In this document: in pieces, positions 1 to 64,000 of the stretch
Layout: every line of letters begins with the position of its first letter
How positions within the stretch are numbered: the first letter of the stretch is position 1
Source of the DNA: Prevotella sp.
GTDB lineage: Bacteria > Bacteroidota > Bacteroidia > Bacteroidales > Bacteroidaceae
Length of the DNA stretch: 64,000 nucleotides
NCBI GenBank assembly: GCA_024697645.1
Contig: JAILFH010000113.1
Span: 61,925-125,924, forward strand
Reading direction: 5' to 3'
Program-made: the position numbers and the translations under genes
Notes under the pieces: generated by a model
The model's input: only the letters and a program-made list of their open reading frames with translations
Told to the model about the DNA's origin: nothing
The model's database searches: none

Positions 1-473
1 CTCATGCTGGCCTCAATGCCCCCAAGCACAACAGGGACGTCGGGGAAAAGATGCTTCAGAATCTTCGTATAAACTATAGTCGGGTATTCTGGTCGGCAGT
101 CATGACGGCCATCAGGACTATAGGCATCTTCAGAGCGCAATCTACGTGCTGCGGTATACTTATTCACCATCGAATCCATCGCGCCTGGTGCAATGCCAAA
201 GAACAGTCTCGGTCGTCCCAGTTTCTTGAAGTCGCGGAAGTCACCGTGCCAGTCTGGTTGTGGGACTATTGCTACACGATAGCCCGAGGCTTCGAGTGTG
301 CGTCCAATAACTGCTGCTCCGAATGAAGGATGGTCAACATAGGCATCGCCGGAGAACAAGATAACATCAAGTTCGTCCCAGCCACGCAATTCGCATTCCT
401 TCTTTGTTGTTGGCAGAAAGTCGGAAAGCAGAGGACCGTCGCTTCTACGAGCAGATTCGTTATTCGGCTTCAT
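1..473 (-). CDS. YgiQ-family radical SAM protein (UPF0313), N-terminal part, truncated by the window edge
   Basis: Reverse-strand translation from ATG at 473: MKPNNESARRSDGPLLSDFLPTTKKECELRGWDELDVILFSGDAYVDHPSFGAAVIGRTLEASGYRVAIVPQPDWHGDF...VVLGGIEASM, typical of the YgiQ N-terminus. Not in the ORF track because it runs off the edge. Confidence 0.85.
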   Translation of the reverse strand, partial: MKPNNESARRSDGPLLSDFLPTTKKECELRGWDELDVILFSGDAYVDHPSFGAAVIGRTLEASGYRVAIVPQPDWHGDFRDFKKLGRPRLFFGIAPGAMDSMVNKYTAARRLRSEDAYSPDGRHDCRPEYPTIVYTKILKHLFPDVPVVLGGIEASM

Positions 474-768
474 TCTTCTTTTTGTCGCTCCAATCTATGT
501 AGAGCAGCACGAGTTGATGGAGGCCAAAAGCCTTCATGTCGCTATTGTAGATTACATCTAAGCAAAGATCGAGCAGGGCTTTGTCAGCACCTGATGACTC
601 AAGCAACGAACGAACATTAAATTTCAGTTTGTCGAGAACATTCTCGTCGATAATACCATTGCTGTCGATGAGGTTACGCAGCAGTTGGTATTGCTCTATG
701 GTTGCTAGATGTTCATCGCTCACTTCGATGAATCGTGAACCTTTAGGGTTGGCTTGAATTTTGTGCAT
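460..768 (-). CDS. conserved hypothetical protein, 102 aa
   Basis: ORF with ATG; its 3' end overlaps the ygiQ-like start by about 14 bp, suggesting an operon. Confidence 0.65.
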   Translation of the reverse strand: MHKIQANPKGSRFIEVSDEHLATIEQYQLLRNLIDSNGIIDENVLDKLKFNVRSLLESSGADKALLDLCLDVIYNSDMKAFGLHQLVLLYIDWSDKKKNEAE

Positions 769-829
769 ATTTGTAAATTATTTGTTTTTATAATCTTTTG
801 CTAATTGCCCTGTATGCTAGGGACATATT

Positions 830-3511
830 TTATTTCGAGAGTAAGAAATTCAGAATGCCTCTCATGATACTATTGCGAGTCTTACGGTCCTTGATACACT
901 CTAGGGGGAAACCAACGGAGAAGGATTTGTAGTCGGATCCATTATAGGCAACGGCTGCACTATTCCCATTGGCGTATTGTAAGGCGCAATAGGCAGGGGA
1001 GAGAGGTAGAAGCACATCTGTGCTCGTGGCAGCATAGTGTTTCTCATTGAGCAGGTTGTGGAATTCAAAACTCATTCCCATTCCATTGACGCCCGAAGCA
1101 TAGTTGCGGGCAAGAACCATCAGGCTATCAGGAGTTAAAACAAGGGCACGTCCTACCTTGAGCGTAGAGGCGAGGAATTGTTTCTCGTTGGGGTTACCCA
1201 TGTCTGCTGCAAGATTCGCACCGCTGACAAGAAGTCTGCCTCGTTGTTTCCCAACGTATTGCGAGAGTATCTGCTGCATGCGTGGCGAGAATGTTTTGTA
1301 AGGAGATTTACGATAGGCCTGAACGACTTGGGCAGTATCGTTCTTCTCTAGACCAAGAATCAAGTCAATACAATCAACGTGCTTCAGGTTGATTTCATTG
1401 TTTTCTAAAGCCTCGCTTGAACAACTCATGATGTTGTAACGATGGGCAGAACCAATGGCATCTGCATGAGTGCGTACATAATCAAATGTGTTACCTGCAA
1501 GATAGAATCCAGCCATCTCGTTACCCGTGAAACCGTGTCCACCAGGTCCCTCAATACCCATTCGACTGCGCTCGAAACATTGTTGATAACCGCTCCAGCC
1601 AGGATTTGTCATATATCCGATTCCTGGATCTGTGACAAGGTCGAAACCTTGTAATGAATCATTGTCGATGATGGCAGGGGCAGAAAGCCGGTGGAAGCCG
1701 TTGACGATGAGCACAGTCTGATCAGCATCAGGTTCCCACAATGCCGTCAGTACTTCTGTGGGAAAACTCTCGCCGCCGTTGTTAGTAGCAGTGACGCGGA
1801 AATGATAAGGAACACCAGGTTCCAACTTGACGGTCATCGAGTTTTGGCGAACGTGTTCACCATTGTCGAAACCACCTGTGCCGATGGCTGTATAGACGTT
1901 GTAGCCAGTGGCTTTAGCCGTTCTCTCTGTCGGGTCATCAGTGGGTTCCCAACTGAGTTGAACTTTCCCCTTTCCAGTGAACTTCACACAGAAATGATCA
2001 GGAGCCAGAGGCTGAACAGTGTATGAAGTCCCATGCATGCGGGAGACGTAGCGCAGAAGACTTTTATAGATAGAGCGTGCAAGGGTGAATTTGAAGAGAG
2101 GGTCCTGACCATAGCGCATATCAGGGAAACTCTGGTGCGATAATGTCTCGATGATGGCAGATGGAACTTCCGGTACACGCGTCTCAGAGTAGTTGCGGTC
2201 GTAGAAATCCCTGCGAGGCCAATAGCCATAGATGTTAGTAAGGTCGCGTACCTCTCCGCTGAGCACTTCGTCGGCCAAGTTGTGAGAAGCCTGACGCGAA
2301 AGGCCTGATCCCAGTTTGCCCTCATTGAAATTTGTCGTGCAGATAGCCAATGGACCATATATGCTTTTGCCGTCGAGATTGAATCCTGCATCGCTGTGAA
2401 TAGCCAGCGTCAACTCTATAGGCACACGCTTTCCCTCCTTATGAGGCACATAGGGCGAACCGCCTGCAAGCCAGTTGGTCATCAACGAACGCACATTGAT
2501 GTCGTCGGCATAGTCGTTCTCGCCACCTTTTGAACTATAGACATCGTAGGGTGCACCTGCCCATTGGGCGTAATAGCGAGCACCCTCGAATGATCGAGCC
2601 ATTCCACTGGTGGAACCGCCTCGAGTTATGTTGCCCATTCCGCCGCCAAAACGAACGGCATCAGTAGTGACGACACCATTATGACTGCTCAAATTGGAAA
2701 CCACAACCCGATTGAACTCGTTATAGCCTCGGTCAAATTCGAAGGTTCCCAGATAGACCCATGTGTCAGCGCCCATTTGCTGATTCACGTGGAAAACAGT
2801 TTCCTGACCTTTATGATAAACCCTGTATTCTGCGTCGGGAACGCTTTTTGGCAAGGTTTGATAACTCACGTATACTGCATATCGACCTTCCTCTGGAAAA
2901 GAAGGTTGATAACTTACCGTGCTGACTTTCTTTGACTTACGGGTTGTGCGGGCCATTCGGGCAGTTCCTGCTTCGAATGGATTCTCACCATCATAGTAAG
3001 GTCCGTTGTGAAATGCAAATCCTCGCAGAGGAGCAGTTTCCCAGTTCCTTCCAACAGCATGCTCAAAATAATTATAGGGTGCAGGTGCATCATTATCAAC
3101 GATGATCTCGTGTCTTTGCCAGTCACGTTCACGTGGTGTGAAAACATAGGCACCAGCATTCTCGAGCATCGGAATGAGGTAGGGGACGACAATTGTCTGA
3201 GTGAACAGGTCCTCTGTGGTGCCGAAAAGATACGGACGCTGCCATTTCCAGAAACCTTTCTCCTGATCATAATAGCGACCGTGACTCGCCCACACTGTCA
3301 GATGCCGACCTTGCAGTCCGTGTGAAATATCATTCGGTCGCGAGAGGTTCTCCACCCAGGGTTCACCATTGTAGTTGATATTGCCCCATGTTGTCTGACC
3401 CTGCGCTTTAGAGGAAATGTTCGGAAACAATAATATACAAAGCAAAATTTCCAGCATACGTGGAAAAGTCATGCTGGAACGTCTTGCCTGAAAACAATGC
3501 TTATATGTCAT
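830..3511 (-). CDS. secreted protein with golvesin/xanthan-lyase-like, amidase-like and fibronectin type III-like regions
   Basis: 958-aa ORF; the start is more likely the internal ATG at 3511 (MTYKHCFQARRSSMTFPRMLEILLCILLF..., signal-peptide-like). Motifs YAVYVSYQTLPKSVPDAEYRVYHKG and LTLAIHSDAGF; TGYNVYTAIG...YHFRVTATNNGGES is FN3-like. Confidence 0.75.
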   Translation of the reverse strand: MTYKHCFQARRSSMTFPRMLEILLCILLFPNISSKAQGQTTWGNINYNGEPWVENLSRPNDISHGLQGRHLTVWASHGRYYDQEKGFWKWQRPYLFGTTEDLFTQTIVVPYLIPMLENAGAYVFTPRERDWQRHEIIVDNDAPAPYNYFEHAVGRNWETAPLRGFAFHNGPYYDGENPFEAGTARMARTTRKSKKVSTVSYQPSFPEEGRYAVYVSYQTLPKSVPDAEYRVYHKGQETVFHVNQQMGADTWVYLGTFEFDRGYNEFNRVVVSNLSSHNGVVTTDAVRFGGGMGNITRGGSTSGMARSFEGARYYAQWAGAPYDVYSSKGGENDYADDINVRSLMTNWLAGGSPYVPHKEGKRVPIELTLAIHSDAGFNLDGKSIYGPLAICTTNFNEGKLGSGLSRQASHNLADEVLSGEVRDLTNIYGYWPRRDFYDRNYSETRVPEVPSAIIETLSHQSFPDMRYGQDPLFKFTLARSIYKSLLRYVSRMHGTSYTVQPLAPDHFCVKFTGKGKVQLSWEPTDDPTERTAKATGYNVYTAIGTGGFDNGEHVRQNSMTVKLEPGVPYHFRVTATNNGGESFPTEVLTALWEPDADQTVLIVNGFHRLSAPAIIDNDSLQGFDLVTDPGIGYMTNPGWSGYQQCFERSRMGIEGPGGHGFTGNEMAGFYLAGNTFDYVRTHADAIGSAHRYNIMSCSSEALENNEINLKHVDCIDLILGLEKNDTAQVVQAYRKSPYKTFSPRMQQILSQYVGKQRGRLLVSGANLAADMGNPNEKQFLASTLKVGRALVLTPDSLMVLARNYASGVNGMGMSFEFHNLLNEKHYAATSTDVLLPLSPAYCALQYANGNSAAVAYNGSDYKSFSVGFPLECIKDRKTRNSIMRGILNFLLSK

Positions 3512-3515
3512 TTTC

Positions 3516-4076
3516 TTACTCTTCAATACCTTCGCCAATTGTGAAGTTCTCGGGTTTCTTTCCCTTGTAGTCCTTGAAATAAAGTTTGATTTCCCGCATG
3601 TCCTCTTCCAGATTTCCTGTGGGCACGACCATCTTCGTGCACTCGATGAGTTTGCGCTCGTAGTCGAGTCCATAAAGAAGTATGGGAATATCTGCCTTCT
3701 GAGCAATAAAATAGAAGCCCTTCTTCCAGTCGGGATTGAGCGAGCGAGTGCCCTCAGGAGTGATGCAGAGATGGAACTCCTTACATTTACGGGCCTCTGC
3801 GGCGAGGTTGTCAGTCATGCTTGTCTTCTTGGTTCTGAAAACGGGGATTCCGCCCATTCGACGGAACATAGGTCCGAGGGGCCAGAAGAACCATTCCTTT
3901 TTCATCAGGAAATTGATTTTCATGCCCTCAGCACGCATATAGAGTTGTCCTAAAAGGAAATCCCAGTTGCTGGTATGCGGTGCCAGACAGATAATATATT
4001 TTTCAGGATGAGTGACAGTTACGTTTTTGACCCATCCCATTTGTTTATACAAAAGCCATTTACAAAATCTGCTCAT
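3516..4076 (-). CDS. 1-acyl-sn-glycerol-3-phosphate acyltransferase family (PlsC-like)
   Basis: APHTSNWDFLLG (HxxxxD motif) and ITPEGTRS. Confidence 0.85.
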   Translation of the reverse strand: MSRFCKWLLYKQMGWVKNVTVTHPEKYIICLAPHTSNWDFLLGQLYMRAEGMKINFLMKKEWFFWPLGPMFRRMGGIPVFRTKKTSMTDNLAAEARKCKEFHLCITPEGTRSLNPDWKKGFYFIAQKADIPILLYGLDYERKLIECTKMVVPTGNLEEDMREIKLYFKDYKGKKPENFTIGEGIEE

Positions 4077-4181
4077 TACGAGTATGAATTTTTCAATTAG
4101 TGTAACTAGTTTGTTCTGATTTTTAACGTGACCGAAACCTTTCGGTCACGTTCTTCAGATTCCTTGTGACCTTAAGTCACA

Positions 4182-4454
4182 TTAGTTCAGATTGCCGATG
4201 TGGTCAATGATCTCTGAAACATGCTCGAAGAAACTATGCTTCAGGTCGTTGAAGTATTGCTTTGCCGGCATTCCTGGCTCGGGGTGCGAGATGCGGCTGA
4301 TATAGTCGTTTCTCGTATCTACGATGTTCAACAACAAAGCCTCAACGTTTCTTGGGTCTGGAACTCCATTGTAAAGAGTTGCTGCCACACATTCCGCAAA
4401 AAGTTCATCGCATACGAAATTAATGACCTTCTTTAATTCTCTTTTGTTGCTCAT
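4182..4454 (-). CDS. hypothetical protein, 90 aa
   Basis: ORF; followed by strong hairpins directly after the stop codon. Confidence 0.6.
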   Translation of the reverse strand: MSNKRELKKVINFVCDELFAECVAATLYNGVPDPRNVEALLLNIVDTRNDYISRISHPEPGMPAKQYFNDLKHSFFEHVSEIIDHIGNLN

Positions 4455-4584
4455 AACCGTGTTTTATTTAAATTTCATTCCCCAAAGTTAAGGAAAAATT
4501 CTCGAATGACAATGAATTTCTTTAAAAAAAGTTTCGAAATTAGGTTTTCTTTCCAAAATCTTTCCATATTTCGATGAAAAAGAG

Positions 4585-4592
4585 TAAATTTG
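4585..4592 (+). promoter_or_regulatory. Bacteroidetes -7 box TAAATTTG upstream of the PPi-PFK gene
   Basis: TAnnTTTG consensus. Confidence 0.6.
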
Positions 4593-4643
4593 CAACTTCA
4601 AATAGAAAGATTGAGATTTTATATAACGAAAAAACAAAACAAA

Positions 4644-6287
4644 ATGAAGAAAAGTCTTTTGCAAAAGGAACGTGCTGCCTATCAGCCTAAACTCCCTAAA
4701 GGTTTGCAGGGTGCAGTGAGCGTGAAAGAGGGTGAGCCTACTCAAAGTGTTGGTGATCAGGAAGAAATCAAGAAACTCTTCCCGAATACTTACGGAATGC
4801 CTTTGGTAGAGTTTGTTCCTGGAGAGTGCGCAAACAACACAAAAATGAATGTCGGTGTGATTCTTAGTGGTGGTCAGGCTCCTGGTGGCCATAACGTTAT
4901 CACCGGTCTTTTTGATGCCATTAAGAAACTGAACCCCGAAAACCGCCTTTTCGGTTTCATCCTGGGTCCTGGTGGTCTGGTCGATCACAACTACATGGAA
5001 ATCACTGCAGAGATTGCTGACGAATATCGCAACACAGGTGGTTTCGACATGATTGGTTCAGGTCGTACAAAGTTGGAGAAGGTTGATCAGTTCGAGAAGG
5101 GACTTGAGATTATCCGCGAACTCGACATCAAGGCTATTGTGATTATCGGTGGTGACGACTCCAACACAAATGCTTGCGTACTTGCTGAGTACTATGCTGC
5201 AAAGAACTATGGCGTTCAGGTGATTGGCTGCCCGAAGACTATCGACGGTGACCTGAAGAACGACCAGATTGAGACTTCTTTCGGATTCGATACTGCTACG
5301 AAGACTTATGGTGAACTCATTGGTAACATCGAGCGCGACTGCAACTCAGCCCGTAAATACTGGCACTTCATCAAGTTGATGGGCCGTTCTGCCAGCCACA
5401 TCGCATTGGAGTGTGCACTGCAGGCTCAGCCGAACATCTGCCTCATCAGTGAAGAGGTTGAGGCTAAGGATCAGACTCTGAATGACATCGTTGAATACAT
5501 CGCCTCTGTAGTTGCAAAGCGTGCAGAAGACGGCAACAACTTCGGTGTTGTACTCGTACCTGAAGGACTTATCGAATTCATTCCTGCTATCGGCCGCCTG
5601 ATCGACGAACTCAACGACTTGCTCGCTGCTCATGGTGCAGACTACAAGGATCTTGACAAGGAGGCTCAGCGCGAATATATCCTGGCTCACCTTTCAAAGG
5701 AGAATGCCGAAACATTCGCAACTCTGCCTGAGGGTGTTGCCCGTCAACTTTCACTCGACCGCGATCCTCACGGAAACGTACAGGTTAGCCTGATTGAGAC
5801 TGAAAAACTTCTCTCTGAAATGGTTGAGGCTAAACTCGCCGAATGGAAGAAGGAAGGCAAATATGTTGGCAAGTTCGCCACACTGCACCACTTCTTCGGT
5901 TATGAAGGACGTTGTGCTGCTCCGTCGAACTTCGATGCTGACTATTGCTACGCCCTAGGTACCAGTGCTGCTCAACTTATTGCTAACGGCAAGACTGGCT
6001 ACATGGCAATCGTAAAGAACACAACTGCTCCTTCTGACGAGTGGAAGGCTGGTGGTGTGCCCATCACGATGATGATGAACATGGAGCGCCGCAATGGTGA
6101 GATGAAGCCTGTTATCCGCAAAGCCCTCGTAGAACTTGACGGCAATCCTTTCAAGGCATTTGTTGCTCATCGCGATCAGTGGGCTCGTGAGACCTGCTTC
6201 GTCTATCCTGGTCCGATTCAGTACTGGGGACCATCGTCGGTTTGCGATCGCACAACCCGCACCCTTGCTCTTGAGCAGGAGAAGTAA
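4644..6287 (+). CDS. diphosphate--fructose-6-phosphate 1-phosphotransferase
   Basis: Start at the internal ATG 4644 ([22 protein letters not shown]). Motifs [48 protein letters not shown]. Confidence 0.95.
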
Positions 6288-6375
6288 GAAATTATTTTTT
6301 CAAGGAGTGTAGGAGCAACGGGGACAAAACGCCAGTTTTTTCTTCCTAGTGCTTCTGCACTCTTTTTTAATTGAA

Positions 6376-7203
6376 ATGACAAAGAAACGCAAAAACAAAC
6401 ATAAGAAAAAACACTTCACTCAGCGCTATCCGCGTTGGGCTTGGTGGGTAGGCGGAATTGGTGTCGTCATGCTTTATGTTTGGGTGTTCTATCATTTCTT
6501 TGTCGGACCTACAGGTTTTCGCTGGCGAGCACTCTATGGTGATGCACGATACCCCGATGGCTATGAGATTCACGGTATTGATATCTCTCACTATCAGGGT
6601 GAAATAGAGTGGGACAAACTGCGTCACGCACAGATTGAGCGTTGCCCTCTGCGCTTTATTATTATCAAGTCGACAGAAGGCTCTTCAATTCTCGACGAAA
6701 ACTTTAACGATTATTTCTATAATGCTCGTGAGTACGGGTTTATACGTGGTGCCTATCACTTCTGGAGCAACCAATCGTCGGCTCGCGATCAGGCCTATTA
6801 TTTCCTGAAACAGGTTCATCTGGAAGAGGGTGATCTGCCTCCTGTACTCGACATTGAGCACAAGCCGATTGACCGCTCTGTAGAAGATTTCCAGCGCGAT
6901 GTGCTCACTTGGCTTCATATCGTTGAGGACCGCTACCACGTAAAGCCAATCCTCTATACTTATTACAAGTTCAAGCAGGCCTATCTGAGTGCGCCCGTCT
7001 TTGACGACTATCCCTACTGGATTGCTCACTACTATGTAGATAAGGTGGAATACAAGGGGCAATGGAAATTCTGGCAACACACCGATGCTGGTCGTCTGCC
7101 GGGTATTAAGGGATATGTCGATTTCAACATCTATAACGGTTCCTACTACGACCTGAAAAAACTCACCATCGGTCCCGATGAAGATGAGGAACCAGAGTTG
7201 TAG
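6376..7203 (+). CDS. glycoside hydrolase family 25 (lysozyme-like) membrane-anchored protein
   Basis: HGIDISHYQGEIEWDKL, FIIIKSTEGSS, GAYHFW, PPVLDIE; start could also be 6349. Confidence 0.9.
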   Translation: MTKKRKNKHKKKHFTQRYPRWAWWVGGIGVVMLYVWVFYHFFVGPTGFRWRALYGDARYPDGYEIHGIDISHYQGEIEWDKLRHAQIERCPLRFIIIKSTEGSSILDENFNDYFYNAREYGFIRGAYHFWSNQSSARDQAYYFLKQVHLEEGDLPPVLDIEHKPIDRSVEDFQRDVLTWLHIVEDRYHVKPILYTYYKFKQAYLSAPVFDDYPYWIAHYYVDKVEYKGQWKFWQHTDAGRLPGIKGYVDFNIYNGSYYDLKKLTIGPDEDEEPEL

Positions 7204-7432
7204 GGAAGACGAATGTGCCCATTACTCAGCCCAAAAGTGAATATGATAGCGTTCGCTGTTTCCCCCAGATCAACTATCAGTACTTACTTTTAATTAGTGT
7301 ATTTTCAAGCGTATTATCTGCAGTTTCTATCACTTTTTCTGTGTTAACCACACTATTTTATGCAGTTTCTTGCACCAAAAATGGAATTATAACGCAGTTT
7401 TTTGCAACCAAAAAATGGGAAAAAATCGGACT

Positions 7433-7773
7433 TGTGACAATTGTGACAATTGGACAATCGATTTTTACGCACCTCCCGATTTTGCGAGATTTTCGCAATT
7501 GATTGATTATCAATATATTAGAATAAATATTTAATAATAATTAATATAAATTAATAATATATTAACATAATTATAGTACTATTTATAGACCTTTTTTAGT
7601 GTTTCACTGCAGTTTTTGGGGCAATTGGTGTTAGTTTTTGAGTTTTTGATGAAAGAAATTGATGACAATTGAGAGGTTAGATTTTAGAATTGTGGTTGCT
7701 GAGATATTCTTAGTCCCCTTAAAAATTTCTGAAGTGTGTAAAAAACGCACTGTCATTTGTCACAATTGTCACA
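7433..7773. repeat. exact 17-bp inverted pair TGTGACAATTGTGACAA (7433-7449 and 7757-7773) flanking an AT-rich segment
   Basis: Direct reading of both arms. Confidence 0.75.
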
Positions 7774-7816
7774 CTCGAAATTCTGAACTCCCCTAAAAAA
7801 GTTAAATGGATTTACC

Positions 7817-7945
7817 TTAACCCTGCCGTACGTTGAATGCTTGCTTGGAAACTTAATTCTTAACTCTGCTATCGGTTGAATGCCTCTTTGGCCATCTAAT
7901 TTTTTACTCTGTTTTGCAATGAATGTTTTTCTGAGTACATGATAA
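7817..7945. repeat. degenerate tandem repeat, 43-bp period, 3 copies
   Basis: Copies start at 7817 (TTAACCCTG...), 7860 (TTAACTCTG...) and 7903 (TTTACTCTG...), each with (T)TGAATG in the middle. Confidence 0.75.
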
Positions 7946-7950
7946 AAAAT

Positions 7951-8068
7951 ATTGCTGTCCGCTAAATATCAGCCCGATAGGAGGCTTGATTTGTAGAAAG
8001 GATGAACGCCTATTTGTCGGAGCAGAATAGGGCAAATGGTAACCTTTCAACACTTAGCGGACAACAAT
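7951..8068. mobile_element. 118-bp MITE-like element with imperfect 15-bp terminal inverted repeats
   Basis: ATTGCTGTCCGCTAA (7951-7965) versus reverse complement of TTAGCGGACAACAAT (8054-8068), 14/15 identical; no ORF inside. Confidence 0.45.
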
Positions 8069-8127
8069 AAACTATTTTTTTTATTGCAAACGGAAGTCTT
8101 TAGGCGAGACTCCTTGTTTTCTATCGG

Positions 8128-8502
8128 CTAGAAGTCCTTGAACGAGACCACTCTGGTGAGAGAATCGTCGAGGTAGAACGTCTGGTAGATGGTGTCGTTT
8201 CCAATCTTATATTTCACGCGCATGAAGTGCAATTCCTTCGTCTTGGGGCCAGCAGCGTAGTGAATATTTTTCTTGTAGCGAGTGTCCTTAGCGGCTCTCA
8301 TGCGCATCTGCTGGAAGATCGAATCGCTGATGAAACTCGTTGTCGACATGGGGTAGCAATACATGATCTTGAAGTCTTCGTCAGCGAGGTTTTCCTCCAT
8401 GAATTCCTTTACCAACTTCTCTGCAGACGACTTCTCCTGATTGCAACTATTAAAAACCATTACCGCCATGAAGGCGATAATGGCTATGAATATTTTTTTC
8501 AT
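8128..8502 (-). CDS. small lipoprotein, hypothetical
   Basis: MKKIFIAIIAFMAVMVFNSCNQE lipobox; overlaps pepD by 4 bp. Confidence 0.8.
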   Translation of the reverse strand: MKKIFIAIIAFMAVMVFNSCNQEKSSAEKLVKEFMEENLADEDFKIMYCYPMSTTSFISDSIFQQMRMRAAKDTRYKKNIHYAAGPKTKELHFMRVKYKIGNDTIYQTFYLDDSLTRVVSFKDF

Positions 8503-9956
8503 TTTGCGGGAATGTTTTTAAGGATTTCGAGCAGATGATCCCAAACCATCTGCACGGTTGGAATGTGCAGACGTTCGTCAGGAGAGTGGACACCACGCAG
8601 CGTAGGACCAAAACTAACCATATCGAGGTTAGGATATTTCTCGGAGAACAATCCGCACTCCAGACCAGCGTGAATGCCCAATACCTTCGGATCCTTGCGG
8701 AAGAGTTTGCGATAGGTCTCAACAGCCAGAGCGGTGAGTTTGCTATCGGCGCGCATCTTCCAAGCGGGATAGCCGTCGCCCTGAACAACTTCAGCACCTG
8801 CCAACTGGAACACAGCCTTGATAGTGGCAGCCTGATTGTCGAGAGCACTCATCACGTTAGAGCGCTGTGAAGAAAGCACCGTTGCGGTGTCTTTAGTGGT
8901 TACGATGCTTGCTACGTTATTAGATGTCTCAACCAACCAAGCAATCTCCTCGTCCTGACACATAGCAAATACACCGTTGTCAGCAGCCTGCATAGCCTGA
9001 ATCAGTCGTGTGCTCACGCCGAGTTCAATCACATCGGCTGCATCGCAACTTTCCAGATTGAACTTCATGGTCTTCTCAGTAACGTGATATTCTTCTTCAA
9101 CGTCGCTGACAAATACATTCCAGTCAACGCGTACATCTTCCTTCTTGTCTTCGGGAACAGCAAATGTGATCACACCGTCGCGGGGAATAGCATTGTGCAG
9201 TTTACCAGCATTGAACGACACCAGACGAAGTCCGTAGCGCTCCTGAGTCTGATAGAGGAAGCGGGAGAGCACTTTCAGTGCGTTTGCGCGTTTCTTGTTG
9301 ATATCGTCGCCTGAGTGGCCACCGATAAGACCCTTCAGCGAACCCTTCATAAAGAACCAACCTTTGGGAGCCTTCTCGCGAGAGAAATGGAATGTGGCTG
9401 TAGTGTTGCGACCACCTGCACAACTCACGAAGATCTGACCTTCATCCTCAGAGTCGAGGTTGATGAGCATATCGCCGTTCATAAAGCCTGCCTGCAGACC
9501 CTCTGCACCAGTCAGACCAGTTTCCTCATCACGGGTGAAAAGACATTCCAGCGGTCCGTGCTGAATATCATTTGAATCGAGAATAGCCAGTTCGATAGCG
9601 CAGCCAATTCCGTCGTCAGCACCCAGTGTGGTGCCCTTTGCCTTCAGCCATTCGCCGTCAACATAAGTCTGGATAGCGTCTTTGTGGAAGTCGAAATCCA
9701 CATCGACCAATTTCTCGCAAACCATATCCATATGGCTCTGCAGAATCACAGTTGCCTTGTCTTCCATTCCTGGAGTAGCCGGCTTGCGGATCAGTACGTT
9801 GCCTGTTTTGTCGACAGATGTTTCAAAACCGTGGCTTGCGCCAAATGCTTTCAGGTACTCAATCATTTGCTCCTCGTGCTTCGAAGGACGGGGAATTTCG
9901 TTGATGCGTGCGAATTGTTCGAACACACATGCGGGTTTTAATTCGTTTTTATTCAT
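8499..9956 (-). CDS. pepD: aminoacyl-histidine dipeptidase (M20 family)
   Basis: VILQSHMDMVCEK, GTTLGADDGIG, INLDSEDEGQIFVSCAGG, HAGLECGLF. Confidence 0.95.
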   Translation of the reverse strand: MNKNELKPACVFEQFARINEIPRPSKHEEQMIEYLKAFGASHGFETSVDKTGNVLIRKPATPGMEDKATVILQSHMDMVCEKLVDVDFDFHKDAIQTYVDGEWLKAKGTTLGADDGIGCAIELAILDSNDIQHGPLECLFTRDEETGLTGAEGLQAGFMNGDMLINLDSEDEGQIFVSCAGGRNTTATFHFSREKAPKGWFFMKGSLKGLIGGHSGDDINKKRANALKVLSRFLYQTQERYGLRLVSFNAGKLHNAIPRDGVITFAVPEDKKEDVRVDWNVFVSDVEEEYHVTEKTMKFNLESCDAADVIELGVSTRLIQAMQAADNGVFAMCQDEEIAWLVETSNNVASIVTTKDTATVLSSQRSNVMSALDNQAATIKAVFQLAGAEVVQGDGYPAWKMRADSKLTALAVETYRKLFRKDPKVLGIHAGLECGLFSEKYPNLDMVSFGPTLRGVHSPDERLHIPTVQMVWDHLLEILKNIPAK

Positions 9957-10008
9957 TTAATTATGTTATTTTTTAATCCGTAATGACTTTTGTTTAATCT
10001 TTTATTTG

Positions 10009-10016
10009 TATCTTTG
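10009..10016 (+). promoter_or_regulatory. -7 box TATCTTTG
   Basis: TAnnTTTG consensus; faces the minus-strand -7 box at 10023-10030. Confidence 0.6.
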
Positions 10017-10022
10017 CATCCG

Positions 10023-10030
10023 CAAAAGTA
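10023..10030 (-). promoter_or_regulatory. -7 box TACTTTTG for pepD
   Basis: CAAAAGTA on the + strand. Confidence 0.6.
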
Positions 10031-10112
10031 ATACAAACCGAGCAAAATACAAAATAAATGAAGGTTTATTTTCATTTTTTGAGGCTAGTTTACTTTCTCA
10101 AAATGTAAAAAA

Positions 10113-10307
10113 ATGATAGAGACAATTCTTGTCAGCGTACTGATTATTGGTATCGGACTGGCGTTCATGCTTATCAAGGTTCTGGTGAAGAAGGACGGAA
10201 AGTTCTCTTCGCAGCACATTCATGACAGTGAGGCCATGAAGGAACGTGGTATTCATTGCGTGATGGATCAGGACCGTGAGGCACGGGCCAAGGGCAGAGC
10301 CTATTGA
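10113..10307 (+). CDS. small membrane protein, hypothetical, 64 aa
   Basis: N-terminal TM segment METILVSVLIIGIGLAFMLIKVLV-like; promoter upstream; same strand as the Skp-like gene. Confidence 0.7.
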   Translation: MIETILVSVLIIGIGLAFMLIKVLVKKDGKFSSQHIHDSEAMKERGIHCVMDQDREARAKGRAY

Positions 10308-10369
10308 CAATTCGGCTCTCTGCTGACAAAAGAACAGGAAACAACAAACAATAATTATCAATAAAGACA

Positions 10370-11002
10370 ATGAACAAAAAGAACATTTTCCGTACTGTAG
10401 CCGTTGCCGCCGTTGCAACTCTGGCTATGACATCATGCGACAAGTCGGCACCTAAGATGGATGCTAAGTCGCAAACCGCTGAACAGGCTCCTTCTGAGTT
10501 GAAGATTGCTTTCGTTGAAGTAGACAGCATCATGACTCAGTATTCTTTCTGCAAGGAGTACAGTGAGATTCTTCAGAAGAAAGGAACTAACATTCAGAAC
10601 ACACTCGAGGCTAAGCAGCGTCAGTTGCAGCAGGCAGCCGCCAACTTCCAGCAGAAGTTGCAGCAGAATGCCTATACCCGCGAGCAAGCTGAGGGCATTC
10701 AGGCAAGTCTGCAGAAGCAGAGCGCTGATCTGGAAGCACTCAATCAGCGTTTGAGCAACGAGTTTGCTGCTGAGAGCGAGAAGTATGGAAATGCTCTTCG
10801 TGATTCTATCCAGCACTTCCTGGCTAAATACAACAAGGATAAGAAGTACAGCATCATTCTGAGTAAGTCGGGCGACAACCTGCTGTATGCCGATAAGGCT
10901 TACGACATTACAGGTGAGGTTATTGCAGGTCTGAACAAGGCTTACAAGAAGACTGCTGCTAAGGCTGAGGACAAGAAGGACAAGGCTGCAGCCAAGAAAT
11001 AA
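10370..11002 (+). CDS. OmpH/Skp family outer membrane chaperone-like lipoprotein
   Basis: Lipobox AMTSCDKS; IAFVEVDSIMTQYSFCKEYSEIL and coiled-coil middle. Confidence 0.9.
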   Translation: MNKKNIFRTVAVAAVATLAMTSCDKSAPKMDAKSQTAEQAPSELKIAFVEVDSIMTQYSFCKEYSEILQKKGTNIQNTLEAKQRQLQQAAANFQQKLQQNAYTREQAEGIQASLQKQSADLEALNQRLSNEFAAESEKYGNALRDSIQHFLAKYNKDKKYSIILSKSGDNLLYADKAYDITGEVIAGLNKAYKKTAAKAEDKKDKAAAKK

Positions 11003-11208
11003 TCATCTTCGGATGAAAGCATAGGCGCGGGCTACACCGTCAGAATGAAAATCTGGTTGTAGTCCGTGCTTTTCATTCTATATAGAAATTCCTCATTTCA
11101 GATGGGGATTTCTGTTACTATATATAAATAAGGTGTACGGGTTTCACGACATCACCCTTTTTCCAATCTATTTCCCGACGTACTAAACTTAAATAAGGTG
11201 TAATTCCC

Positions 11209-11841
11209 ATGACGAAGAAAGAACGATACGCTTACATACTTAACTATTTCAGCGAGCAGATGCCCGTTGTCACTACCGAACTGCAGTTTGGTTCGGCTTT
11301 CCAGTTGCTTTGCGCCACTCTGCTCAGTGCCCAGTGCACCGACAAGCGCATCAATCAGGTGACGCCTGCTCTCTTTGAGCGTTACCCTGATGCAAAGGCA
11401 ATGGCTCAGGCCGAGCCTGAGGACGTTTTTGAATATGTGCGCAGTGTGAGTTATCCAAATTCAAAGTCGCGTCATTTGGTTGAAATGTCGCGTATGTTGG
11501 TTGCCGACTTCAATGGCGAAGTGCCCAGCGATATGGACGATCTCGTGAAGTTGCCGGGGGTCGGAAGGAAGACGGCAAATGTGATGCAGGCTGTTTGGTT
11601 TGGTCGTGCAGCAATGGCGGTTGATACTCATGTTTTCCGCGTGAGCCATCGTCTTGGACTTGTTCCTGATAAGGCAAACACACCGCTGAAAGTAGAGCAG
11701 GAACTCATGCGCAACATTCCTGCCGAAGATGTTCCCAATGCCCACCATTGGCTTTTGCTTCACGGACGTTACGTCTGCACAAGTCGCAAGCCACATTGTG
11801 AGAAATGTCCGTTTGACCATTTCTGTCCGAAGAAAATTTAG
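11209..11841 (+). CDS. nth: endonuclease III
   Basis: LLSAQCTDKRINQVTPALF, LPGVGRKTANV, VDTHVFRV, C-terminal CxxxxxxCxxC...C (4Fe-4S). Confidence 0.96.
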   Translation: MTKKERYAYILNYFSEQMPVVTTELQFGSAFQLLCATLLSAQCTDKRINQVTPALFERYPDAKAMAQAEPEDVFEYVRSVSYPNSKSRHLVEMSRMLVADFNGEVPSDMDDLVKLPGVGRKTANVMQAVWFGRAAMAVDTHVFRVSHRLGLVPDKANTPLKVEQELMRNIPAEDVPNAHHWLLLHGRYVCTSRKPHCEKCPFDHFCPKKI

Positions 11842-11881
11842 TCGGTCCGCATTTCCCAGTATCTTTTAATCAATAAATATT

Positions 11882-12607
11882 ATGGAAGCCCAGAGAATAC
11901 TTGAATTCCTTCGTGGAATCACTGCTAATAACAACCGCCCTTGGTTCCTCGAGCACAAGGATGAATATGACGCTTGTCGCAAGAATTTCAATGAAGGTAT
12001 TGCCCGCGCCATTAATCGTTATGCGGAGTTTGACGATGAAATTGCACATTTGCAGGTGAAGGATTGTGTCTATAGATTCAATCGAGATACACGCTTTTCA
12101 CCTGACAAATCGCCTTATAAGCGTCATCTTGGCGCCTATATCTGTTCGAAAGGCAAAAAGTCACTTCGTGGCGGTTATTACATTCATCTCGAACCTGGAA
12201 ACTGTATGCTCGCAACGGGTAGTTATTGGCTTCCAACCAATATCCTCACTTCCTGTCGAAATGAAATCATGGGCAATATAGACCGATGGCTGGAGGCTGT
12301 GGAGAATCCGAAATTCAGAAAACTTTTCGGCAAACCCAATCAAGGAATATGGCCCGAGATGGAGAACGAAGATGCGAAAGGGAGCGAGAAGGGGTTCGGC
12401 CTCGTTTCGCTGAAGACTTGTCCTGCTGGTTTCCCCCGTGATTATGAGCATATCGAATATCTCCGAATGAAGGACTATTGCTGCTGGCGTAGGGTACCTG
12501 ATACGTTCTTCGAGGGAGATGATTGGCTTGAGGAATCTTCCAAGATTTTCATCGTAGCCAAACCGATGATGGACTTCATGAATGCCGTTATCGACGACTA
12601 CGAATAA
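11882..12607 (+). CDS. DUF2461 (TIGR02453) family protein
   Basis: FLRGITANNNRPWFLEHKDEYD, YRFNRDTRFSPDKSPYKRHLGA. Confidence 0.9.
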   Translation: MEAQRILEFLRGITANNNRPWFLEHKDEYDACRKNFNEGIARAINRYAEFDDEIAHLQVKDCVYRFNRDTRFSPDKSPYKRHLGAYICSKGKKSLRGGYYIHLEPGNCMLATGSYWLPTNILTSCRNEIMGNIDRWLEAVENPKFRKLFGKPNQGIWPEMENEDAKGSEKGFGLVSLKTCPAGFPRDYEHIEYLRMKDYCCWRRVPDTFFEGDDWLEESSKIFIVAKPMMDFMNAVIDDYE

Positions 12608-12840
12608 GCAGCGAAAAGATTACTTCTCAAATAATTGAATGGTACGAATAAGAGGAGAATATATTTCTTTTTAAATAATCGACGACGATGAATAAGTAGA
12701 GAATGAATTTTTTCTCAAATAGTCAACGAAGACGAGTATACAAAGGACAATTTTCTTCCTTAATAATAAGTGGCTACGAGTAAGTTGGGAATATCTTCCT
12801 TTTTAAAAGAGTAGGGGATAAATACTTCTTTTTCTCAGAG
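12591..12840. repeat. degenerate tandem repeat, exact 44-bp period, 5 copies plus a partial sixth; first copy spans the stop codon of the DUF2461 gene
   Basis: Copies start at 12591, 12635, 12679, 12723 and 12767, sharing ...ACGAATAAG...TTCTttttAAATAA. Confidence 0.8.
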
Positions 12841-12880
12841 TCCTTTCTCAAGCGCAGCAGGTATTCGTCCTTGAAAATAT

Positions 12881-12914
12881 GCAGCCATAAACCTTTCGTT
12901 TGTGGCTGCTTTGT
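12881..12914 (+). terminator. stem-loop GCAGCCATAAAC/GTTTGTGGCTGC followed by T-rich tract
   Basis: 11/12-bp stem with TTTGTTTT tail. Confidence 0.55.
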
Positions 12915-12974
12915 TTTAGTCTCGATTTGACGGCAGAAATTACACAATTTTGCCATAGTTTGTATAAAGCATGT

Positions 12975-13175
12975 CTTTAGACTATACAGAGCAATGCTTT
13001 TGACCTTAGAGAGCATGCCTTTATACCTATATAAAGACGTGCTCTGTATGGTAGAGAGATGGTCTTTCTATGGTCAAAAGGATAACTCTTTATGGTAGAA
13101 AGGACTGCTCTGTATAGTCAAAAAGATGACTTTGTATGTTCTAAATGGTTTCTTCGCTTATTAGAAAAGATTCTT
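12975..13175. repeat. 22-bp degenerate tandem repeat array, locus 1 of 3
   Basis: Unit starts 12975, 12997, 13019, 13042, 13064, 13086, 13108, 13130, 13152; consensus CTTTnTAtnnTnnAAAGnnnnn. Confidence 0.85.
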
Positions 13176-13478
13176 CTGCTTGTGTGCCCTGATAATTTGA
13201 CTTTGTTTGTTTTGATACTTCAACTTTGTTCGACCTAATACTTTTTGTTTTCAAATGCTTCTTTAATTTGACAAGTTTTCTCGTTCCTAATGTTATAGTT
13301 TTGGTTTCTTCTCCGCAAGGAATTTGTTCACGCAGATTTGCACATTATTTTCTTATTTTTCTCTTTTCTGTTACCTTCTTGAGCCCTTTCTCGCGTTTTG
13401 TAAAGTCTGGATTGCAAATAATCATTAAATCTTAAATAAATTGTGGTATAAACATTTGGATTATTGCACAAATTGTAG

Positions 13479-13486
13479 TAACTTTG
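13479..13486 (+). promoter_or_regulatory. -7 box TAACTTTG for ppdK
   Basis: TAnnTTTG consensus. Confidence 0.65.
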
Positions 13487-13532
13487 CGCAACTTTTAGAA
13501 TATATTTTAAAATTGATACCTATTTATTAACA

Positions 13533-16253
13533 ATGAGTCAGAAAAGAGTTTACACTTTCGGTAACGGAAAAGCCGAAGGTAATGCAAAAATGCGTGAGGA
13601 ATTGGGCGGTAAGGGTGCTAACCTTGCCGAGATGAACCTTATCGGTGTTCCCGTTCCTCCAGGTTTCACAATCACCACAGATTGCTGCAATGAGTATTAC
13701 GAGGTTGGTCAGGAGAAGATCATGGAACTGCTCAACGACGACGTTATGGCCGCCGTTAAGCACATTGAAGTCCTGATGAACTCGAAGTTCGGCGACAAGG
13801 AGAATCCTCTGCTTGTTTCTGTACGTTCGGGTGCTCGTGCTTCTATGCCCGGTATGATGGATACAATCCTCAACCTCGGTCTGAACGACGAGGTTGCCGA
13901 AGGTATGGTGGCCAAGACCCAGAATCCTCACTTTGTCTATGACAGTTATCGCCGTTTCGTACAGATGTATGGCGACGTTGTGCTCGAGATGAAGCCCGTC
14001 AACAAGGAAGATATCGATCCGTTCGAGGAGATTATTGAGAATGTGAAGAAGGAGAGCGGTGTTGTTCTCGACAAGGACCTCTCTGTAGATGACCTGAAGA
14101 AACTCGTGAAACTCTTCAAGGAAGCCATCAAGGAGCGTACTGGTAAGGACTTCCCCAACGATCCTATCGAGCAACTCTGGGGTGCTATCTGCGCTGTGTT
14201 CCGTTCTTGGATGAACGAGCGTGCTATTCTCTATCGTAAGATGGAAGGAATCCCCGACGAGTGGGGTACTGCTGTTAGCGTTATGGCTATGGTATTCGGT
14301 AACATGGGCGACACTTCTGCTACTGGTGTTTGCTTCAGCCGCGATGCTGCTAATGGTGAGAATCTCTTCAATGGTGAGTATCTCGTTAACGCACAGGGTG
14401 AGGACGTTGTGGCTGGTATTCGTACCCCTCAGCAGATTACTAAGATTGGTTCACAGCGTTGGGCCGAGCGTGCTGGTATCAGCGAGGAAGAGCGTGCTTC
14501 TAAGTATCCTTCAATGGAGGAGGCTATGCCTGAGATCTATGCTCAACTGAATGGTATTCAGGAGAAACTCGAGGATCACTACCGCGACATGCAGGATATG
14601 GAGTTCACCGTACAGGAAGGTAAACTTTGGTTCCTCCAGACTCGTAACGGTAAGCGCACAGGTGCTGCTATGGTGAAGATTGCTATCGACCTGCTCCATG
14701 AGGGTATGATTGATGAGAAGACTGCCATCATGCGCTGTGAGCCTAACAAACTCGATGAACTGCTTCACCCCGTATTCGACAAGAAGGCTCTTACGAAAGT
14801 GAAGGTCATTGCTCAGGGTCTGCCCGCAAGTCCTGGTGCTGCCTGTGGTCAGATTGTTTTCCACGCTGACGACGCTCAGGCTTGGAACAACGATGGTCAC
14901 AAGGTTGTCCTCGTTCGTATCGAGACATCTCCTGAGGACCTCGCTGGTATGTCTGCTGCTGAGGGTATCCTCACCGCTCGTGGTGGTATGACCTCTCACG
15001 CTGCCGTTGTGGCTCGTGGTATGGGTAAGTGCTGCGTCTCGGGTGTTGGCGCTCTGAATGTTGACTATCATGCAAAGACTGTCGAGATCGACGGTGTTGT
15101 CTATAAGGAAGGTGACTACATTTCACTCAACGGTACAACTGGTCAGGTTTATGCTGGTGAGGTTCCCACAAAGGCTGCTGAACTCAGTGGTGACTTCAAG
15201 GAACTCATGGATCTCTGCGATAAGTACACCAAGTTGCAGGTTCGCACCAATGCTGATACTCCTCATGATGCACAGGTTGCTCGCGACTTCGGTGCTAAGG
15301 GTATCGGTCTGACACGTACAGAGCACATGTTCTTCGACGGACAGAAGATTGTTGCTATGCGTGAGATGATCCTCGCCGGTAGTGCAGAGGGTCGTGAGAA
15401 GGCTCTTGCCAAGTTGCTGCCTTATCAGAAGGCTGACTTCAAGGGAATTCTTGAGGCTATGGACGGTCTGCCCGTGAACATTCGTCTGCTTGATCCTCCT
15501 CTCCACGAGTTCGTTCCCCACGATCTGAAGGGTCAGGAAGAGATGGCTCAGGCTATGGGCGTAAGTCTCGCCGACATTCAGCGCCGTGTTGATTCTCTCG
15601 CTGAGAACAACCCGATGCTTGGTCACCGTGGTTGCCGTCTGGGCATCACCTTCCCCGAGATTACCGCTATGCAGACTCGCGCCATCCTTGGTGCTGCTTG
15701 CGAACTGAAGAAGGAAGGCAAGGATCCGAAACCCGAAATCATGGTTCCGCTGATTGGTACACTCCATGAACTCGAGCAGCAGAAGGCTATCATCGAGAAG
15801 GTTTCGAAGGAAGTATTTGCTGAGTATGGCGTAGAGATTGAGTTCGAGATTGGTACGATGATTGAGATTCCTCGTGCTGCCCTCACCGCTGATCGTATTG
15901 CCGAGCAGGCTCAGTACTTCTCATTCGGTACTAACGACCTGACACAGATGACCTTCGGTTACTCTCGTGACGACATTGCTTCGTTCCTGCCCGTTTACCT
16001 CGAGAAGAAGATCCTGAAGGTTGACCCGTTCCAGGTACTCGACCAGAAGGGTGTTGGTCAACTCGTGAAGATGGCTGTTGAGAAGGGTCGTGCCGTACGT
16101 CCTAACCTCCGCACAGGTATTTGCGGTGAGCATGGTGGTGAGCCTACTTCCGTGAAGTTCTGCGCTAAGATTGGTCTCAACTATGCTAGTTGCTCGCCAT
16201 TCCGTGTGCCTATCGCACGTCTGGCTGCCGCGCAGGCTGCCGTTGAGGAGTAA
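13533..16253 (+). CDS. ppdK: pyruvate, phosphate dikinase
   Basis: GGKGANLAEMNLIGVPVPPGFTI, GGMTSHAAVVARGMGKCCVSG, FGTNDLTQMTFGYSRDD. Confidence 0.97.
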   Translation: MSQKRVYTFGNGKAEGNAKMREELGGKGANLAEMNLIGVPVPPGFTITTDCCNEYYEVGQEKIMELLNDDVMAAVKHIEVLMNSKFGDKENPLLVSVRSGARASMPGMMDTILNLGLNDEVAEGMVAKTQNPHFVYDSYRRFVQMYGDVVLEMKPVNKEDIDPFEEIIENVKKESGVVLDKDLSVDDLKKLVKLFKEAIKERTGKDFPNDPIEQLWGAICAVFRSWMNERAILYRKMEGIPDEWGTAVSVMAMVFGNMGDTSATGVCFSRDAANGENLFNGEYLVNAQGEDVVAGIRTPQQITKIGSQRWAERAGISEEERASKYPSMEEAMPEIYAQLNGIQEKLEDHYRDMQDMEFTVQEGKLWFLQTRNGKRTGAAMVKIAIDLLHEGMIDEKTAIMRCEPNKLDELLHPVFDKKALTKVKVIAQGLPASPGAACGQIVFHADDAQAWNNDGHKVVLVRIETSPEDLAGMSAAEGILTARGGMTSHAAVVARGMGKCCVSGVGALNVDYHAKTVEIDGVVYKEGDYISLNGTTGQVYAGEVPTKAAELSGDFKELMDLCDKYTKLQVRTNADTPHDAQVARDFGAKGIGLTRTEHMFFDGQKIVAMREMILAGSAEGREKALAKLLPYQKADFKGILEAMDGLPVNIRLLDPPLHEFVPHDLKGQEEMAQAMGVSLADIQRRVDSLAENNPMLGHRGCRLGITFPEITAMQTRAILGAACELKKEGKDPKPEIMVPLIGTLHELEQQKAIIEKVSKEVFAEYGVEIEFEIGTMIEIPRAALTADRIAEQAQYFSFGTNDLTQMTFGYSRDDIASFLPVYLEKKILKVDPFQVLDQKGVGQLVKMAVEKGRAVRPNLRTGICGEHGGEPTSVKFCAKIGLNYASCSPFRVPIARLAAAQAAVEE

Positions 16254-16280
16254 GCGAAAGGACGCTGATAATTAGTGAAT

Positions 16281-16325
16281 ACGAGGCAAGTGCTTGGCTA
16301 ACAAGTGCTTGCCTCGTTTCAAAAA
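16281..16325 (+). terminator. stem-loop ACGAGGCAAG...CTTGCCTCGTTT downstream of ppdK
   Basis: Long inverted repeat after the stop codon. Confidence 0.6.
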
Positions 16326-16342
16326 TAGTAAAAGAGTTCGAC

Positions 16343-17347
16343 ATGAATAGGAAATTAATCATTACCGCCATTATTTTAGCCATTACCACATTCACTGCTA
16401 CAAAGGTTAAAAGCCAGATGAAAAGTCTGGATCCAATTGACACGACAAGTTGTGATGCGGGCTGGCTGTGGGAAATCAGCGGTAATGGATTGACTCAAAA
16501 ATCCTATCTCTTCGGCACCTGTCATTGGGGCATTTGTAGTTATACTTATGAGGATGTATTTGGATTTAGAGGTGTCGATGGAGCATTGTCGAATGTGAAG
16601 GCTATATACTTTGAAACAGATCTGACTGTTTCGAAACGATTGGCAGCCAAAGAGATAAGTATAGCCGAGTTCTTGGGATGCAACAATGATACGTTAGAAA
16701 GTGATTTGATGCCAGACGGTGTGAACTACGAAAGCCTTTTTGACAGCATTGCCCAATATCAAGAGGTGCATCAATTTCTGACGCAAAAGATGGGTGATGC
16801 AGAGTATTGGAAAAAAACGCCGATATATTGGTTTCATCATCTTTCTGGATATAATCTGGCAAAAGGATATTATGGTGTTCAAGCCGTAGAGGGGGTGTTA
16901 TCAACAGAAGCCGTTAAGCGGGATATTGAAATTGGTCAGTTGGAAGACCTGAAACAGCATGCTCAGTGGTTAAGTCGTCCCCATACAAGGCGGCAGCCAC
17001 TTGATATTCCCTTGAAGACCCAGGCCACAATGCTTTATATAGCCATCCACCACAATGAAGATAATCAAATGATAGAGCCTCTTAAGATAATTGCTATGGC
17101 ATATCTGGAGAATGATACCTGCTGTATGCACAACGTGTTGGAGAGCCAGAGAAAGAAATCCACGCTCAACAAAGAGGTCTTGCATACTTCGGCTATGAAT
17201 AAAGCATGGCTTCCCGTCATAGTACAGAATATCGCTCAGCGCCCTTGTATGATAGCAGTCGGCGCACGTCACCTGCTCGGCAGTAATTCACTGATAGCCA
17301 TGCTGCGTAAGAAAGGGTATACCGTAGAATCTGTAAAGAACAAATAA
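16343..17347 (+). CDS. TraB/GumN family protein
   Basis: LWEISGNGLTQKSYLFGTCHWG, AVGARHLLGSNSLIAMLRKKGYTVE. Confidence 0.85.
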   Translation: MNRKLIITAIILAITTFTATKVKSQMKSLDPIDTTSCDAGWLWEISGNGLTQKSYLFGTCHWGICSYTYEDVFGFRGVDGALSNVKAIYFETDLTVSKRLAAKEISIAEFLGCNNDTLESDLMPDGVNYESLFDSIAQYQEVHQFLTQKMGDAEYWKKTPIYWFHHLSGYNLAKGYYGVQAVEGVLSTEAVKRDIEIGQLEDLKQHAQWLSRPHTRRQPLDIPLKTQATMLYIAIHHNEDNQMIEPLKIIAMAYLENDTCCMHNVLESQRKKSTLNKEVLHTSAMNKAWLPVIVQNIAQRPCMIAVGARHLLGSNSLIAMLRKKGYTVESVKNK

Positions 17348-17839
17348 TCTCTACTGAACAAGCGGCTTGGTGAGAATAATGACATGGGTGTATATTAGAG
17401 ATAACGTTCACTGGGAAAAATGATTATAAATTTAGAAGGCAGAAATCCATCCATTTTTCTTATGGTTGAAGCGAGAATTGGAAAAATTTGGCTATAGAGT
17501 CCATTCTAATACTAAAGCAAACATATTTTGCATAAAAAAGAGAAAAGTGAATATAATATTTGGTGGAATCCGATATTTTAGTTAATTTTGCAGCAAATTG
17601 TTGAATGTGTTTGTGAAGACAAAGTCTTCAGAATATGTGAAACTTTAATAGTTAAAGATTGTGAGAATTAATGTCGATCAATTTAGTGTAAACCTTCAAA
17701 TGAACATATAATATAGAAAAGATTAATCTTCTATAAATCACGTTTGTAGTTGCTATTTTAATATAGTCAATTGGTGGTTATTACCAGTTAATCAGCCACC
17801 TAATTATTTCTAAATAATACATTAAAGAAAAATCAGAAA

Positions 17840-18316
17840 ATGAAGAGAATTGTATTGCTCATGAGTGTCTTTTTCTCTCTCTGTGCTATGGCACAGAACG
17901 ATGCGAAAGTGGGCACTGTTACTTTGGGCTTGCCTTATGATCAGGCAGTAACTGCTATTAAGGCTGAGTTTGGTGAACCCGTTAGTGCTTCTGCCGATGA
18001 ACTCGTCTATTCGAAGAAGACCTTCGAAGGCTACACATATGACGAAGTGAAGTTCCGCTTCAAGAACGGTAAGTTCAACGAGGCCCGTTTCTTTGCGAAG
18101 GTTGGTGCCAAGGGTGCTGCCCAGCGTAAGATGGAAGAAGTTGCAAAGAAAATGGGTCAGCGCTACAACCTTTCACGCGATATTGAGGAAGGTAACACTT
18201 GGTTCTACAAAGGTGGTCGCGCACCTGTTGGCGTAAGCCATCTGTTCACCATCTGCACCTATCCCAAGCAGGGTTCACATGGCGTTGAACTCCGTTATGG
18301 TCCTATCCGCTTCTAA
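17840..18316 (+). CDS. secreted hypothetical protein, 158 aa
   Basis: Signal peptide MKRIVLLMSVFFSLCAMAQ. Confidence 0.8.
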   Translation: MKRIVLLMSVFFSLCAMAQNDAKVGTVTLGLPYDQAVTAIKAEFGEPVSASADELVYSKKTFEGYTYDEVKFRFKNGKFNEARFFAKVGAKGAAQRKMEEVAKKMGQRYNLSRDIEEGNTWFYKGGRAPVGVSHLFTICTYPKQGSHGVELRYGPIRF

Positions 18317-18488
18317 GGGTAAGTGTAAGACTGCCCCAGTTCCTTGACGATAAGGTAGGGGAGGGTGGTATTTCCCTGAGAATTTCGACATTTCATAACA
18401 ACTATCAGTTTTCACTATGGGCTCAGAAAGCCTGCAAAGTTGAGAGTTGATAGTTGTTATTATTCTTCAAATAATACGACGAATTTGC

Positions 18489-19124
18489 ATGACTAAGAGT
18501 CGGAATATATTTTTCATCGCAGTCCTGTTGTTCTTCAGTCAGGTTTCGTTTGCCGTTTCGGTGAAGGATGCCTTTACGACAATGCCTTCCCATATTGTTC
18601 CTCATCTTGATGAGAACAAACGAGTGGCACTAATCAACCTCTATGAACTGCAGTCGTCTGAAGGTTCCACTAACGCCCTTGACGGCGAGAGCATCATTGA
18701 TACACTTACGGCTGATTATCTGCTCTTGAAGGTAAGTTCCAGATCGGTGCTCGAGATGAAGTTGGTTCCGATGACTCAGGAGAATGTTGCCGACACGCTA
18801 ATCTGCGTTTCGCAGACCTATATGGGCGAGTGTGCAGAGTCGAAACTGAGTTTCTTCACTCGCAACTGGCAGCAACTCTCTGATACGATTTTCAAAGAGA
18901 AGGCGCTGTTGCTTCGTCCTGATACAATGTCAGAGGAGCGCTATCAGCAACTCCTTTCACAGATTCCACTCGTCCTTTGGCATGTTTCGTTGTCGGTTGA
19001 TAACACAATGGCAACTCTTACCCCCTCGCTGCCACTTGTGGCCATAGAGGACAAGGAAAAACTTGCCCCGCTTCTTATGCAAAGAAGTCTTAATTTGAAA
19101 GACTTAATATTTAAAAAGTTTTAA
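18489..19124 (+). CDS. DUF3256 family protein
   Basis: SVKDAFTTMPSHIVPHLDENKRVALINLYE; start at internal ATG 18489 (ORF from 18447). Confidence 0.75.
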   Translation: MTKSRNIFFIAVLLFFSQVSFAVSVKDAFTTMPSHIVPHLDENKRVALINLYELQSSEGSTNALDGESIIDTLTADYLLLKVSSRSVLEMKLVPMTQENVADTLICVSQTYMGECAESKLSFFTRNWQQLSDTIFKEKALLLRPDTMSEERYQQLLSQIPLVLWHVSLSVDNTMATLTPSLPLVAIEDKEKLAPLLMQRSLNLKDLIFKKF

Positions 19125-19173
19125 ATTCTAGGAAAAATAGAAGTTGAAATGATGAAATAAACGAAATAAACAC

Positions 19174-19181
19174 TACTTTTG
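19174..19181 (+). promoter_or_regulatory. -7 box TACTTTTG for the candidate sRNA
   Basis: TAnnTTTG consensus; no CDS downstream on this strand until 22126. Confidence 0.6.
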
Positions 19182-19187
19182 CAGTGT

Positions 19188-19255
19188 GTTTTTCATGGTA
19201 TTAGATTATTAAGGTTAAGGAAAGATTGGTTGTCGTGAGACAATCAATTTTTTTT
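19188..19255 (+). ncRNA. candidate small RNA (about 65-70 nt) ending in an intrinsic terminator
   Basis: Promoter at 19174, then stem ATTGGTTGTC-GTGA-GACAATCAAT (10 pairs, one G-U) and T8 at 19248-19255. Confidence 0.6.
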
Positions 19256-19406
19256 GTTTATAACGGAAAAGCATTCAACAAAAGCGACAGATGCTTCGAA
19301 ACACCCATCGCTTTTATCCATTTGCCCTACAAATTCTATAAGGACTTTTGTTCTCTTTATCCTTCTTATTCAGACGTTTAGAAAAAATCTGAGGTTTTGA
19401 GAAATA

Positions 19407-20714
19407 TTAGTCAATCTCCTCATCAGCCTCATATCCGCCCATTTCTCGAATGGCGTTCTTGAGCATAGTGTATTGCTGATAGAGGTTGTTGACTGCTTCT
19501 TCACCTTGTGTGTAGTCGTGCATCGGGCTCTTTAGGAAGAAACTCAGGAATCGCTGGATTCCATAGCGTCCAGCACGAGCAGCCAAATCGCTTAACAGAC
19601 AAAGGTCGAGGCAGAGAGGTGCGGCCAGAATTGAGTCGCGGCAGAGGAAATTGATCTTAATCTGCATCGGATAACCCATCCAGCCAAAGATGTCGATGTT
19701 GTCCCAACCTTCTTTATTGTCATTGCGGGGAGGATAATAATTGATTCTTACCTTATGATAATAACCTTCGTAGAGGTCTGGCTGATTCTCTGCTTTCAGA
19801 ATAGTTTCCAGAGTCGAAAGTTTACTAACTTCCTTTGTGCGGAAATTATCGGGCTCATCCAGCACCAATCCGTCGCGGTTGCCCAAGATGTTTGTTGAGA
19901 ACCATCCATTCAGACCCAGACTGCGCACGCCGATGATTGGGGCAAAACCACTTTTAACAAGTGTTTGTCCTGTTTTGAAATCTTTACCGGCAATAGGCAT
20001 TTTGGTTTTCTCTGCCATTTCCCACATAGCAGGAATATCGACAGTTGTGTTCGGAGCACCCATAATGAATGGAGCACCTTCTGCCAAAGCAGCATAGGCA
20101 TAGCACATGGAAGGGGCAATGTGTACGCGGTCGTCTGCTTTCATTGCGGCTTCCAGATCAGCCAATGTTCCGTGCACTTTCTCATCCACTGGAACGTAGA
20201 TTTCCGTTGATGCAGCCCAAAGAACAACGATTCGTTCACAACCCTTTTCCTGTTTGAAACGGCGAATATCTTCACGAAGTGATTCAACCATTTCCCAACG
20301 GGTGATGTTTCCTTTCACATTGTCACCGTCCAGACGCTTTGCATAGTTCTTATCGAATGCAGCCTTCATCGGAACAATTTGTTCCAATTCGTCGCGAACA
20401 GGCTCAATGTCCTTTTCCTTGAGAACTTCAGCATACATGGCTGCCTGATAGGCGTTTTGTGGGTAGACATCCCAACATCCGAAAACACAATCTTCCAGCC
20501 TGGCAAGGGGAACAATCTCTCCAATCGGCAGATATTGCTTCTTGTCGCCTTTGCCCACACGAATCTTGTCGTATTGCGTCATTGAACCAACGGGCTTGGC
20601 AAGTCCCTTGCGAGCCATTAGTACACCAGTCATGAATGTTGTGGAAACTGCTCCGCAACCTACGACTAAAATTCCCAATTTGCCATTTGCTGGCTTTACG
20701 GTTTCTTGTCTCAT
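19407..20714 (-). CDS. inositol-3-phosphate synthase (myo-inositol-1-phosphate synthase)
   Basis: LGILVVGCGAVSTTFMTGVLMARKG, NTTVDIPAMWEMAEKTKMPIAGKDFKTGQTL, SLGLNGWFSTNILGNRDGLVLD. Confidence 0.93.
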   Translation of the reverse strand: MRQETVKPANGKLGILVVGCGAVSTTFMTGVLMARKGLAKPVGSMTQYDKIRVGKGDKKQYLPIGEIVPLARLEDCVFGCWDVYPQNAYQAAMYAEVLKEKDIEPVRDELEQIVPMKAAFDKNYAKRLDGDNVKGNITRWEMVESLREDIRRFKQEKGCERIVVLWAASTEIYVPVDEKVHGTLADLEAAMKADDRVHIAPSMCYAYAALAEGAPFIMGAPNTTVDIPAMWEMAEKTKMPIAGKDFKTGQTLVKSGFAPIIGVRSLGLNGWFSTNILGNRDGLVLDEPDNFRTKEVSKLSTLETILKAENQPDLYEGYYHKVRINYYPPRNDNKEGWDNIDIFGWMGYPMQIKINFLCRDSILAAPLCLDLCLLSDLAARAGRYGIQRFLSFFLKSPMHDYTQGEEAVNNLYQQYTMLKNAIREMGGYEADEEID

Positions 20715-20848
20715 TTGATTGTAATTAGTTGATTAATAAGTAATTTATTCGATTTTCTAAATTTTATCTTGAATTGATTGTTATAGTTAATATGTTGATT
20801 TTTTTATGGAAAAAGATATTATTAGTTTTATTATCCTTAAAATCGAGG

Positions 20849-20856
20849 CAAAGGTA
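20849..20856 (-). promoter_or_regulatory. -7 box TACCTTTG for inositol-3-phosphate synthase
   Basis: CAAAGGTA on the + strand. Confidence 0.5.
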
Positions 20857-21145
20857 GGAAATAAAAAGGTGAATATATGTAAATTGTTATTTCATTTAAG
20901 ATTTTTTATACTATTTGTTATTATTTTGTTGGCTTAAACAATAATCTGTAAGATTCTTCTATTACATTATTATATATAACCTAAATTTTGAATGCTCTGC
21001 TCCCTTAGGAATAGAGTCCTCCAAAAATCAGGGTAAAACCTCAAAAACTTGCAAATTGCTTGAGAAGTTTTTTAGGTAGAAATAGTGGGAAGTTAATAAT
21101 ATATTAGTACAACCAATTGAACTGGTACAACTTATGAATAGATAA

Positions 21146-21985
21146 TTATAGTTGTGCCGTAAATGTGAAATCAGAGGGGAAGAGGGTGTTGATGTCGTGG
21201 GGTTCTTCTTTGAAAATGCCGAAGAGGGCACTACCACTTCCACTCATCTGAGCATAGCAGGCACCAGCATCATAGAGTTGTTGCTTGATAGCTGCCAAAC
21301 GGGGATGAATGGCGAAGACCGGAGCCTCGAAGTCATTGATAAGTTCATCACGCCAAGTGGTAATGGGCTGGCGAACAATATCGCGGCAACTCTTTGTAGG
21401 CTGACAGGGCTTAATAGAAGCGTAAGCATCTCGAGTGGAAACAGCAATGTCAGGTTTCACTATAGCAATATAATAACCATGTAGGTTGCCGTGAGGGCCA
21501 TCAACTGGCACAAGAACGTCACCAATACCTGTAGCAAAAGAGGGTTCGGCTGTGATGAAGAAGGCGCAGTCGGCTCCAAGTTGGGCAGCATAGCGTTCCA
21601 TTTCTGCATTGCCGATATTCAGGCGACATTGCTCATCAAGCAGCCTGATCATGTAGGCGCAGTCGCTGGAACCTCCTCCGAGTCCTGCCTGCATGGGAAT
21701 GTGCTTGAAAAGGTGAGCATGTAAGCGGGGCAAGTTGAAATCACGGCTAAGCAGATTGTATGCCCTTACCACAAGATTGTTCTCTTCATCACAATCCATT
21801 GCGGCTCCTGTCACCTTCAGGTCGCAGCCTGCCTCAGAAGGGAACTGGTCGTCCATTGGACAAACTTCGAGGGTGTCGAAGAGGGGAATAGGGTAGAATA
21901 CGGTTTCAAGATTGTGGTAGCCATCTGGACGTCGGGAAACGATGTTCAGACCGAGATTAATCTTTGCACATGGAAACGTAATCAT
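21146..21985 (-). CDS. ispE: 4-(cytidine 5'-diphospho)-2-C-methyl-D-erythritol kinase
   Basis: MITFPCAKINLGLNIVSRRPDGYHNLETVFYPI, MQAGLGGGSSDCA; start at internal ATG. Confidence 0.95.
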   Translation of the reverse strand: MITFPCAKINLGLNIVSRRPDGYHNLETVFYPIPLFDTLEVCPMDDQFPSEAGCDLKVTGAAMDCDEENNLVVRAYNLLSRDFNLPRLHAHLFKHIPMQAGLGGGSSDCAYMIRLLDEQCRLNIGNAEMERYAAQLGADCAFFITAEPSFATGIGDVLVPVDGPHGNLHGYYIAIVKPDIAVSTRDAYASIKPCQPTKSCRDIVRQPITTWRDELINDFEAPVFAIHPRLAAIKQQLYDAGACYAQMSGSGSALFGIFKEEPHDINTLFPSDFTFTAQL

Positions 21986-22086
21986 AGATGCTTGACATTT
22001 ATTTTGATTCAACTGCAAAATTACTAAAAAAATGCGAATCTTAAAAAAATCTTTTCACTTTAACCTTTTTACGATAAACTTTTTCG

Positions 22087-22094
22087 TATCTTTG
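22087..22094 (+). promoter_or_regulatory. -7 box TATCTTTG for dnaB
   Basis: TAnnTTTG consensus. Confidence 0.6.
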
Positions 22095-22125
22095 CAGAAC
22101 ATTTCCTAAAAAATAAAACCCAAAT

Positions 22126-23637
22126 ATGGCACAAAATAACGGTAACACTTCTAATAATAGGGGACATCGCACATCACCGATAGATCCTGCGTATGCTCAT
22201 CTGCAACCTCAGGCCCTCGATATCGAACGTGTGGTGTTGGGTGCTCTGATGATTGACAAGGATGCTTTTTCGATTGTGGCAGAGATTGTCCGCCCCGAAA
22301 CATTCTATGAGCCGCGTAATCAGAAAATCTATAAGGCAATTCAGACGCTGAATATGAGCGAAAAGCCTGTGGACTTCATGACGGTCATAGAGGAACTGAA
22401 GCATCAGGGAGACCTTGATGACGTGGGAGGACCTAACTATATCATGGAGTTGACGCAGCATGTGGCTTCGTCGGCCCATATAGAATATCACGCCCATATT
22501 ATTCATCAGAAATTCCTGGCTCGACAACTGATTTCCTTCACCGGCAGAATCCAGGAAATGGCTTATGACGAGACGCTTGACCCAGATGTGCTGATGCAGG
22601 AGGCGGAAGGTCAACTCTTTGAGATTTCGCAGAAGAATATGAAGAGCGATTTCACGCAGATTGATCCCGTCATCAGGCAGGCAACCGACATTCTGAAGAT
22701 TGCAGCCCAGAACGAGGGAGGCATGACCGGTATTCCAACTGGATATTCGAAACTCGACGAGATGACCAGTGGTTGGCAGGACAGTGATCTGGTGATTATT
22801 GCAGGTCGTCCGGCTATGGGTAAGACTTCGTTTGCCTTGTCGCTTGCTAAGAATATTGCTGTTGACTATCGTAAGCCAATAGCATTGTTCTCGCTTGAAA
22901 TGAACAATGTGCAGTTGGCCCAGCGACTCATCTCAAACGTCTGTGAGATTCCTGGACAGAAGATTCTGAGTGGTCAGTTGTCTGATGATGAATGGAGTCG
23001 TTTCGACCGAAATATCAACAAGTTGTATGGCTCACCTATTTTTATTGATGATACACCAGGCCTCTCTGTTTTCGAGTTGCGTACAAAGGCTCGCCGACTG
23101 GTTAGGGAGAAGGGCGTGAAGATTATCATGATTGACTATCTGCAGTTGATGAATGCCAATGGTATGCGCTTTGGTAACCGTCAGGAAGAGGTGTCAACTA
23201 TCTCGCGTTCACTGAAGGGATTGGCCAAGGAGTTGAATATTCCAATCTTGGCATTGTCGCAGTTGAATCGTGGTGTGGAAGGCCGAGAAGGTCTTGAGGG
23301 TAAGCGTCCGCAGTTGAGTGATTTGCGTGAATCTGGAGCCATTGAGCAGGATGCAGATATGGTGCTCTTCGTGCATAGACCAGAATATTATCGTATCTTC
23401 CAGGACGAGCATGGTAATGATCTTCACGGCATTGCCCAGATTCTGATAGCCAAGCACCGTAAGGGTGGTACGGGTGATGTGAACCTGCGATTCCGCGGAG
23501 AGTTCACTCGTTTTGAAGACCCAAGCGATCAGCCACTGCCTCTGATTACGCCAACAGGTGGTGAGATTCTGGGCAGCAAGATGAACGACGATGATCCCTT
23601 TGGCGCTGCACCACCTATCACAGACGCAGGGTTTTAA
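22126..23637 (+). CDS. dnaB: replicative DNA helicase
   Basis: LDIERVVLGALMIDKDAF, IIAGRPAMGKTSFALSLAKNIA, IIMIDYLQLM, SQLNRGVEGR. Confidence 0.97.
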   Translation: MAQNNGNTSNNRGHRTSPIDPAYAHLQPQALDIERVVLGALMIDKDAFSIVAEIVRPETFYEPRNQKIYKAIQTLNMSEKPVDFMTVIEELKHQGDLDDVGGPNYIMELTQHVASSAHIEYHAHIIHQKFLARQLISFTGRIQEMAYDETLDPDVLMQEAEGQLFEISQKNMKSDFTQIDPVIRQATDILKIAAQNEGGMTGIPTGYSKLDEMTSGWQDSDLVIIAGRPAMGKTSFALSLAKNIAVDYRKPIALFSLEMNNVQLAQRLISNVCEIPGQKILSGQLSDDEWSRFDRNINKLYGSPIFIDDTPGLSVFELRTKARRLVREKGVKIIMIDYLQLMNANGMRFGNRQEEVSTISRSLKGLAKELNIPILALSQLNRGVEGREGLEGKRPQLSDLRESGAIEQDADMVLFVHRPEYYRIFQDEHGNDLHGIAQILIAKHRKGGTGDVNLRFRGEFTRFEDPSDQPLPLITPTGGEILGSKMNDDDPFGAAPPITDAGF

Positions 23638-23713
23638 CATAATAAAAATTCGAATCCGTAAGTAAAAAAGTTAAATTGCTTTCAAAATGTTTGCGGATGT
23701 CGAAATTTATTTA

Positions 23714-23721
23714 TAACTTTG
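23714..23721 (+). promoter_or_regulatory. -7 box TAACTTTG for the leu operon
   Basis: TAnnTTTG consensus. Confidence 0.6.
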
Positions 23722-23750
23722 CGCCTTCGTATAGTTATTAGTATGATTTT

Positions 23751-25247
23751 ATGAGTGAAAGATTGTTTATTTTCGACACAACACTTCGGGATGGCGAACA
23801 GGTACCAGGGTGCCAATTGAACACAATTGAAAAGATTCAGGTTGCCCGCCAGTTGGAACAACTTGGAGTGGATGTGATTGAAGCAGGATTCCCTATTTCT
23901 AGTCCTGGTGACTACCATTCTGTGATTGAAATTTCAAAGGCAGTGACGTGGCCAACGATTTGTGCGTTGACTCGTGCTGTGGAGAAAGACATCGATGTGG
24001 CTTTTGAGTCGTTGCAGTATGCCAAGCGGAAACGCATACACACTGGTATAGGAACGAGTGACTCACACATCAAGTATAAATTTAATAGTACGCGCGAGGA
24101 GATTATCGAACGTGCTGTTGCTGCTGTGAAATACGCAAAGCGCTATGTTGAGGATGTTGAGTTCTATGCTGAGGATGCTGGCCGTACCGACAATGAATAC
24201 CTTGCCCGTGTGGTGGAGGCTGTTGTGAAGGCTGGTGCTACAGTTGTGAACATTCCCGATACTACGGGCTACTGTCTGCCAGAGGAATACGGCGCAAAGA
24301 TTAAGTATCTGATGGAGCATGTTGATGGCATTCACAAAGCCATTATCTCTACTCATTGCCACAACGACCTGGGTATGGCTACTGCGAATACGTTCAGTGG
24401 TGTGATGAATGGGGCACGACAGGTAGAAGTGACAGTGAATGGTATTGGCGAACGTGCTGGTAATACCTCGCTTGAAGAGATTGCGATGATTCTGAAGTGC
24501 CATCGTCATTTGAATATCGACACCAATATCAACACAACGAAGATCTATCCAATTTCGCGCATGGTGTCGAGTCTGATGAACATGCCTGTTCAGCCCAATA
24601 AGGCCATCGTGGGTCGCAATGCATTTGCCCATTCAAGTGGTATTCATCAGGATGGTGTGCTGAAGAATGTTGAGACCTATGAGATTATTGATCCCAAGGA
24701 TATTGGACTCGATGACAACTCAATCGTACTCACAGCCCGTTCTGGCCGTGCTGCACTGAAGTATCGTCTCCACGTGAATGGTGTAGACATCAGTGAGGAG
24801 AAACTCGACAAGATATACGAGAAGTTCCTGGCACTGGCTGACAAGAAGAAGGAGATTGGCGATGCCGACATCCTGATGCTGGCTGGAGCCGACACTGCAG
24901 ATGCACATGCCGTGAAACTCGACTTCCTGCAGGTGACAACTGGTATGGGCGTGAAAAGTGTGGCAAGCATCGGACTCGATATCAGTGGCCAGAAGTTCGA
25001 GGCTGCTTCTACGGGTAATGGTCCTGTGGATGCTGCCATCAAGGCCTTGAAGAAGATTATCCTGAAGCAGATGACGCTGAAGGAATTCACCATACAGGCT
25101 ATCTCGAAGGGCTCTGACGACGTGGGTAAGGTTCACATGCAGGTGGAGTACGACGGTCAGTTGTACTATGGCTTCGGAGCCAACACCGACATTGTGACTG
25201 CCAGTGTCGAGGCCTATATAGATTGTATCAACAAGTTTAAGAAATAA
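23751..25247 (+). CDS. leuA: 2-isopropylmalate synthase
   Basis: [50 protein letters not shown]. Confidence 0.96.
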
Positions 25248-25249
25248 GT

Positions 25250-26641
25250 ATGAATACGTTATTCGATAAGATTTGGGACCGCCATGTTGTACAGCAACTT
25301 GAAGGCGGACTCAACCAACTTTATATTGACCGGCTCTATGCTCACGAGGTGACATCGCCTCAGGCATTTGCAGGTATGAGGGCAAGAGGTCTTCGTTGTT
25401 TCCGTCCAGAGCAGATTATCTGTATGCCTGACCACAACACCCAGACCCACGATCAGGATCAGCCTATTGCAGATCCCGTATCGCGCACTCAGGTGGAAAT
25501 GCTCGAAAAGAATTGCGAGGAGTTTGGTTTGACTCACTTCGCCATGAATACAAAGGACAATGGAATTGTTCACGTAGTAGGACCGGAAAAAGGTCTTTCG
25601 CTGCCGGGAATGACGATTGTCTGTGGTGACTCCCACACGAGCACTCATGGTGCAATGGGAGCCGTTGCCTTTGGCATTGGTACAAGTGAGGTGGAGATGG
25701 TGATGGCTTCGCAGTGTATTCTGCAGCAGAAGCCCAAGTCGATGCGGATAACTGTCAATGGAATATTGGGTCCGTGTGTAACGGCTAAGGATGTGGCTCT
25801 CTATCTGATGAGCCAGTTGAGTACATCGGGTGCTACGGGCTATTTCGTTGAATATGCCGGTAGTGCTGTGGAAAGTTTGTCAATGGAAGGCAGACTTACG
25901 CTTTGTAACCTCTCTATCGAGATGGGAGCCCGTGGTGGATTCGTTGCCCCAGATGAGGTGACATTCGAATATCTCCGCAACCGCGAGTATGCTCCAAAGG
26001 GTGAGGAATGGGACAAGGCCGTAGCTTATTGGCGCACACTTCGTAGTGGTGATGATGCAGTTTTTGATCGCGAATTGACATTCCATGCTGCAGATATTGA
26101 ACCCCGCATTACCTATGGAACTAATCCCGGGATGGGAATTGGTATTACGGAGACCATTCCCACGCTGGATATGATTCCTGCAATGGGACAGGCTTCGTTC
26201 AAGAAGAGCCTGCAATACATGGGATTCGAACCTGGCGAGAAACTGCTCGGTCATCCTGTCGACTATGTGTTCCTGGGTGCATGTACCAATGGCCGCATAG
26301 AGGACTTCAGGGCATTTGCTTCCTTTGTCAAGGGAAAGCAGAAGGCTGAGGGCGTTGTTGCCTGGCTTGTTCCAGGTTCATGGCTGGTACGTAAGCAGAT
26401 AGAGGATGAAGGTCTGGATAAGATTCTGCAGGCAGCAGGATTTGAAATTCGACAGCCTGGATGCTCTGCCTGTCTGGCCATGAACGACGATAAGGTTCCT
26501 GCTGGTAAACTCAGTGTCTCTACGAGCAATCGAAATTTTGAGGGACGACAGGGACCAGGCTCGCGCACCATTCTGGCAAGTCCGCTTGTTGCTGCTGCTG
26601 CAGCCATCACAGGTGTCATCAGTGATCCGAGAGAGATGTAA
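25250..26641 (+). CDS. leuC: 3-isopropylmalate dehydratase large subunit
   Basis: [42 protein letters not shown]. Confidence 0.96.
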
Positions 26642-26713
26642 ATTGTTTTCTAAAAACGTAAATTATCAGGAATGAGTCTGATTGTTTCCTGAAACGAAAA
26701 ATGTTTGGATGAT

Positions 26714-27304
26714 ATGAAACAGAAATTTGAAGTCATTACCAGTAGTTGCATACCTCTCCCGCTTGAGAATGTTGATACTGACCAGATAATACCAGCCCGC
26801 TATCTGAAGGCTACCGACAAGAAGGGAATGGGTGAGAACCTTTTCCGCGACTGGCGTTTTGATACTGAAGGCAATAAGAAGGCAGAGTTTGTGATGAACG
26901 ATCCGAAGTATTCTGGCGTGATTCTGGTTGCAGGAAAGAACTTCGGGTGCGGTTCAAGCCGTGAGCATGCTGCCTGGGCAATAGCCGACTATGGCTTCCG
27001 CGTGGTGGTGAGTTCGTTCTTTGCCGATATTCATAAGCAGAATGAACTGAACAATTTTGTCTTGCCAGTAGTTGTGACGGAGCCTTTCCTAAAGGAACTC
27101 TTTGAGAGCATCGCTGAGAACCCTCAGACCCAGGTGAAGGTTGATTTGCCTAATCAGACTATTACCAATCTGTCGACAGGCCATAGTGAGCATTTCGACA
27201 TCAATGCCTACAAGAAGCATTGTCTGATGAATGGTTTGGATGATATCGATTTCCTTGTGTCAAACCGCGACAAGGTGGAGGCATGGGAACAAAACAATCA
27301 ATAA
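26714..27304 (+). CDS. leuD: 3-isopropylmalate dehydratase small subunit
   Basis: [39 protein letters not shown] at 26714. Confidence 0.95.
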
Positions 27305-27322
27305 AGAAATAAATTTTAGACT

Positions 27323-28384
27323 ATGAAACTGAATATTGCTATACTTGCCGGCGATGGTATCGGACCGGAGATTATGCAGCAGGGTGTCAGCGTGCTTGAT
27401 GCAATTGCCGCAAAGTTCAATCACGAATTCCATTACGAAGAGGCTGTCTGTGGTGCCCATGCGATTGACCTCGTTGGCAACCCATATCCTGCAGCAACCC
27501 ACGACACCTGTATGCGTGCAGACGCAGTGCTGTTTGCTGCTGTTGGTGATTTGCGCTTCGACAATGACCCAACGGCAAAGGTGCGTCCTGAGCAGGGATT
27601 GCTGGCCATGCGCAAACAACTCGGACTTTTTGCCAACATTCGTCCTGTAGCAACTTTCGACTGCCTGATTCACATGTCGCCACTGAAGGACGAACTGCTG
27701 AGAGGAGCCGACTTCATTGTCATCAGGGAACTGACGGGTGGTATGTATTTCGGTGAGAAGTATCAGGACAACGACAAGGCCTATGATACCGACATCTATA
27801 CCCGTCCAGAGATTGAGCGCATTCTGAAGGTAGCCTTTGAGTACGCACAGAAGCGTCGCAAGCACCTGACGGTTGTTGATAAGGCCAATGTTCTGGCCAG
27901 CAGTAGGTTGTGGCGTCAGATTGCAAAGGAAATGGAACCGCAATATCCTGATGTGACTACCGACTATATGTTCATCGACAATGCTTCTATGCGCGTATTG
28001 ACAGAGCCGCGATTCTTCGATGTGATTGTGACAGAGAACACCTTTGGTGATATCCTGACCGATGAGACTTCGTGCATCACGGGTTCGATGGGCTTGCAGC
28101 CGTCTGCTTCACTGGGTCTGCACACTCCGTTGTTCGAGCCTGTTCATGGTTCGTGGCCACAGGCTGCAGGCATGAACAAAGCCAACCCGCTGGCTCAGAT
28201 TCTTTCGGCAGCCATGCTGTTGGAGCACTTCGGACTGAATGAAGAAGGTGCACTCATCAGAAAGGCTGTCGACGCAAGTCTGCAGGAGAATGTCCGCACA
28301 CCAGAGATTCAGGTAGAAGGCGGTGCTCATTATGGAACAAAGGAGGTCGGACAGTGGATTGTCGACTTCATCAAGAATAACTAA
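27323..28384 (+). CDS. leuB: 3-isopropylmalate dehydrogenase
   Basis: [43 protein letters not shown]. Confidence 0.96.
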
Positions 28385-28393
28385 AAGAAGGAA

Positions 28394-29095
28394 ATGTCAT
28401 TCGCTTTCTCATTCAGATATAAACAGACCATTCTGGTTTGCCTGTTGTTGATGAGCGTATGGTCAGCCCAGGCTCAGCAAACCAACCAACTGCGAGACTC
28501 GTTGTTGCAGGCAATCAATGAGATGGAGTATCATCCTGATTCTGCCGACTTGCGGCTGAAGAAGGCTGGAATCCATCTGATGCTGGAGGAATGGCAGAAG
28601 GCGAAGGATGAATATGATGTGATTCTTCGGTTCTATCCCGAAAATGTGGCAGCACTCTATTTCAGAGCCTATGCAAATGAACGTTTGCGCCGATTTGGCT
28701 TTGCCCGATTGGATTATGAGAACGTCTTGCGCCTTGTGCCTGGCAATTTTGAAGCCCGTCTGGGCCTTGCATTGCTCAATCAGAAGGATAAGCACTACTC
28801 CGAGGCCTATGACCAGTTGAATCAGTTGGTGGAACAACATCCTGATAGTGCTGTTGCCTATGCTGCCCGGGCTGGTGTTGAAGTAGAGAGGGAGATGCTG
28901 GATCTGGCAGAATATGACTATTCAAAAGCCATCAGCCTTTCGCCCGACAATGTGGACTATCTGCTTTCGCATGCCGATGTTTGCATTCGTCTGGAAGATT
29001 TGGATAAAGCCCGCTCCGACCTTGACCGATTGGTAGAACTTGGAATATCCCGTGCAGCATTGTCTGATTATTACAAGCGCTTGCGGAAGAAGTAA
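28394..29095 (+). CDS. tetratricopeptide-repeat protein
   Basis: Signal peptide and TPR-like repeats (ALYFRAYANERLRRFGFARLDYENVLRLVPGN). Confidence 0.85.
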   Translation: MSFAFSFRYKQTILVCLLLMSVWSAQAQQTNQLRDSLLQAINEMEYHPDSADLRLKKAGIHLMLEEWQKAKDEYDVILRFYPENVAALYFRAYANERLRRFGFARLDYENVLRLVPGNFEARLGLALLNQKDKHYSEAYDQLNQLVEQHPDSAVAYAARAGVEVEREMLDLAEYDYSKAISLSPDNVDYLLSHADVCIRLEDLDKARSDLDRLVELGISRAALSDYYKRLRKK

Positions 29096-29111
29096 GGCAA
29101 TCATAACAAAC

Positions 29112-29150
29112 AACGCATCGATTCTCTGATGAACCGATGCGTTATTTTAT
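29112..29150 (+). terminator. stem-loop AACGCATCG/CGATGCGTT + TATTTTATT
   Basis: 9-bp perfect stem after the TPR gene. Confidence 0.65.
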
Positions 29151-29185
29151 TCTGTATACTTTTAAGTCGGAAAACGATTCCCTTC

Positions 29186-29689
29186 CTAATATCTCTTCTT
29201 GACGGCCTCAAGTGCCTTTACCCAGTCAGTGTCGAGAGAGAACTGAGTGAGATAGTTGTCGTTGTTGTAGTAGGACAGGATGAGATCTTTGTCCATATCA
29301 TTGAACAACGGATGCTTGATGCTGGCATCTTTGAAGACAGTGATGATGACATCGCGATCAGTCTTTTTCTTTGCTTTTGCCAGACGCTCACAGTAGAGTT
29401 GAACAAAATTGTGCATAGCCAGCGACTGTTCGTTGAGCATGCTGATGGTCTTGTTGAAGAAAGCAAGATCGGTGGTATCGCGCAGAACATCGTCACGAAC
29501 CTTCATCGACATGTAACTCAGTTCGTCATACTTGAAGGTTGCAATCTTACGGGTCTCAAGATCCTTAGTACGGTCTTCAGCAACAGCCTTGGCATCTTCG
29601 AGCAGAATGCGGAATACATCTTGTGCCATAGCCGAGGTGGCAGTGGTGAAGCACAATACTGCAAGCAAAAGTATTTTCTTCATTTTCAT
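29186..29689 (-). CDS. secreted hypothetical protein, 167 aa
   Basis: Signal peptide MKMKKILLLAVLCFTTATSAMA. Confidence 0.75.
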   Translation of the reverse strand: MKMKKILLLAVLCFTTATSAMAQDVFRILLEDAKAVAEDRTKDLETRKIATFKYDELSYMSMKVRDDVLRDTTDLAFFNKTISMLNEQSLAMHNFVQLYCERLAKAKKKTDRDVIITVFKDASIKHPLFNDMDKDLILSYYNNDNYLTQFSLDTDWVKALEAVKKRY

Positions 29690-29853
29690 TGTTGTTTGCT
29701 TTGTTTTTATTGTTAATAATATGTTTTGTTCTTTTTGTAGAATTGGTCGAATACAGAAAACCGAATCTTATTATATGAATATCGGAACTTCATCAATATC
29801 GAATTTTATTCTCTGTCGAATCTTTTCTTTGGACGCAGAAAGACTTCAGAGGT

Positions 29854-30444
29854 TTAATCTGTCTCACCCTTTCGTCCACTGCTGACTCGCTTCTGGTTCT
29901 TGTTCACAAAGTCTTTCCAGCCATTGTAACTCTTTGCGCCAGTATCGGGTCGACTCAGTTGCATGAAATGGCAGTAGGCTGCTCCCAGTGCGTCAGTTGC
30001 GTCCATGTATTTGGGCATTTCCTCGGGATCGAGTTTCAGCATGCGTTGCAGCATTCCAGCCACCTGTTCCTTCGAGGCAGAGCCACTGCCAGTGATTGCC
30101 ACCTTAATCTTTGTCGGTGCATATTCATGAATGGGCACATCGTGATGGATTGCAGCAGCAATGGCAACACCCTGTGCACGTCCAAGTTTCAGCATCGACT
30201 GCACATTCTTTCCGAAGAATGGAGCCTCAATGGCCATCTCGTCAGGCAGATAGGAATCGATGATTCCTGTGACACGTTCAAAGATATGTCCCAGACGCAG
30301 ATAGGGGTCGGTTATCTTGTGCAGATCGATGACACCCATAGCCACCATTTCCGCCTTGTTGCCGACAGCCCGAATGACTCCATAGCCCATTACGTTGGTG
30401 CCAGGGTCAATGCCCAGGATGATTCTCTCTGCCTTGTTGCTCAA
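29854..30444 (-). CDS. ruvC: crossover junction endodeoxyribonuclease
   Basis: [41 protein letters not shown]. Confidence 0.96.
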
Positions 30445-30457
30445 ATCTTTTTTATTT

Positions 30458-30553
30458 TAAAGGGAAAGGACTATTTCTTCTTAGAGTGAAAGGATGTTTG
30501 TTTCTTTAGAGTGAAAGGATTACTTTTTCTTAGAGTGAAAGGAATAAGAGACT
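30458..30553. repeat. 24-25-bp tandem repeat (TAGAGTGAAAGGA...), 4 units, immediately upstream of ruvC
   Basis: Units start 30458 (variant), 30482, 30507, 30531. Confidence 0.75.
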
Positions 30554-30589
30554 ACTTCCTTCCTCATCTATCCATCCCCGATTCTCTGT

Positions 30590-31234
30590 TTATCTGTCTA
30601 TAAATGGATTGGTTGCCACTTCGTGCCCAATGGTTGTCTGTGGCCCATGGCCAGGTAGCACCACCGTGTCGTCAGGGAGTTGACAGATGGTCCTTAGGCT
30701 TTGGATGATCATGAACATCGAACCACCCGTGAGGTCGCATCTGCCAATGGAGTTGCGGAACAGTGTGTCGCCAGAGAAGCAGACCTTCTCTTCCTTGCAG
30801 TAGTAGAACACGCCACCCTGCGAGTGACCAGGAGTCTCAATGATGGTGAAGCGATGCGAACCAAAGTCAATGGTGTCGGCTTCGGTCAGCAATCTGCCTA
30901 TTGGTGGTATCTCTTCATCGAGTGTAAACTGATAGAGATTCTCGGCCTGTTGTGCCATCTGCTTAATCTGGATTTCGTCATCGCGATGAATCTCCAGTTT
31001 CAGCCCATATTCGTCGAGTATGAACTTGTTGCCGAAGTTGTGGTCGAGATGTCCGTGAGTCGCAATCAGATGAACAGGCTTCAGTTCATTCTTGCGGATA
31101 TAGTCAGCAATAGCCGTTTTCTCTTCAGGATAGAACGCACCACAGTCGATGATGACACATTCCTGAGTCTCATCGCTCACCACGTAGCAGTTCTCCTGCA
31201 GCATGTTGCATTCAAATCTTTGTATATTCAGCAT
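30590..31234 (-). CDS. MBL-fold metallo-hydrolase (glyoxalase II-like)
   Basis: ATHGHLDHNFG, FSGDTLFRNSIGRCDL, VLPGHGPQTTIGHE. Confidence 0.9.
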   Translation of the reverse strand: MLNIQRFECNMLQENCYVVSDETQECVIIDCGAFYPEEKTAIADYIRKNELKPVHLIATHGHLDHNFGNKFILDEYGLKLEIHRDDEIQIKQMAQQAENLYQFTLDEEIPPIGRLLTEADTIDFGSHRFTIIETPGHSQGGVFYYCKEEKVCFSGDTLFRNSIGRCDLTGGSMFMIIQSLRTICQLPDDTVVLPGHGPQTTIGHEVATNPFIDR

Positions 31235-31288
31235 AGAAGTTTCTATTTTATTGATATTGTCACGCTTTCTATCTACTTAAGAGAGGTG

Positions 31289-31915
31289 TCATACGGGCAC
31301 ATAGATGACATTCTTCTCCTTGAACCATTCCTCCTTGAACCACTGGCTGATTTCAGTCACTTCAGCAATGCGGCGATAGGGCTGAATCTCTGCCTCTACA
31401 TTGCCTCCCTTCAGGCAGATCACACCGTTCATCATGGCGTTCTGCTGTTTTTTCGAGATGTTCTTCTTTACGATTTTCATCAGGTCGGGTAGGGGCATCA
31501 CAGCCCTGCTGACGACAAAATCGAACTTTCCTGTTTCCTGCTCACCACGCAGATGCTCAGCAACGACGTTCTTCAGTTGGATTGCCTTGGCCACTTCCGT
31601 AGCCACAAGAATCTTCTTGCCTGTTCCGTCGATGAGTTTGAAACTGCACTCAGGAAACAGAATTGCCAAAGGTATTCCAGGGAAGCCGCCACCCGTTCCG
31701 AAATCCAGAATCTCTGTTCCTGGCTGGAAGTTGAACGCCTTGGCGATTGCCAGTGAATGCAGCACATGGTGTTCGTAGAGATTGTCGATATCACGGCGTG
31801 AAATCACATTGATTTTCGAATTCCAATCTCTGTAGAGTTCCATCAACGATTCTAACTGAACCTGTTGATTATCAGACAGATTTGGAAAGTATTTGTTGAT
31901 TATCTCTATGCCCAT
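31289..31915 (-). CDS. rsmG: 16S rRNA (guanine527-N7)-methyltransferase
   Basis: NVISRRDIDNLYEHHVLHSLAI, ILDFGTGGGFPGIPLAILFPE. Confidence 0.95.
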   Translation of the reverse strand: MGIEIINKYFPNLSDNQQVQLESLMELYRDWNSKINVISRRDIDNLYEHHVLHSLAIAKAFNFQPGTEILDFGTGGGFPGIPLAILFPECSFKLIDGTGKKILVATEVAKAIQLKNVVAEHLRGEQETGKFDFVVSRAVMPLPDLMKIVKKNISKKQQNAMMNGVICLKGGNVEAEIQPYRRIAEVTEISQWFKEEWFKEKNVIYVPV

Positions 31916-32015
31916 TTTCGATAGTTGGATAATTGTTTTCTATTGATTCAACTGTTATTCCTAAGACCTTGATACTCTCATTCTTCTAAATCAGAAACTT
32001 GCCCAGCCTGCTTTC

Positions 32016-32816
32016 TTATTTCAGATAGTCGCTGAGTTTGTCCTTCTCCATTTTCACTCGGATTTCGCCGACTGAGTGAGGAGCAATCTCATCCTCTCCA
32101 TAGATGAACGTAATCTCATCTGCGGCCAGTATGAAGTTTTCGGAAAGATAAGTGTCGCCATTGGTGAAGATTCCCTTTTCTTGTAATTGCTCAAACGATT
32201 CAACCTCAAAATCCTTCTGCATTTGTGCCATGACAACCTCTTTCAGTTTTCTGTCATTGGCGTCTTTGAAGAGGTCAGAAAGCCTGATGATACGGGCTTT
32301 CTTCGTGTCGATGTTCAGGGCCAGGGTCTGCTTGATGCCGTGGGCTCCACCACCGAATGTATAGACGTTGGCAATATTGGTCAGGATGTCGTCGGCAGAT
32401 TCCTCAAAATGAGTCTGCACAAAGTACTTCACGTTGTAGGCCGAGGCATGTTCGGTATCAGCCCGATAGAGTGGAGCATATTCTTCAAGATACTCCTCCA
32501 GATAGCGTCTGGCGAAGGAATCGACCAAGTTCTTGACCGAGAGTTTCTCCTTGTTCAGCGAGAAATAGTCAGGAGTCAGAATGCCTGCACGCAGGAGTGT
32601 GTCGTTCAGTGCAGTAGCCTTTTCCTCTTTCAGGAAATGGAGATGCAACTTCAGTTCACACGTTGGTGCATTTTCAGCCGAAGTGAGTGAAACGACAGTA
32701 TCCAAGACCACGCTGTCGACAGCAAATCCGCCCACATGAGAGACCTTGTTTTTCGACCCACATGATGAGAAGGTCAGAAGAATGAGGCCCAGAGTTGTCA
32801 GGGAGATTGCTTTCAT
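32016..32816 (-). CDS. DUF3298/RsiV-like lipoprotein
   Basis: Lipobox LILLTFSSCGSK; YTFGGGAHGIKQTLALNIDTKKARIIRLSDLF. Confidence 0.75.
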   Translation of the reverse strand: MKAISLTTLGLILLTFSSCGSKNKVSHVGGFAVDSVVLDTVVSLTSAENAPTCELKLHLHFLKEEKATALNDTLLRAGILTPDYFSLNKEKLSVKNLVDSFARRYLEEYLEEYAPLYRADTEHASAYNVKYFVQTHFEESADDILTNIANVYTFGGGAHGIKQTLALNIDTKKARIIRLSDLFKDANDRKLKEVVMAQMQKDFEVESFEQLQEKGIFTNGDTYLSENFILAADEITFIYGEDEIAPHSVGEIRVKMEKDKLSDYLK

Positions 32817-33011
32817 CGTGAAATGTTTCTTGCTATAGTTCATCGTTTCAGTCTTTTGGGGGTTCAGGTGTATGCTTTTGTTACCTAAGTCAGCCTTGAA
32901 GAAAGGAAACTGCTTGTCAGAATTGCCTACACCAATTTTATCGAAAAGGTGAAAACGGAAGCCGCTGCACTGCTGCCTGTTTCCGCTTTCACCTCTATGA
33001 ATAGTTGCAGA

Positions 33012-34493
33012 TTAATAACTGCGGGCAATGATCACACGATACTTGGCAGGCTTGCCGCTCACCATGTCGATACCCTCAGTCTGCTCGAAGCCATAAGGCA
33101 CGCAACGGATTGTGGCCTGAGTTTCCTCCTTGATGCGAGCCTCAGTCTCGGCTGTTCCATCCCAGTGGCAGAGGAAGAATCCACCAACCTTCACGCGCTC
33201 CTTGAATTCCTCGTAGTTGTCGCACTCATAGATGCGCTCATCACGATACCTGCGAGCCTTCTCGAAGATGTTCTGCTGAATTTCCTCAAGCAACTGCTCT
33301 ACATATTCGCTGATGCCCTCCAGTGGGCGAGTCTCCTTCTCAAGTGTGTCACGACGCATCACCTCAATGGTACCATTCTCCAAGTCGCGAGCACCCAGCA
33401 CCAGACGCACAGGCACACCCTTCAGTTCGTAGTCGGCAAACTTGAATCCAGGACGTTTGTTGTCAGAGTCATCGAACTTCACGGTGATACCCTTCTTGCG
33501 GAGTTCTTCCATGATGGGCTGTACTTCCTTGTTGACGAGTTCCATCTGCTCGGGCTTTGTGGCGATAGGAATGATGACCACCTGAATTGGAGCCAGACGC
33601 GGAGGCAGCACCAGACCATTGTCGTCGGAGTGAGTCATGATGAGGGCACCGATCAGACGAGTTGAAACACCCCACGATGTTGCCCAGACGAGTTCAGGCT
33701 TGTTCTCCTTATTTAAATAGGTGACGTCGAATGCCTTGGCGAAGTTCTGACCCAGGAAGTGAGAGGTTCCGCTCTGCAGAGCCTTGCCATCCTGCATCAT
33801 TGCCTCAATGGTATAGGTGTCGAGAGCACCGGCAAAACGCTCAGTTTCGCTCTTCACACCCTGCACCACGGGAACAGCCATCCACTGCTCGGCAAACTCA
33901 GCATAGACTTTCAGCATCAGTTTGGCTTCGGCTTCAGCCTCTTCACGGGTGGCATGGGCCGTGTGGCCTTCCTGCCAGAGGAATTCAGATGTGCGGAGGA
34001 ATGGGCGAGTGCGCATTTCCCAACGCATCACGTTGCACCACTGGTTGCACAGCAGGGGCAGGTCGCGCCAAGAGTGAATCCAGTTCTTATAGGTGTTCCA
34101 GATAATGGTCTCTGATGTGGGGCGGATAATCAGTTCTTCCTCGAGTTTTGCGGCTGGGTCAACCTCCACAGCACTCTTGTCTGCATTTGAGCGCAGGCGA
34201 TAGTGGGTCACCACAGCACACTCCTTGGCGAATCCTTCCACGTGTTCTGCTTCACGAGAGAGGAACGACTTCGGGATGAGCAAGGGGAAGTAGGCATTCT
34301 GTACGCCCGTTTCCTTAAACATCTTGTCAAGCTGAGCCTGCATCTTTTCCCAGATGGCGTAGCCATAAGGCTTGATGACCATACAGCCACGAACAGCCGA
34401 CTGCTCAGCAAGGTCGGCCTTTACAACCAAGTCATTATACCACTGACTATAATTGTCAGCTCTTTTCGTTAATTCTTTGAGTTCTTTTGCCAT
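33012..34493 (-). CDS. proS: prolyl-tRNA synthetase
   Basis: [60 protein letters not shown]; start at internal ATG 34493. Confidence 0.96.
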
Positions 34494-34573
34494 ATTTATG
34501 CGAATGTTTGAAAATTTTGCCGCAAAATTACAAAAAAATGTTGGTAAAAGAGCGATAAAGTGAAAAAAAGAAT

Positions 34574-34581
34574 TATCTTTG
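34574..34581 (+). promoter_or_regulatory. -7 box TATCTTTG for the OmpA-family gene
   Basis: TAnnTTTG consensus. Confidence 0.6.
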
Positions 34582-34693
34582 CAACAGATTTGTGTCATGA
34601 AATGACAAAATCCATTAAACCTTCGGGTGTTTTCAACGTCTGATGAATTAGAAATTAAAGTATTTTATTAACTCTATTTAAAAAGATTGTAAT

Positions 34694-35392
34694 ATGAAGA
34701 AAATGAAATTTATGACACTCGGCATGTGCCTCGCAGTGTTGGTAAGTTGTGGTACAGCCACAAAGAATGGTGCTCTCATCGGCACAGGTGCTGGTGCAGC
34801 CCTTGGTGCAATCATCGGTAAGATTGCTGGTAACACCGCTGTTGGTGCCGCTATCGGTGGTGCTGTAGGTGCTGGTACTGGTGCGCTGATTGGCAAGCAC
34901 ATGGATAAGGTGAAGGCTCAGGCAGAGGCTGTGCAGAACGCACAGGTTGAGTCTGTGACCGACGCTAACGGCCTGCAGGCTGTGAAGGTTACCTTCGATT
35001 CTGGTATCCTCTTTGCTACAAGTAGTTCTACACTGAGCGCAACTGCTAAGAACTCACTTTCTAAGTTTGCTGAGGTGCTGAAGCAGAACACCGACTGCGA
35101 TGTGGCTGTTCAGGGCTACACCGACAACACCGGCTGGAGAAACTCTACTGCAGAGCAGAGCGTTCAGAAGAACCTCAACCTCTCTCAGGAGCGTGCTCAG
35201 GCCGTTACGAACTATCTGACCTCTCTGGGTGTTTCTACAAACCAGATCCGTTCGACCACTGGTTTCGGTGAGTCAAATCCTGTTGCCGACAACTCTACTG
35301 CTGCTGGTAAGGCTCAGAACCGTCGTGTGGAGGTTTACCTCTATGCTTCTCAGGCAATGATCCAGGCTGCTGAGGCTGGCACACTGCAGTAA
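34694..35392 (+). CDS. OmpA family lipoprotein with glycine-zipper segment
   Basis: GTGAGAALGAIIGKIAGNTAVGAAIGGAVGAGTGALIG; VQGYTDNTG...LSQERAQAVTNYLTSLGV...NRRVEVYL. Confidence 0.93.
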   Translation: MKKMKFMTLGMCLAVLVSCGTATKNGALIGTGAGAALGAIIGKIAGNTAVGAAIGGAVGAGTGALIGKHMDKVKAQAEAVQNAQVESVTDANGLQAVKVTFDSGILFATSSSTLSATAKNSLSKFAEVLKQNTDCDVAVQGYTDNTGWRNSTAEQSVQKNLNLSQERAQAVTNYLTSLGVSTNQIRSTTGFGESNPVADNSTAAGKAQNRRVEVYLYASQAMIQAAEAGTLQ

Positions 35393-35428
35393 TCGTATGA
35401 TATAGAAAATCAGTAAACGATTAATGTT

Positions 35429-35498
35429 GAATTGCATTTGCTCCTTTTGTCTTCTTCTTTCCGACGAATGGCAACTGGGAGCAGATGCAATTCTTTCT
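35429..35498 (+). terminator. long stem-loop GAATTGCATTTGCTCC...GGAGCAGATGCAATTC + T-rich tail
   Basis: Inverted repeat downstream of the OmpA-family gene. Confidence 0.6.
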
Positions 35499-35564
35499 TG
35501 TAAAAGTTTTTCAAGGCAAAACGGAAAAATATATTATCAATCATTGTAACCTCATCTTAAGAAA

Positions 35565-36302
35565 ATGAAAATCATTAGCAAGACGATTCGCTGGGTGCTC
35601 GGCCTGTTCTTTGGCTCTACAATTCTGGCCGTTGTGCTCTATCGTTTTGTACCCGTCTATCTCACTCCGCTGATGGTCTCCCGCTGCGTGGAGCAGTTCC
35701 AGGCGGGTGAAGGCATCACCCTTCATCATCATTGGATTTCGCTCGAGAATATGTCGGGCCACATGCCTGTGGCAGTGATGGCCAGTGAGGACCAACGATT
35801 CCTGCTCCATCACGGCTTCGACTATGATGCCATTCAGAAGGCAGCCAAGCGAAACATGAAAGAAGGAAAGAACAAACTGGGAGCCAGTACCATCAGCCAG
35901 CAGACTGCGAAGAACGTGTTTCTCTGGCAGGGTCGCTCATGGGTGAGAAAGGGCCTCGAGGCCTATTTCACGGCGCTGATAGAACTCATGTGGTCGAAGC
36001 AGCGCATCATGGAAGTCTATCTCAACAGCATCGAAATGGGCCCTGGCATCTATGGTGTTGATGCTGTGGCAGAGTATCATTTCGGCAAGACGGCCAAGGA
36101 CCTTTCACGCTCCGACTGTGCCCTGATTGCAGCCACGCTGCCCAATCCCCGCAAGTTCAGCAGCAAGGAGCCAAGTGCCTACATGCGGCAGCGTCAGAGA
36201 CGAATTCAACATGAAATGAAATTCATTCCCACATTCCCCCGTGAAGGTGAGGACTACGACCCCACAACAGCCTCTGGAGGAATCTACAGGAATGGTAAAT
36301 GA
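35565..36302 (+). CDS. mtgA: monofunctional biosynthetic peptidoglycan transglycosylase
   Basis: AVMASEDQRFLLHHGFDYDAIQKA, GASTISQQTAKNVFLW. Confidence 0.95.
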   Translation: MKIISKTIRWVLGLFFGSTILAVVLYRFVPVYLTPLMVSRCVEQFQAGEGITLHHHWISLENMSGHMPVAVMASEDQRFLLHHGFDYDAIQKAAKRNMKEGKNKLGASTISQQTAKNVFLWQGRSWVRKGLEAYFTALIELMWSKQRIMEVYLNSIEMGPGIYGVDAVAEYHFGKTAKDLSRSDCALIAATLPNPRKFSSKEPSAYMRQRQRRIQHEMKFIPTFPREGEDYDPTTASGGIYRNGK

Positions 36303-36412
36303 TATGGCAACAATCACAGCGTAATGTGCATTTCAGTCGCTAAAAGTCAAGTTTCCCTCATCGAAAACTTGGCTTTTGTGTTACAATATTTGGTCGTGTC
36401 GTTTATTTTTTA

Positions 36413-36420
36413 TACCTTTG
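36413..36420 (+). promoter_or_regulatory. -7 box TACCTTTG for the carboxylase operon
   Basis: TAnnTTTG consensus. Confidence 0.6.
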
Positions 36421-36458
36421 CAGGCTGAAAACGACAGAACGAAATTTTATAGAAATAT

Positions 36459-38024
36459 ATGAGCAAACAAACAGAGAAAATCAAGGAGCTGATAGCCAAG
36501 CGCGAGAAGGCTCGTCTGGGTGGTGGCGAGAAGGCCATCGACAAGCAGCACCAGCGTGGAAAATATACAGCTCGTGAGCGTATTGAGATGTTAGTTGATG
36601 AAGGTTCGTTCGAAGAGTACGACATGTTCAAACTGCATCGCTGCCACAACTTTGGCATGGAGAAGAAACAGTTCCTCGGTGATGGTGTAGTAGTTGGTTC
36701 GGCTACCATTGGTGGCCGTCTGGTCTATGTCTCCGCACAGGATTTCACCGTCAATGGTGGTTCGCTTTCTGAGACCATGTCGCAGAAAATCTGTAAGGTG
36801 ATGGATATGGCCATGCAGAACGGTGCACCGATGATCTGCATGAACGACTCAGGTGGTGCACGCATCCAGGAGGGCATCTGCTCGCTGGCTGGCTACGGAG
36901 AGATCTTCGAGCGCAACATTCTGGCCTCGGGTGTCATCCCCCAGATTTCGGCCATCATGGGTCCGTGTGCAGGTGGTGCTGTCTATAGCCCCGCACTGAC
37001 CGACTTCATCCTGATGATGGAGAACACCAGTTACATGTTCCTCACCGGTCCTGCCGTCGTGAAGACAGTCACGGGTGAGAATGTCGATGCTGAGAGTCTG
37101 GGTGGAGCCAGTGTCCACGCTTCCAAGAGTGGTGTCACTTCGTTTACCGCCAAGACCGAGGAAGAGGCAATGGCCATGATTAAGACCCTGCTGAGTTATC
37201 TCCCTTCGAACAATATGGAGGAGGCTCCGCGCATTGAGTGCACAGACCCCATCGACCGCAAGGAAGACTTGCTCAACGAGATCATCCCTGACGATCCCAA
37301 CAAGGCTTACGACATGTATAAGGTCATCACAGCCCTTGTCGACAATGGCGAGTTCTTCGAGGTTCAGCCCAAGTTTGCCAAGAACATCATCGTAGGCTTT
37401 GCCCGCTTCAATGGCCAGAGCGTGGGTGTTGTAGCCAATCAGCCTGCTGCCTATGCAGGTGTGCTCGACACCAATGCCTCTCGCAAGGGGGCCCGCTTTG
37501 TACGCTTCTGCGATGCTTTCAATATTCCCATCGTGTCTCTGGTCGATGTACCAGGATTCCTTCCCGGAACAGGTCAGGAGTACAACGCAGTCATCCTGCA
37601 TGGTGCCCAACTCCTCTATGCCTATGGCGAGGCCACAGTTCCCAAGATCACCATCACCCTGCGCAAGTCCTATGGTGGCAGCCACATCGTGATGGGTTGC
37701 AAGCAGTTGCGTGCTGACCTGAACTTCGCATGGCCCTCGAGTGAGATTGCCGTGATGGGAGCCAGTGGTGCTGTTGCCGTGCTTTGTGCCAAGGATGTCA
37801 AGGCCAAGAAGGAGGCAGGTGAGGACGTACATGCATTCCTTGCTGAGAAGGAGGAAGAGTACAGCGACCTCTTTGCCAATCCCTATCAGGCAGCCCAGTA
37901 TGGCTACATCGATGATGTGATTGAGCCTCGCAACACTCGTTTCCGCATCTGTCGTGGACTGGCTCAGTTGGCCTGCAAGAAGCAGTCGCTGCCCGCCAAG
38001 AAGCATGGTTGCATGCCGATGTAA
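36459..38024 (+). CDS. biotin-dependent acyl-CoA carboxylase, carboxyltransferase subunit (methylmalonyl/propionyl-CoA type)
   Basis: GKYTARERIEMLVDEGSFEE, DSGGARIQEGICSLAGYGEIF, GPCAGGAVYSPALTDFI. Confidence 0.94.
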   Translation: MSKQTEKIKELIAKREKARLGGGEKAIDKQHQRGKYTARERIEMLVDEGSFEEYDMFKLHRCHNFGMEKKQFLGDGVVVGSATIGGRLVYVSAQDFTVNGGSLSETMSQKICKVMDMAMQNGAPMICMNDSGGARIQEGICSLAGYGEIFERNILASGVIPQISAIMGPCAGGAVYSPALTDFILMMENTSYMFLTGPAVVKTVTGENVDAESLGGASVHASKSGVTSFTAKTEEEAMAMIKTLLSYLPSNNMEEAPRIECTDPIDRKEDLLNEIIPDDPNKAYDMYKVITALVDNGEFFEVQPKFAKNIIVGFARFNGQSVGVVANQPAAYAGVLDTNASRKGARFVRFCDAFNIPIVSLVDVPGFLPGTGQEYNAVILHGAQLLYAYGEATVPKITITLRKSYGGSHIVMGCKQLRADLNFAWPSSEIAVMGASGAVAVLCAKDVKAKKEAGEDVHAFLAEKEEEYSDLFANPYQAAQYGYIDDVIEPRNTRFRICRGLAQLACKKQSLPAKKHGCMPM

Positions 38025-38052
38025 TTTTGTCTGATAAAAACAGTTGAATGTT

Positions 38053-38217
38053 ATGACGACCGACAAGAACATTTATGCTGCCATTGCATTGGCACTTCAC
38101 GAGTTTAAGGGCAACAACGTGCACGACAAGGAGCCTGGATTCATCACGATTCAGCCCCGCCACACGTTGTGGAATGCCAAGTTTCAAGTAATGACACTCA
38201 AACCTCAAAAGAGATGA
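38053..38217 (+). CDS. 54-aa small protein between carboxylase beta and biotin carrier (below the ORF-track cutoff)
   Basis: MTTDKNIYAAIALALHEFKGNNVHDKEPGFITIQPRHTLWNAKFQVMTLKPQKR*; stop overlaps the next start as ATGA. Confidence 0.75.
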   Translation: MTTDKNIYAAIALALHEFKGNNVHDKEPGFITIQPRHTLWNAKFQVMTLKPQKR

Positions 38218-38636
38218 AAGAATACAAATATACCATCGACGGAAAAGAATATGTTGTAGCCATTGGCGAAATCACCGACAACGTGGCTCAGGTGACGGTA
38301 AATGGTGAGGAGTTCCAGGTGGAGATGGAGCCTGAGAAGGAACCCGAGAAGAAGAAGGTTGTCCTCGGCCAGCCCGCTGAGAATACTGAGAGCGAGGCCA
38401 CACCTGCTGCCAATGTCAATGTGAACAATGCCGTGAAGGCTCCGCTGCCTGGTGTCATCACCGACATCAAGGTGAGCGTGGGCGACAAGGTGAAGAAGGG
38501 CGACGTAGTTGTTGTGCTCGAGGCCATGAAGATGGCAAACAACCTTGAGGCAGAGGCTGATGGCACCGTGACTGCCGTCTGCGTGAAGATGGGAGAGAAC
38601 GTCATGGAAGACGCTCCCCTCGTGGTGATTGAATAG
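38214..38636 (+). CDS. biotin/lipoyl-binding carrier subunit
   Basis: MKEYKYTIDGKEYVVAIGEI; C-terminal biotinyl motif VLEAMKMANNLEAEADGTV; ATG overlaps the previous stop. Confidence 0.93.
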   Translation: MKEYKYTIDGKEYVVAIGEITDNVAQVTVNGEEFQVEMEPEKEPEKKKVVLGQPAENTESEATPAANVNVNNAVKAPLPGVITDIKVSVGDKVKKGDVVVVLEAMKMANNLEAEADGTVTAVCVKMGENVMEDAPLVVIE

Positions 38637-38674
38637 AACTTGCTTTCAAAAATATTGAAAAAAGTCAAAACACC

Positions 38675-38740
38675 GAAGGGTGAAAAGGTAAAAATCTATA
38701 AAAAAAGATAGGTTTCAGCCTTTTCGCCCTTTGCTGATTT
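38675..38740 (+). terminator. stem-loop AAGGGTGAAAAGG...CCTTTTCGCCCTTT
   Basis: 12-13-bp imperfect stem between the carrier and glycogen synthase genes. Confidence 0.4.
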
Positions 38741-38761
38741 TTATTTTTCAATTTTTTTTAT

Positions 38762-38769
38762 TACCTTTG
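38762..38769 (+). promoter_or_regulatory. -7 box TACCTTTG for the glycogen synthase-like gene
   Basis: TAnnTTTG consensus. Confidence 0.6.
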
Positions 38770-38779
38770 CGTTGCAAAA

Positions 38780-39598
38780 ATGAGAATTATGGCTAAGAAA
38801 GTATTGTTCATCAATCAGGAGATCACTCCGTATGTACCCGAAACAGAAATGGCGTTAATGGGCAAACTGCTCCCCAACAAGATTCAGGAGAGTGGTTACG
38901 AAATTCGTACATTCATGCCCAAATGGGGATCAATTAATGAACGTAGGGGGCAGTTGCATGAAGTGCAGCGCCTCTCTGGCATGAATCTCATCATCGACGA
39001 CACCGATCATCCTATCGTCATCAAGGTTGCATCGATTCCTGGTACACGCATCCAGGTCTATTTCATCGACAATGAAGACTACTTCACAAAGCGTCAGATG
39101 ACTGTCGACGAGATGGGTGAGGAGTATCCCGACAATGGAGAGCGTGCCATCTTCTTTGCACGTGGTGTACTGGAGACCGTGAAGAAGTTGCGCTGGGCAC
39201 CTGACGTCATTCACTGTCAGGGCTGGATGGCGGCTGTGGTTCCCCTCTACATCAAGACTGCCTACAAGGATGAGCCCTGGTTCGCCAATACAAAGGTCAT
39301 CACCTCGCTCTTCCATGAGCAGCCGAAGGGGTCTCTCGGTGACAATTTCAAGCGCTGCATAGAGTTCCGCGATGCAAAGGCTGAGTTGCTCAGCGACTAC
39401 AAGGAGAATTTCGACTTCCTGGAACTCGGCAAACTGGCCATCGACTACAGTGATGGAGTCGTTCAGGCCAGCGAGGATGTGAACAAGAAACTCACGGCAT
39501 ACGCAGTCGACAAGAAACTGCCTGTCCTCAACTATCCCGGAGAGGACTTCGGCGAGGCCTATCTTGAGTTCTACAAACAAATTTGTCCTGAGGAATAG
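38780..39598 (+). CDS. glycogen/starch synthase, short Bacteroidetes form (GT5 N-terminal-like domain)
   Basis: KVLFINQEITPYVPETEMALMGKLLP, FMPKWGSINERRGQLHEV, PDVIHCQGWMAAVVPLYIK. Confidence 0.88.
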   Translation: MRIMAKKVLFINQEITPYVPETEMALMGKLLPNKIQESGYEIRTFMPKWGSINERRGQLHEVQRLSGMNLIIDDTDHPIVIKVASIPGTRIQVYFIDNEDYFTKRQMTVDEMGEEYPDNGERAIFFARGVLETVKKLRWAPDVIHCQGWMAAVVPLYIKTAYKDEPWFANTKVITSLFHEQPKGSLGDNFKRCIEFRDAKAELLSDYKENFDFLELGKLAIDYSDGVVQASEDVNKKLTAYAVDKKLPVLNYPGEDFGEAYLEFYKQICPEE

Positions 39599-39650
39599 CA
39601 TTTCCTTGGGACTACTCTTTTTCCTACTAAAGTTTTTTCAGCAACGTAAG

Positions 39651-41063
39651 ATGAAATTCAAATATCTTCTTTCTGCAGTTTTTACTGTTGCTATGGTGTC
39701 TGCATGCGACGACACAACAAACGACATTGGTACTTCCTTGACACACGATATGGACAACCTGGACGTCACTACCGACACGTTCCAGGTATCCTCCCGTTCT
39801 ATCATCGCTGATTCAGTCTATGCCCGCACCACTGTGGGCTATCTGGGAAAGATTCGCGACCCGGAGACTGGCGGCTACATCACTGGTAGTTTCATGACCC
39901 AGTTCCATGTGCTCGATGACTACGAGAACACATTCCCCAAGGCCGACAGCATCACAAGCAGGACTGACGATGGCTCCATCGTGGCCGACTCCTGTGAACT
40001 GCGCCTGTTCTACACAAGTTTCTATGGCGACTCTCTGGCTCCGATGAAACTCAGAGTTGAGGAACTGGCTACTCCCGTGCTTGAGAACCGACTCTACTAT
40101 TCCAATTTCAATCCGACCACGAGCGGCTATCTCAGAGAGGACGGCATCAACAAGGAGATTGCCTATTCGCTCATCGACATGAGTGTCTCGGAATCCTCAC
40201 GTAGCGCTGATGGCTACACCAACAACATCCGAATCCCCCTCAACGACTCCTATACAGCAAAGGATGGCACCGTCTATAGCAACTACGGTACCTATCTCAT
40301 GCAATCCTACTACAAGAATCCTGAGGTGTTTGGCAATTCGCTGCGCTTTGCCAAGGAAGTGGTTCCTGGATTCAACTTCGAGTATACTGGTGGACTGGGC
40401 GCTATGGCCAATATCGTCAATAGCAAACTCATTGTCTATTTCCACTACCAGGGCACCGACTCCATCGAATCAGGTATTGTTGAGTTCGGTGGCACCGAGG
40501 AAGTGCTGCAGACAACAGCCATTGAGAACGACCGCCAGACCATTCTCGACCTGGCAGCCGACAACACCTGCACCTATCTGAAGACTCCTGCAGGCATCTT
40601 CACTGAGATGACGATTCCCGTGGACAACATCCTGAGTGGACACGACAACGACACCATCAATACGGCAAAGATTGTGATTCCCAGAATCAACAACACCGTA
40701 GAGAGCGACTACTCGCTGGGCACTCCAGCCAATCTGCTCATGATTCCGAAGGACAGCCTATACTCGTTCTTTGAGAACAGCCGCACGGTTGACAATCGCA
40801 CATCCTATCTGGCCACGAACACCTATCTGGGTTCGAACAACACCTACCAGTTCGCCAACATCTCCAACCTGATAGCAGCCATGAATGGCAATCGCTCGTC
40901 AGAGAACTGGAACAAGGTTGTGCTCATTCCAGTGACGGTTTCCACGATCTCTACTTCCATTGTCTCCCACACCCTGTCGCTCACCAGTACCAAACTCGTA
41001 GGAGGCTCTGCGAATCCCCATGATCCAATCAAGATTAGCGTCATCTATAGCAAATTCAAGTAG
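39651..41063 (+). CDS. DUF4270 family lipoprotein
   Basis: MKFKYLLSAVFTVAMVSACDDTTNDIGTSL lipobox; start at internal ATG 39651. Confidence 0.88.
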   Translation: MKFKYLLSAVFTVAMVSACDDTTNDIGTSLTHDMDNLDVTTDTFQVSSRSIIADSVYARTTVGYLGKIRDPETGGYITGSFMTQFHVLDDYENTFPKADSITSRTDDGSIVADSCELRLFYTSFYGDSLAPMKLRVEELATPVLENRLYYSNFNPTTSGYLREDGINKEIAYSLIDMSVSESSRSADGYTNNIRIPLNDSYTAKDGTVYSNYGTYLMQSYYKNPEVFGNSLRFAKEVVPGFNFEYTGGLGAMANIVNSKLIVYFHYQGTDSIESGIVEFGGTEEVLQTTAIENDRQTILDLAADNTCTYLKTPAGIFTEMTIPVDNILSGHDNDTINTAKIVIPRINNTVESDYSLGTPANLLMIPKDSLYSFFENSRTVDNRTSYLATNTYLGSNNTYQFANISNLIAAMNGNRSSENWNKVVLIPVTVSTISTSIVSHTLSLTSTKLVGGSANPHDPIKISVIYSKFK

Positions 41064-41228
41064 TCTGAGCGCTGGAGTAGGGAAGTCCTGCACCTGAGCG
41101 TCAGAGGCTGTCTTTTGAACATTCCTGAGCCCGACTCAATGCATGAGGACAACTATCGCCACGTCCACAGGAGACTTGCTTCTCTCACCTCTCCCTCAGA
41201 ACATCAGTTTTAATATCGATAGATTTCT

Positions 41229-41360
41229 ATGGCAGACAATTTCCTAGAGCGTCACTACGAGGAATATGAAGCCCGCAAGGAAGCGTGGCTCAAGCGCAAG
41301 AAGCACTTCCCAAAGAAGGTCAGCCGAACCCTCGAGAAACCTGACGACGAAGCCCTGTAG
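41229..41360 (+). CDS. 43-aa basic small protein (below the ORF-track cutoff)
   Basis: MADNFLERHYEEYEARKEAWLKRKKHFPKKVSRTLEKPDDEAL*; followed by a terminator at 41385-41415. Confidence 0.65.
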   Translation: MADNFLERHYEEYEARKEAWLKRKKHFPKKVSRTLEKPDDEAL

Positions 41361-41384
41361 AATCTTTCCTTCCACCCATATAGT

Positions 41385-41415
41385 CATGCCCTCCCTCCAG
41401 AGGGCATTTTTTGAG
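41385..41415 (+). terminator. stem-loop ATGCCCTC/GAGGGCAT + T6
   Basis: Perfect stem with T run. Confidence 0.7.
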
Positions 41416-41454
41416 TCTGTATGGTTGAATTCTTTTCTATGATATAAAGCACAT

Positions 41455-41660
41455 CTTTCTACCTTACAAAGCAATGCTTTATGCCCCTATAAAGATGGTC
41501 TTTATACCCCTATAAAGCATATCTTTCTATAGTTAAAAGGATACCTTTCTATAGTCAAAAGGACACCTTTCTACAGTCAAAAGGACACCTTTCTACAGTC
41601 AAAAGCATATCTTTCTATGGTCAAAAGGATTGCTCTTTATACTCCAGAGTATGTCTTAAC
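41455..41660. repeat. 22-bp degenerate tandem repeat array, locus 2 of 3
   Basis: Unit starts 41455, 41477, 41500, 41523, 41545, 41567, 41589, 41611, 41633; best units CTTTCTATAGTCAAAAGGACAC. Confidence 0.9.
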
Positions 41661-41826
41661 ACACTAAAAAGAATTGCTCTCTTTGGTGAAGGAGTAAGCC
41701 TTATAAAAAAACATAAATTTAATTTGTAAAGAAAATGGGCAGTTGGTGCTGAATCTGGCATTGACTGCCTGTTTTTTTATTAGACAAAAAATCGGGAAAA
41801 TGTTTTGCGGTGTCGTGGGAAAAGGG

Positions 41827-41834
41827 TAAATTTG
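41827..41834 (+). promoter_or_regulatory. -7 box TAAATTTG upstream of the four-helix-bundle gene
   Basis: TAnnTTTG consensus. Confidence 0.55.
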
Positions 41835-41890
41835 CGGAGATATAATAAGGTGGTTTGCACGCAATCGTCTAATACGTTGACCAAAACAAC

Positions 41891-42592
41891 ATGACCATGG
41901 AACAACTCAATGCAAAAGATGAGAAAAATCCGCTGGAGGCAGCAGCGATGATCGATACAGTGCTTCGGCAGGAGAAGGACTGGAATACGCTTTATTTCTA
42001 TCAGAAGACGGTGGTACTCTATCAGATGACCTATGTGTTCTGCCAGCGGTTTCTACCAAAGTATGGCGACCGAACTGTCGACCAGATGGTGCAGGCTGCC
42101 CGTTCGGGTAAGCAGAACATCGTTGAAGGAATGGCCGATGGTGTGACTTCGATGGAACTGGAACTGAAACTGCTTAACGTGGCACGGGCCTCTCTGAAGG
42201 AACTACGGGAGGACTATGAGGACTATCTCTTGTCGCGCAGGCTGAGCCGATGGGTGAAGGGCCATCCTCGCTATAAAGCCTTGCTGGACTTCTGTCGTAA
42301 TCGGAATCAACTTGAGGACTATGAGCCGTTCTTCATGCGATGGAGCGATGAGGAGATGGCAAACACGGCTCTCTCGCTCTGCCATTTCACTGACAAGATG
42401 ATGGTGAAGTATGAGAAGTATCTGGAGCAGGACTTTGTAGAGAATGGGGGGATAAGAGAGCGGATGACTGCTGCCCGTCTGGGCTATCGAAACATCCAGA
42501 AGGCTACCATTGAAGCAAAGGATCGGGAGATTGCCGCCCTGAAAGCCGAGATTGCGAGGCTCAAGGACCGCATCAGGGAACTGGGTGGGTAG
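41891..42592 (+). CDS. four-helix-bundle (S23/IVP/Avd-like) protein with C-terminal coiled coil ('four helix bundle suffix' type)
   Basis: YQKTVVLYQMTYVFCQRFLPKYGDRTVDQMVQAARSGKQNIVEGMADG (xxxSGxxNIxEG motif) and C-terminal AKDREIAALKAEIARLKDRIREL. Confidence 0.85.
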   Translation: MTMEQLNAKDEKNPLEAAAMIDTVLRQEKDWNTLYFYQKTVVLYQMTYVFCQRFLPKYGDRTVDQMVQAARSGKQNIVEGMADGVTSMELELKLLNVARASLKELREDYEDYLLSRRLSRWVKGHPRYKALLDFCRNRNQLEDYEPFFMRWSDEEMANTALSLCHFTDKMMVKYEKYLEQDFVENGGIRERMTAARLGYRNIQKATIEAKDREIAALKAEIARLKDRIRELGG

Positions 42593-42605
42593 TGGCTGGG
42601 GGTAA

Positions 42606-42736
42606 GTAGTTGGACTAGTATCCCTAGTAATCCTAGTTTTCCTAGTTAGGCTAGTTCTCCTAGCATCCCTAGTTCTCCTAGTTTTCCTAGTTAGGCTAGT
42701 TCTCCTAGTCAGCCTAGTTTCCCTAGTAATCCTAGC
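42606..42736. repeat. 9-bp tandem array: 14 CTAG tetramers at exact 9-bp spacing (CTAGnnnnn)
   Basis: CTAG at 42615, 42624, 42633, 42642, 42651, 42660, 42669, 42678, 42687, 42696, 42705, 42714, 42723, 42732; degenerate GTAG in phase at 42606. Confidence 0.97.
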
Positions 42737-42769
42737 AAAAAAAGCCAGCCCCTAAAAACTCTTTCTTCA

Positions 42770-43591
42770 CTACTCCTTGAACATTTTGTTCTCCTGGGCA
42801 GGGATGGGCATGAAGCCTTCGGTGAGGAGTTGTTTTTCCTGCATGACTGTTTCGAGTTGGGCAAAGAAGGAGGTGCGGCCCAGTTGCTCGAGTCGTTCAG
42901 CCATCAGACTCTCGTCGTAGTTGAGGCGGGTGAGGGTTGCTGAGAGTTGAATGAGTTGCTGCTCGCCGATAGTTCCACGATGGTGCTGATAGCCGATGTA
43001 TTCAGTCTGCCTGAGAATCTCGCAAATGTTTGGGTCGGGCTCATCAAGGGCTTCGACCTTCTGCTGAATCTGCTGGCGGATGTTCTGGTCGTGCACTGCG
43101 ATGAGGTCGGCATAGAGCGAGACAATCCGTGCTGCATAGTCTTCAGAAGTAATGGATGTGGTAACTATCGGATTTCCAATGAGTTCGACCGAAAGTTTAG
43201 GATATTGTCTCTGGAGGTTCTCCTGTTCAATCTGGCTCGAAGCAATCAGGAGCAGAGTAGTCGGGAGAGACTTCGGGTCGTTCAGTCCAGCGTGGCTGAA
43301 GGGAAGGTCGCGATGAGGGCTGTTCCAAGGCTGGAGCGTGCTCATCGGAGTGATGATGCAGGGAATGAGCAACTGGCGTGCACGTCGGAGATAAGATGCA
43401 ATGGCATGATTGTCGTAGCCAAAGAGATGGATGAGGTCAGGATGCTCGTCAGTGATCGAGATGTTGTCAACCTTCATCAGTTGACTGCGGAGCATCCCAA
43501 CGAGTTCCTGGCAGATGACAGTCTCTTTCGGGCAGTTGTCATTGCCTTCAGAGGGTATAAGCCCTTTTGCGACGTGCAGTTGAATTCTCAT
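42770..43591 (-). CDS. hypothetical glycosyltransferase-like protein, 273 aa
   Basis: ORF adjacent to a GT2 gene on the same strand; family not firmly recognised. Confidence 0.6.
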   Translation of the reverse strand: MRIQLHVAKGLIPSEGNDNCPKETVICQELVGMLRSQLMKVDNISITDEHPDLIHLFGYDNHAIASYLRRARQLLIPCIITPMSTLQPWNSPHRDLPFSHAGLNDPKSLPTTLLLIASSQIEQENLQRQYPKLSVELIGNPIVTTSITSEDYAARIVSLYADLIAVHDQNIRQQIQQKVEALDEPDPNICEILRQTEYIGYQHHRGTIGEQQLIQLSATLTRLNYDESLMAERLEQLGRTSFFAQLETVMQEKQLLTEGFMPIPAQENKMFKE

Positions 43592-43612
43592 AAGCCATTT
43601 AGTTTTAGGGAA

Positions 43613-44941
43613 TCAGACCTTGTGCGACGTGAAGTCAGTCTTGTTGGCTCGCCAATAGCGAATGTGATGGAACATCTTATGCCAGATGCCACTGAGTTCG
43701 TAGGGGTAGATCTTCCAGGAGGGAATGTCCTCGTCGAATGCCCTGATGACCTTCTTCGCAAAAGTGGTGCGGAGAATGATGGTGAGCAGGAGCGAGAAGA
43801 CGGCTACACCCAGAAGAATCCAGCGCTGGGTGAGACCCGCAAAGACGCCAGTGGCAACGGCAGCGATGAAGGTCAGATGGAGTGCCAGTTCATCAATGAA
43901 AGGCAGCAGGCGATGACGGAAACTCCGACGGAGGAGTTTGCGTGTGTGAGTGTAGAAGATGTGCATGTTGCGCCAGGCATGCGGGGTAGGGGCATCGTAG
44001 ATGACCCAGGCATTGCGCTCTGCTGCCACAGCAGTCTGCCTGCGCTTAGCATACTTGTTGATGAGGAAATCGTATTCACCACGAATGGCCTGCAGATTGC
44101 CTCGATAGCCGTCACCAGCAATGAACTCGCTCTTGCGGAAGGCAATGTTGCCCTCGATGGAACGATAGGCTGTGCGGAGAGCCTCACGCATGGTGTAGCA
44201 AGCCTGTTGGAGTCGCTCAAAGCGATAGTAAGGTTTGGCCTCGTTGTCGAAGTTGTTGTAGCCAATCACGAGGTTGTGGTCGTCGTCACAGTAACTGGCA
44301 ATAGTCGCGAGCCACTGGGGACCACTGGGAGTACAGAATGCATCGACCAGCACAATCCACTCGTTGTGGGCAGCCTTCACACCCAGCGTGATGGCCAGTT
44401 TCTTCTTGCTCATGTAGCGCGAGGAATCAGGAACGTAGGTGGCGTAGAGGCGGCTGTTGGAAGAGAAACTGTTGATGACGTCCTCAGTGTCGCTGTCGCC
44501 TTTCTCGGCTACTACCACTACCTCGAAGTTGTCGTATTCCTGATTGAGAAACTCGGGCAGGTGTTGACGGAGCATCGGCGCCTGCTTGTGTTGAGCGGTG
44601 ATGAGCAGGGTCAGGGCAGGCGTGTTCTTATTCTCAGATGTCTCATTCTTCTCAGATGTTGTGGCTACTGCAGTGCTTACTTTCTCAGCAACTACAGGCT
44701 CTATGTCGGCTTGTGCAGCCTCATTGTCATTGGCTGTTTCGTTGCCTTCAGTTGCTGCTTCGTTATCGTCAGTTGCTGCTTGGGCATCACTAATGGTTGC
44801 CTCTTCGTCGCCTACAGCAAAGTCTTCTTCATCGGCTGCAGGCTGTGGAAATTTCCTGAAGAACGGACTAAGAAAAGGACTTAGTGCGGCCAGTAGCAAT
44901 ACCGCCGCACCAAGTATGAGTGTTATCAGGTCGAATGTCAT
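43613..44941 (-). CDS. family 2 glycosyltransferase, membrane-associated
   Basis: TLLITAQHKQAPMLRQHLPEFLNQEYDNFEVVVVAEKGDSDTEDVI, KLAITLGVKAAHNEWIVLVDAFC; N- and C-terminal TM segments. Confidence 0.88.
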   Translation of the reverse strand: MTFDLITLILGAAVLLLAALSPFLSPFFRKFPQPAADEEDFAVGDEEATISDAQAATDDNEAATEGNETANDNEAAQADIEPVVAEKVSTAVATTSEKNETSENKNTPALTLLITAQHKQAPMLRQHLPEFLNQEYDNFEVVVVAEKGDSDTEDVINSFSSNSRLYATYVPDSSRYMSKKKLAITLGVKAAHNEWIVLVDAFCTPSGPQWLATIASYCDDDHNLVIGYNNFDNEAKPYYRFERLQQACYTMREALRTAYRSIEGNIAFRKSEFIAGDGYRGNLQAIRGEYDFLINKYAKRRQTAVAAERNAWVIYDAPTPHAWRNMHIFYTHTRKLLRRSFRHRLLPFIDELALHLTFIAAVATGVFAGLTQRWILLGVAVFSLLLTIILRTTFAKKVIRAFDEDIPSWKIYPYELSGIWHKMFHHIRYWRANKTDFTSHKV

Positions 44942-44964
44942 TTTTTTATCTGTAAACTGCTTTT

Positions 44965-46128
44965 TTATATCATTTCTTCTGCAGTATAACCGACAGGTAG
45001 TCTGCGGCAGTTATACTGACTTGCCATGATTTCGCCATAGGCTCCAGCCGACCGCATGACCAAGAGATCACCCCGATGGCAGCGGTTCAGGTCGAAAGCC
45101 TTCACGAAGACATCACTCGACTCACAGATGGGGCCAACCACATCGTAGGTCTCCTCTGGCTCATCGCTCGAGATGTTTTCAATGCGATGGAAGGCATTGT
45201 AGAGTGCTGGACGAATGAGGTCGGTCATGCCTGCATCGACAATGGCAAACTGCTTGGCAGCACCCTGCTTCACATAGAGCACACGGGTGACAAGCGTTCC
45301 ACACTGGGCCACTACGGCTCTACCAAGTTCGAAATGCAGTTGCTGACCCGGGCGGAGTTTCAACTTCTTGGCATAGGTGTCGAAATAGTCCTTGAAGTCG
45401 GGAATCGGCATGTGGTTCGGGTGGTCGTAACTGATGCCAAGTCCACCGCCTACATTGATGTGCTCCAGTTTGACGTGCTTGCGTTCGAGTTGTATCTGCA
45501 GGTCGTTGATTCGGTTGCAGAGTGATTCAAAATCACCCATATCGAGAATCTGCGAGCCGATGTGGAAGTGGAGTCCAACAAACTTCACATTGTTCATCGT
45601 CTCAGAGATGCTGATCACCTCATCCATATCGCGCATGGCAATGCCGAACTTGTTCTCAGCCAGACCAGTGGTGATGTTGGCGTGAGTATGAGCGCCCACA
45701 TTCGGGTTTATACGGAGGCATACACGCGCTACCTTGCCCTTGGCTGCAGCCAACTCGTTGATGACCTCCAGTTCGGGAATGCTCTCCACATTGAAGCAGA
45801 AGATGTCGGCATCGAGACCGAGATTGATTTCCCAGTCGCTCTTGCCCACACCTGCATAGACAATCTTTGAGGCAGGGAATCCAGCATTGAGTGCTGCTCG
45901 GATCTCGCCACCACTGACGCAGTCGGCACCCAGTCCAGCCTGACTGATGATGCCCAGAACCTTCGGGTTCGCATTGGCCTTGACGGCATAGTGCACGTGA
46001 AAGCAATTGTGCTTTTTCGTTTCCTGATTGATGGCGTCAAGCGTCTGACGCAGAAGGGCTGTGTCGTAGTAGTAGAACGGAGTCTCTCGCTGAGAGAACT
46101 TCTCTACAGGGAATGTTCCTTTAATCAT
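44965..46128 (-). CDS. lysA: diaminopimelate decarboxylase
   Basis: TPFYYYDTALLRQTLDAI, HYAVKANANPKVL, GLHFHIGSQI, CESSDVF. Confidence 0.95.
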   Translation of the reverse strand: MIKGTFPVEKFSQRETPFYYYDTALLRQTLDAINQETKKHNCFHVHYAVKANANPKVLGIISQAGLGADCVSGGEIRAALNAGFPASKIVYAGVGKSDWEINLGLDADIFCFNVESIPELEVINELAAAKGKVARVCLRINPNVGAHTHANITTGLAENKFGIAMRDMDEVISISETMNNVKFVGLHFHIGSQILDMGDFESLCNRINDLQIQLERKHVKLEHINVGGGLGISYDHPNHMPIPDFKDYFDTYAKKLKLRPGQQLHFELGRAVVAQCGTLVTRVLYVKQGAAKQFAIVDAGMTDLIRPALYNAFHRIENISSDEPEETYDVVGPICESSDVFVKAFDLNRCHRGDLLVMRSAGAYGEIMASQYNCRRLPVGYTAEEMI

Positions 46129-47441
46129 GAGAACAACTTTTCGCTCAGACTTTGCAATGCACGCTTCTTGTCGCTACCCTTGATGAGGAAAGAGATGTTG
46201 TAGTTGGAACCACCATAGGAGATCATGCGCACGGGGATGTTCTGCATGGCCTCGAGCACGAGAGTCTCGAAACCAAGGTTGCTCCAGTCGAGGTCGCCCA
46301 CAACGCAGATGATGGCCATATCGCTATCAACGGTGACAGTACCGTATTTCTTCAGTTCATTGACGATGTCGGTCAGATGGGCCTGATTGTCGATGCTCAT
46401 CGAGACGCCAACCTCAGAGGTGGCAATCATGTCGATAGGAGTCTGATAGGATTCGAAGATCTCGAACACCTTGCGCAGGAAACCTGTTGCCAGAAGCATG
46501 CGCGACGACTTGATCTTAATAGCGGTGATATTGTCCTTGGCAGCAACGGCCTTGATCTTGCCGCGCATGATGACGTTGTCGATGATTGTTCCGTCGGCCT
46601 GAGGATTCATCGTGTTCTTCAGTCTGACGGGAATGCCTGCAAACTTAGCGGGCTGTACGCAGGTGGGGTGGAGGATCTTGGCACCGAAGTAAGCAAGTTC
46701 GGCAGCCTCTTCGAAGTTCAGTTGGCGCACGGCCTCAGTCTTCTCAACCACACGAGGATCATTGTTGTGCATTCCATCGATGTCGGTCCAGATCTGAATC
46801 TCATCAGCGGGAAGTGCTGCACCCACAAGTGAGGCAGTATAGTCGCTGCCACCACGCTGCAGATTGTCGACCTCACCATAGGCATTGCGGCAGATGAAGC
46901 CCTGCGTAACGTAGATCTGATAGCCTTCGTTCTTCGCCATGATAGCAGCCAGTTTCTCCTTGATGTACTGTGGGTCAGGCTCACCGTTCTTGTCGGTGCG
47001 CATGAAGTCGAGAGCCGACAGCAGAACAGCCTTGATGCCCTGTTCCTGCAGGTAGTTCACCATCATGTTTGTCGACATCACTTCGCCCTGGGCCACGATA
47101 CTCTTCTCCTCAAACGAAGTGAAGATGTCCTTTGTGAACGAGCGGAGATAGTCGAACTCCTGACGCAGGAAGTCGCGAGTGAGTTGCTTATAGTGGTCGG
47201 TGCTGTAGAGTTCTTCCACGTGCACCATGTATTTCTTTTCGAGTGTGTTGATGATTTCGTTAGCCCCCTCGGGGTTCTTTTTGTAGAGATAGTCGGAAAT
47301 TTCTACAAGCGAATTGGTTGTACCGCTCATAGCAGAAAGTACGACAAATGTCTGTTCGCCCGACTCCGTGACAAGAGAGGCGACATTCTTGATGCGTTCA
47401 GGGGAACCCACTGATGTTCCGCCAAATTTCATTACTTTCAT
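46125..47441 (-). CDS. lysC: aspartate kinase
   Basis: MKVMKFGGTSVGSPERIKNVASLV, RGGSDYTASLVGAAL; overlaps lysA by 4 bp. Confidence 0.95.
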   Translation of the reverse strand: MKVMKFGGTSVGSPERIKNVASLVTESGEQTFVVLSAMSGTTNSLVEISDYLYKKNPEGANEIINTLEKKYMVHVEELYSTDHYKQLTRDFLRQEFDYLRSFTKDIFTSFEEKSIVAQGEVMSTNMMVNYLQEQGIKAVLLSALDFMRTDKNGEPDPQYIKEKLAAIMAKNEGYQIYVTQGFICRNAYGEVDNLQRGGSDYTASLVGAALPADEIQIWTDIDGMHNNDPRVVEKTEAVRQLNFEEAAELAYFGAKILHPTCVQPAKFAGIPVRLKNTMNPQADGTIIDNVIMRGKIKAVAAKDNITAIKIKSSRMLLATGFLRKVFEIFESYQTPIDMIATSEVGVSMSIDNQAHLTDIVNELKKYGTVTVDSDMAIICVVGDLDWSNLGFETLVLEAMQNIPVRMISYGGSNYNISFLIKGSDKKRALQSLSEKLFS

Positions 47442-47452
47442 TGTCTTTGTGC

Positions 47453-48157
47453 TTAAATTGTTGTTGTATCCTGTTTGTTGTATTCTTGTGTAATCTCTTT
47501 AATGTTGCCGTCTTCGCATTGATAGACGATGCCTGGGAACTTGTCGAGCATGGGGATGTTGTGGGTCGACATGACGACAGCCGTACCAGTTTTAGTGATG
47601 TCCTTGAGCAGGGCCACGATGTTGGTAGCGGTCTCTGGGTCGAGATTGCCAGTAGGCTCATCGGCGACAATGATTTTCGGAGTGTTCAGCAATGCGCGAG
47701 CAATGGCAATACGCTGCTGCTCGCCACCAGAAAGTTCCGACGGCATCTTGTAACTCTTCTCGCTCATGCCGACATCGGCCAGCACTTCCTCGATGCGCTT
47801 GTTGATGTCCTCCTTCTTCTTCCATCCAGTAGCCTTGAGCACAAAGCGGAGATTCTGAAACACGTTGCGGTCGTGCAGCAATTGGAAATCCTGAAAGATG
47901 ATTCCCATCTCCTTCCTCAGTGCAGGCACTTCCTTACGGCGAATCTTGGTCAGGTCGCGTCCAAGCACCTCAGCCTGTTCCGCCTCGTCGGGGTTGATGT
48001 CAATCTCGCAGTACATCGTTTTCAGGAGCGAACTCTTGCCCGATCCTACTTTTCCGATAATGTAGATGAATTCACCTTCGTCGGCATGGAAGTCCACTTC
48101 GTCGAGAATCAGAGCATCTGCCTGATAGACTTTCACTTTCTTATATTCTACTAGCAT
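47453..48157 (-). CDS. cell-division-type ABC ATPase (FtsE-like)
   Basis: [52 protein letters not shown]. Confidence 0.92.
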
Positions 48158-48206
48158 CGTATCCTGTGTGATTATATAAAATTCTTGTTCTGATTACAAT
48201 TGTGCG

Positions 48207-48214
48207 CAAAATTA
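48207..48214 (-). promoter_or_regulatory. -7 box TAATTTTG for the FtsE-like gene
   Basis: CAAAATTA on the + strand. Confidence 0.55.
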
Positions 48215-48429
48215 CTAAAAATAATTGAAATGTCAGAATTTTCTTCACCTTATTTTAATAATATAGTGAAGATTGGGGGAGAAGGGAAATTTTATCGAGG
48301 AAGGAGAAACGAGGAGGGAGGAACGAGAATAGTCTTGACTGCTGACGTTTAAACACGGATGACACAGATTTTTCTGAAGCTTTAAATGTCACGGATTTTT
48401 GTTCACCGATTTTCACTGTAATTGCTTTC

Positions 48430-48605
48430 TGATTCGTATTTGTGATTTGCGACTCGTAGTTTGTGTTTGCGCTTTGTCAATTTGGCTTGATAAATATGTG
48501 CTTTGTTTTGTGCTTTGTTTTGTGCTTTGTTTTGCGATTTGTTTATGCGGTTTGTTTTGCTATTTAGTTTGCGATTTGTAATTTGTAATTTGTTATTTGC
48601 TATTT
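48430..48605. repeat. degenerate T/G-rich tandem array with 12-bp core period (GTGCTTTGTTTT), decaying into 7-bp (TAATTTG) units
   Basis: Core units at 48498, 48510, 48522, 48534. Confidence 0.75.
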
Positions 48606-48645
48606 GTAAAAAGTCCCTCCGAAAGAGTGATTCCTTCGAAGGGAC
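48606..48645 (-). terminator. secA terminator stem GTCCCTTCGAA...TTCGGAGGGAC + TTTTT
   Basis: 10/11-bp stem with T run on the minus strand. Confidence 0.7.
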
Positions 48646-48686
48646 AAATTATTTGTTTTCGGTAGTTGGCTTTAGCCAAATTGGCA

Positions 48687-51600
48687 TTAGACGATGCCTC
48701 TACCGTGACAGTTCTTAAATTTCTTTCCGCTTCCGCAGGGGCAGGGATCATTACGTCCGGGCAACTTGTCCTTGACAATCGGCTGACGATTCTGCTGCTT
48801 GGCAGTCTCGCGGGTGTCTTGCTGGGCTGCTGCCTGCTGATTCTTGTCGACCAGTTCCTCACCACGCTGCTCGTTGTAGCGCTGTGAACGCTGTTCAGGT
48901 GCTGCCTCACGAACTTCCTGCTGCTCAATCTCGGGAATCTGACCACGAGTAAGGATTGATGCAATGCGGTTGTTCATGTCGTTCACCATATCATCGAAGA
49001 GTTTTGCACTCTCGAGTTTGAAGATGAGCAACGGATCCTTCTGCTCATAAGACGCGTTCTGTACAGAATGGCGCAGTTCGTCGAGTTGACGCAGATTCTC
49101 CTTCCAACATTCATCGATGATGTGGAGCATGATGGTCTTCTCGAATTGCTTCACTACTGACTTAGCCTCACTGTCGTAAGCCTCGCGGAGGTTGCAGGGG
49201 ATGTTGTAGACGCGCTTGCCATCGGTAATGGGCACGAGAATGCGCTCATACATTGTTCCCTGATTCTCCTGCACCTGCTTGATGACGGGCCATGCAACAG
49301 TCTGAAGGCGCTCAGTCTTGCGGGTGAACGACTGCATTGCAGCCTGGAAGGCCTGCTCGAAGAGTTGCTCACGATTGGTGTTGATGAACTCCTCGCTGGT
49401 GAACGGGCATTCCATCGAGAGAATCTTCAGGAACTGCTCGCGGCAACCAGTATAGTCGTTGTTGTCGATAATATTGATGGTGCGGTCCCAGATGATGTTG
49501 GCAATATCCATACCGATGCGCTCGCCCATGAGGGCGTGACGACGCTTGTCATAGACAACAGTACGCTGCTTGTTCATCACATCGTCGTATTCGAGCAGAT
49601 GCTTACGAATACCGAAGTTGTTCTCCTCAACCTTCTTCTGTGCGCGCTCAATGTTCTTCGTGATCATTCCACTCTCGATACGCTCACCTTCCTTGAAGCC
49701 CAGACGGTCCATCACGGAGGCAATGCGCTCAGAACCGAACAGACGCATCAGTTTGTCCTCAAGCGAAACATAGAAGACACTGCTACCCGGGTCACCCTGA
49801 CGTCCTGCACGACCACGCAACTGGCGGTCAACACGACGGCTCTCATGACGCTCTGTACCAATGATGGCCAGACCTCCGGCAGCCTTCACCTGATCTGACA
49901 ACTTAATATCGGTACCACGACCAGCCATGTTGGTAGCAATGGTGACAGCACCGAGCAGACGACCTTCCTCACGCACATCCTGCGTGTCGTCATTTGCAAA
50001 TTTCTTGTCGGTATTGGCCAGTTCCTCATTGTGGCGCAGTGCAGACATCTTGTCGCAGAATGCACGACCGTCGAGAGAAACAAAGGCCGTTCCCTGAGTC
50101 GACTGACCTGCGAGAGCCACGATGTCGGCCTCCTTCTGGTGGAGTTTAGCGTTCAGCACCTGATGAGGAATCTTGCGCATCGAGAGCATCTTCGAGAGCA
50201 TCTCAGAGATTTCAACCGAAGTAGTACCCACAAGGCAGGGGCGGCCATTGGCACGCATCTCCACAATCTCGTCGATGACAGCACGATACTTCTCACGTGC
50301 AGTCTTATAGACGCGGTCGTCCTGATCGTTACGGATGACAGGCTTGTTGGTAGGAATCTCCACAACGTCGAGTTTGTAGATGTCCCAGAACTCACCAGCC
50401 TCGGTAGAAGCCGTACCGGTCATACCAGCCAACTTATGATACATACGGAAGTAGTTCTGCAGCGTAATCGTTGCGAAGGTCTGCGTAGCAGCCTCCACCT
50501 TCACGTGCTCCTTGGCTTCAACGGCCTGATGGAGACCATCGCTCCAGCGGCGACCTTCCATAATACGACCTGTCTGCTCATCGACAATCTTCACCTCGCC
50601 GTCGATGACAACATACTCATCGTCCTTGTTGAACATACAGTAAGCCTTCAGCAACTGGCGGATGGTGTGAACACGTTCCGACTGAACAGCGTAGTGGTTG
50701 AGCATTTCGTCTTTCTTGTCAATGCGCTGTTCCTCAGTCAGCGACTGATCAGCCTCGAGTGCTGAGAGTTGTGCGGTGATGTCGGGCAACACGAAGAGGT
50801 CGCGGTCGTTCACCTGAGATGCAAGCCAGTCGGTACCCTTATCGGTGAGTTCGCAGGAGTTCAGTTTCTCTTCAACGACGAAGAACAGGGGCTCGACAGC
50901 CTCCGGCATACGGCGGTTGTTGTTCTCCATGTAACTCTCCTCCGTGCGGAGCATACCAGCCTTGATGCCTTCCTCAGAAAGATACTTGATGAGTGGCTTG
51001 TTCTTCGGCATACACTTATAGGAGCGGAACAGCGAGAGGAATCCCTCGTCGAGAATCTCCTGACCTTCCTTCTTCTGGCCTTCCTCCACCATCTTCTGGC
51101 CTTGGGAGATCTTCTGCTTGGCATCAGCCAGGAACTGAGTAGCCAGACGACGCTGCACGTCGACAAGTCGCTCCACCAGCGGCTGATACTCTTCAAACAT
51201 CTGGTCGTCGCCCTTGGGCACAGGACCAGAGATAATCAGAGGTGTACGGGCATCATCGACCAACACTGAGTCAACCTCGTCGACGATGGCATAGTTGTGG
51301 CGACGCTGCACGAGATCCTGTGGCGAAGAGGCCATGTTGTCGCGCAGATAGTCGAAACCGAATTCATTGTTCGTACCGAAAGTGATGTCGGCATTATAGG
51401 CACGACGGCGCTCGTCAGAGTTCGGGCGGTGCTTGTCGATACAGTCAACAGAGAGTCCGTTGAACATATAGAGCGGTCCCATCCACTCAGAGTCACGCTT
51501 GGCCAGATAGTCGTTCACAGTCACCACGTGAACACCGTTGCCAGTCAGTGCGTTCAGGAACACAGGGAGGGTAGCAACCAGCGTCTTACCTTCACCCGTA

Positions 51601-52178
51601 GCCATCTCCGCAATCTTTCCCTGATGCAGGGCAATACCACCGAAGAGTTGCACGTCGTAGTGAATCATTTCCCACTTCAGGTCGTTGCCACCAGCCGTCC
51701 AGTGGTTGTGGTAGATGGCCTTGTCGCCGTCGATGGTGATGAAGTCCTTCTTCGGGTCGGCAGCCAGATCGCGGTCGAAGTCAGTGGCCGTAACGATGGT
51801 CTCCTCGTTCTCGGCAAATCGGCGGGCAGTATCCTTCACAATGCTGTAGGCAACGGGCATCACCTCGTCGAGTGCCTTCTCATAGACCTCGAGTGCCTCC
51901 TTGTCGAGTTTGTCAATCTGGTTGAAGATGGCCTCGCGCTCGTCGAGTGGAGTATCCTCGATGGTCGACTTCAGTTCGGCAATCTTGTCCTGAATGTCGC
52001 GAGCCGAGTCCTGTACATACTTCTGTATCTCCTTCGTCTTGGCGCGCAGTTCGTCGTTGCTCAGCGCCTTGATTTCAGGATACACTTTCTTCACCTCTTC
52101 AACAAGAGGCTGGATGAGTTTCATGTCACGTGTCGACTTGTCGCCGAAGAGTGACTTAAGGAATTTGTTAAAATTCAT
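48687..52178 (-). CDS. secA: preprotein translocase ATPase subunit
   Basis: [61 protein letters not shown]-terminal zinc motif [14 protein letters not shown]. Confidence 0.98.
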
Positions 52179-52254
52179 ATCTTACGTTATCTTTTTTGTC
52201 AGATTTGTAAACGCGCTCAAGCAGATTCCATGAGTCAATCTGCGAAAGCGACTG

Positions 52255-52262
52255 CAAAATTA
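52255..52262 (-). promoter_or_regulatory. -7 box TAATTTTG for secA
   Basis: CAAAATTA on the + strand. Confidence 0.55.
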
Positions 52263-52334
52263 CGAATAAATTTCCGTAATCTGCACATTATTAAATGAAA
52301 AATGAAAAATAGCCCCTAAAAATGTCGTATAAAT

Positions 52335-53741
52335 TCAGAACAATGGTTCTGTGGAGCATGCGTTTGGTGCCCTGATGCGCAAACATTTGGCAATGGTGGG
52401 CGCTATACGATCGGTTGTTATTGGCAGTGAAACGCGTTCGGCATGGGTTCCTGCACCATAGAAAACGATGGGGAATGGCATGAATCCCGTACGCGAGGTG
52501 AACGACTCGAGCGTGTTCTCATTGACGAGACGCCAGCCCGGAGCCACCTGAATGATGATGTCGCCGCTCAGGCTCGGATGGAAGCCGTTGCGGAGTTTGA
52601 TGATGTCGTTGTTGCCCTGCAGCAGGCGCTCAGAGGTGTAGACATCGGCAATGCCTGCGTTCTGTACGAGGAAGTCCTGCGAACGCTGGAGAATATCAGC
52701 CAGACTGATGTTCTTCTGTTCGAGCAGTTTGTGGTTGAGGTACATCTCATTGCCGAAACAAGTGTCGACATAGCGGCCCTGACCATAGACTGCCGACAGG
52801 AAGATGTTCAGCAGGTTGGCTGTGCGGTTGATATAGAATGTTCCCGTGGGAATGCGATATTGCGAGAGGTCGCTTTCAGTTTCATCGGCATAGCCCGTGC
52901 TGGTGATGACGAAGAGCACACTGCTGCTGCCAACGGTCTTCTCAATACCCGTGATCAGGCGTCCGAGGGAGTTGTCGAGTTGCATGTAGACGCTCTCCAT
53001 TTCGGTTTGCCAATCTGTCATGTTTCCGTCGGGTTTCGTAGCCGAAAGGGTCACGCAGAGCAGGTCGCTGATTTCATCACGTCCCAGTGTTGTACTCGTC
53101 ACTGTCTGCAGCGCCATGTTCACCACTGCGTCGTTCGTAAGTTGCTTATTCTTACCGAGTTCCACGTTTGTGCTCGAGTAAGCCTTTAGCCATTCTGGAG
53201 TCGTTGTTGAGTAGTAGGTGGAGTTGCGCCAGCGCAGTGTGTTGTCGTCAATCCAGAGCGCTGCGTCGGCTGCATGACCTGCTGACAGAATGGCACAGTC
53301 CTTGCTCGCAGCGATACTCCAGACGAGTGCTGCCCCGTGGGTGCTCACCTTCAGTTCGTCGCCGATGGTTGAGGTCATCAGTCGGTGGGGTGAGGCGTAG
53401 TGCTTCGGGTCGTCCACACAGAACACTGGACGCAGCGTAGCCCTGTCGAGCCACCGTTGTCCGATGATGCCGTGATAGTAGGGCGTTGTGCCTGTGGTTA
53501 TCGTGGCGATGGCCGAAGCGCGGTCGATGGGTGTCGAGGGATAACTGGCCGCATCGTAGACAATACCCTTGTTCAGGATCTTGCGGAATCCGTTCTCATT
53601 ATAAAGAGGAGTGAATGCCTCAAGATAGTCGGTGCGCAGTTGGTCAATCGTGATGTTGACCACCAGTTTCGGGGCAAGTTCGAAGGCCTGCAGTTCAGCA
53701 CCTGAGAGTACTGCTATGATGAGGGCGAGATATCTGTTCAT
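52335..53741 (-). CDS. alkaline phosphatase family protein
   Basis: LVVNITIDQLRTDYLEAFTPLYNENGFRKI, YPSTPIDRASAIATITTGTTPYYHGIIGQRW. Confidence 0.85.
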   Translation of the reverse strand: MNRYLALIIAVLSGAELQAFELAPKLVVNITIDQLRTDYLEAFTPLYNENGFRKILNKGIVYDAASYPSTPIDRASAIATITTGTTPYYHGIIGQRWLDRATLRPVFCVDDPKHYASPHRLMTSTIGDELKVSTHGAALVWSIAASKDCAILSAGHAADAALWIDDNTLRWRNSTYYSTTTPEWLKAYSSTNVELGKNKQLTNDAVVNMALQTVTSTTLGRDEISDLLCVTLSATKPDGNMTDWQTEMESVYMQLDNSLGRLITGIEKTVGSSSVLFVITSTGYADETESDLSQYRIPTGTFYINRTANLLNIFLSAVYGQGRYVDTCFGNEMYLNHKLLEQKNISLADILQRSQDFLVQNAGIADVYTSERLLQGNNDIIKLRNGFHPSLSGDIIIQVAPGWRLVNENTLESFTSRTGFMPFPIVFYGAGTHAERVSLPITTDRIAPTIAKCLRIRAPNACSTEPLF

Positions 53742-54991
53742 TGACGTTTTACGGGTTTGGTGAATATGCGCTCACAGCATCTTATCAGCAAAGATGATGC
53801 CAAAATGTTTGTTCCTTCGGCATAGTACTGTAGGAAGTTGCCTATGAAGAAGACAATCAGGCACGCGGCATAGACCTTCCAGAACCAGTGGCTCTGACCT
53901 TTGGCCTCGCGTCTGACAGTGCTCCAGAGCAGTATGAGCGCAAGTGGATTGAGTAGAAATATCTGTAGATTGATGTTCACAGTGGGATGCTGTGAGAAAA
54001 TCATTGCCGTGAGAACGAGACCACAGATGCCGATGAGCAACAGCAGAACAAGGTCGAATCCCCAAAGCATCTTCTTCTGGCGGTATTCCCAGACGGTCAC
54101 TGCGACGATGATCAGTGCGAGAATCAGTGCGCAGGCTGTGGGACTCAGGGGAAATTCCTTCTCCACGGGGTTGTCGAACATCTCAACCAGCACGCGCTTC
54201 TCCTTCAGCAGTTTCTGCGTCACGGGTTTCCCGTCGACTAGGCTGTCCTGAAAGACAATGGTCGCATTGTCGAAATCGTCCATGAGGTTATACGGCAGGA
54301 ATTGCTGTTCGCTGACCGTAGTGGGCCAGTCGGCTTTCAGTCCGAGCAGCAGGTCGTTGCCCAGTTGTGCCCAGGGGCGGCCTTGCGTGTACTGATGGGT
54401 CAGTTCGCGGAACGACGGACCATTGTCCTTTCGCTCTATCTCCACCTTGCGGTTGCCGTCTGTGCTCTCAGCGAAGGGCAGCAGCAACATGTCGCGGGCC
54501 CGCGTCGTACAGTTGTCGTAGAATATGTTGTAGCGATATTCGCGGTTCTCGGGCAGATAGTTTTCCTCGATGGCTCGGCAGATGACGAGTTTGTCCTCGG
54601 CCGTGAGGTTCAGTTCCTGCTCCACGATTCCCCTTCGGTCGAAGCCATACGCTCCGCAGAAGTAGTCGTAGGGCTGTATGCCCATCTCGTAGTCGGTGAG
54701 TCCGAAGATGAACCGCAACACGAAGTGGGGCTTCCTGAAATTGAACATGCCGTAGTTCACGGCAATGTCAATATTTTTCTCAGTGTCAACATAGTGGATT
54801 GCCGTGTGTCCATAGAGGCTATAGGCCTCTTGGCCGGGCTGGCATGTGAGTAGGCTCAGGCTGACTGTAGAATCGATTTTCTGCAGTAGAGTGGAGTCGG
54901 TTTCCTGAATATCATAGGCTTTCAGGCTACCGCTGAAAAGGGTCAGCAGAGCCACAAAAAGAAATCTTAAAAATCCTTTTAAATGTTTCAC
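53738..54991 (-). CDS. DUF4105 domain membrane protein
   Basis: TCQPGQEAYSLYGHTAIHYVDTEKNIDIAVNYGMFNF, NIFYDNCTTRARDML; ORF extends to 55063 but a GTG at 54991 gives a clean signal peptide (VKHLKGFLRFLFVALLTLFSGSLKA). Confidence 0.8.
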   Translation of the reverse strand: MKHLKGFLRFLFVALLTLFSGSLKAYDIQETDSTLLQKIDSTVSLSLLTCQPGQEAYSLYGHTAIHYVDTEKNIDIAVNYGMFNFRKPHFVLRFIFGLTDYEMGIQPYDYFCGAYGFDRRGIVEQELNLTAEDKLVICRAIEENYLPENREYRYNIFYDNCTTRARDMLLLPFAESTDGNRKVEIERKDNGPSFRELTHQYTQGRPWAQLGNDLLLGLKADWPTTVSEQQFLPYNLMDDFDNATIVFQDSLVDGKPVTQKLLKEKRVLVEMFDNPVEKEFPLSPTACALILALIIVAVTVWEYRQKKMLWGFDLVLLLLIGICGLVLTAMIFSQHPTVNINLQIFLLNPLALILLWSTVRREAKGQSHWFWKVYAACLIVFFIGNFLQYYAEGTNILASSLLIRCCERIFTKPVKRQ

Positions 54992-55048
54992 GATGCAAAA
55001 ATACTTTATATTTTGCGATTTTCGTGCGTTTATCTCGATTTTTTTCAA

Positions 55049-55056
55049 TAATTTTG
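55049..55056 (+). promoter_or_regulatory. -7 box TAATTTTG for the FadL-like porin gene
   Basis: TAnnTTTG consensus. Confidence 0.55.
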
Positions 55057-55104
55057 CATCCAATTAGGAAATTTCTCACGAAAGTGGGTCTTTAAAATCA
55101 TAAA

Positions 55105-56433
55105 ATGAAGAAGATAATTCTTTCTACATTGGTCCTCGGTATGGCTTGTCTGGGGGCCGAGGCACAGAATAGTACGCAACTGGAGGCCCGTTACGGCCAC
55201 AGCAGCACAAACTCTCCGTACAGCCAGTATGGGTTGGGAACGATGGGCGACCAGTCGGGTAGTGCCAGTCGAGGCATGAACGGTTTGGGCATTGCCTATA
55301 GCGAGCACAATGTTGTGAACAATCTCAACCCTGCATCATATTCCAATATCGACTCCCTGTCGTTCATCTTCGACGTGGGCGTATCGGGTCAACTCACCAA
55401 CTTCAAGGAAGGTGGCGACCGCCTCAATGCCCGCAGTGCAAGTTTTGAGCATGCGATTGCAGGCTTCCGTCTCGCCCCGCATCTGGGCATGAGTCTCGGA
55501 ATGCTGCCTTATTCGAATGTGGGCTACAACTACACCACCACTGAGCGCATCAATTCCAGTTCGGGCTACACGACCTACTATCGCGGTACGGGTGGTATTC
55601 ACGAGGCCTATCTCGGTATGGGCTGGCAGCCGTTCAAGGGCGTTGCCTTCGGTGTCAACGGAGGTTATCTCTGGGGCAGTTACGACCGTTCGGTCGTCAA
55701 CAGTTATACTGAGTCGTCGGCCAACACGCTGTCGAAGTACTACTCGGCTACGGTCCACAGTTACAAACTCGACTTCGGACTTCAACTCACCGCCAAGATG
55801 TCGAAGAAGGACAAGGTGACGCTTGGTCTGACCTATGGCTACGGCCATAAGATTGGCGGCAAACCCTCTTGTGAGGTTATTTCTAACAACGCCGAGACAA
55901 GCGTTGCCGATACTACATCATATCCTCGTCAGGGAAATCTTCAACTCGAAGTGCCCCACACGTTTGGTGCGGGTCTGATGTGGAACCACAGCGGCAAGGT
56001 GAAGATTGGTGCCGACTATCAACTTGAGAAATGGGCCGATGTGGAATTGCCCGAATATGGCACCGTCGACGGAGTCACCGACTATCGTCTGCGCACAGGT
56101 TTGCTGAAAGACCGCCAGAAGTTTACGCTCGGAACTGAAATCTGTCCCGATGAGACCAGCCGCCGCTATCTCAACCGCGTGCGCTTCCGTGCTGGTGTGT
56201 CCTATGCTACACCTTATTTATTAATAAATGGGTATGAAGGTCCGAAGGAGTATAGCGCCACCATCGGCTTCGGTCTGCCCATCATGAATGGATGGAACAA
56301 CCGCTCCATTCTCAACATCAGTGCCCAGTGGGTTCGTCAGGACTCCAAGATGTTCATCACCGAAAACACCTTCCGCATCAACATTGCCCTCACGTTCAAC
56401 GAGGGTTGGTTTGCGAAGTGGAAAGTGGAGTAG
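55105..56433 (+). CDS. outer-membrane beta-barrel protein (OMPP1/FadL-like)
   Basis: Signal peptide; SPYSQYGLGTMGDQSGSASRGMNGLGIAYSEHNVVNNLNPASY. Confidence 0.75.
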   Translation: MKKIILSTLVLGMACLGAEAQNSTQLEARYGHSSTNSPYSQYGLGTMGDQSGSASRGMNGLGIAYSEHNVVNNLNPASYSNIDSLSFIFDVGVSGQLTNFKEGGDRLNARSASFEHAIAGFRLAPHLGMSLGMLPYSNVGYNYTTTERINSSSGYTTYYRGTGGIHEAYLGMGWQPFKGVAFGVNGGYLWGSYDRSVVNSYTESSANTLSKYYSATVHSYKLDFGLQLTAKMSKKDKVTLGLTYGYGHKIGGKPSCEVISNNAETSVADTTSYPRQGNLQLEVPHTFGAGLMWNHSGKVKIGADYQLEKWADVELPEYGTVDGVTDYRLRTGLLKDRQKFTLGTEICPDETSRRYLNRVRFRAGVSYATPYLLINGYEGPKEYSATIGFGLPIMNGWNNRSILNISAQWVRQDSKMFITENTFRINIALTFNEGWFAKWKVE

Positions 56434-56459
56434 GGCGTGCCTAAAACGAAGATACTCAG

Positions 56460-57104
56460 ATGTTAAGGACATTCCGACTACTGATGCTGACCCTGCTGGC
56501 AGGAGTGCTGTTAGGCGCCTGTCAGGAACAGAAGGAGCACATTGCACCGGCCATTCGTGAGCAGGATTCCGTGCCCATGATGACCAGTTACGGCGTCAAT
56601 GCGCTCATCTCCGACTCGGGTGTCATCAAGTACAGGATTGTCACTGAGCAGTGGGACCTCAATCCGAATGTCGACCCTCCCCGCTCGAGTTTCGAGAAGG
56701 GCATCTTCCTCATTCAGTTCGATGAGAAGTTCCACGTGCAGTCCTACATACAGTGCGACACCGCCTACAACTACGACCGCAAGAAACTCTGGGAACTTCG
56801 CGGACGTGTCCGCATCCTCACCAAGGACGGACTTCAATACACCAGCGAGCAACTCTACTGGGACGAGGCTCGACACGAACTCTATTCCCACGTGTTCTCG
56901 CGTCTGGTCACTCCCGACCGCACGCTGCAGGGCTCCTATTTCCGCAGCGATGAGAAGATGACCCACTACTACGTCTCCAACAGTAAGGGAACCTTCGAGA
57001 AGAGCGACTTCGACGACTCCGAGAAGAACGGCAAGAACGACTCCTCAGTTGTTCAGCCGCCTATGCGCCCGATGCAGCAGCCACAACGACGAACCGACCA
57101 ATAA
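56460..57104 (+). CDS. LPS-export periplasmic protein LptC-like lipoprotein
   Basis: Lipobox LLAGVLLGACQEQ; GVNALISDSGVIKYRIVTEQWDL...RVRILTKDGLQYTSEQLYWDEARHEL. Confidence 0.82.
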   Translation: MLRTFRLLMLTLLAGVLLGACQEQKEHIAPAIREQDSVPMMTSYGVNALISDSGVIKYRIVTEQWDLNPNVDPPRSSFEKGIFLIQFDEKFHVQSYIQCDTAYNYDRKKLWELRGRVRILTKDGLQYTSEQLYWDEARHELYSHVFSRLVTPDRTLQGSYFRSDEKMTHYYVSNSKGTFEKSDFDDSEKNGKNDSSVVQPPMRPMQQPQRRTDQ

Positions 57105-57129
57105 CAAATAGTAAACTTCAACAACAGCA

Positions 57130-58416
57130 ATGAACGAATATCCAGTTGATCTCCCGCTCATCATCGGCATTCTTGTGTCGATGGCCTTCTCCGCCTTCTT
57201 CTCAGGCATGGAGATTGCCTTCGTCTCGAGCAACCGAATGCTCGTCGAAATGGAGAAAGAGAAGGAGGAAAGCGGATTCACACAGCGCATCATCTCCCAC
57301 TTCTTTGCTCATCCGAATGGCTTCGTGAGCACCATGCTCGTGGGAAACAACATTGCTCTGGTCATCTACGGACTGCTGATTGCGCGACTCTTCGACAACA
57401 CCATCTTTCAGGGCATGCAGCCTGGATTCACGGTGCCTGCCGACACGATTCTCTCCACGTTCATCGTGCTCTTCACGGGCGAGTTCCTGCCCAAGACGCT
57501 GTTCAAGAGCAATCCCAACCGACTGCTCTCGTTCTTTGCCGTTCCAGCCTATCTCTGCTATGTGGTCCTCTGGCCCATCAGCAAGTTCTCGACGCTGCTC
57601 TCAAGGTTCTTCCTGCGACTGGGCGGCGTGAAGATCTCTTCTGAGGTCGAGGACGAAGGCTTCTCGAAGATCGACCTCGACTATCTTGTGCAGTCGAGCA
57701 TCGACAGTGCCCGCAACGACGATGAGATTGACGATGAGGTGAAGATCTTCCAGAATGCTCTCGACTTTGGCGATACGAAGGTGCGCGACTGCATGATTCC
57801 ACGAACGGAGATTGTCGCCATTTCCACCGACAGCACGATGGACGACCTGCAGCAGAAGTTCGTCGAGAGCGGCCATTCCAAACTGCTCGTCTACGACGAG
57901 GACATCGACCATGTCACGGGCTACATCCATTCCTCCGAGATGTTCCGCCATCCGAAGGACTGGCACGAGACTGTTCGCACCATTCCCTTCGTGCCTGAGA
58001 CAATGGCCGCCCAGAAACTCATGCAGATCTTCCTGCAGCAGAAGAAGTCGCTCGCCGTTGTGGTCGATGAGTTCGGTGGCACCAGTGGAATCGTCTCTCT
58101 CGAGGACATCGTTGAGGAGATCTTCGGTGAGATTGAGGACGAGCACGACAGTTCCAACTACGTGGCGAAGCACCTCGAGAGTGGGGAGTATGTGCTCTCG
58201 GCCCGACTCGAAATCGACAAGGTCAATGAGATGTTCGACCTCGGCCTTCCTGAGAGCGACGACTACATGACGGTAGGCGGTCTGATTCTCCACGAATATC
58301 AGAGTTTCCCCAAACTCAACGAGGAAATCAAGATTGGCCGCTTCCTGTTCAAGATATTGAAGAATACAATGACAAAGATAGAACTTGTAAAGGTGAAAGT
58401 GACCGAAAATGAGTAA
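57130..58416 (+). CDS. hemolysin-family (CNNM/DUF21-CBS-CorC) transporter
   Basis: AFFSGMEIAFVSSNRMLVEMEKE, RDCMIPRTEIVAI, VVDEFGGTSGIVSLEDIVEEIFGEI. Confidence 0.95.
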   Translation: MNEYPVDLPLIIGILVSMAFSAFFSGMEIAFVSSNRMLVEMEKEKEESGFTQRIISHFFAHPNGFVSTMLVGNNIALVIYGLLIARLFDNTIFQGMQPGFTVPADTILSTFIVLFTGEFLPKTLFKSNPNRLLSFFAVPAYLCYVVLWPISKFSTLLSRFFLRLGGVKISSEVEDEGFSKIDLDYLVQSSIDSARNDDEIDDEVKIFQNALDFGDTKVRDCMIPRTEIVAISTDSTMDDLQQKFVESGHSKLLVYDEDIDHVTGYIHSSEMFRHPKDWHETVRTIPFVPETMAAQKLMQIFLQQKKSLAVVVDEFGGTSGIVSLEDIVEEIFGEIEDEHDSSNYVAKHLESGEYVLSARLEIDKVNEMFDLGLPESDDYMTVGGLILHEYQSFPKLNEEIKIGRFLFKILKNTMTKIELVKVKVTENE

Positions 58417-58495
58417 AATCGAGGGGGAAATCAGCCGAAAAACCAAATTTTGGCAGAAAAATTCCTTTATTTCATAATATTTTTGTAATTTTGTA

Positions 58496-58503
58496 CGCTT
58501 TTT
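58496..58503 (+). promoter_or_regulatory. -7 box TAATTTTG for the ppiD-like gene
   Basis: TAnnTTTG consensus. Confidence 0.55.
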
Positions 58504-58560
58504 TTAAGCAATGGTCTGAAATAAATAGAAAATAAATAAAAATAACAACAAAAAAAAGAA

Positions 58561-60702
58561 ATGGCAGCATTAGGAAAAATTAGAAGCAGAGGCCTGATCC
58601 TTATCTGTATCATCGGTTTGGGTCTGTTTGCGTTTATTGCCGAGGAGGCTGTGCGCTCATGTGAATCAACACGTAATGACCAGCGTCAGCAAGTAGGCGA
58701 AGTGTTAGGAGAGAAAATCAATGTGCAGGATTTTCAAAAACTCGTTGACGAGTATCAGGAAGTGATTAAGATGCAGCAGGGACAGGACAACCTTTCCGAG
58801 CAGCAACTCAATCAGGTGAAGGACGCAGTGTGGAACACGTTCGTCCAGAGCCGTATCGTTGAGAACGAAGCCAAGGAACTTGGTCTCACCGTTACCGATA
58901 CCGAGATGCAGAACATCCTGAAGGAAGGCACCAACCCCATGCTTCTCCAGACTCCGTTCGTCAATCAGCAGACGGGTCGTTTCGACGCAAACGCTCTGCA
59001 GAAATTCCTCGCAGAATATAAGACTCAGCAGTCTACCAACCCCCAGGTAGCAAGTCAGTATCAGACCATCTATCGCTACTGGACATTCATCGAGAAGACC
59101 CTGCGTCAGCAACTCCTCGCCCAGAAGTTCCAGAGCCTCGTAGGTCACTGTCTGCTCTCTAATCCCGTTGAGGCCAAGCAGGCTTTCGCCGATGAGAACA
59201 CCGAGAGCAGCATTGAACTCGCTTCGTTCCCCTACAGCAAGATTGCCGACGACAAGGTGGAAATCACCGACGCCGACCTCAAGGCTAAGTACGACGAGTT
59301 GAAGTCTCGCTTCGCTCAGTTCATGGAGAGCCGCGATGTGAAGTATGTCGACATCGAGGTTGCCGCTTCTGCAGCCGACCGCGCTGAAATCCAGAAGGCA
59401 TTCCAGGGCTACACCAAGGACCTCGCTGAGGCCGCTGATCCCGCTGAGGTGGTTCGCAAGAGCACATCGCTCGTTCCCTATCTCGGACTCCCCGTTGCTA
59501 AGGAGGCATTCTCTGCCGACATCGCAAGCCGTCTCGACTCAGTAGCCGTTGGCTCAGTCTTCGGTCCCTTCGAGAACAAGGGCGACAACAGCCTGAACCT
59601 CATCAAGGTCGTTGCTAAGACTCAACTTCCCGACTCTGTTCAGTATCGTCAGATTCAGGTCGGAGGCGCTACTGCCGACGAGGCTCACAAGCGTGCCGAC
59701 TCTATCTTCAACGCTATCAAGGCTGGTGGCGACATCGAGGCTATTGCCAAGAAGTATGGTCAGACCGCCGAGAAGGTTTGGCTCACCACACGCCAGTATC
59801 AGAGCGCTCCTTCTATCGATATGGATACGAAGAACTATCTCATGGCTCTCAACACAATGGCTTCGGGTGAACTCCGCAACATCACCCTGCCTCAGGGCAA
59901 CATCATCGTTCAGGTGCTCGATCGCCGCAACCCCATCACGAAGTACACTGCAGCCGTAGTGAAGAAGACCATCGACTTCTCGAAGGACACCTACAGCGCA
60001 GCCTACAATAAGTTCAGTTCGTTCGTAAGTGCCAACCGCACTGCTGAGGATCTGGCCAAGAACGCTCAGAAGAGTGGCTATCAGGTTCAGGAGCGCAAGG
60101 ACGTCACCACAGCCGAGCACTATCTCGCTGGCATTCGTGGCACCCGCGACGCCCTGAAGTGGCTCTTCGAGGCTGAGGAAGGCGACATCTCTCCGATGTA
60201 TGAGTGTGGCGACAACAACCACCTCCTCGTAGTTCTCCTCGACAAGATTCATCCCGTTGGCAACCGCACCCTCAACGATCCTCAGGTGAAGGAGATGGTG
60301 AAGGCTGAGGTCATGAAGGACAAGAAGGCTGAGCAACTCCTTGCAAAGGCTAAGACCATCAAGACCCTCAAGGAAGCCCAGGAGAAGGGCGCAGAGGTTA
60401 CTGCAGTCGACCAGATCACCTTCGGTGCTCCTGTATTCATCACTGCTACCGGCGCCAGCGAGCCCGCACTCAGCGGTGCCGTTGCTGCTGCACCTCTCAA
60501 CAAGTTCTCGGCTGCTCCTGTCAAGGGTAACGCAGGTGTCTACATGTTCCAGGTCATCAAGCGCCAGAACCGCGACGTGAAGTACGACGAGAAGGCTATG
60601 GAGCAGAAGATTCGTCAGCGCGCTATGCAGTATGCTGGTTCGTTCACCAACGAACTCTATCAGAAGGCAAAGGTTACCGACAATCGCTACCTGTTCTTCT
60701 AA
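58561..60702 (+). CDS. PpiD/SurA-type peptidylprolyl isomerase, membrane anchored
   Basis: MAALGKIRSRGLILICIIGLGLFAFI anchor, SurA_N-like region, VQYRQIQVGG...ADSIFNAIKAGGDIEAIAKKYGQ. Confidence 0.9.
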   Translation: MAALGKIRSRGLILICIIGLGLFAFIAEEAVRSCESTRNDQRQQVGEVLGEKINVQDFQKLVDEYQEVIKMQQGQDNLSEQQLNQVKDAVWNTFVQSRIVENEAKELGLTVTDTEMQNILKEGTNPMLLQTPFVNQQTGRFDANALQKFLAEYKTQQSTNPQVASQYQTIYRYWTFIEKTLRQQLLAQKFQSLVGHCLLSNPVEAKQAFADENTESSIELASFPYSKIADDKVEITDADLKAKYDELKSRFAQFMESRDVKYVDIEVAASAADRAEIQKAFQGYTKDLAEAADPAEVVRKSTSLVPYLGLPVAKEAFSADIASRLDSVAVGSVFGPFENKGDNSLNLIKVVAKTQLPDSVQYRQIQVGGATADEAHKRADSIFNAIKAGGDIEAIAKKYGQTAEKVWLTTRQYQSAPSIDMDTKNYLMALNTMASGELRNITLPQGNIIVQVLDRRNPITKYTAAVVKKTIDFSKDTYSAAYNKFSSFVSANRTAEDLAKNAQKSGYQVQERKDVTTAEHYLAGIRGTRDALKWLFEAEEGDISPMYECGDNNHLLVVLLDKIHPVGNRTLNDPQVKEMVKAEVMKDKKAEQLLAKAKTIKTLKEAQEKGAEVTAVDQITFGAPVFITATGASEPALSGAVAAAPLNKFSAAPVKGNAGVYMFQVIKRQNRDVKYDEKAMEQKIRQRAMQYAGSFTNELYQKAKVTDNRYLFF

Positions 60703-60785
60703 AGCATAGAACACTGATTTCCCAATCGTAGAAATCACTTCGGAAGTCTTCGCCCTTTCACAGGGTCAGAACTTCAACAGATATC

Positions 60786-60822
60786 ATCCCGCCCAGGCAT
60801 TCAGTTGCTTGGGCGGGATTTC
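60786..60822 (+). terminator. stem-loop ATCCCGCCCAGGC...GCTTGGGCGGGATTT
   Basis: Strong GC stem after the ppiD-like gene. Confidence 0.7.
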
Positions 60823-60834
60823 GTTGTAGCCCCT

Positions 60835-60955
60835 CCGCATTCCTTCTTCCGCATTCCTTCACTCCGCATTCCCGTCCTTCGCATTCCACGTCCTCCGCAT
60901 TCCTCGTCCTCCGCATACTCGTTGTCCGCATTCTCCGTCCTCCGCATACTCTTTC
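60835..60955. repeat. 14-16-bp tandem array of CCGCATTCC-type units, 8 copies
   Basis: Unit starts 60835, 60849, 60864, 60879, 60895, 60911, 60926, 60942. Confidence 0.92.
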
Positions 60956-60972
60956 GACGATACTGAGCATTT

Positions 60973-61115
60973 CTTTGTACGCTATAGACCATACCTTTCT
61001 ATCCTATAGACCACACCTTATTTATATATATATAGCGAGAGCGTACCTTTCTACTCTATTGAGCACACCTTTTCTATCCTATATAGCGCATGCCTTGTAT
61101 GGTTAAGTGCAAAAA
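60973..61115. repeat. 22-bp degenerate tandem repeat array, locus 3 of 3
   Basis: Unit starts 60973, 60995, 61017, 61047, 61069, 61094; one unit carries a TATATATA expansion. Confidence 0.75.
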
Positions 61116-61127
61116 GAAAGAGTATTA

Positions 61128-61186
61128 AAAAAAGCCCCCCAATCGGCGAAGCCGAAAAAAGCCCCCTTAGCGCAAAGCGCAAAAAA
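61128..61186. repeat. two tandem ~27-bp A6-GCCCCC-minihairpin units
   Basis: CGGC-GAA-GCCG (61144-61154) and GCGC-AAA-GCGC (61170-61180), each preceded by AAAAAAGCCCCC. Confidence 0.7.
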
Positions 61187-61204
61187 TAAGGAATATTATT
61201 AAAA

Positions 61205-61236
61205 AAGGCAACCTATGCTCACGCACCAGTTGCCTT
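61205..61236 (+). other. stem-loop AAGGCAAC-(16 nt)-GTTGCCTT
   Basis: 8-bp perfect stem, loop CTATGCTCACGCACCA. Confidence 0.6.
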
Positions 61237-61325
61237 CAGAATCATGATCAAAAAACCTAACAAAGTAACAATTAAAAATTACGCGGACCAAAAACTATTT
61301 TTCTATCTGAATATTGCGTTCCCAA

Positions 61326-61360
61326 CTCCCCTCCCTTGAGGGAGGGGCTGGGGGTAGGCT
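61326..61360. repeat. GC-rich REP-like palindrome CTCCCCTCCCTTGAGGGAGGGGCTGGGGGTAGGCT
   Basis: Perfect dyad CCCCTCCCT/AGGGAGGGG around TG plus GGGGGT tail; related copies inside the DUF3987 gene. Confidence 0.75.
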
Positions 61361-61363
61361 CCC

Positions 61364-61987
61364 TTACTCAAGTACTGTCAGCCAAACAGCCTCGTCCTTT
61401 GCCTTAGTGTTCACAATCAGTTGCTTTATGATTTTCAGTCTATAAACTGAGTGGAGCACTTTGCCAACCTTCAGATTGTCGCCTACGAGGATGCAGCCCT
61501 GAGTGTCTTCGACACTGTTCCCTGCGTGTATACGGATTCCCTTGAAACCCTTTACACCGAGCAGGATGGGCAACCACCTATTGAACTTCGGCGAGTAACT
61601 GATCACTACTGCGTATCGTCCTGGGGGTATTGCAAACGGCTTGAATTTTTCCGCTTTCTTGGGCAAACGCAAAATCGTATTCATATCCTGCGTCGTCTTC
61701 GTTGCCAATACTGGTGGCTCGAGCGTATCGCAGATGTAAGTGAGCCCCTCTTCTGCCGTTTCCTCTTCTTCATTTCTTAGCGGCACCTGCTCCAGTTCGA
61801 AATTTACTTGATTCCGAACAAGTCGAGTGTTACATTTCAAGTTTTCATCATCAACGCCCTGTTGCTGATTTACCTTATCCTGCTCTCCCACACGCGCTTT
61901 AGTAGAGGCGTTTAGGCGAGAGTCCATATATAAATGTCCGATTGTATATCGGCCTTTCTTTGCGATTCTTTTCAAATATAATTCCAT
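61364..61987 (-). CDS. DUF5675 family protein with a long internal insertion
   Basis: GRYTIGHLYMDS...YICDTLE...IPPGRYAVVISYSPKFNRWLPILLGVKGFKGIRIHAGNSVEDTQGCILVGDN. Confidence 0.82.
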   Translation of the reverse strand: MELYLKRIAKKGRYTIGHLYMDSRLNASTKARVGEQDKVNQQQGVDDENLKCNTRLVRNQVNFELEQVPLRNEEEETAEEGLTYICDTLEPPVLATKTTQDMNTILRLPKKAEKFKPFAIPPGRYAVVISYSPKFNRWLPILLGVKGFKGIRIHAGNSVEDTQGCILVGDNLKVGKVLHSVYRLKIIKQLIVNTKAKDEAVWLTVLE

Positions 61988-62139
61988 AATATTTAGTATT
62001 TAGTGGAGAGGGGAGAGAGGAGAGAGATTCCCTCGCCCTCATTTTCTCCAGATTATTTGTGATTTGTAAGTATTAATAGTTTTGAGTTTACGACATTCTG
62101 TCGTGATTTTCGACGGCACCCGAACATTCGCAGCCTCGA

Positions 62140-62195
62140 ATTACTCATTTCTCATTACTCATTACTCATTTCTCATTACTCATTTCTCATTATTC
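62140..62195. repeat. exact 7-bp tandem array ATTACTC/ATTTCTC, 8 copies
   Basis: Units at 62140, 62147, 62154, 62161, 62168, 62175, 62182, 62189. Confidence 0.95.
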
Positions 62196-62215
62196 TACGA
62201 CCTTAATGTTATATG

Positions 62216-64000
62216 TTATATGTTACTAATGTTACATTTCTTCCAGAGTTTGTTTTCATCACGCTCTATCCAGCCATCTTTTCTCCATCGCGAAATGATC
62301 ACACGCATTGACTGCTCAGTGCAAGCCCCATTTTTCAGTGCTCGCAAATCTGCAAAAGAGAACTTGGGAGGCAATTGGTCGAAGATGCTATGATTTTTGC
62401 CGTAACGCCGAGACCCTTTGACAGAATCCTCGTACTCGTTCAGCAAAGCCTCACCAAACGCCTTGATCTGCTGCTCAAGCGCATACTCAGCCATCAGTTT
62501 GGCAAACTCCAGACAACTTTTCGACTCATGTTTATTTCCAGCGAGAATGTAATAGACTACTCCACAGCGGAAGCCAATCACTGCAGCACGCTTACGATAG
62601 GTGTCCTTCACTCGGTCGATGTCCTTCGCTGCCTCAATTCGCTTCTCTTCAACCCACTGCCCAATTACCTTGCGCAGTCTTGGGGTATTGAGAAACCCTG
62701 CTGCCGAGCGCAGACGAGCCACAGCGTCCTGAATACGAGCCTCGTCCTCCTCCGTTCTCTTGCCGAATTTCGGCATCTTCGAGAAACTCGAGTCAGGCAT
62801 TTCTGAGACAAGCACACGGCTCGAAAGTCCGTTCTCGATGTTGTCCTGCTTGAAGCACTTGCGCATCGCTCCATCGGTACCTAACATCGTCCAGTTGTAG
62901 GCAACCTTCACAACGCCGCTTTCAGCCTGATCTGAGTTGTAGTCCTGACCCCATTCGCCATTATCGAACGACAGGCGATAGATGTCGTACTTCGAACTCC
63001 ACGAACCAGCACCATTGGTTTTTCTTAGTGTGTCCAACTCCTCACCAAATGAATAGAGGCAATGACCGCCAGAGTTCTTGAATCGACGCAGCAAGGTCGA
63101 ACAGGAAACCGTCACGGGTACCGTTCTAATCAGCACCTTCGGGTCGTCGGGAGCCTTTTCGTTCGCCTTGCGAGCCTTCTTGCGCTCTCGCCATTCCTCC
63201 TCACGCTTGCGAGCAAGCGCATCCTCCTCATCAAACTGGCGCTTCCAAACGTCCACCGCCAACTTACAAACGCTCTTGCCTGAGGCCTGTTCACCTCTTA
63301 TAATAGACATCAGTCCGAGTCTCTGTATGTTCCCATCGCAGTACTTCACTTCCACCTGATCAGCGTAGGCTGCAGCAATCGGCATCACCGAGCAAATCAC
63401 GGGCATTCGCATCGTCTCAGGGACTCCGGCAAGCGACTCCTTCAGACCCAGAGGCAATGATCTCACGTTCAGTCGGGAGCCCAAGTCGCCTTGTCCTTCA
63501 ACCTCCTCGGTTTCAGTCTCGCTCTCTCCACTTTCCTCTCTCCACTGAGCACTTCTCAATACAGCCTGCATCTGCTTCGAGATTCCCTTCGGCTCCTCTT
63601 TGCAAGCAGAGTCAACGATGGAACGCAACTCTTGCTCAGAAAGCCCCAATCGTGGCATTATCTGCATCAATAAATCACGCTTATTGTCGCAGATGGCTCG
63701 AAGGCTTACTGCCAGTTTATGCAACTTCACATTGCGCTCGCCCACCTGAGGCTCGCCACCTGTTTGCTCCCACCATTCGGCGATAATAGAGGAATAGGGA
63801 ATACCCTTGAAAGAGGCCCCCTCTAAATCTCCCCCCGTAGGGGAGGAAGGAGAAGCCTCACCCCCCGCCCTCTCCTGCAGAGAGGGAGCCTGTCCACTGA
63901 TGTATCCTGTAGAATTGTCCTGCACTCCCCCTCGCTCTTCAGGAGAGGGGGTAAGGGGGGAGAGGCCCCTATCTCCCCCCGTAGGGGAGACTTCAGCAGG
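62216..64000 (-). CDS. DUF3987 domain protein (helicase/primase-like, mobile-element associated), 5' end beyond the window
   Basis: MPVICSVMPIAAAYADQVEVKYCDG, LGLMSIIRGEQASGKSVCKLAVDVWKRQ, SFGEELDTLRK; frame stays open through 64000, so the GTG at 63925 is probably not the start. Confidence 0.85.
   Translation of the reverse strand, partial: PAEVSPTGGDRGLSPLTPSPEERGGVQDNSTGYISGQAPSLQERAGGEASPSSPTGGDLEGASFKGIPYSSIIAEWWEQTGGEPQVGERNVKLHKLAVSLRAICDNKRDLLMQIMPRLGLSEQELRSIVDSACKEEPKGISKQMQAVLRSAQWREESGESETETEEVEGQGDLGSRLNVRSLPLGLKESLAGVPETMRMPVICSVMPIAAAYADQVEVKYCDGNIQRLGLMSIIRGEQASGKSVCKLAVDVWKRQFDEEDALARKREEEWRERKKARKANEKAPDDPKVLIRTVPVTVSCSTLLRRFKNSGGHCLYSFGEELDTLRKTNGAGSWSSKYDIYRLSFDNGEWGQDYNSDQAESGVVKVAYNWTMLGTDGAMRKCFKQDNIENGLSSRVLVSEMPDSSFSKMPKFGKRTEEDEARIQDAVARLRSAAGFLNTPRLRKVIGQWVEEKRIEAAKDIDRVKDTYRKRAAVIGFRCGVVYYILAGNKHESKSCLEFAKLMAEYALEQQIKAFGEALLNEYEDSVKGSRRYGKNHSIFDQLPPKFSFADLRALKNGACTEQSMRVIISRWRKDGWIERDENKLWKKCNISNI
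63811..64000. repeat. cluster of REP-like GC-rich palindromes inside the DUF3987 coding frame
   Basis: ATCTCCCCCCGTAGGGGAG exact at 63827-63845 and 63971-63989 (144 bp apart), plus CTCCCTCTCTGCAGGAGAGGGCGGGGGGTGAGG-type and CTCTTCAGGAGAGGGGGTAAGGGGGG-type copies. Confidence 0.85.

Follow-up and report, generated by a model that had tools for sequence, protein, structure and literature searches.

A helix-bundle gene is followed by a phased CTAG array

The stretch of DNA that was analysed, referred to as the window, comprises 64,000 nt of Prevotella sp. (GCA_024697645.1, contig JAILFH010000113.1, positions 61,925-125,924 of the forward strand). The locus of interest contains the following features, with coordinates counted within the window.

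about 41434-41682: 22-bp dyad array upstream of the gene (pattern matched 16 times across the window, 0.54 expected)
41804-41834, + strand: putative Bacteroidota-type promoter, read from the sequence, with TTTG at 41804-41807, a 19 bp gap and TAAATTTG at 41827-41834
41891-42592, + strand: four helix bundle suffix protein gene, an ORF of 233 aa with family matches and a fold model
41999-42208, + strand: TIGR02436 / 23S_rRNA_IVP-type bundle domain (residues 37-106; family match)
42347-42493, + strand: TIGR04258 four helix bundle suffix domain (residues 153-201), closing with the conserved motif GGIRERMxxARxxYR
42500-42583, + strand: C-terminal coiled coil (residues 204-231), within a long helix (188-232)
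42615-42735, + strand: cognate 9-bp phased array with 14 CTAG cores, unit CTAGTNNNC

The window protein matched TIGR04258 ('4helix_suffix') with 68.4 bits (cut-off 40) and TIGR02436 with 30.7 bits (cut-off 24), the bundle preceding the suffix domain. A first-pass annotation had described the gene product as a four-helix bundle related in fold to Avd and IVP and ending in a coiled coil; the TIGR02436 match and a structure model agree with the fold, and the coiled coil is present. The TAAATTTG box at 41827 was also correctly placed, with TTTG 19 bp upstream. TTTG and a -7 box form the Bacteroidota promoter consensus.

Rfam gave no match in positions 38000-47000, and the neighbours of the gene are protein-coding, with hsd genes absent among them. 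As had been reported, no recognised transposase or reverse transcriptase lies near the gene, and family and domain searches gave no transposase match for the window protein.

The 9-bp array indeed lies immediately downstream, as previously described, and begins 22 bp 3' of the stop codon. Its 14 CTAG cores are spaced exactly 9 bp apart, the base following the core is T in 12 of 13 units, and the spacer columns are variable. Since CTAG is invariant and the spacers vary, the array is not merely the result of recent slippage of a single unit. Adjoining units resemble each other more than far-apart units, and multi-unit duplications (period 45) could also be seen. The pattern was matched 12 times against 0.13 expected, a number not reached in any of 100 shuffles. 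In the window's own genome, CTAG at period 9 was matched 65 times; among 12 array clusters examined, nine were intergenic and three lay inside long ORFs, where the 9-bp period preserves the reading frame. The 9-bp CTAG array is the true partner of the helix-bundle gene, and both gene and array are real.

The upstream 22-bp repeat is dispersed and independent of the gene

The first-pass annotation had placed the gene between two different phased arrays, the upstream one at 41455-41660. Both arrays are real and the extent of the upstream one is slightly larger (see the list), but the 22-bp array was ruled out as a partner of the gene. Its motif recurs at 12954-13145 in the window and was found in 235 forward matches genome-wide (at most 2 mismatches) on dozens of contigs, compared to 45 for the backward control, and it occurs independently of the gene. 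The 22-bp array is therefore a dispersed repeat that stands upstream of the gene by happenstance. Moreover, homologues with arrays on both sides normally have one unit common to the two, which does not fit a paired organisation of two different arrays.

A repeat alike in kind is the BrickBuilt MITE of Porphyromonas gingivalis, an intergenic dispersed minisatellite with 23-nt repeats (PMC4596501). The likeness concerns their dispersed intergenic position in Bacteroidota and does not come from sequence comparison; BrickBuilt has its 23-nt repeats within a MITE with terminal inverted repeats, and no protein partner is described there (PMC4596501).

Further tandem arrays in the window were found at 60832-60951 (15-16 bp, CCTCCGCATTCCCGT), 48495-48609 (12 bp, TTTGTTTTGCGA) and 12590-12729 (44-bp period).

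Phased arrays adjoin TIGR04258 genes in relatives

TIGR04258 genes were surveyed in 201 genomes of the same family. The domain has a patchy distribution, being found in 66 of the 201 genomes at no more than five places per genome, and 92 loci could be oriented. By a strict test, a 9- or 10-bp phased array adjoins the gene in 65 of these, versus 2/29 TIGR02436 genes without the suffix and 2/183 distant background windows from these loci. With a k-mer test of higher sensitivity, arrays were identified at 71/92 suffix loci and at 4/28 same-fold genes without suffix. Thus, the combination of array and gene that the first-pass annotation had found to be without explanation in the annotation recurs in homologues. 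No clear adjacent array was present in 21-27 of the 92 loci, for example at L038, L051 and L056 in a men operon. Arrays, mostly CTAG or CTATAG, were present at 36 of the 52 closer homologues of the window protein. Outside the family, arrays were shorter and less consistent (4/30 in the strict test, 11/25 in the sensitive test).

Arrays on both sides of the gene were present in 25 loci, with the same period in all 25 and a median unit similarity of 0.90, compared to 0.41 between loci. Inverted arrays at both ends could be ruled out as the rule, as 18 of 20 clear cases were direct. The 3' array follows close behind the stop codon in most loci, and in L204 the -7 box of the promoter is immediately followed by the 5' array. 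Many of the proteins have a C-terminal tail (of NGx, NPS or QTG repeats, for example) that is encoded by array sequence reaching into the gene; other TIGR04258 proteins, including that of the window, terminate in a coiled coil.

The genome of the window contains a second TIGR04258 gene (L023, G000:C96; suffix domain at 4024-4170, - strand), flanked by hsdS and a 1117-aa ORF resembling hsdR. Its array of 355 bp has period 9 and a different unit, GAgnaATCc, and is largely translated as protein tail. No array of this second unit, TCNGANTAA, was found in the window. Three homologues of the window protein (L228, L237 and L258) have an in-frame stop within the matched stretch and are possibly decayed copies.

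Type I restriction genes were found next to part of the loci: about 13 of the 92 (7 confirmed) have hsdS or hsdM as the immediate upstream neighbour on the same strand (L023, L040, L041, L043, L055, L058, L060, L061, L083, L084, L093, L109 and L115). In three of these (L060, L083 and L084) the ends touch, with the hsd gene within a few bases of the suffix gene. This would agree with the gene being an accessory of a type I restriction-modification or other defence locus and the arrays a side effect. Such a role is nevertheless very improbable, as the neighbours at most loci, including that of the window, are unrelated, and PADLOC gave only a weak match (E 0.024), to the coiled coil.

The array unit follows the protein clade

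Two observations went beyond the first-pass annotation: each protein clade has a unit of its own, and arrays of the matching unit also occur scattered over the host genome. The units found in the different clades include CTAG, CCTAGG (period 10), GTCNGAC, TTAAAGACC, CTATAG, TCCGGA and others; near the window's clade these are CTAG and TCTAGA. When unit class was mapped on the protein tree (54 loci, 14 classes), 16 changes were required, versus a minimum of 33 and a mean of 37.5 in 100 shuffles. The palindromicity of the units was 0.59, compared to 0.40 for column-shuffled versions.

Genome-wide scans were in line with this. GTCNGAC at period 9 was present in all five genomes with the matching clade, with 17-302 matches each, and in 5/196 others with at most 6 matches, so that 659 of the 674 matches fall in the five clade genomes. 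CCTAGG at period 10 was found in 9/11 clade genomes versus 15/190 others, and CTAG at period 9 in 20/23 clade genomes, compared to 30/178 others. Fisher tests gave 1e-7 for GTCNGAC, 5e-8 for CCTAGG and 3e-11 for CTAG, values that overstate independence as genomes within a genus are related; the contrast in match counts between clade genomes and others is large. Arrays without a detected gene occurred in 12/135 genomes for CTAG at period 9, a number to be read with the fact that many of the surveyed genomes are incomplete metagenome assemblies. The type of unit follows the protein clade, and matching arrays are found almost exclusively where that clade is present.

Other tandem repeats do occur in AT-rich intergenic regions, which could point to chance or low-complexity host sequence as the source of the arrays. 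This explanation is hardly credible, being excluded by the shuffle tests, by the genes without suffix and by the backward-pattern control, which was near zero in the genome scans.

Gene and arrays are gained and lost together

Between G171 and G199 a site could be compared that is ∼97% identical on both sides. G199 contains the promoter, the gene, a translated array and a second array, and G171 an unrelated small ORF in their place. At a PRPP synthetase locus, two genomes of one genus have the promoter, the gene and one or more arrays and two relatives lack them, with a divergence too high to place the exact edge. In comparisons of close relatives, gene and arrays were thus either both there or both missing. 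For the window's own site the downstream neighbour was used as a marker: those of its orthologues that were read lack the gene, but the best ones of the same genus are only about 28-36% identical and thus too diverged. Neither a target-site duplication nor a precise insertion edge could be identified. A simple insertion was ruled out for G183 versus G169, where the gene lies within an 8-kb replaced region.

The number of units also changes between relatives: G171 and G199 share an orthologous array, with 11 units in the former and 20 in the latter. Together with the similarity of neighbouring units and the arrays without a detected gene in some genomes, this would be expected if the arrays came first, as products of slippage and recombination that arose in particular genomes, with the gene cassette captured at such sites or tolerating them and the protein not recognising the unit. 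We regard this as decidedly unlikely, as it leaves unexplained why unit type tracks the protein tree, why matching arrays rarely occur in genomes without the matching clade and why same-fold genes without the suffix lack arrays.

A phage origin was rejected, as there was no match in phages or viral contigs. The plasmid collection gave one match, on a 568-kb record of Prevotella nigrescens. Relatives 56-69% identical to the window protein were located on MAG contigs labelled Kiritimatiellae or Victivallales (L223-L227, L230, L251 and L261); among the homologues on Kiritimatiellae-labelled contigs, which are 63-69% identical, three have CTAG arrays on both sides. Unless the bins are mixed, the Kiritimatiellae-labelled homologues suggest transfer between phyla.

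Fold of the protein and comparison with known systems

The AlphaFold2 model of the window protein has a mean pLDDT of 85.6 and shows a long added helix (188-232). The best structural match was 2gsc (Xcc0516, Z 15.7), followed by BT_0352 (Z 13.6); 2rld was also matched. Avd structures (4dwl and 8ub7) gave Z 11.2-11.4, the value of 11.4 including Avd in a DGR ribonucleoprotein. A Z near 11 alone is weak for helical bundles, and the fold call is backed by the TIGR02436 sequence match. As modelled, the window protein has an Avd/IVP-type helix-bundle fold.

Its bundle is shared with Avd of diversity-generating retroelements. Unlike in these, no reverse transcriptase lies beside the gene, the protein has an extra suffix helix and coiled coil, and phased arrays take the place of template/variable repeats. 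Identity as a DGR was ruled out, since the sole RVT_1 match in the window's genome (92% complete) lies on another contig (C104). With 23S rRNA intervening-sequence / TIGR02436 proteins the window protein shares the family of its N-terminal half, but it additionally has TIGR04258, and same-fold genes without the suffix are rarely near arrays (2/29). An IVP inserted in a 23S rRNA gene was ruled out, as there is no rRNA at the locus.

REPtrons are described in the literature as a single RAYT (TnpA-REP) gene with short palindromic REP repeats that co-evolve with the protein and are dispersed in the genome, mostly in intergenic regions (PMC8266576, PMC2817692, PMC3733652). In the same way, cognate repeats adjoin the TIGR04258 gene and are dispersed genome-wide. 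Unlike the 20-40 bp palindromes of REP/RAYT systems, however, the units are 9-10 bp long, clade-specific and arranged in phased arrays, and the TIGR04258 protein has no HUH transposase and no recognised catalytic residues. No conserved His was found among the invariant columns of the TIGR04258 alignment, and H-hydrophobic-H occurs in only 3/92 proteins; identity as an HUH transposase was thus ruled out for want of a conserved HxH motif. As the defining HUH-transposase feature is missing, the element is not a member of REP/RAYT. Protein family, repeat architecture and probable mechanism set it apart from its nearest known counterpart. In the open-access literature searched, no mention of TIGR04258 or 'four helix bundle suffix' was found, although the curator of the NCBI model may have noted repeats, and nothing relevant on a repeat-protein link or 9-mer arrays in Prevotella.

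Proposed recognition of the unit by the protein

With moderate confidence, the locus is interpreted as a copy of a small element in which a TIGR04258 helix-bundle gene is accompanied by its cognate phased array, whose units are very short and for the most part palindromic, and the protein recognises its own unit, REP/RAYT-like but without the HUH transposase. A link to nucleic acids is indicated by the fold shared with Avd in the DGR ribonucleoprotein and by a member (L287) with a DNA-binding zinc ribbon. The protein would most likely recognise the core of the unit sequence-specifically, as an oligomer that reads regularly spaced sites. Because the units are palindromic and regularly spaced, the bound form is probably duplex DNA. 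Arrays flanking the gene, which relatives often have in the 5' untranslated region and directly behind the stop codon, would allow autoregulation, and those of the same unit elsewhere in the genome would either serve as additional binding sites or represent non-autonomous descendants of the element. That the protein, which has no recognised catalytic site, might also take part in array gain leads to a more tentative possibility, on the doubtful side: a self-spreading cognate protein-repeat element, of a new class, whose helix-bundle protein, neither transposase nor reverse transcriptase, would read a clade-specific short palindrome at near-helical spacing and cause arrays of that unit to be gained, kept or dispersed in the genome.

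The main rival is an action on RNA, in which the protein would bind transcripts of arrays in UTRs or paired array strands and control stability or translation, the scattered arrays being regulated UTRs. The structural match to Avd, which is RNA-associated, in the DGR ribonucleoprotein is consistent with this, as are the 5' array of L204 right behind the -7 box, the 3' arrays mostly close to the stop codon and the two opposed arrays behind the gene of L079, which could pair. On the other hand, a target on duplex DNA would be expected to consist of short palindromes at near-helical spacing, a form that many of the units have, and one member from another family (L287:1330-2085, - strand) is a suffix protein fused to a topoisomerase-type C4 DNA-binding zinc ribbon (PF01396). 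An action on RNA is therefore considered unlikely.

Many bacterial genomes contain dispersed short repeats of unknown maker, and TIGR04258, a curated family without known function, predicts the repeat of a genome clade by clade. If the protein binds its unit, the family would constitute a large natural set of protein-DNA specificity pairs, offer an explanation, open to testing, of where the dispersed phased repeats of Bacteroidota come from, and give Avd/IVP relatives a first role outside retroelements and rRNA.

Tails like that of L287 were recognised by eye in L288, L291, L292 and L297. At L079 (G199:C2, around 22246-22520), the arrays at the gene end and beyond are in opposite orientation (ATGGGAATN, then CCCATNNAN) and, judged from their sequences, may pair into a long hairpin.

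Follow-up and report, generated by a model that had tools for sequence, protein, structure and literature searches.

What does a strictly phased tandem array do directly downstream of a gene for a small helical protein? The question arises in the window, the whole stretch of 64,000 nucleotides of Prevotella sp. DNA that was analysed (contig JAILFH010000113.1), in which an earlier note had described CTAG tetramers recurring at exact intervals beside a four-helix-bundle gene. It proposed that the protein, or something recruited by it, recognises or maintains the array at this place. The association itself extends far beyond the window, and the wider pattern points to a small mobile element.

The phased array and the adjoining gene

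The array occupies positions 42606 to 42735 and has no assigned strand. A degenerate, in-phase GTAG at 42606 is followed by 14 CTAG tetramers, one at every 9 bp from 42615 to 42732 with zero slips. The exact phasing is thus as first described. The pattern (CTAGN5)2CTAG has 12 overlapping matches in the array, whereas 100 dinucleotide shuffles contain 0. All 14 units agree in the four columns of the core, and the other five columns are variable, with some bias (T in the first, C in the last), so that the described contrast between a fixed CTAG and a changing 5-mer is also borne out. The same is true for the rarity of CTAG: outside the array, only one tetramer in the window is rarer, and CTAG occurs 15 times against 107 expected on a trinucleotide basis, a sevenfold depletion. 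Tandem Repeats Finder (TRF) calls a period of 9 and, in addition, a 45-bp higher-order repeat. Units 3 to 5 (42633-42659) return as units 8 to 10 (42678-42704), both reading TTTTC-TTAGG-TTCTC, and this internal duplication (42633-42704, no strand) is consistent with the segmental duplication that had been proposed.

The adjoining gene (41891-42592, forward strand) encodes a protein of 233 amino acids. Its end is separated by 13 bases from the GTAG and by 22 from the first CTAG; the downstream array is the only one evident beside it. The protein is of the S23/IVP type, with a four-helix domain, a TIGR04258 suffix and a C-terminal, coiled-coil-like helical tail. It scores 68.4 bits with TIGR04258 (cut-off 40) and 30.7 bits with TIGR02436 (cut-off 24), both over the NCBIfam cut-offs, and these two matches uphold the original four-helix-bundle call. 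The match to PF05635 (25.5 bits) is under the gathering score. The AlphaFold2 (AF2) model has a mean pLDDT of 89, and its leading Foldseek matches are the S23-family structures 2GSC and 2RLD, at a probability of about 1 and with weak E-values (best 0.011); the TM-scores of these structures, by target, range from 0.64 to 0.82. Scans of Pfam and NCBIfam returned four-helix families and weak coiled-coil models only, and no transposase family. None of the families of known defence systems in PADLOC-DB was matched. A phage origin was also considered and rejected: the phage collection contained no match, and in IMG/VR the suffix-less protein had two matches and the suffix protein had none.

Several other repeats occur in the window. 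A 22-bp tandem repeat (AAAGGATACCTTTCTATAGTCA) lies at 41514-41630, some 260 bp before the four-helix gene, and a similar 22-bp array is found at 13069-13145. Short-period arrays (TTTGTAA-like with a period of 7, and neighbours) are situated between two genes at 48497-48618, and tandem CCTCCGCATTCCCGT-like units with a period of about 16 at 60832-60947. At 62140-62192 there is a tandem array of ATTACTC with a period of 7. This heptamer also flanks a TIGR02436 gene at another place in the genome (L016, 1914-1964), and the array may accordingly be a solo form derived from that type.

Association of arrays with the gene family

Enrichment of CTAG arrays with a 9-bp period (CTAG-9) near the gene family had been set beforehand as a check, and it is found at the level of genomes as well as loci. 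In a survey of 251 genomes of the family Bacteroidaceae, most of them metagenome-assembled (MAGs), CTAG-9 arrays are present in 53 and TIGR04258 in 89. Both occur together in 41 genomes against 18.8 expected (Fisher p=2e-12, with shared ancestry ignored), and the reversed-pattern control gives 0 in all 251. Twelve of the 53 array-bearing genomes are without a TIGR04258 match, three of which (G226, G156 and G114) are 96-97% complete. Around 80 related genes, phased arrays reach a density of 21.5 per 10 kb up to 300 bp from the gene, compared with 1.3-1.9 per 10 kb from 300 bp to 10 kb; this is 12 to 15 times the density farther out, and amounts to 102 arrays within 300 bp against 6.7 expected. 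A period of 9 dominates, followed by 10 and then 8. Seven close relatives (L072, L082, L084, L085, L086, L117 and L132) come from MAGs whose titles name Kiritimatiellae, Victivallales or Verrucomicrobia, which may reflect either transfer or misbinning.

The suffix-less TIGR02436 genes show the same tendency, with 45 arrays within 300 bp against 5 between 300 and 1500 bp. Their arrays mostly have a period of 7-8 bp, and they extend over several phyla. Most of their same-period pairs are mutually inverted. Inverted flanks are nevertheless not a universal rule: they hold for most TIGR02436 pairs and fail for TIGR04258, where the flanking arrays are mostly on the same strand and inverted similarity exceeds same-strand similarity in just 7 of 53 pairs. 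The two subfamilies may therefore not share one mechanism.

Clade-specific cores and dispersed arrays

TIGR04258 genes mostly have arrays with a step of 9 or 10 bp; each clade has its own short core, which is frequently a palindrome. Besides CTAG-9, related genes carry CTAG with a period of 10 (CCTAGG), TCNGA, TATA and CCGG with a period of 9, and others. When ten core labels are placed on a tree of 139 proteins, 20 changes are required against 78 for shuffled labels, a contrast that is inflated by near-copies; no core could be assigned to 51 genes eligible for the tree. The special status that had been given to CTAG is thus not retained: other clades have other cores and periods, and CTAG as a universal element is ruled out. 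In two loci (L030, 1105-1812, and L051, 1054-1746), the array itself supplies the coding sequence for the C-terminal tail of the suffix protein (QTGQTGQTS..., SNRSGQSNQS...).

Arrays of a given type are also dispersed at a distance from the genes. In the window's own genome, (CTAGN5)2CTAG has 78 matches, against 0 for the reversed-pattern control, and at least seven further CTAG-9 arrays are present at unrelated loci (contigs C32, C52, C57, C61, C65, C83 and C88). Including the one in the window, these arrays, at least eight in number, have the core and period in common and differ in their 5-mers. The further arrays occupy intergenic positions or, on C32 and C83, reading frames. The copy on C83 adds about 45 residues to a variable linker of a U32 peptidase and is absent from five aligned homologues; the reading frame is kept because the period is 9 bp. 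A second TIGR04258-type gene of this genome, on C96, is accompanied by TCNGA-9 arrays. Dispersal of TCNGA-9 in the same genome was considered and discarded, as 26 of 29 five-unit matches adjoin the C96 gene.

Across genomes, with gene-adjacent arrays removed, dispersed arrays are commoner where a gene of the matching type is present for each of the three cores tested (CTAG-9, p 4e-4; TCNGA-9, 1e-4; CTAG-10, 9e-5; Mann-Whitney U test, shared ancestry ignored). A single type is clear in G235 and G064 (CTAG-9) and in G060 and G015 (TCNGA-9), and G199 has one gene of each of these two types and numerous arrays of both. There are also misfits: G155 has 42 CTAG-9 matches, yet neither of its fetched genes is flanked by CTAG, and G017 has 73 although its gene is of the CTAG-10 type. 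In G015, identical 41-base TCNGA-9 segments occur in inverted orientation 15.6 kb apart (contig C2, 255676-255716 and 271243-271283), which suggests copying of an array segment.

Signs of mobility

The most direct signs come from plasmid-borne TIGR02436 cousins. Sixteen plasmid genes were sampled from Cyanobacteria, Gemmatimonadota, Alphaproteobacteria and Flavobacteriia, and inverted heptamer or octamer arrays are legible by eye around most of them; one, L288, has none clearly. Some of these cousins with inverted heptamer arrays reside inside operons, between nrdB and nrdA, cas6 and cas4, or cas10 and cmr3. The CRISPR-associated cases are on cyanobacterial plasmids, where four-helix genes with short-period arrays separate cas6 from cas4 in two type I-D loci and cas10 from cmr3 in a type III-B locus (L285, L286 and L291). 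In Nostoc plasmids, corresponding gaps exist with and without the cassette within matches of 85-95% identity, that is, as occupied and empty sites, and neighbouring gaps of one operon hold different cassettes. One site harbours gene-less elements made of inverted arrays, and another gene-less element is nested inside a four-helix reading frame that is intact on two other plasmids. Two folds of such gene-less elements came out as hairpins. A consistent target-site duplication could not be read from the few Nostoc sites. Judged from these sequence comparisons, the TIGR02436-type genes of cyanobacterial plasmids look like tiny mobile elements.

For the window's own TIGR04258 subtype, the indications are indirect. 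Its distribution is patchy and multi-copy, with 0 to 6 per genome, fragments included. The nearest relative of the window protein is 83-86% identical, belongs to another genus, has CTAG arrays of its own and shares no flanking gene with the window; its array (L199, 1370-1493) has mixed 9- and 10-bp steps that alternate over part of its length. Comparison of sites gave no exact empty TIGR04258-cassette site: homologues of the right-hand gene of the window are 28-36% identical, and the flanks of a P. nigrescens cassette match diverged sequence only. From the patchy distribution, the unrelated flanks and the in-frame array insert, we infer that this subtype may be mobile as well. Recombination between same-strand flanking arrays could then excise the gene, with a solo array left behind.

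A proposed small mobile element and its alternatives

The empty and occupied sites of the TIGR02436 cousins, together with the dispersed arrays, argue against a single binding locus and for a mobile element. The notion of one binding locus beside the gene, as first put forward, needs revision: arrays commonly lie on both sides of the gene, and further arrays of the matching type are scattered elsewhere. Nor did the analysis give any sign of the templating that had been suggested. On balance, the gene in the window and the array next to it are probably one copy of a very small kind of mobile element, composed of an S23-type protein and the phased arrays cognate to it, from which solo arrays would derive. 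In this model, an S23/IVP-type gene is flanked by arrays in which a short motif recurs at a constant distance. Its protein, perhaps a toroidal oligomer like S23p of Xanthomonas, would bind the repeated cognate core, either as DNA or as transcribed RNA, and this binding would spread the arrays and maintain them. The autonomous form would be the cassette with the gene, and the dispersed gene-less arrays would be its derivatives, some of them in reading frames where the 9-bp period would preserve the frame. Recognition of the core by the protein, and the direction of causation, are suggested here by patterns in sequence.

It could also be imagined that the arrays are operator-like or centromere-like. 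The four-helix protein would then act on a dispersed regulon as a sequence-specific regulator or nucleoid protein, and the flanking arrays would be autoregulatory. An invariant core with a variable spacer would fit a protein that binds cooperatively, each unit spanning roughly one turn of the helix, and the spacing of 9-10 bp, the dispersal of arrays of matching type and the intergenic position of several arrays in the own genome agree with such a role. It is nevertheless rather unlikely, in view of the arrays inside reading frames, the unrelated loci with no obvious common function, the period of 7-8 bp in the sister subfamily, which is off the helical repeat, and the empty and occupied Nostoc sites with their nested insertion. 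A separate host process might equally produce the arrays, with four-helix genes merely inserting into them or surviving best beside them and the protein inactive on them. The array-bearing genomes without the gene speak for such a process, as do the same-strand flanks, which resemble a gene inside a pre-existing array, and the segmental duplication, which would be a slippage-type expansion; we regard it as improbable because core and period track the protein clade, and because the type of dispersed array tracks the type of gene within a genome. Finally, a microsatellite born from a single recent slippage, without any link to the gene, could account for the internal 45-bp duplication. Its likelihood is negligible in view of the eight or more arrays of one genome, which agree in core and period but not in their 5-mers, of the enrichment at 80 gene loci and of the empty reversed control; the multi-locus and multi-genome enrichment rules it out for the window array.

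Relation to known systems and significance

RAYTs are HUH (Y1) transposases, and in RAYT-REP systems one gene family is coupled to cognate, partly palindromic, genome-dispersed repeats. The putative elements described here resemble them in combining a gene family with dispersed cognate repeats and differ in that the window protein has no HUH/Y1 match. A likeness to Avd, the accessory protein of diversity-generating retroelements and a member of a related four-helix family, is limited to cyanobacterial proteins, for which NF033474 gives 17.6-28.5 bits, below its cut-off of 80; the model does not match the window protein, and annotations of the fetched plasmid neighbourhoods include no reverse transcriptase.

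The nearest known thing is the intervening sequence (IVS) of 23S rRNA with an S23p reading frame, for example in Coxiella burnetii, which has been described as a selfish element (PMC4990558). Structures of S23/IVP proteins have been solved, and the proteins have no known function (PMC4990558). The window protein belongs to the same fold family, and the TIGR02436 cousins are likewise a reading frame between inverted repeats. However, a search with Rfam at the gathering threshold gave no match in window positions 36000-48000. As the element lies outside 23S rRNA, it is not classed as an IVS; it differs further in its phased, genome-dispersed arrays of short units and in the mostly same-strand flanks of TIGR04258.

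Heptamer tandem repeats (e.g. TAACTGA) have been reported from Cyanobacteria, Beggiatoaceae and Bacteroidetes with no identified partner gene (PMC4679880). S1, Csp or Csr proteins were proposed for them, and the text contains neither 'S23' nor 'four helix' (PMC4679880). They too form dispersed short-period arrays, often intergenic and sometimes in reading frames. The plasmid four-helix genes bear heptamer arrays, and in their general form the reported repeats look like gene-less counterparts of the TIGR02436 branch; the window array differs from them in its period of 9 instead of 7. Among open-licence papers, none was found that links S23-type proteins to such arrays, and an earlier report is possible.

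More tentatively still, the elements described here may belong to one unrecognised class of mobile elements without a known transposase, in which an S23-fold protein would recognise a core and spread phased arrays, the clade would set core and period, and the heptamer repeats and the S23 reading frames of IVSs would be members. If true, the link between S23 proteins and heptamer repeats would provide a testable partner for each. It would also point to a simple recognition code between protein and repeat, with core and period set by clade, and would suggest mobility without a known transposase.
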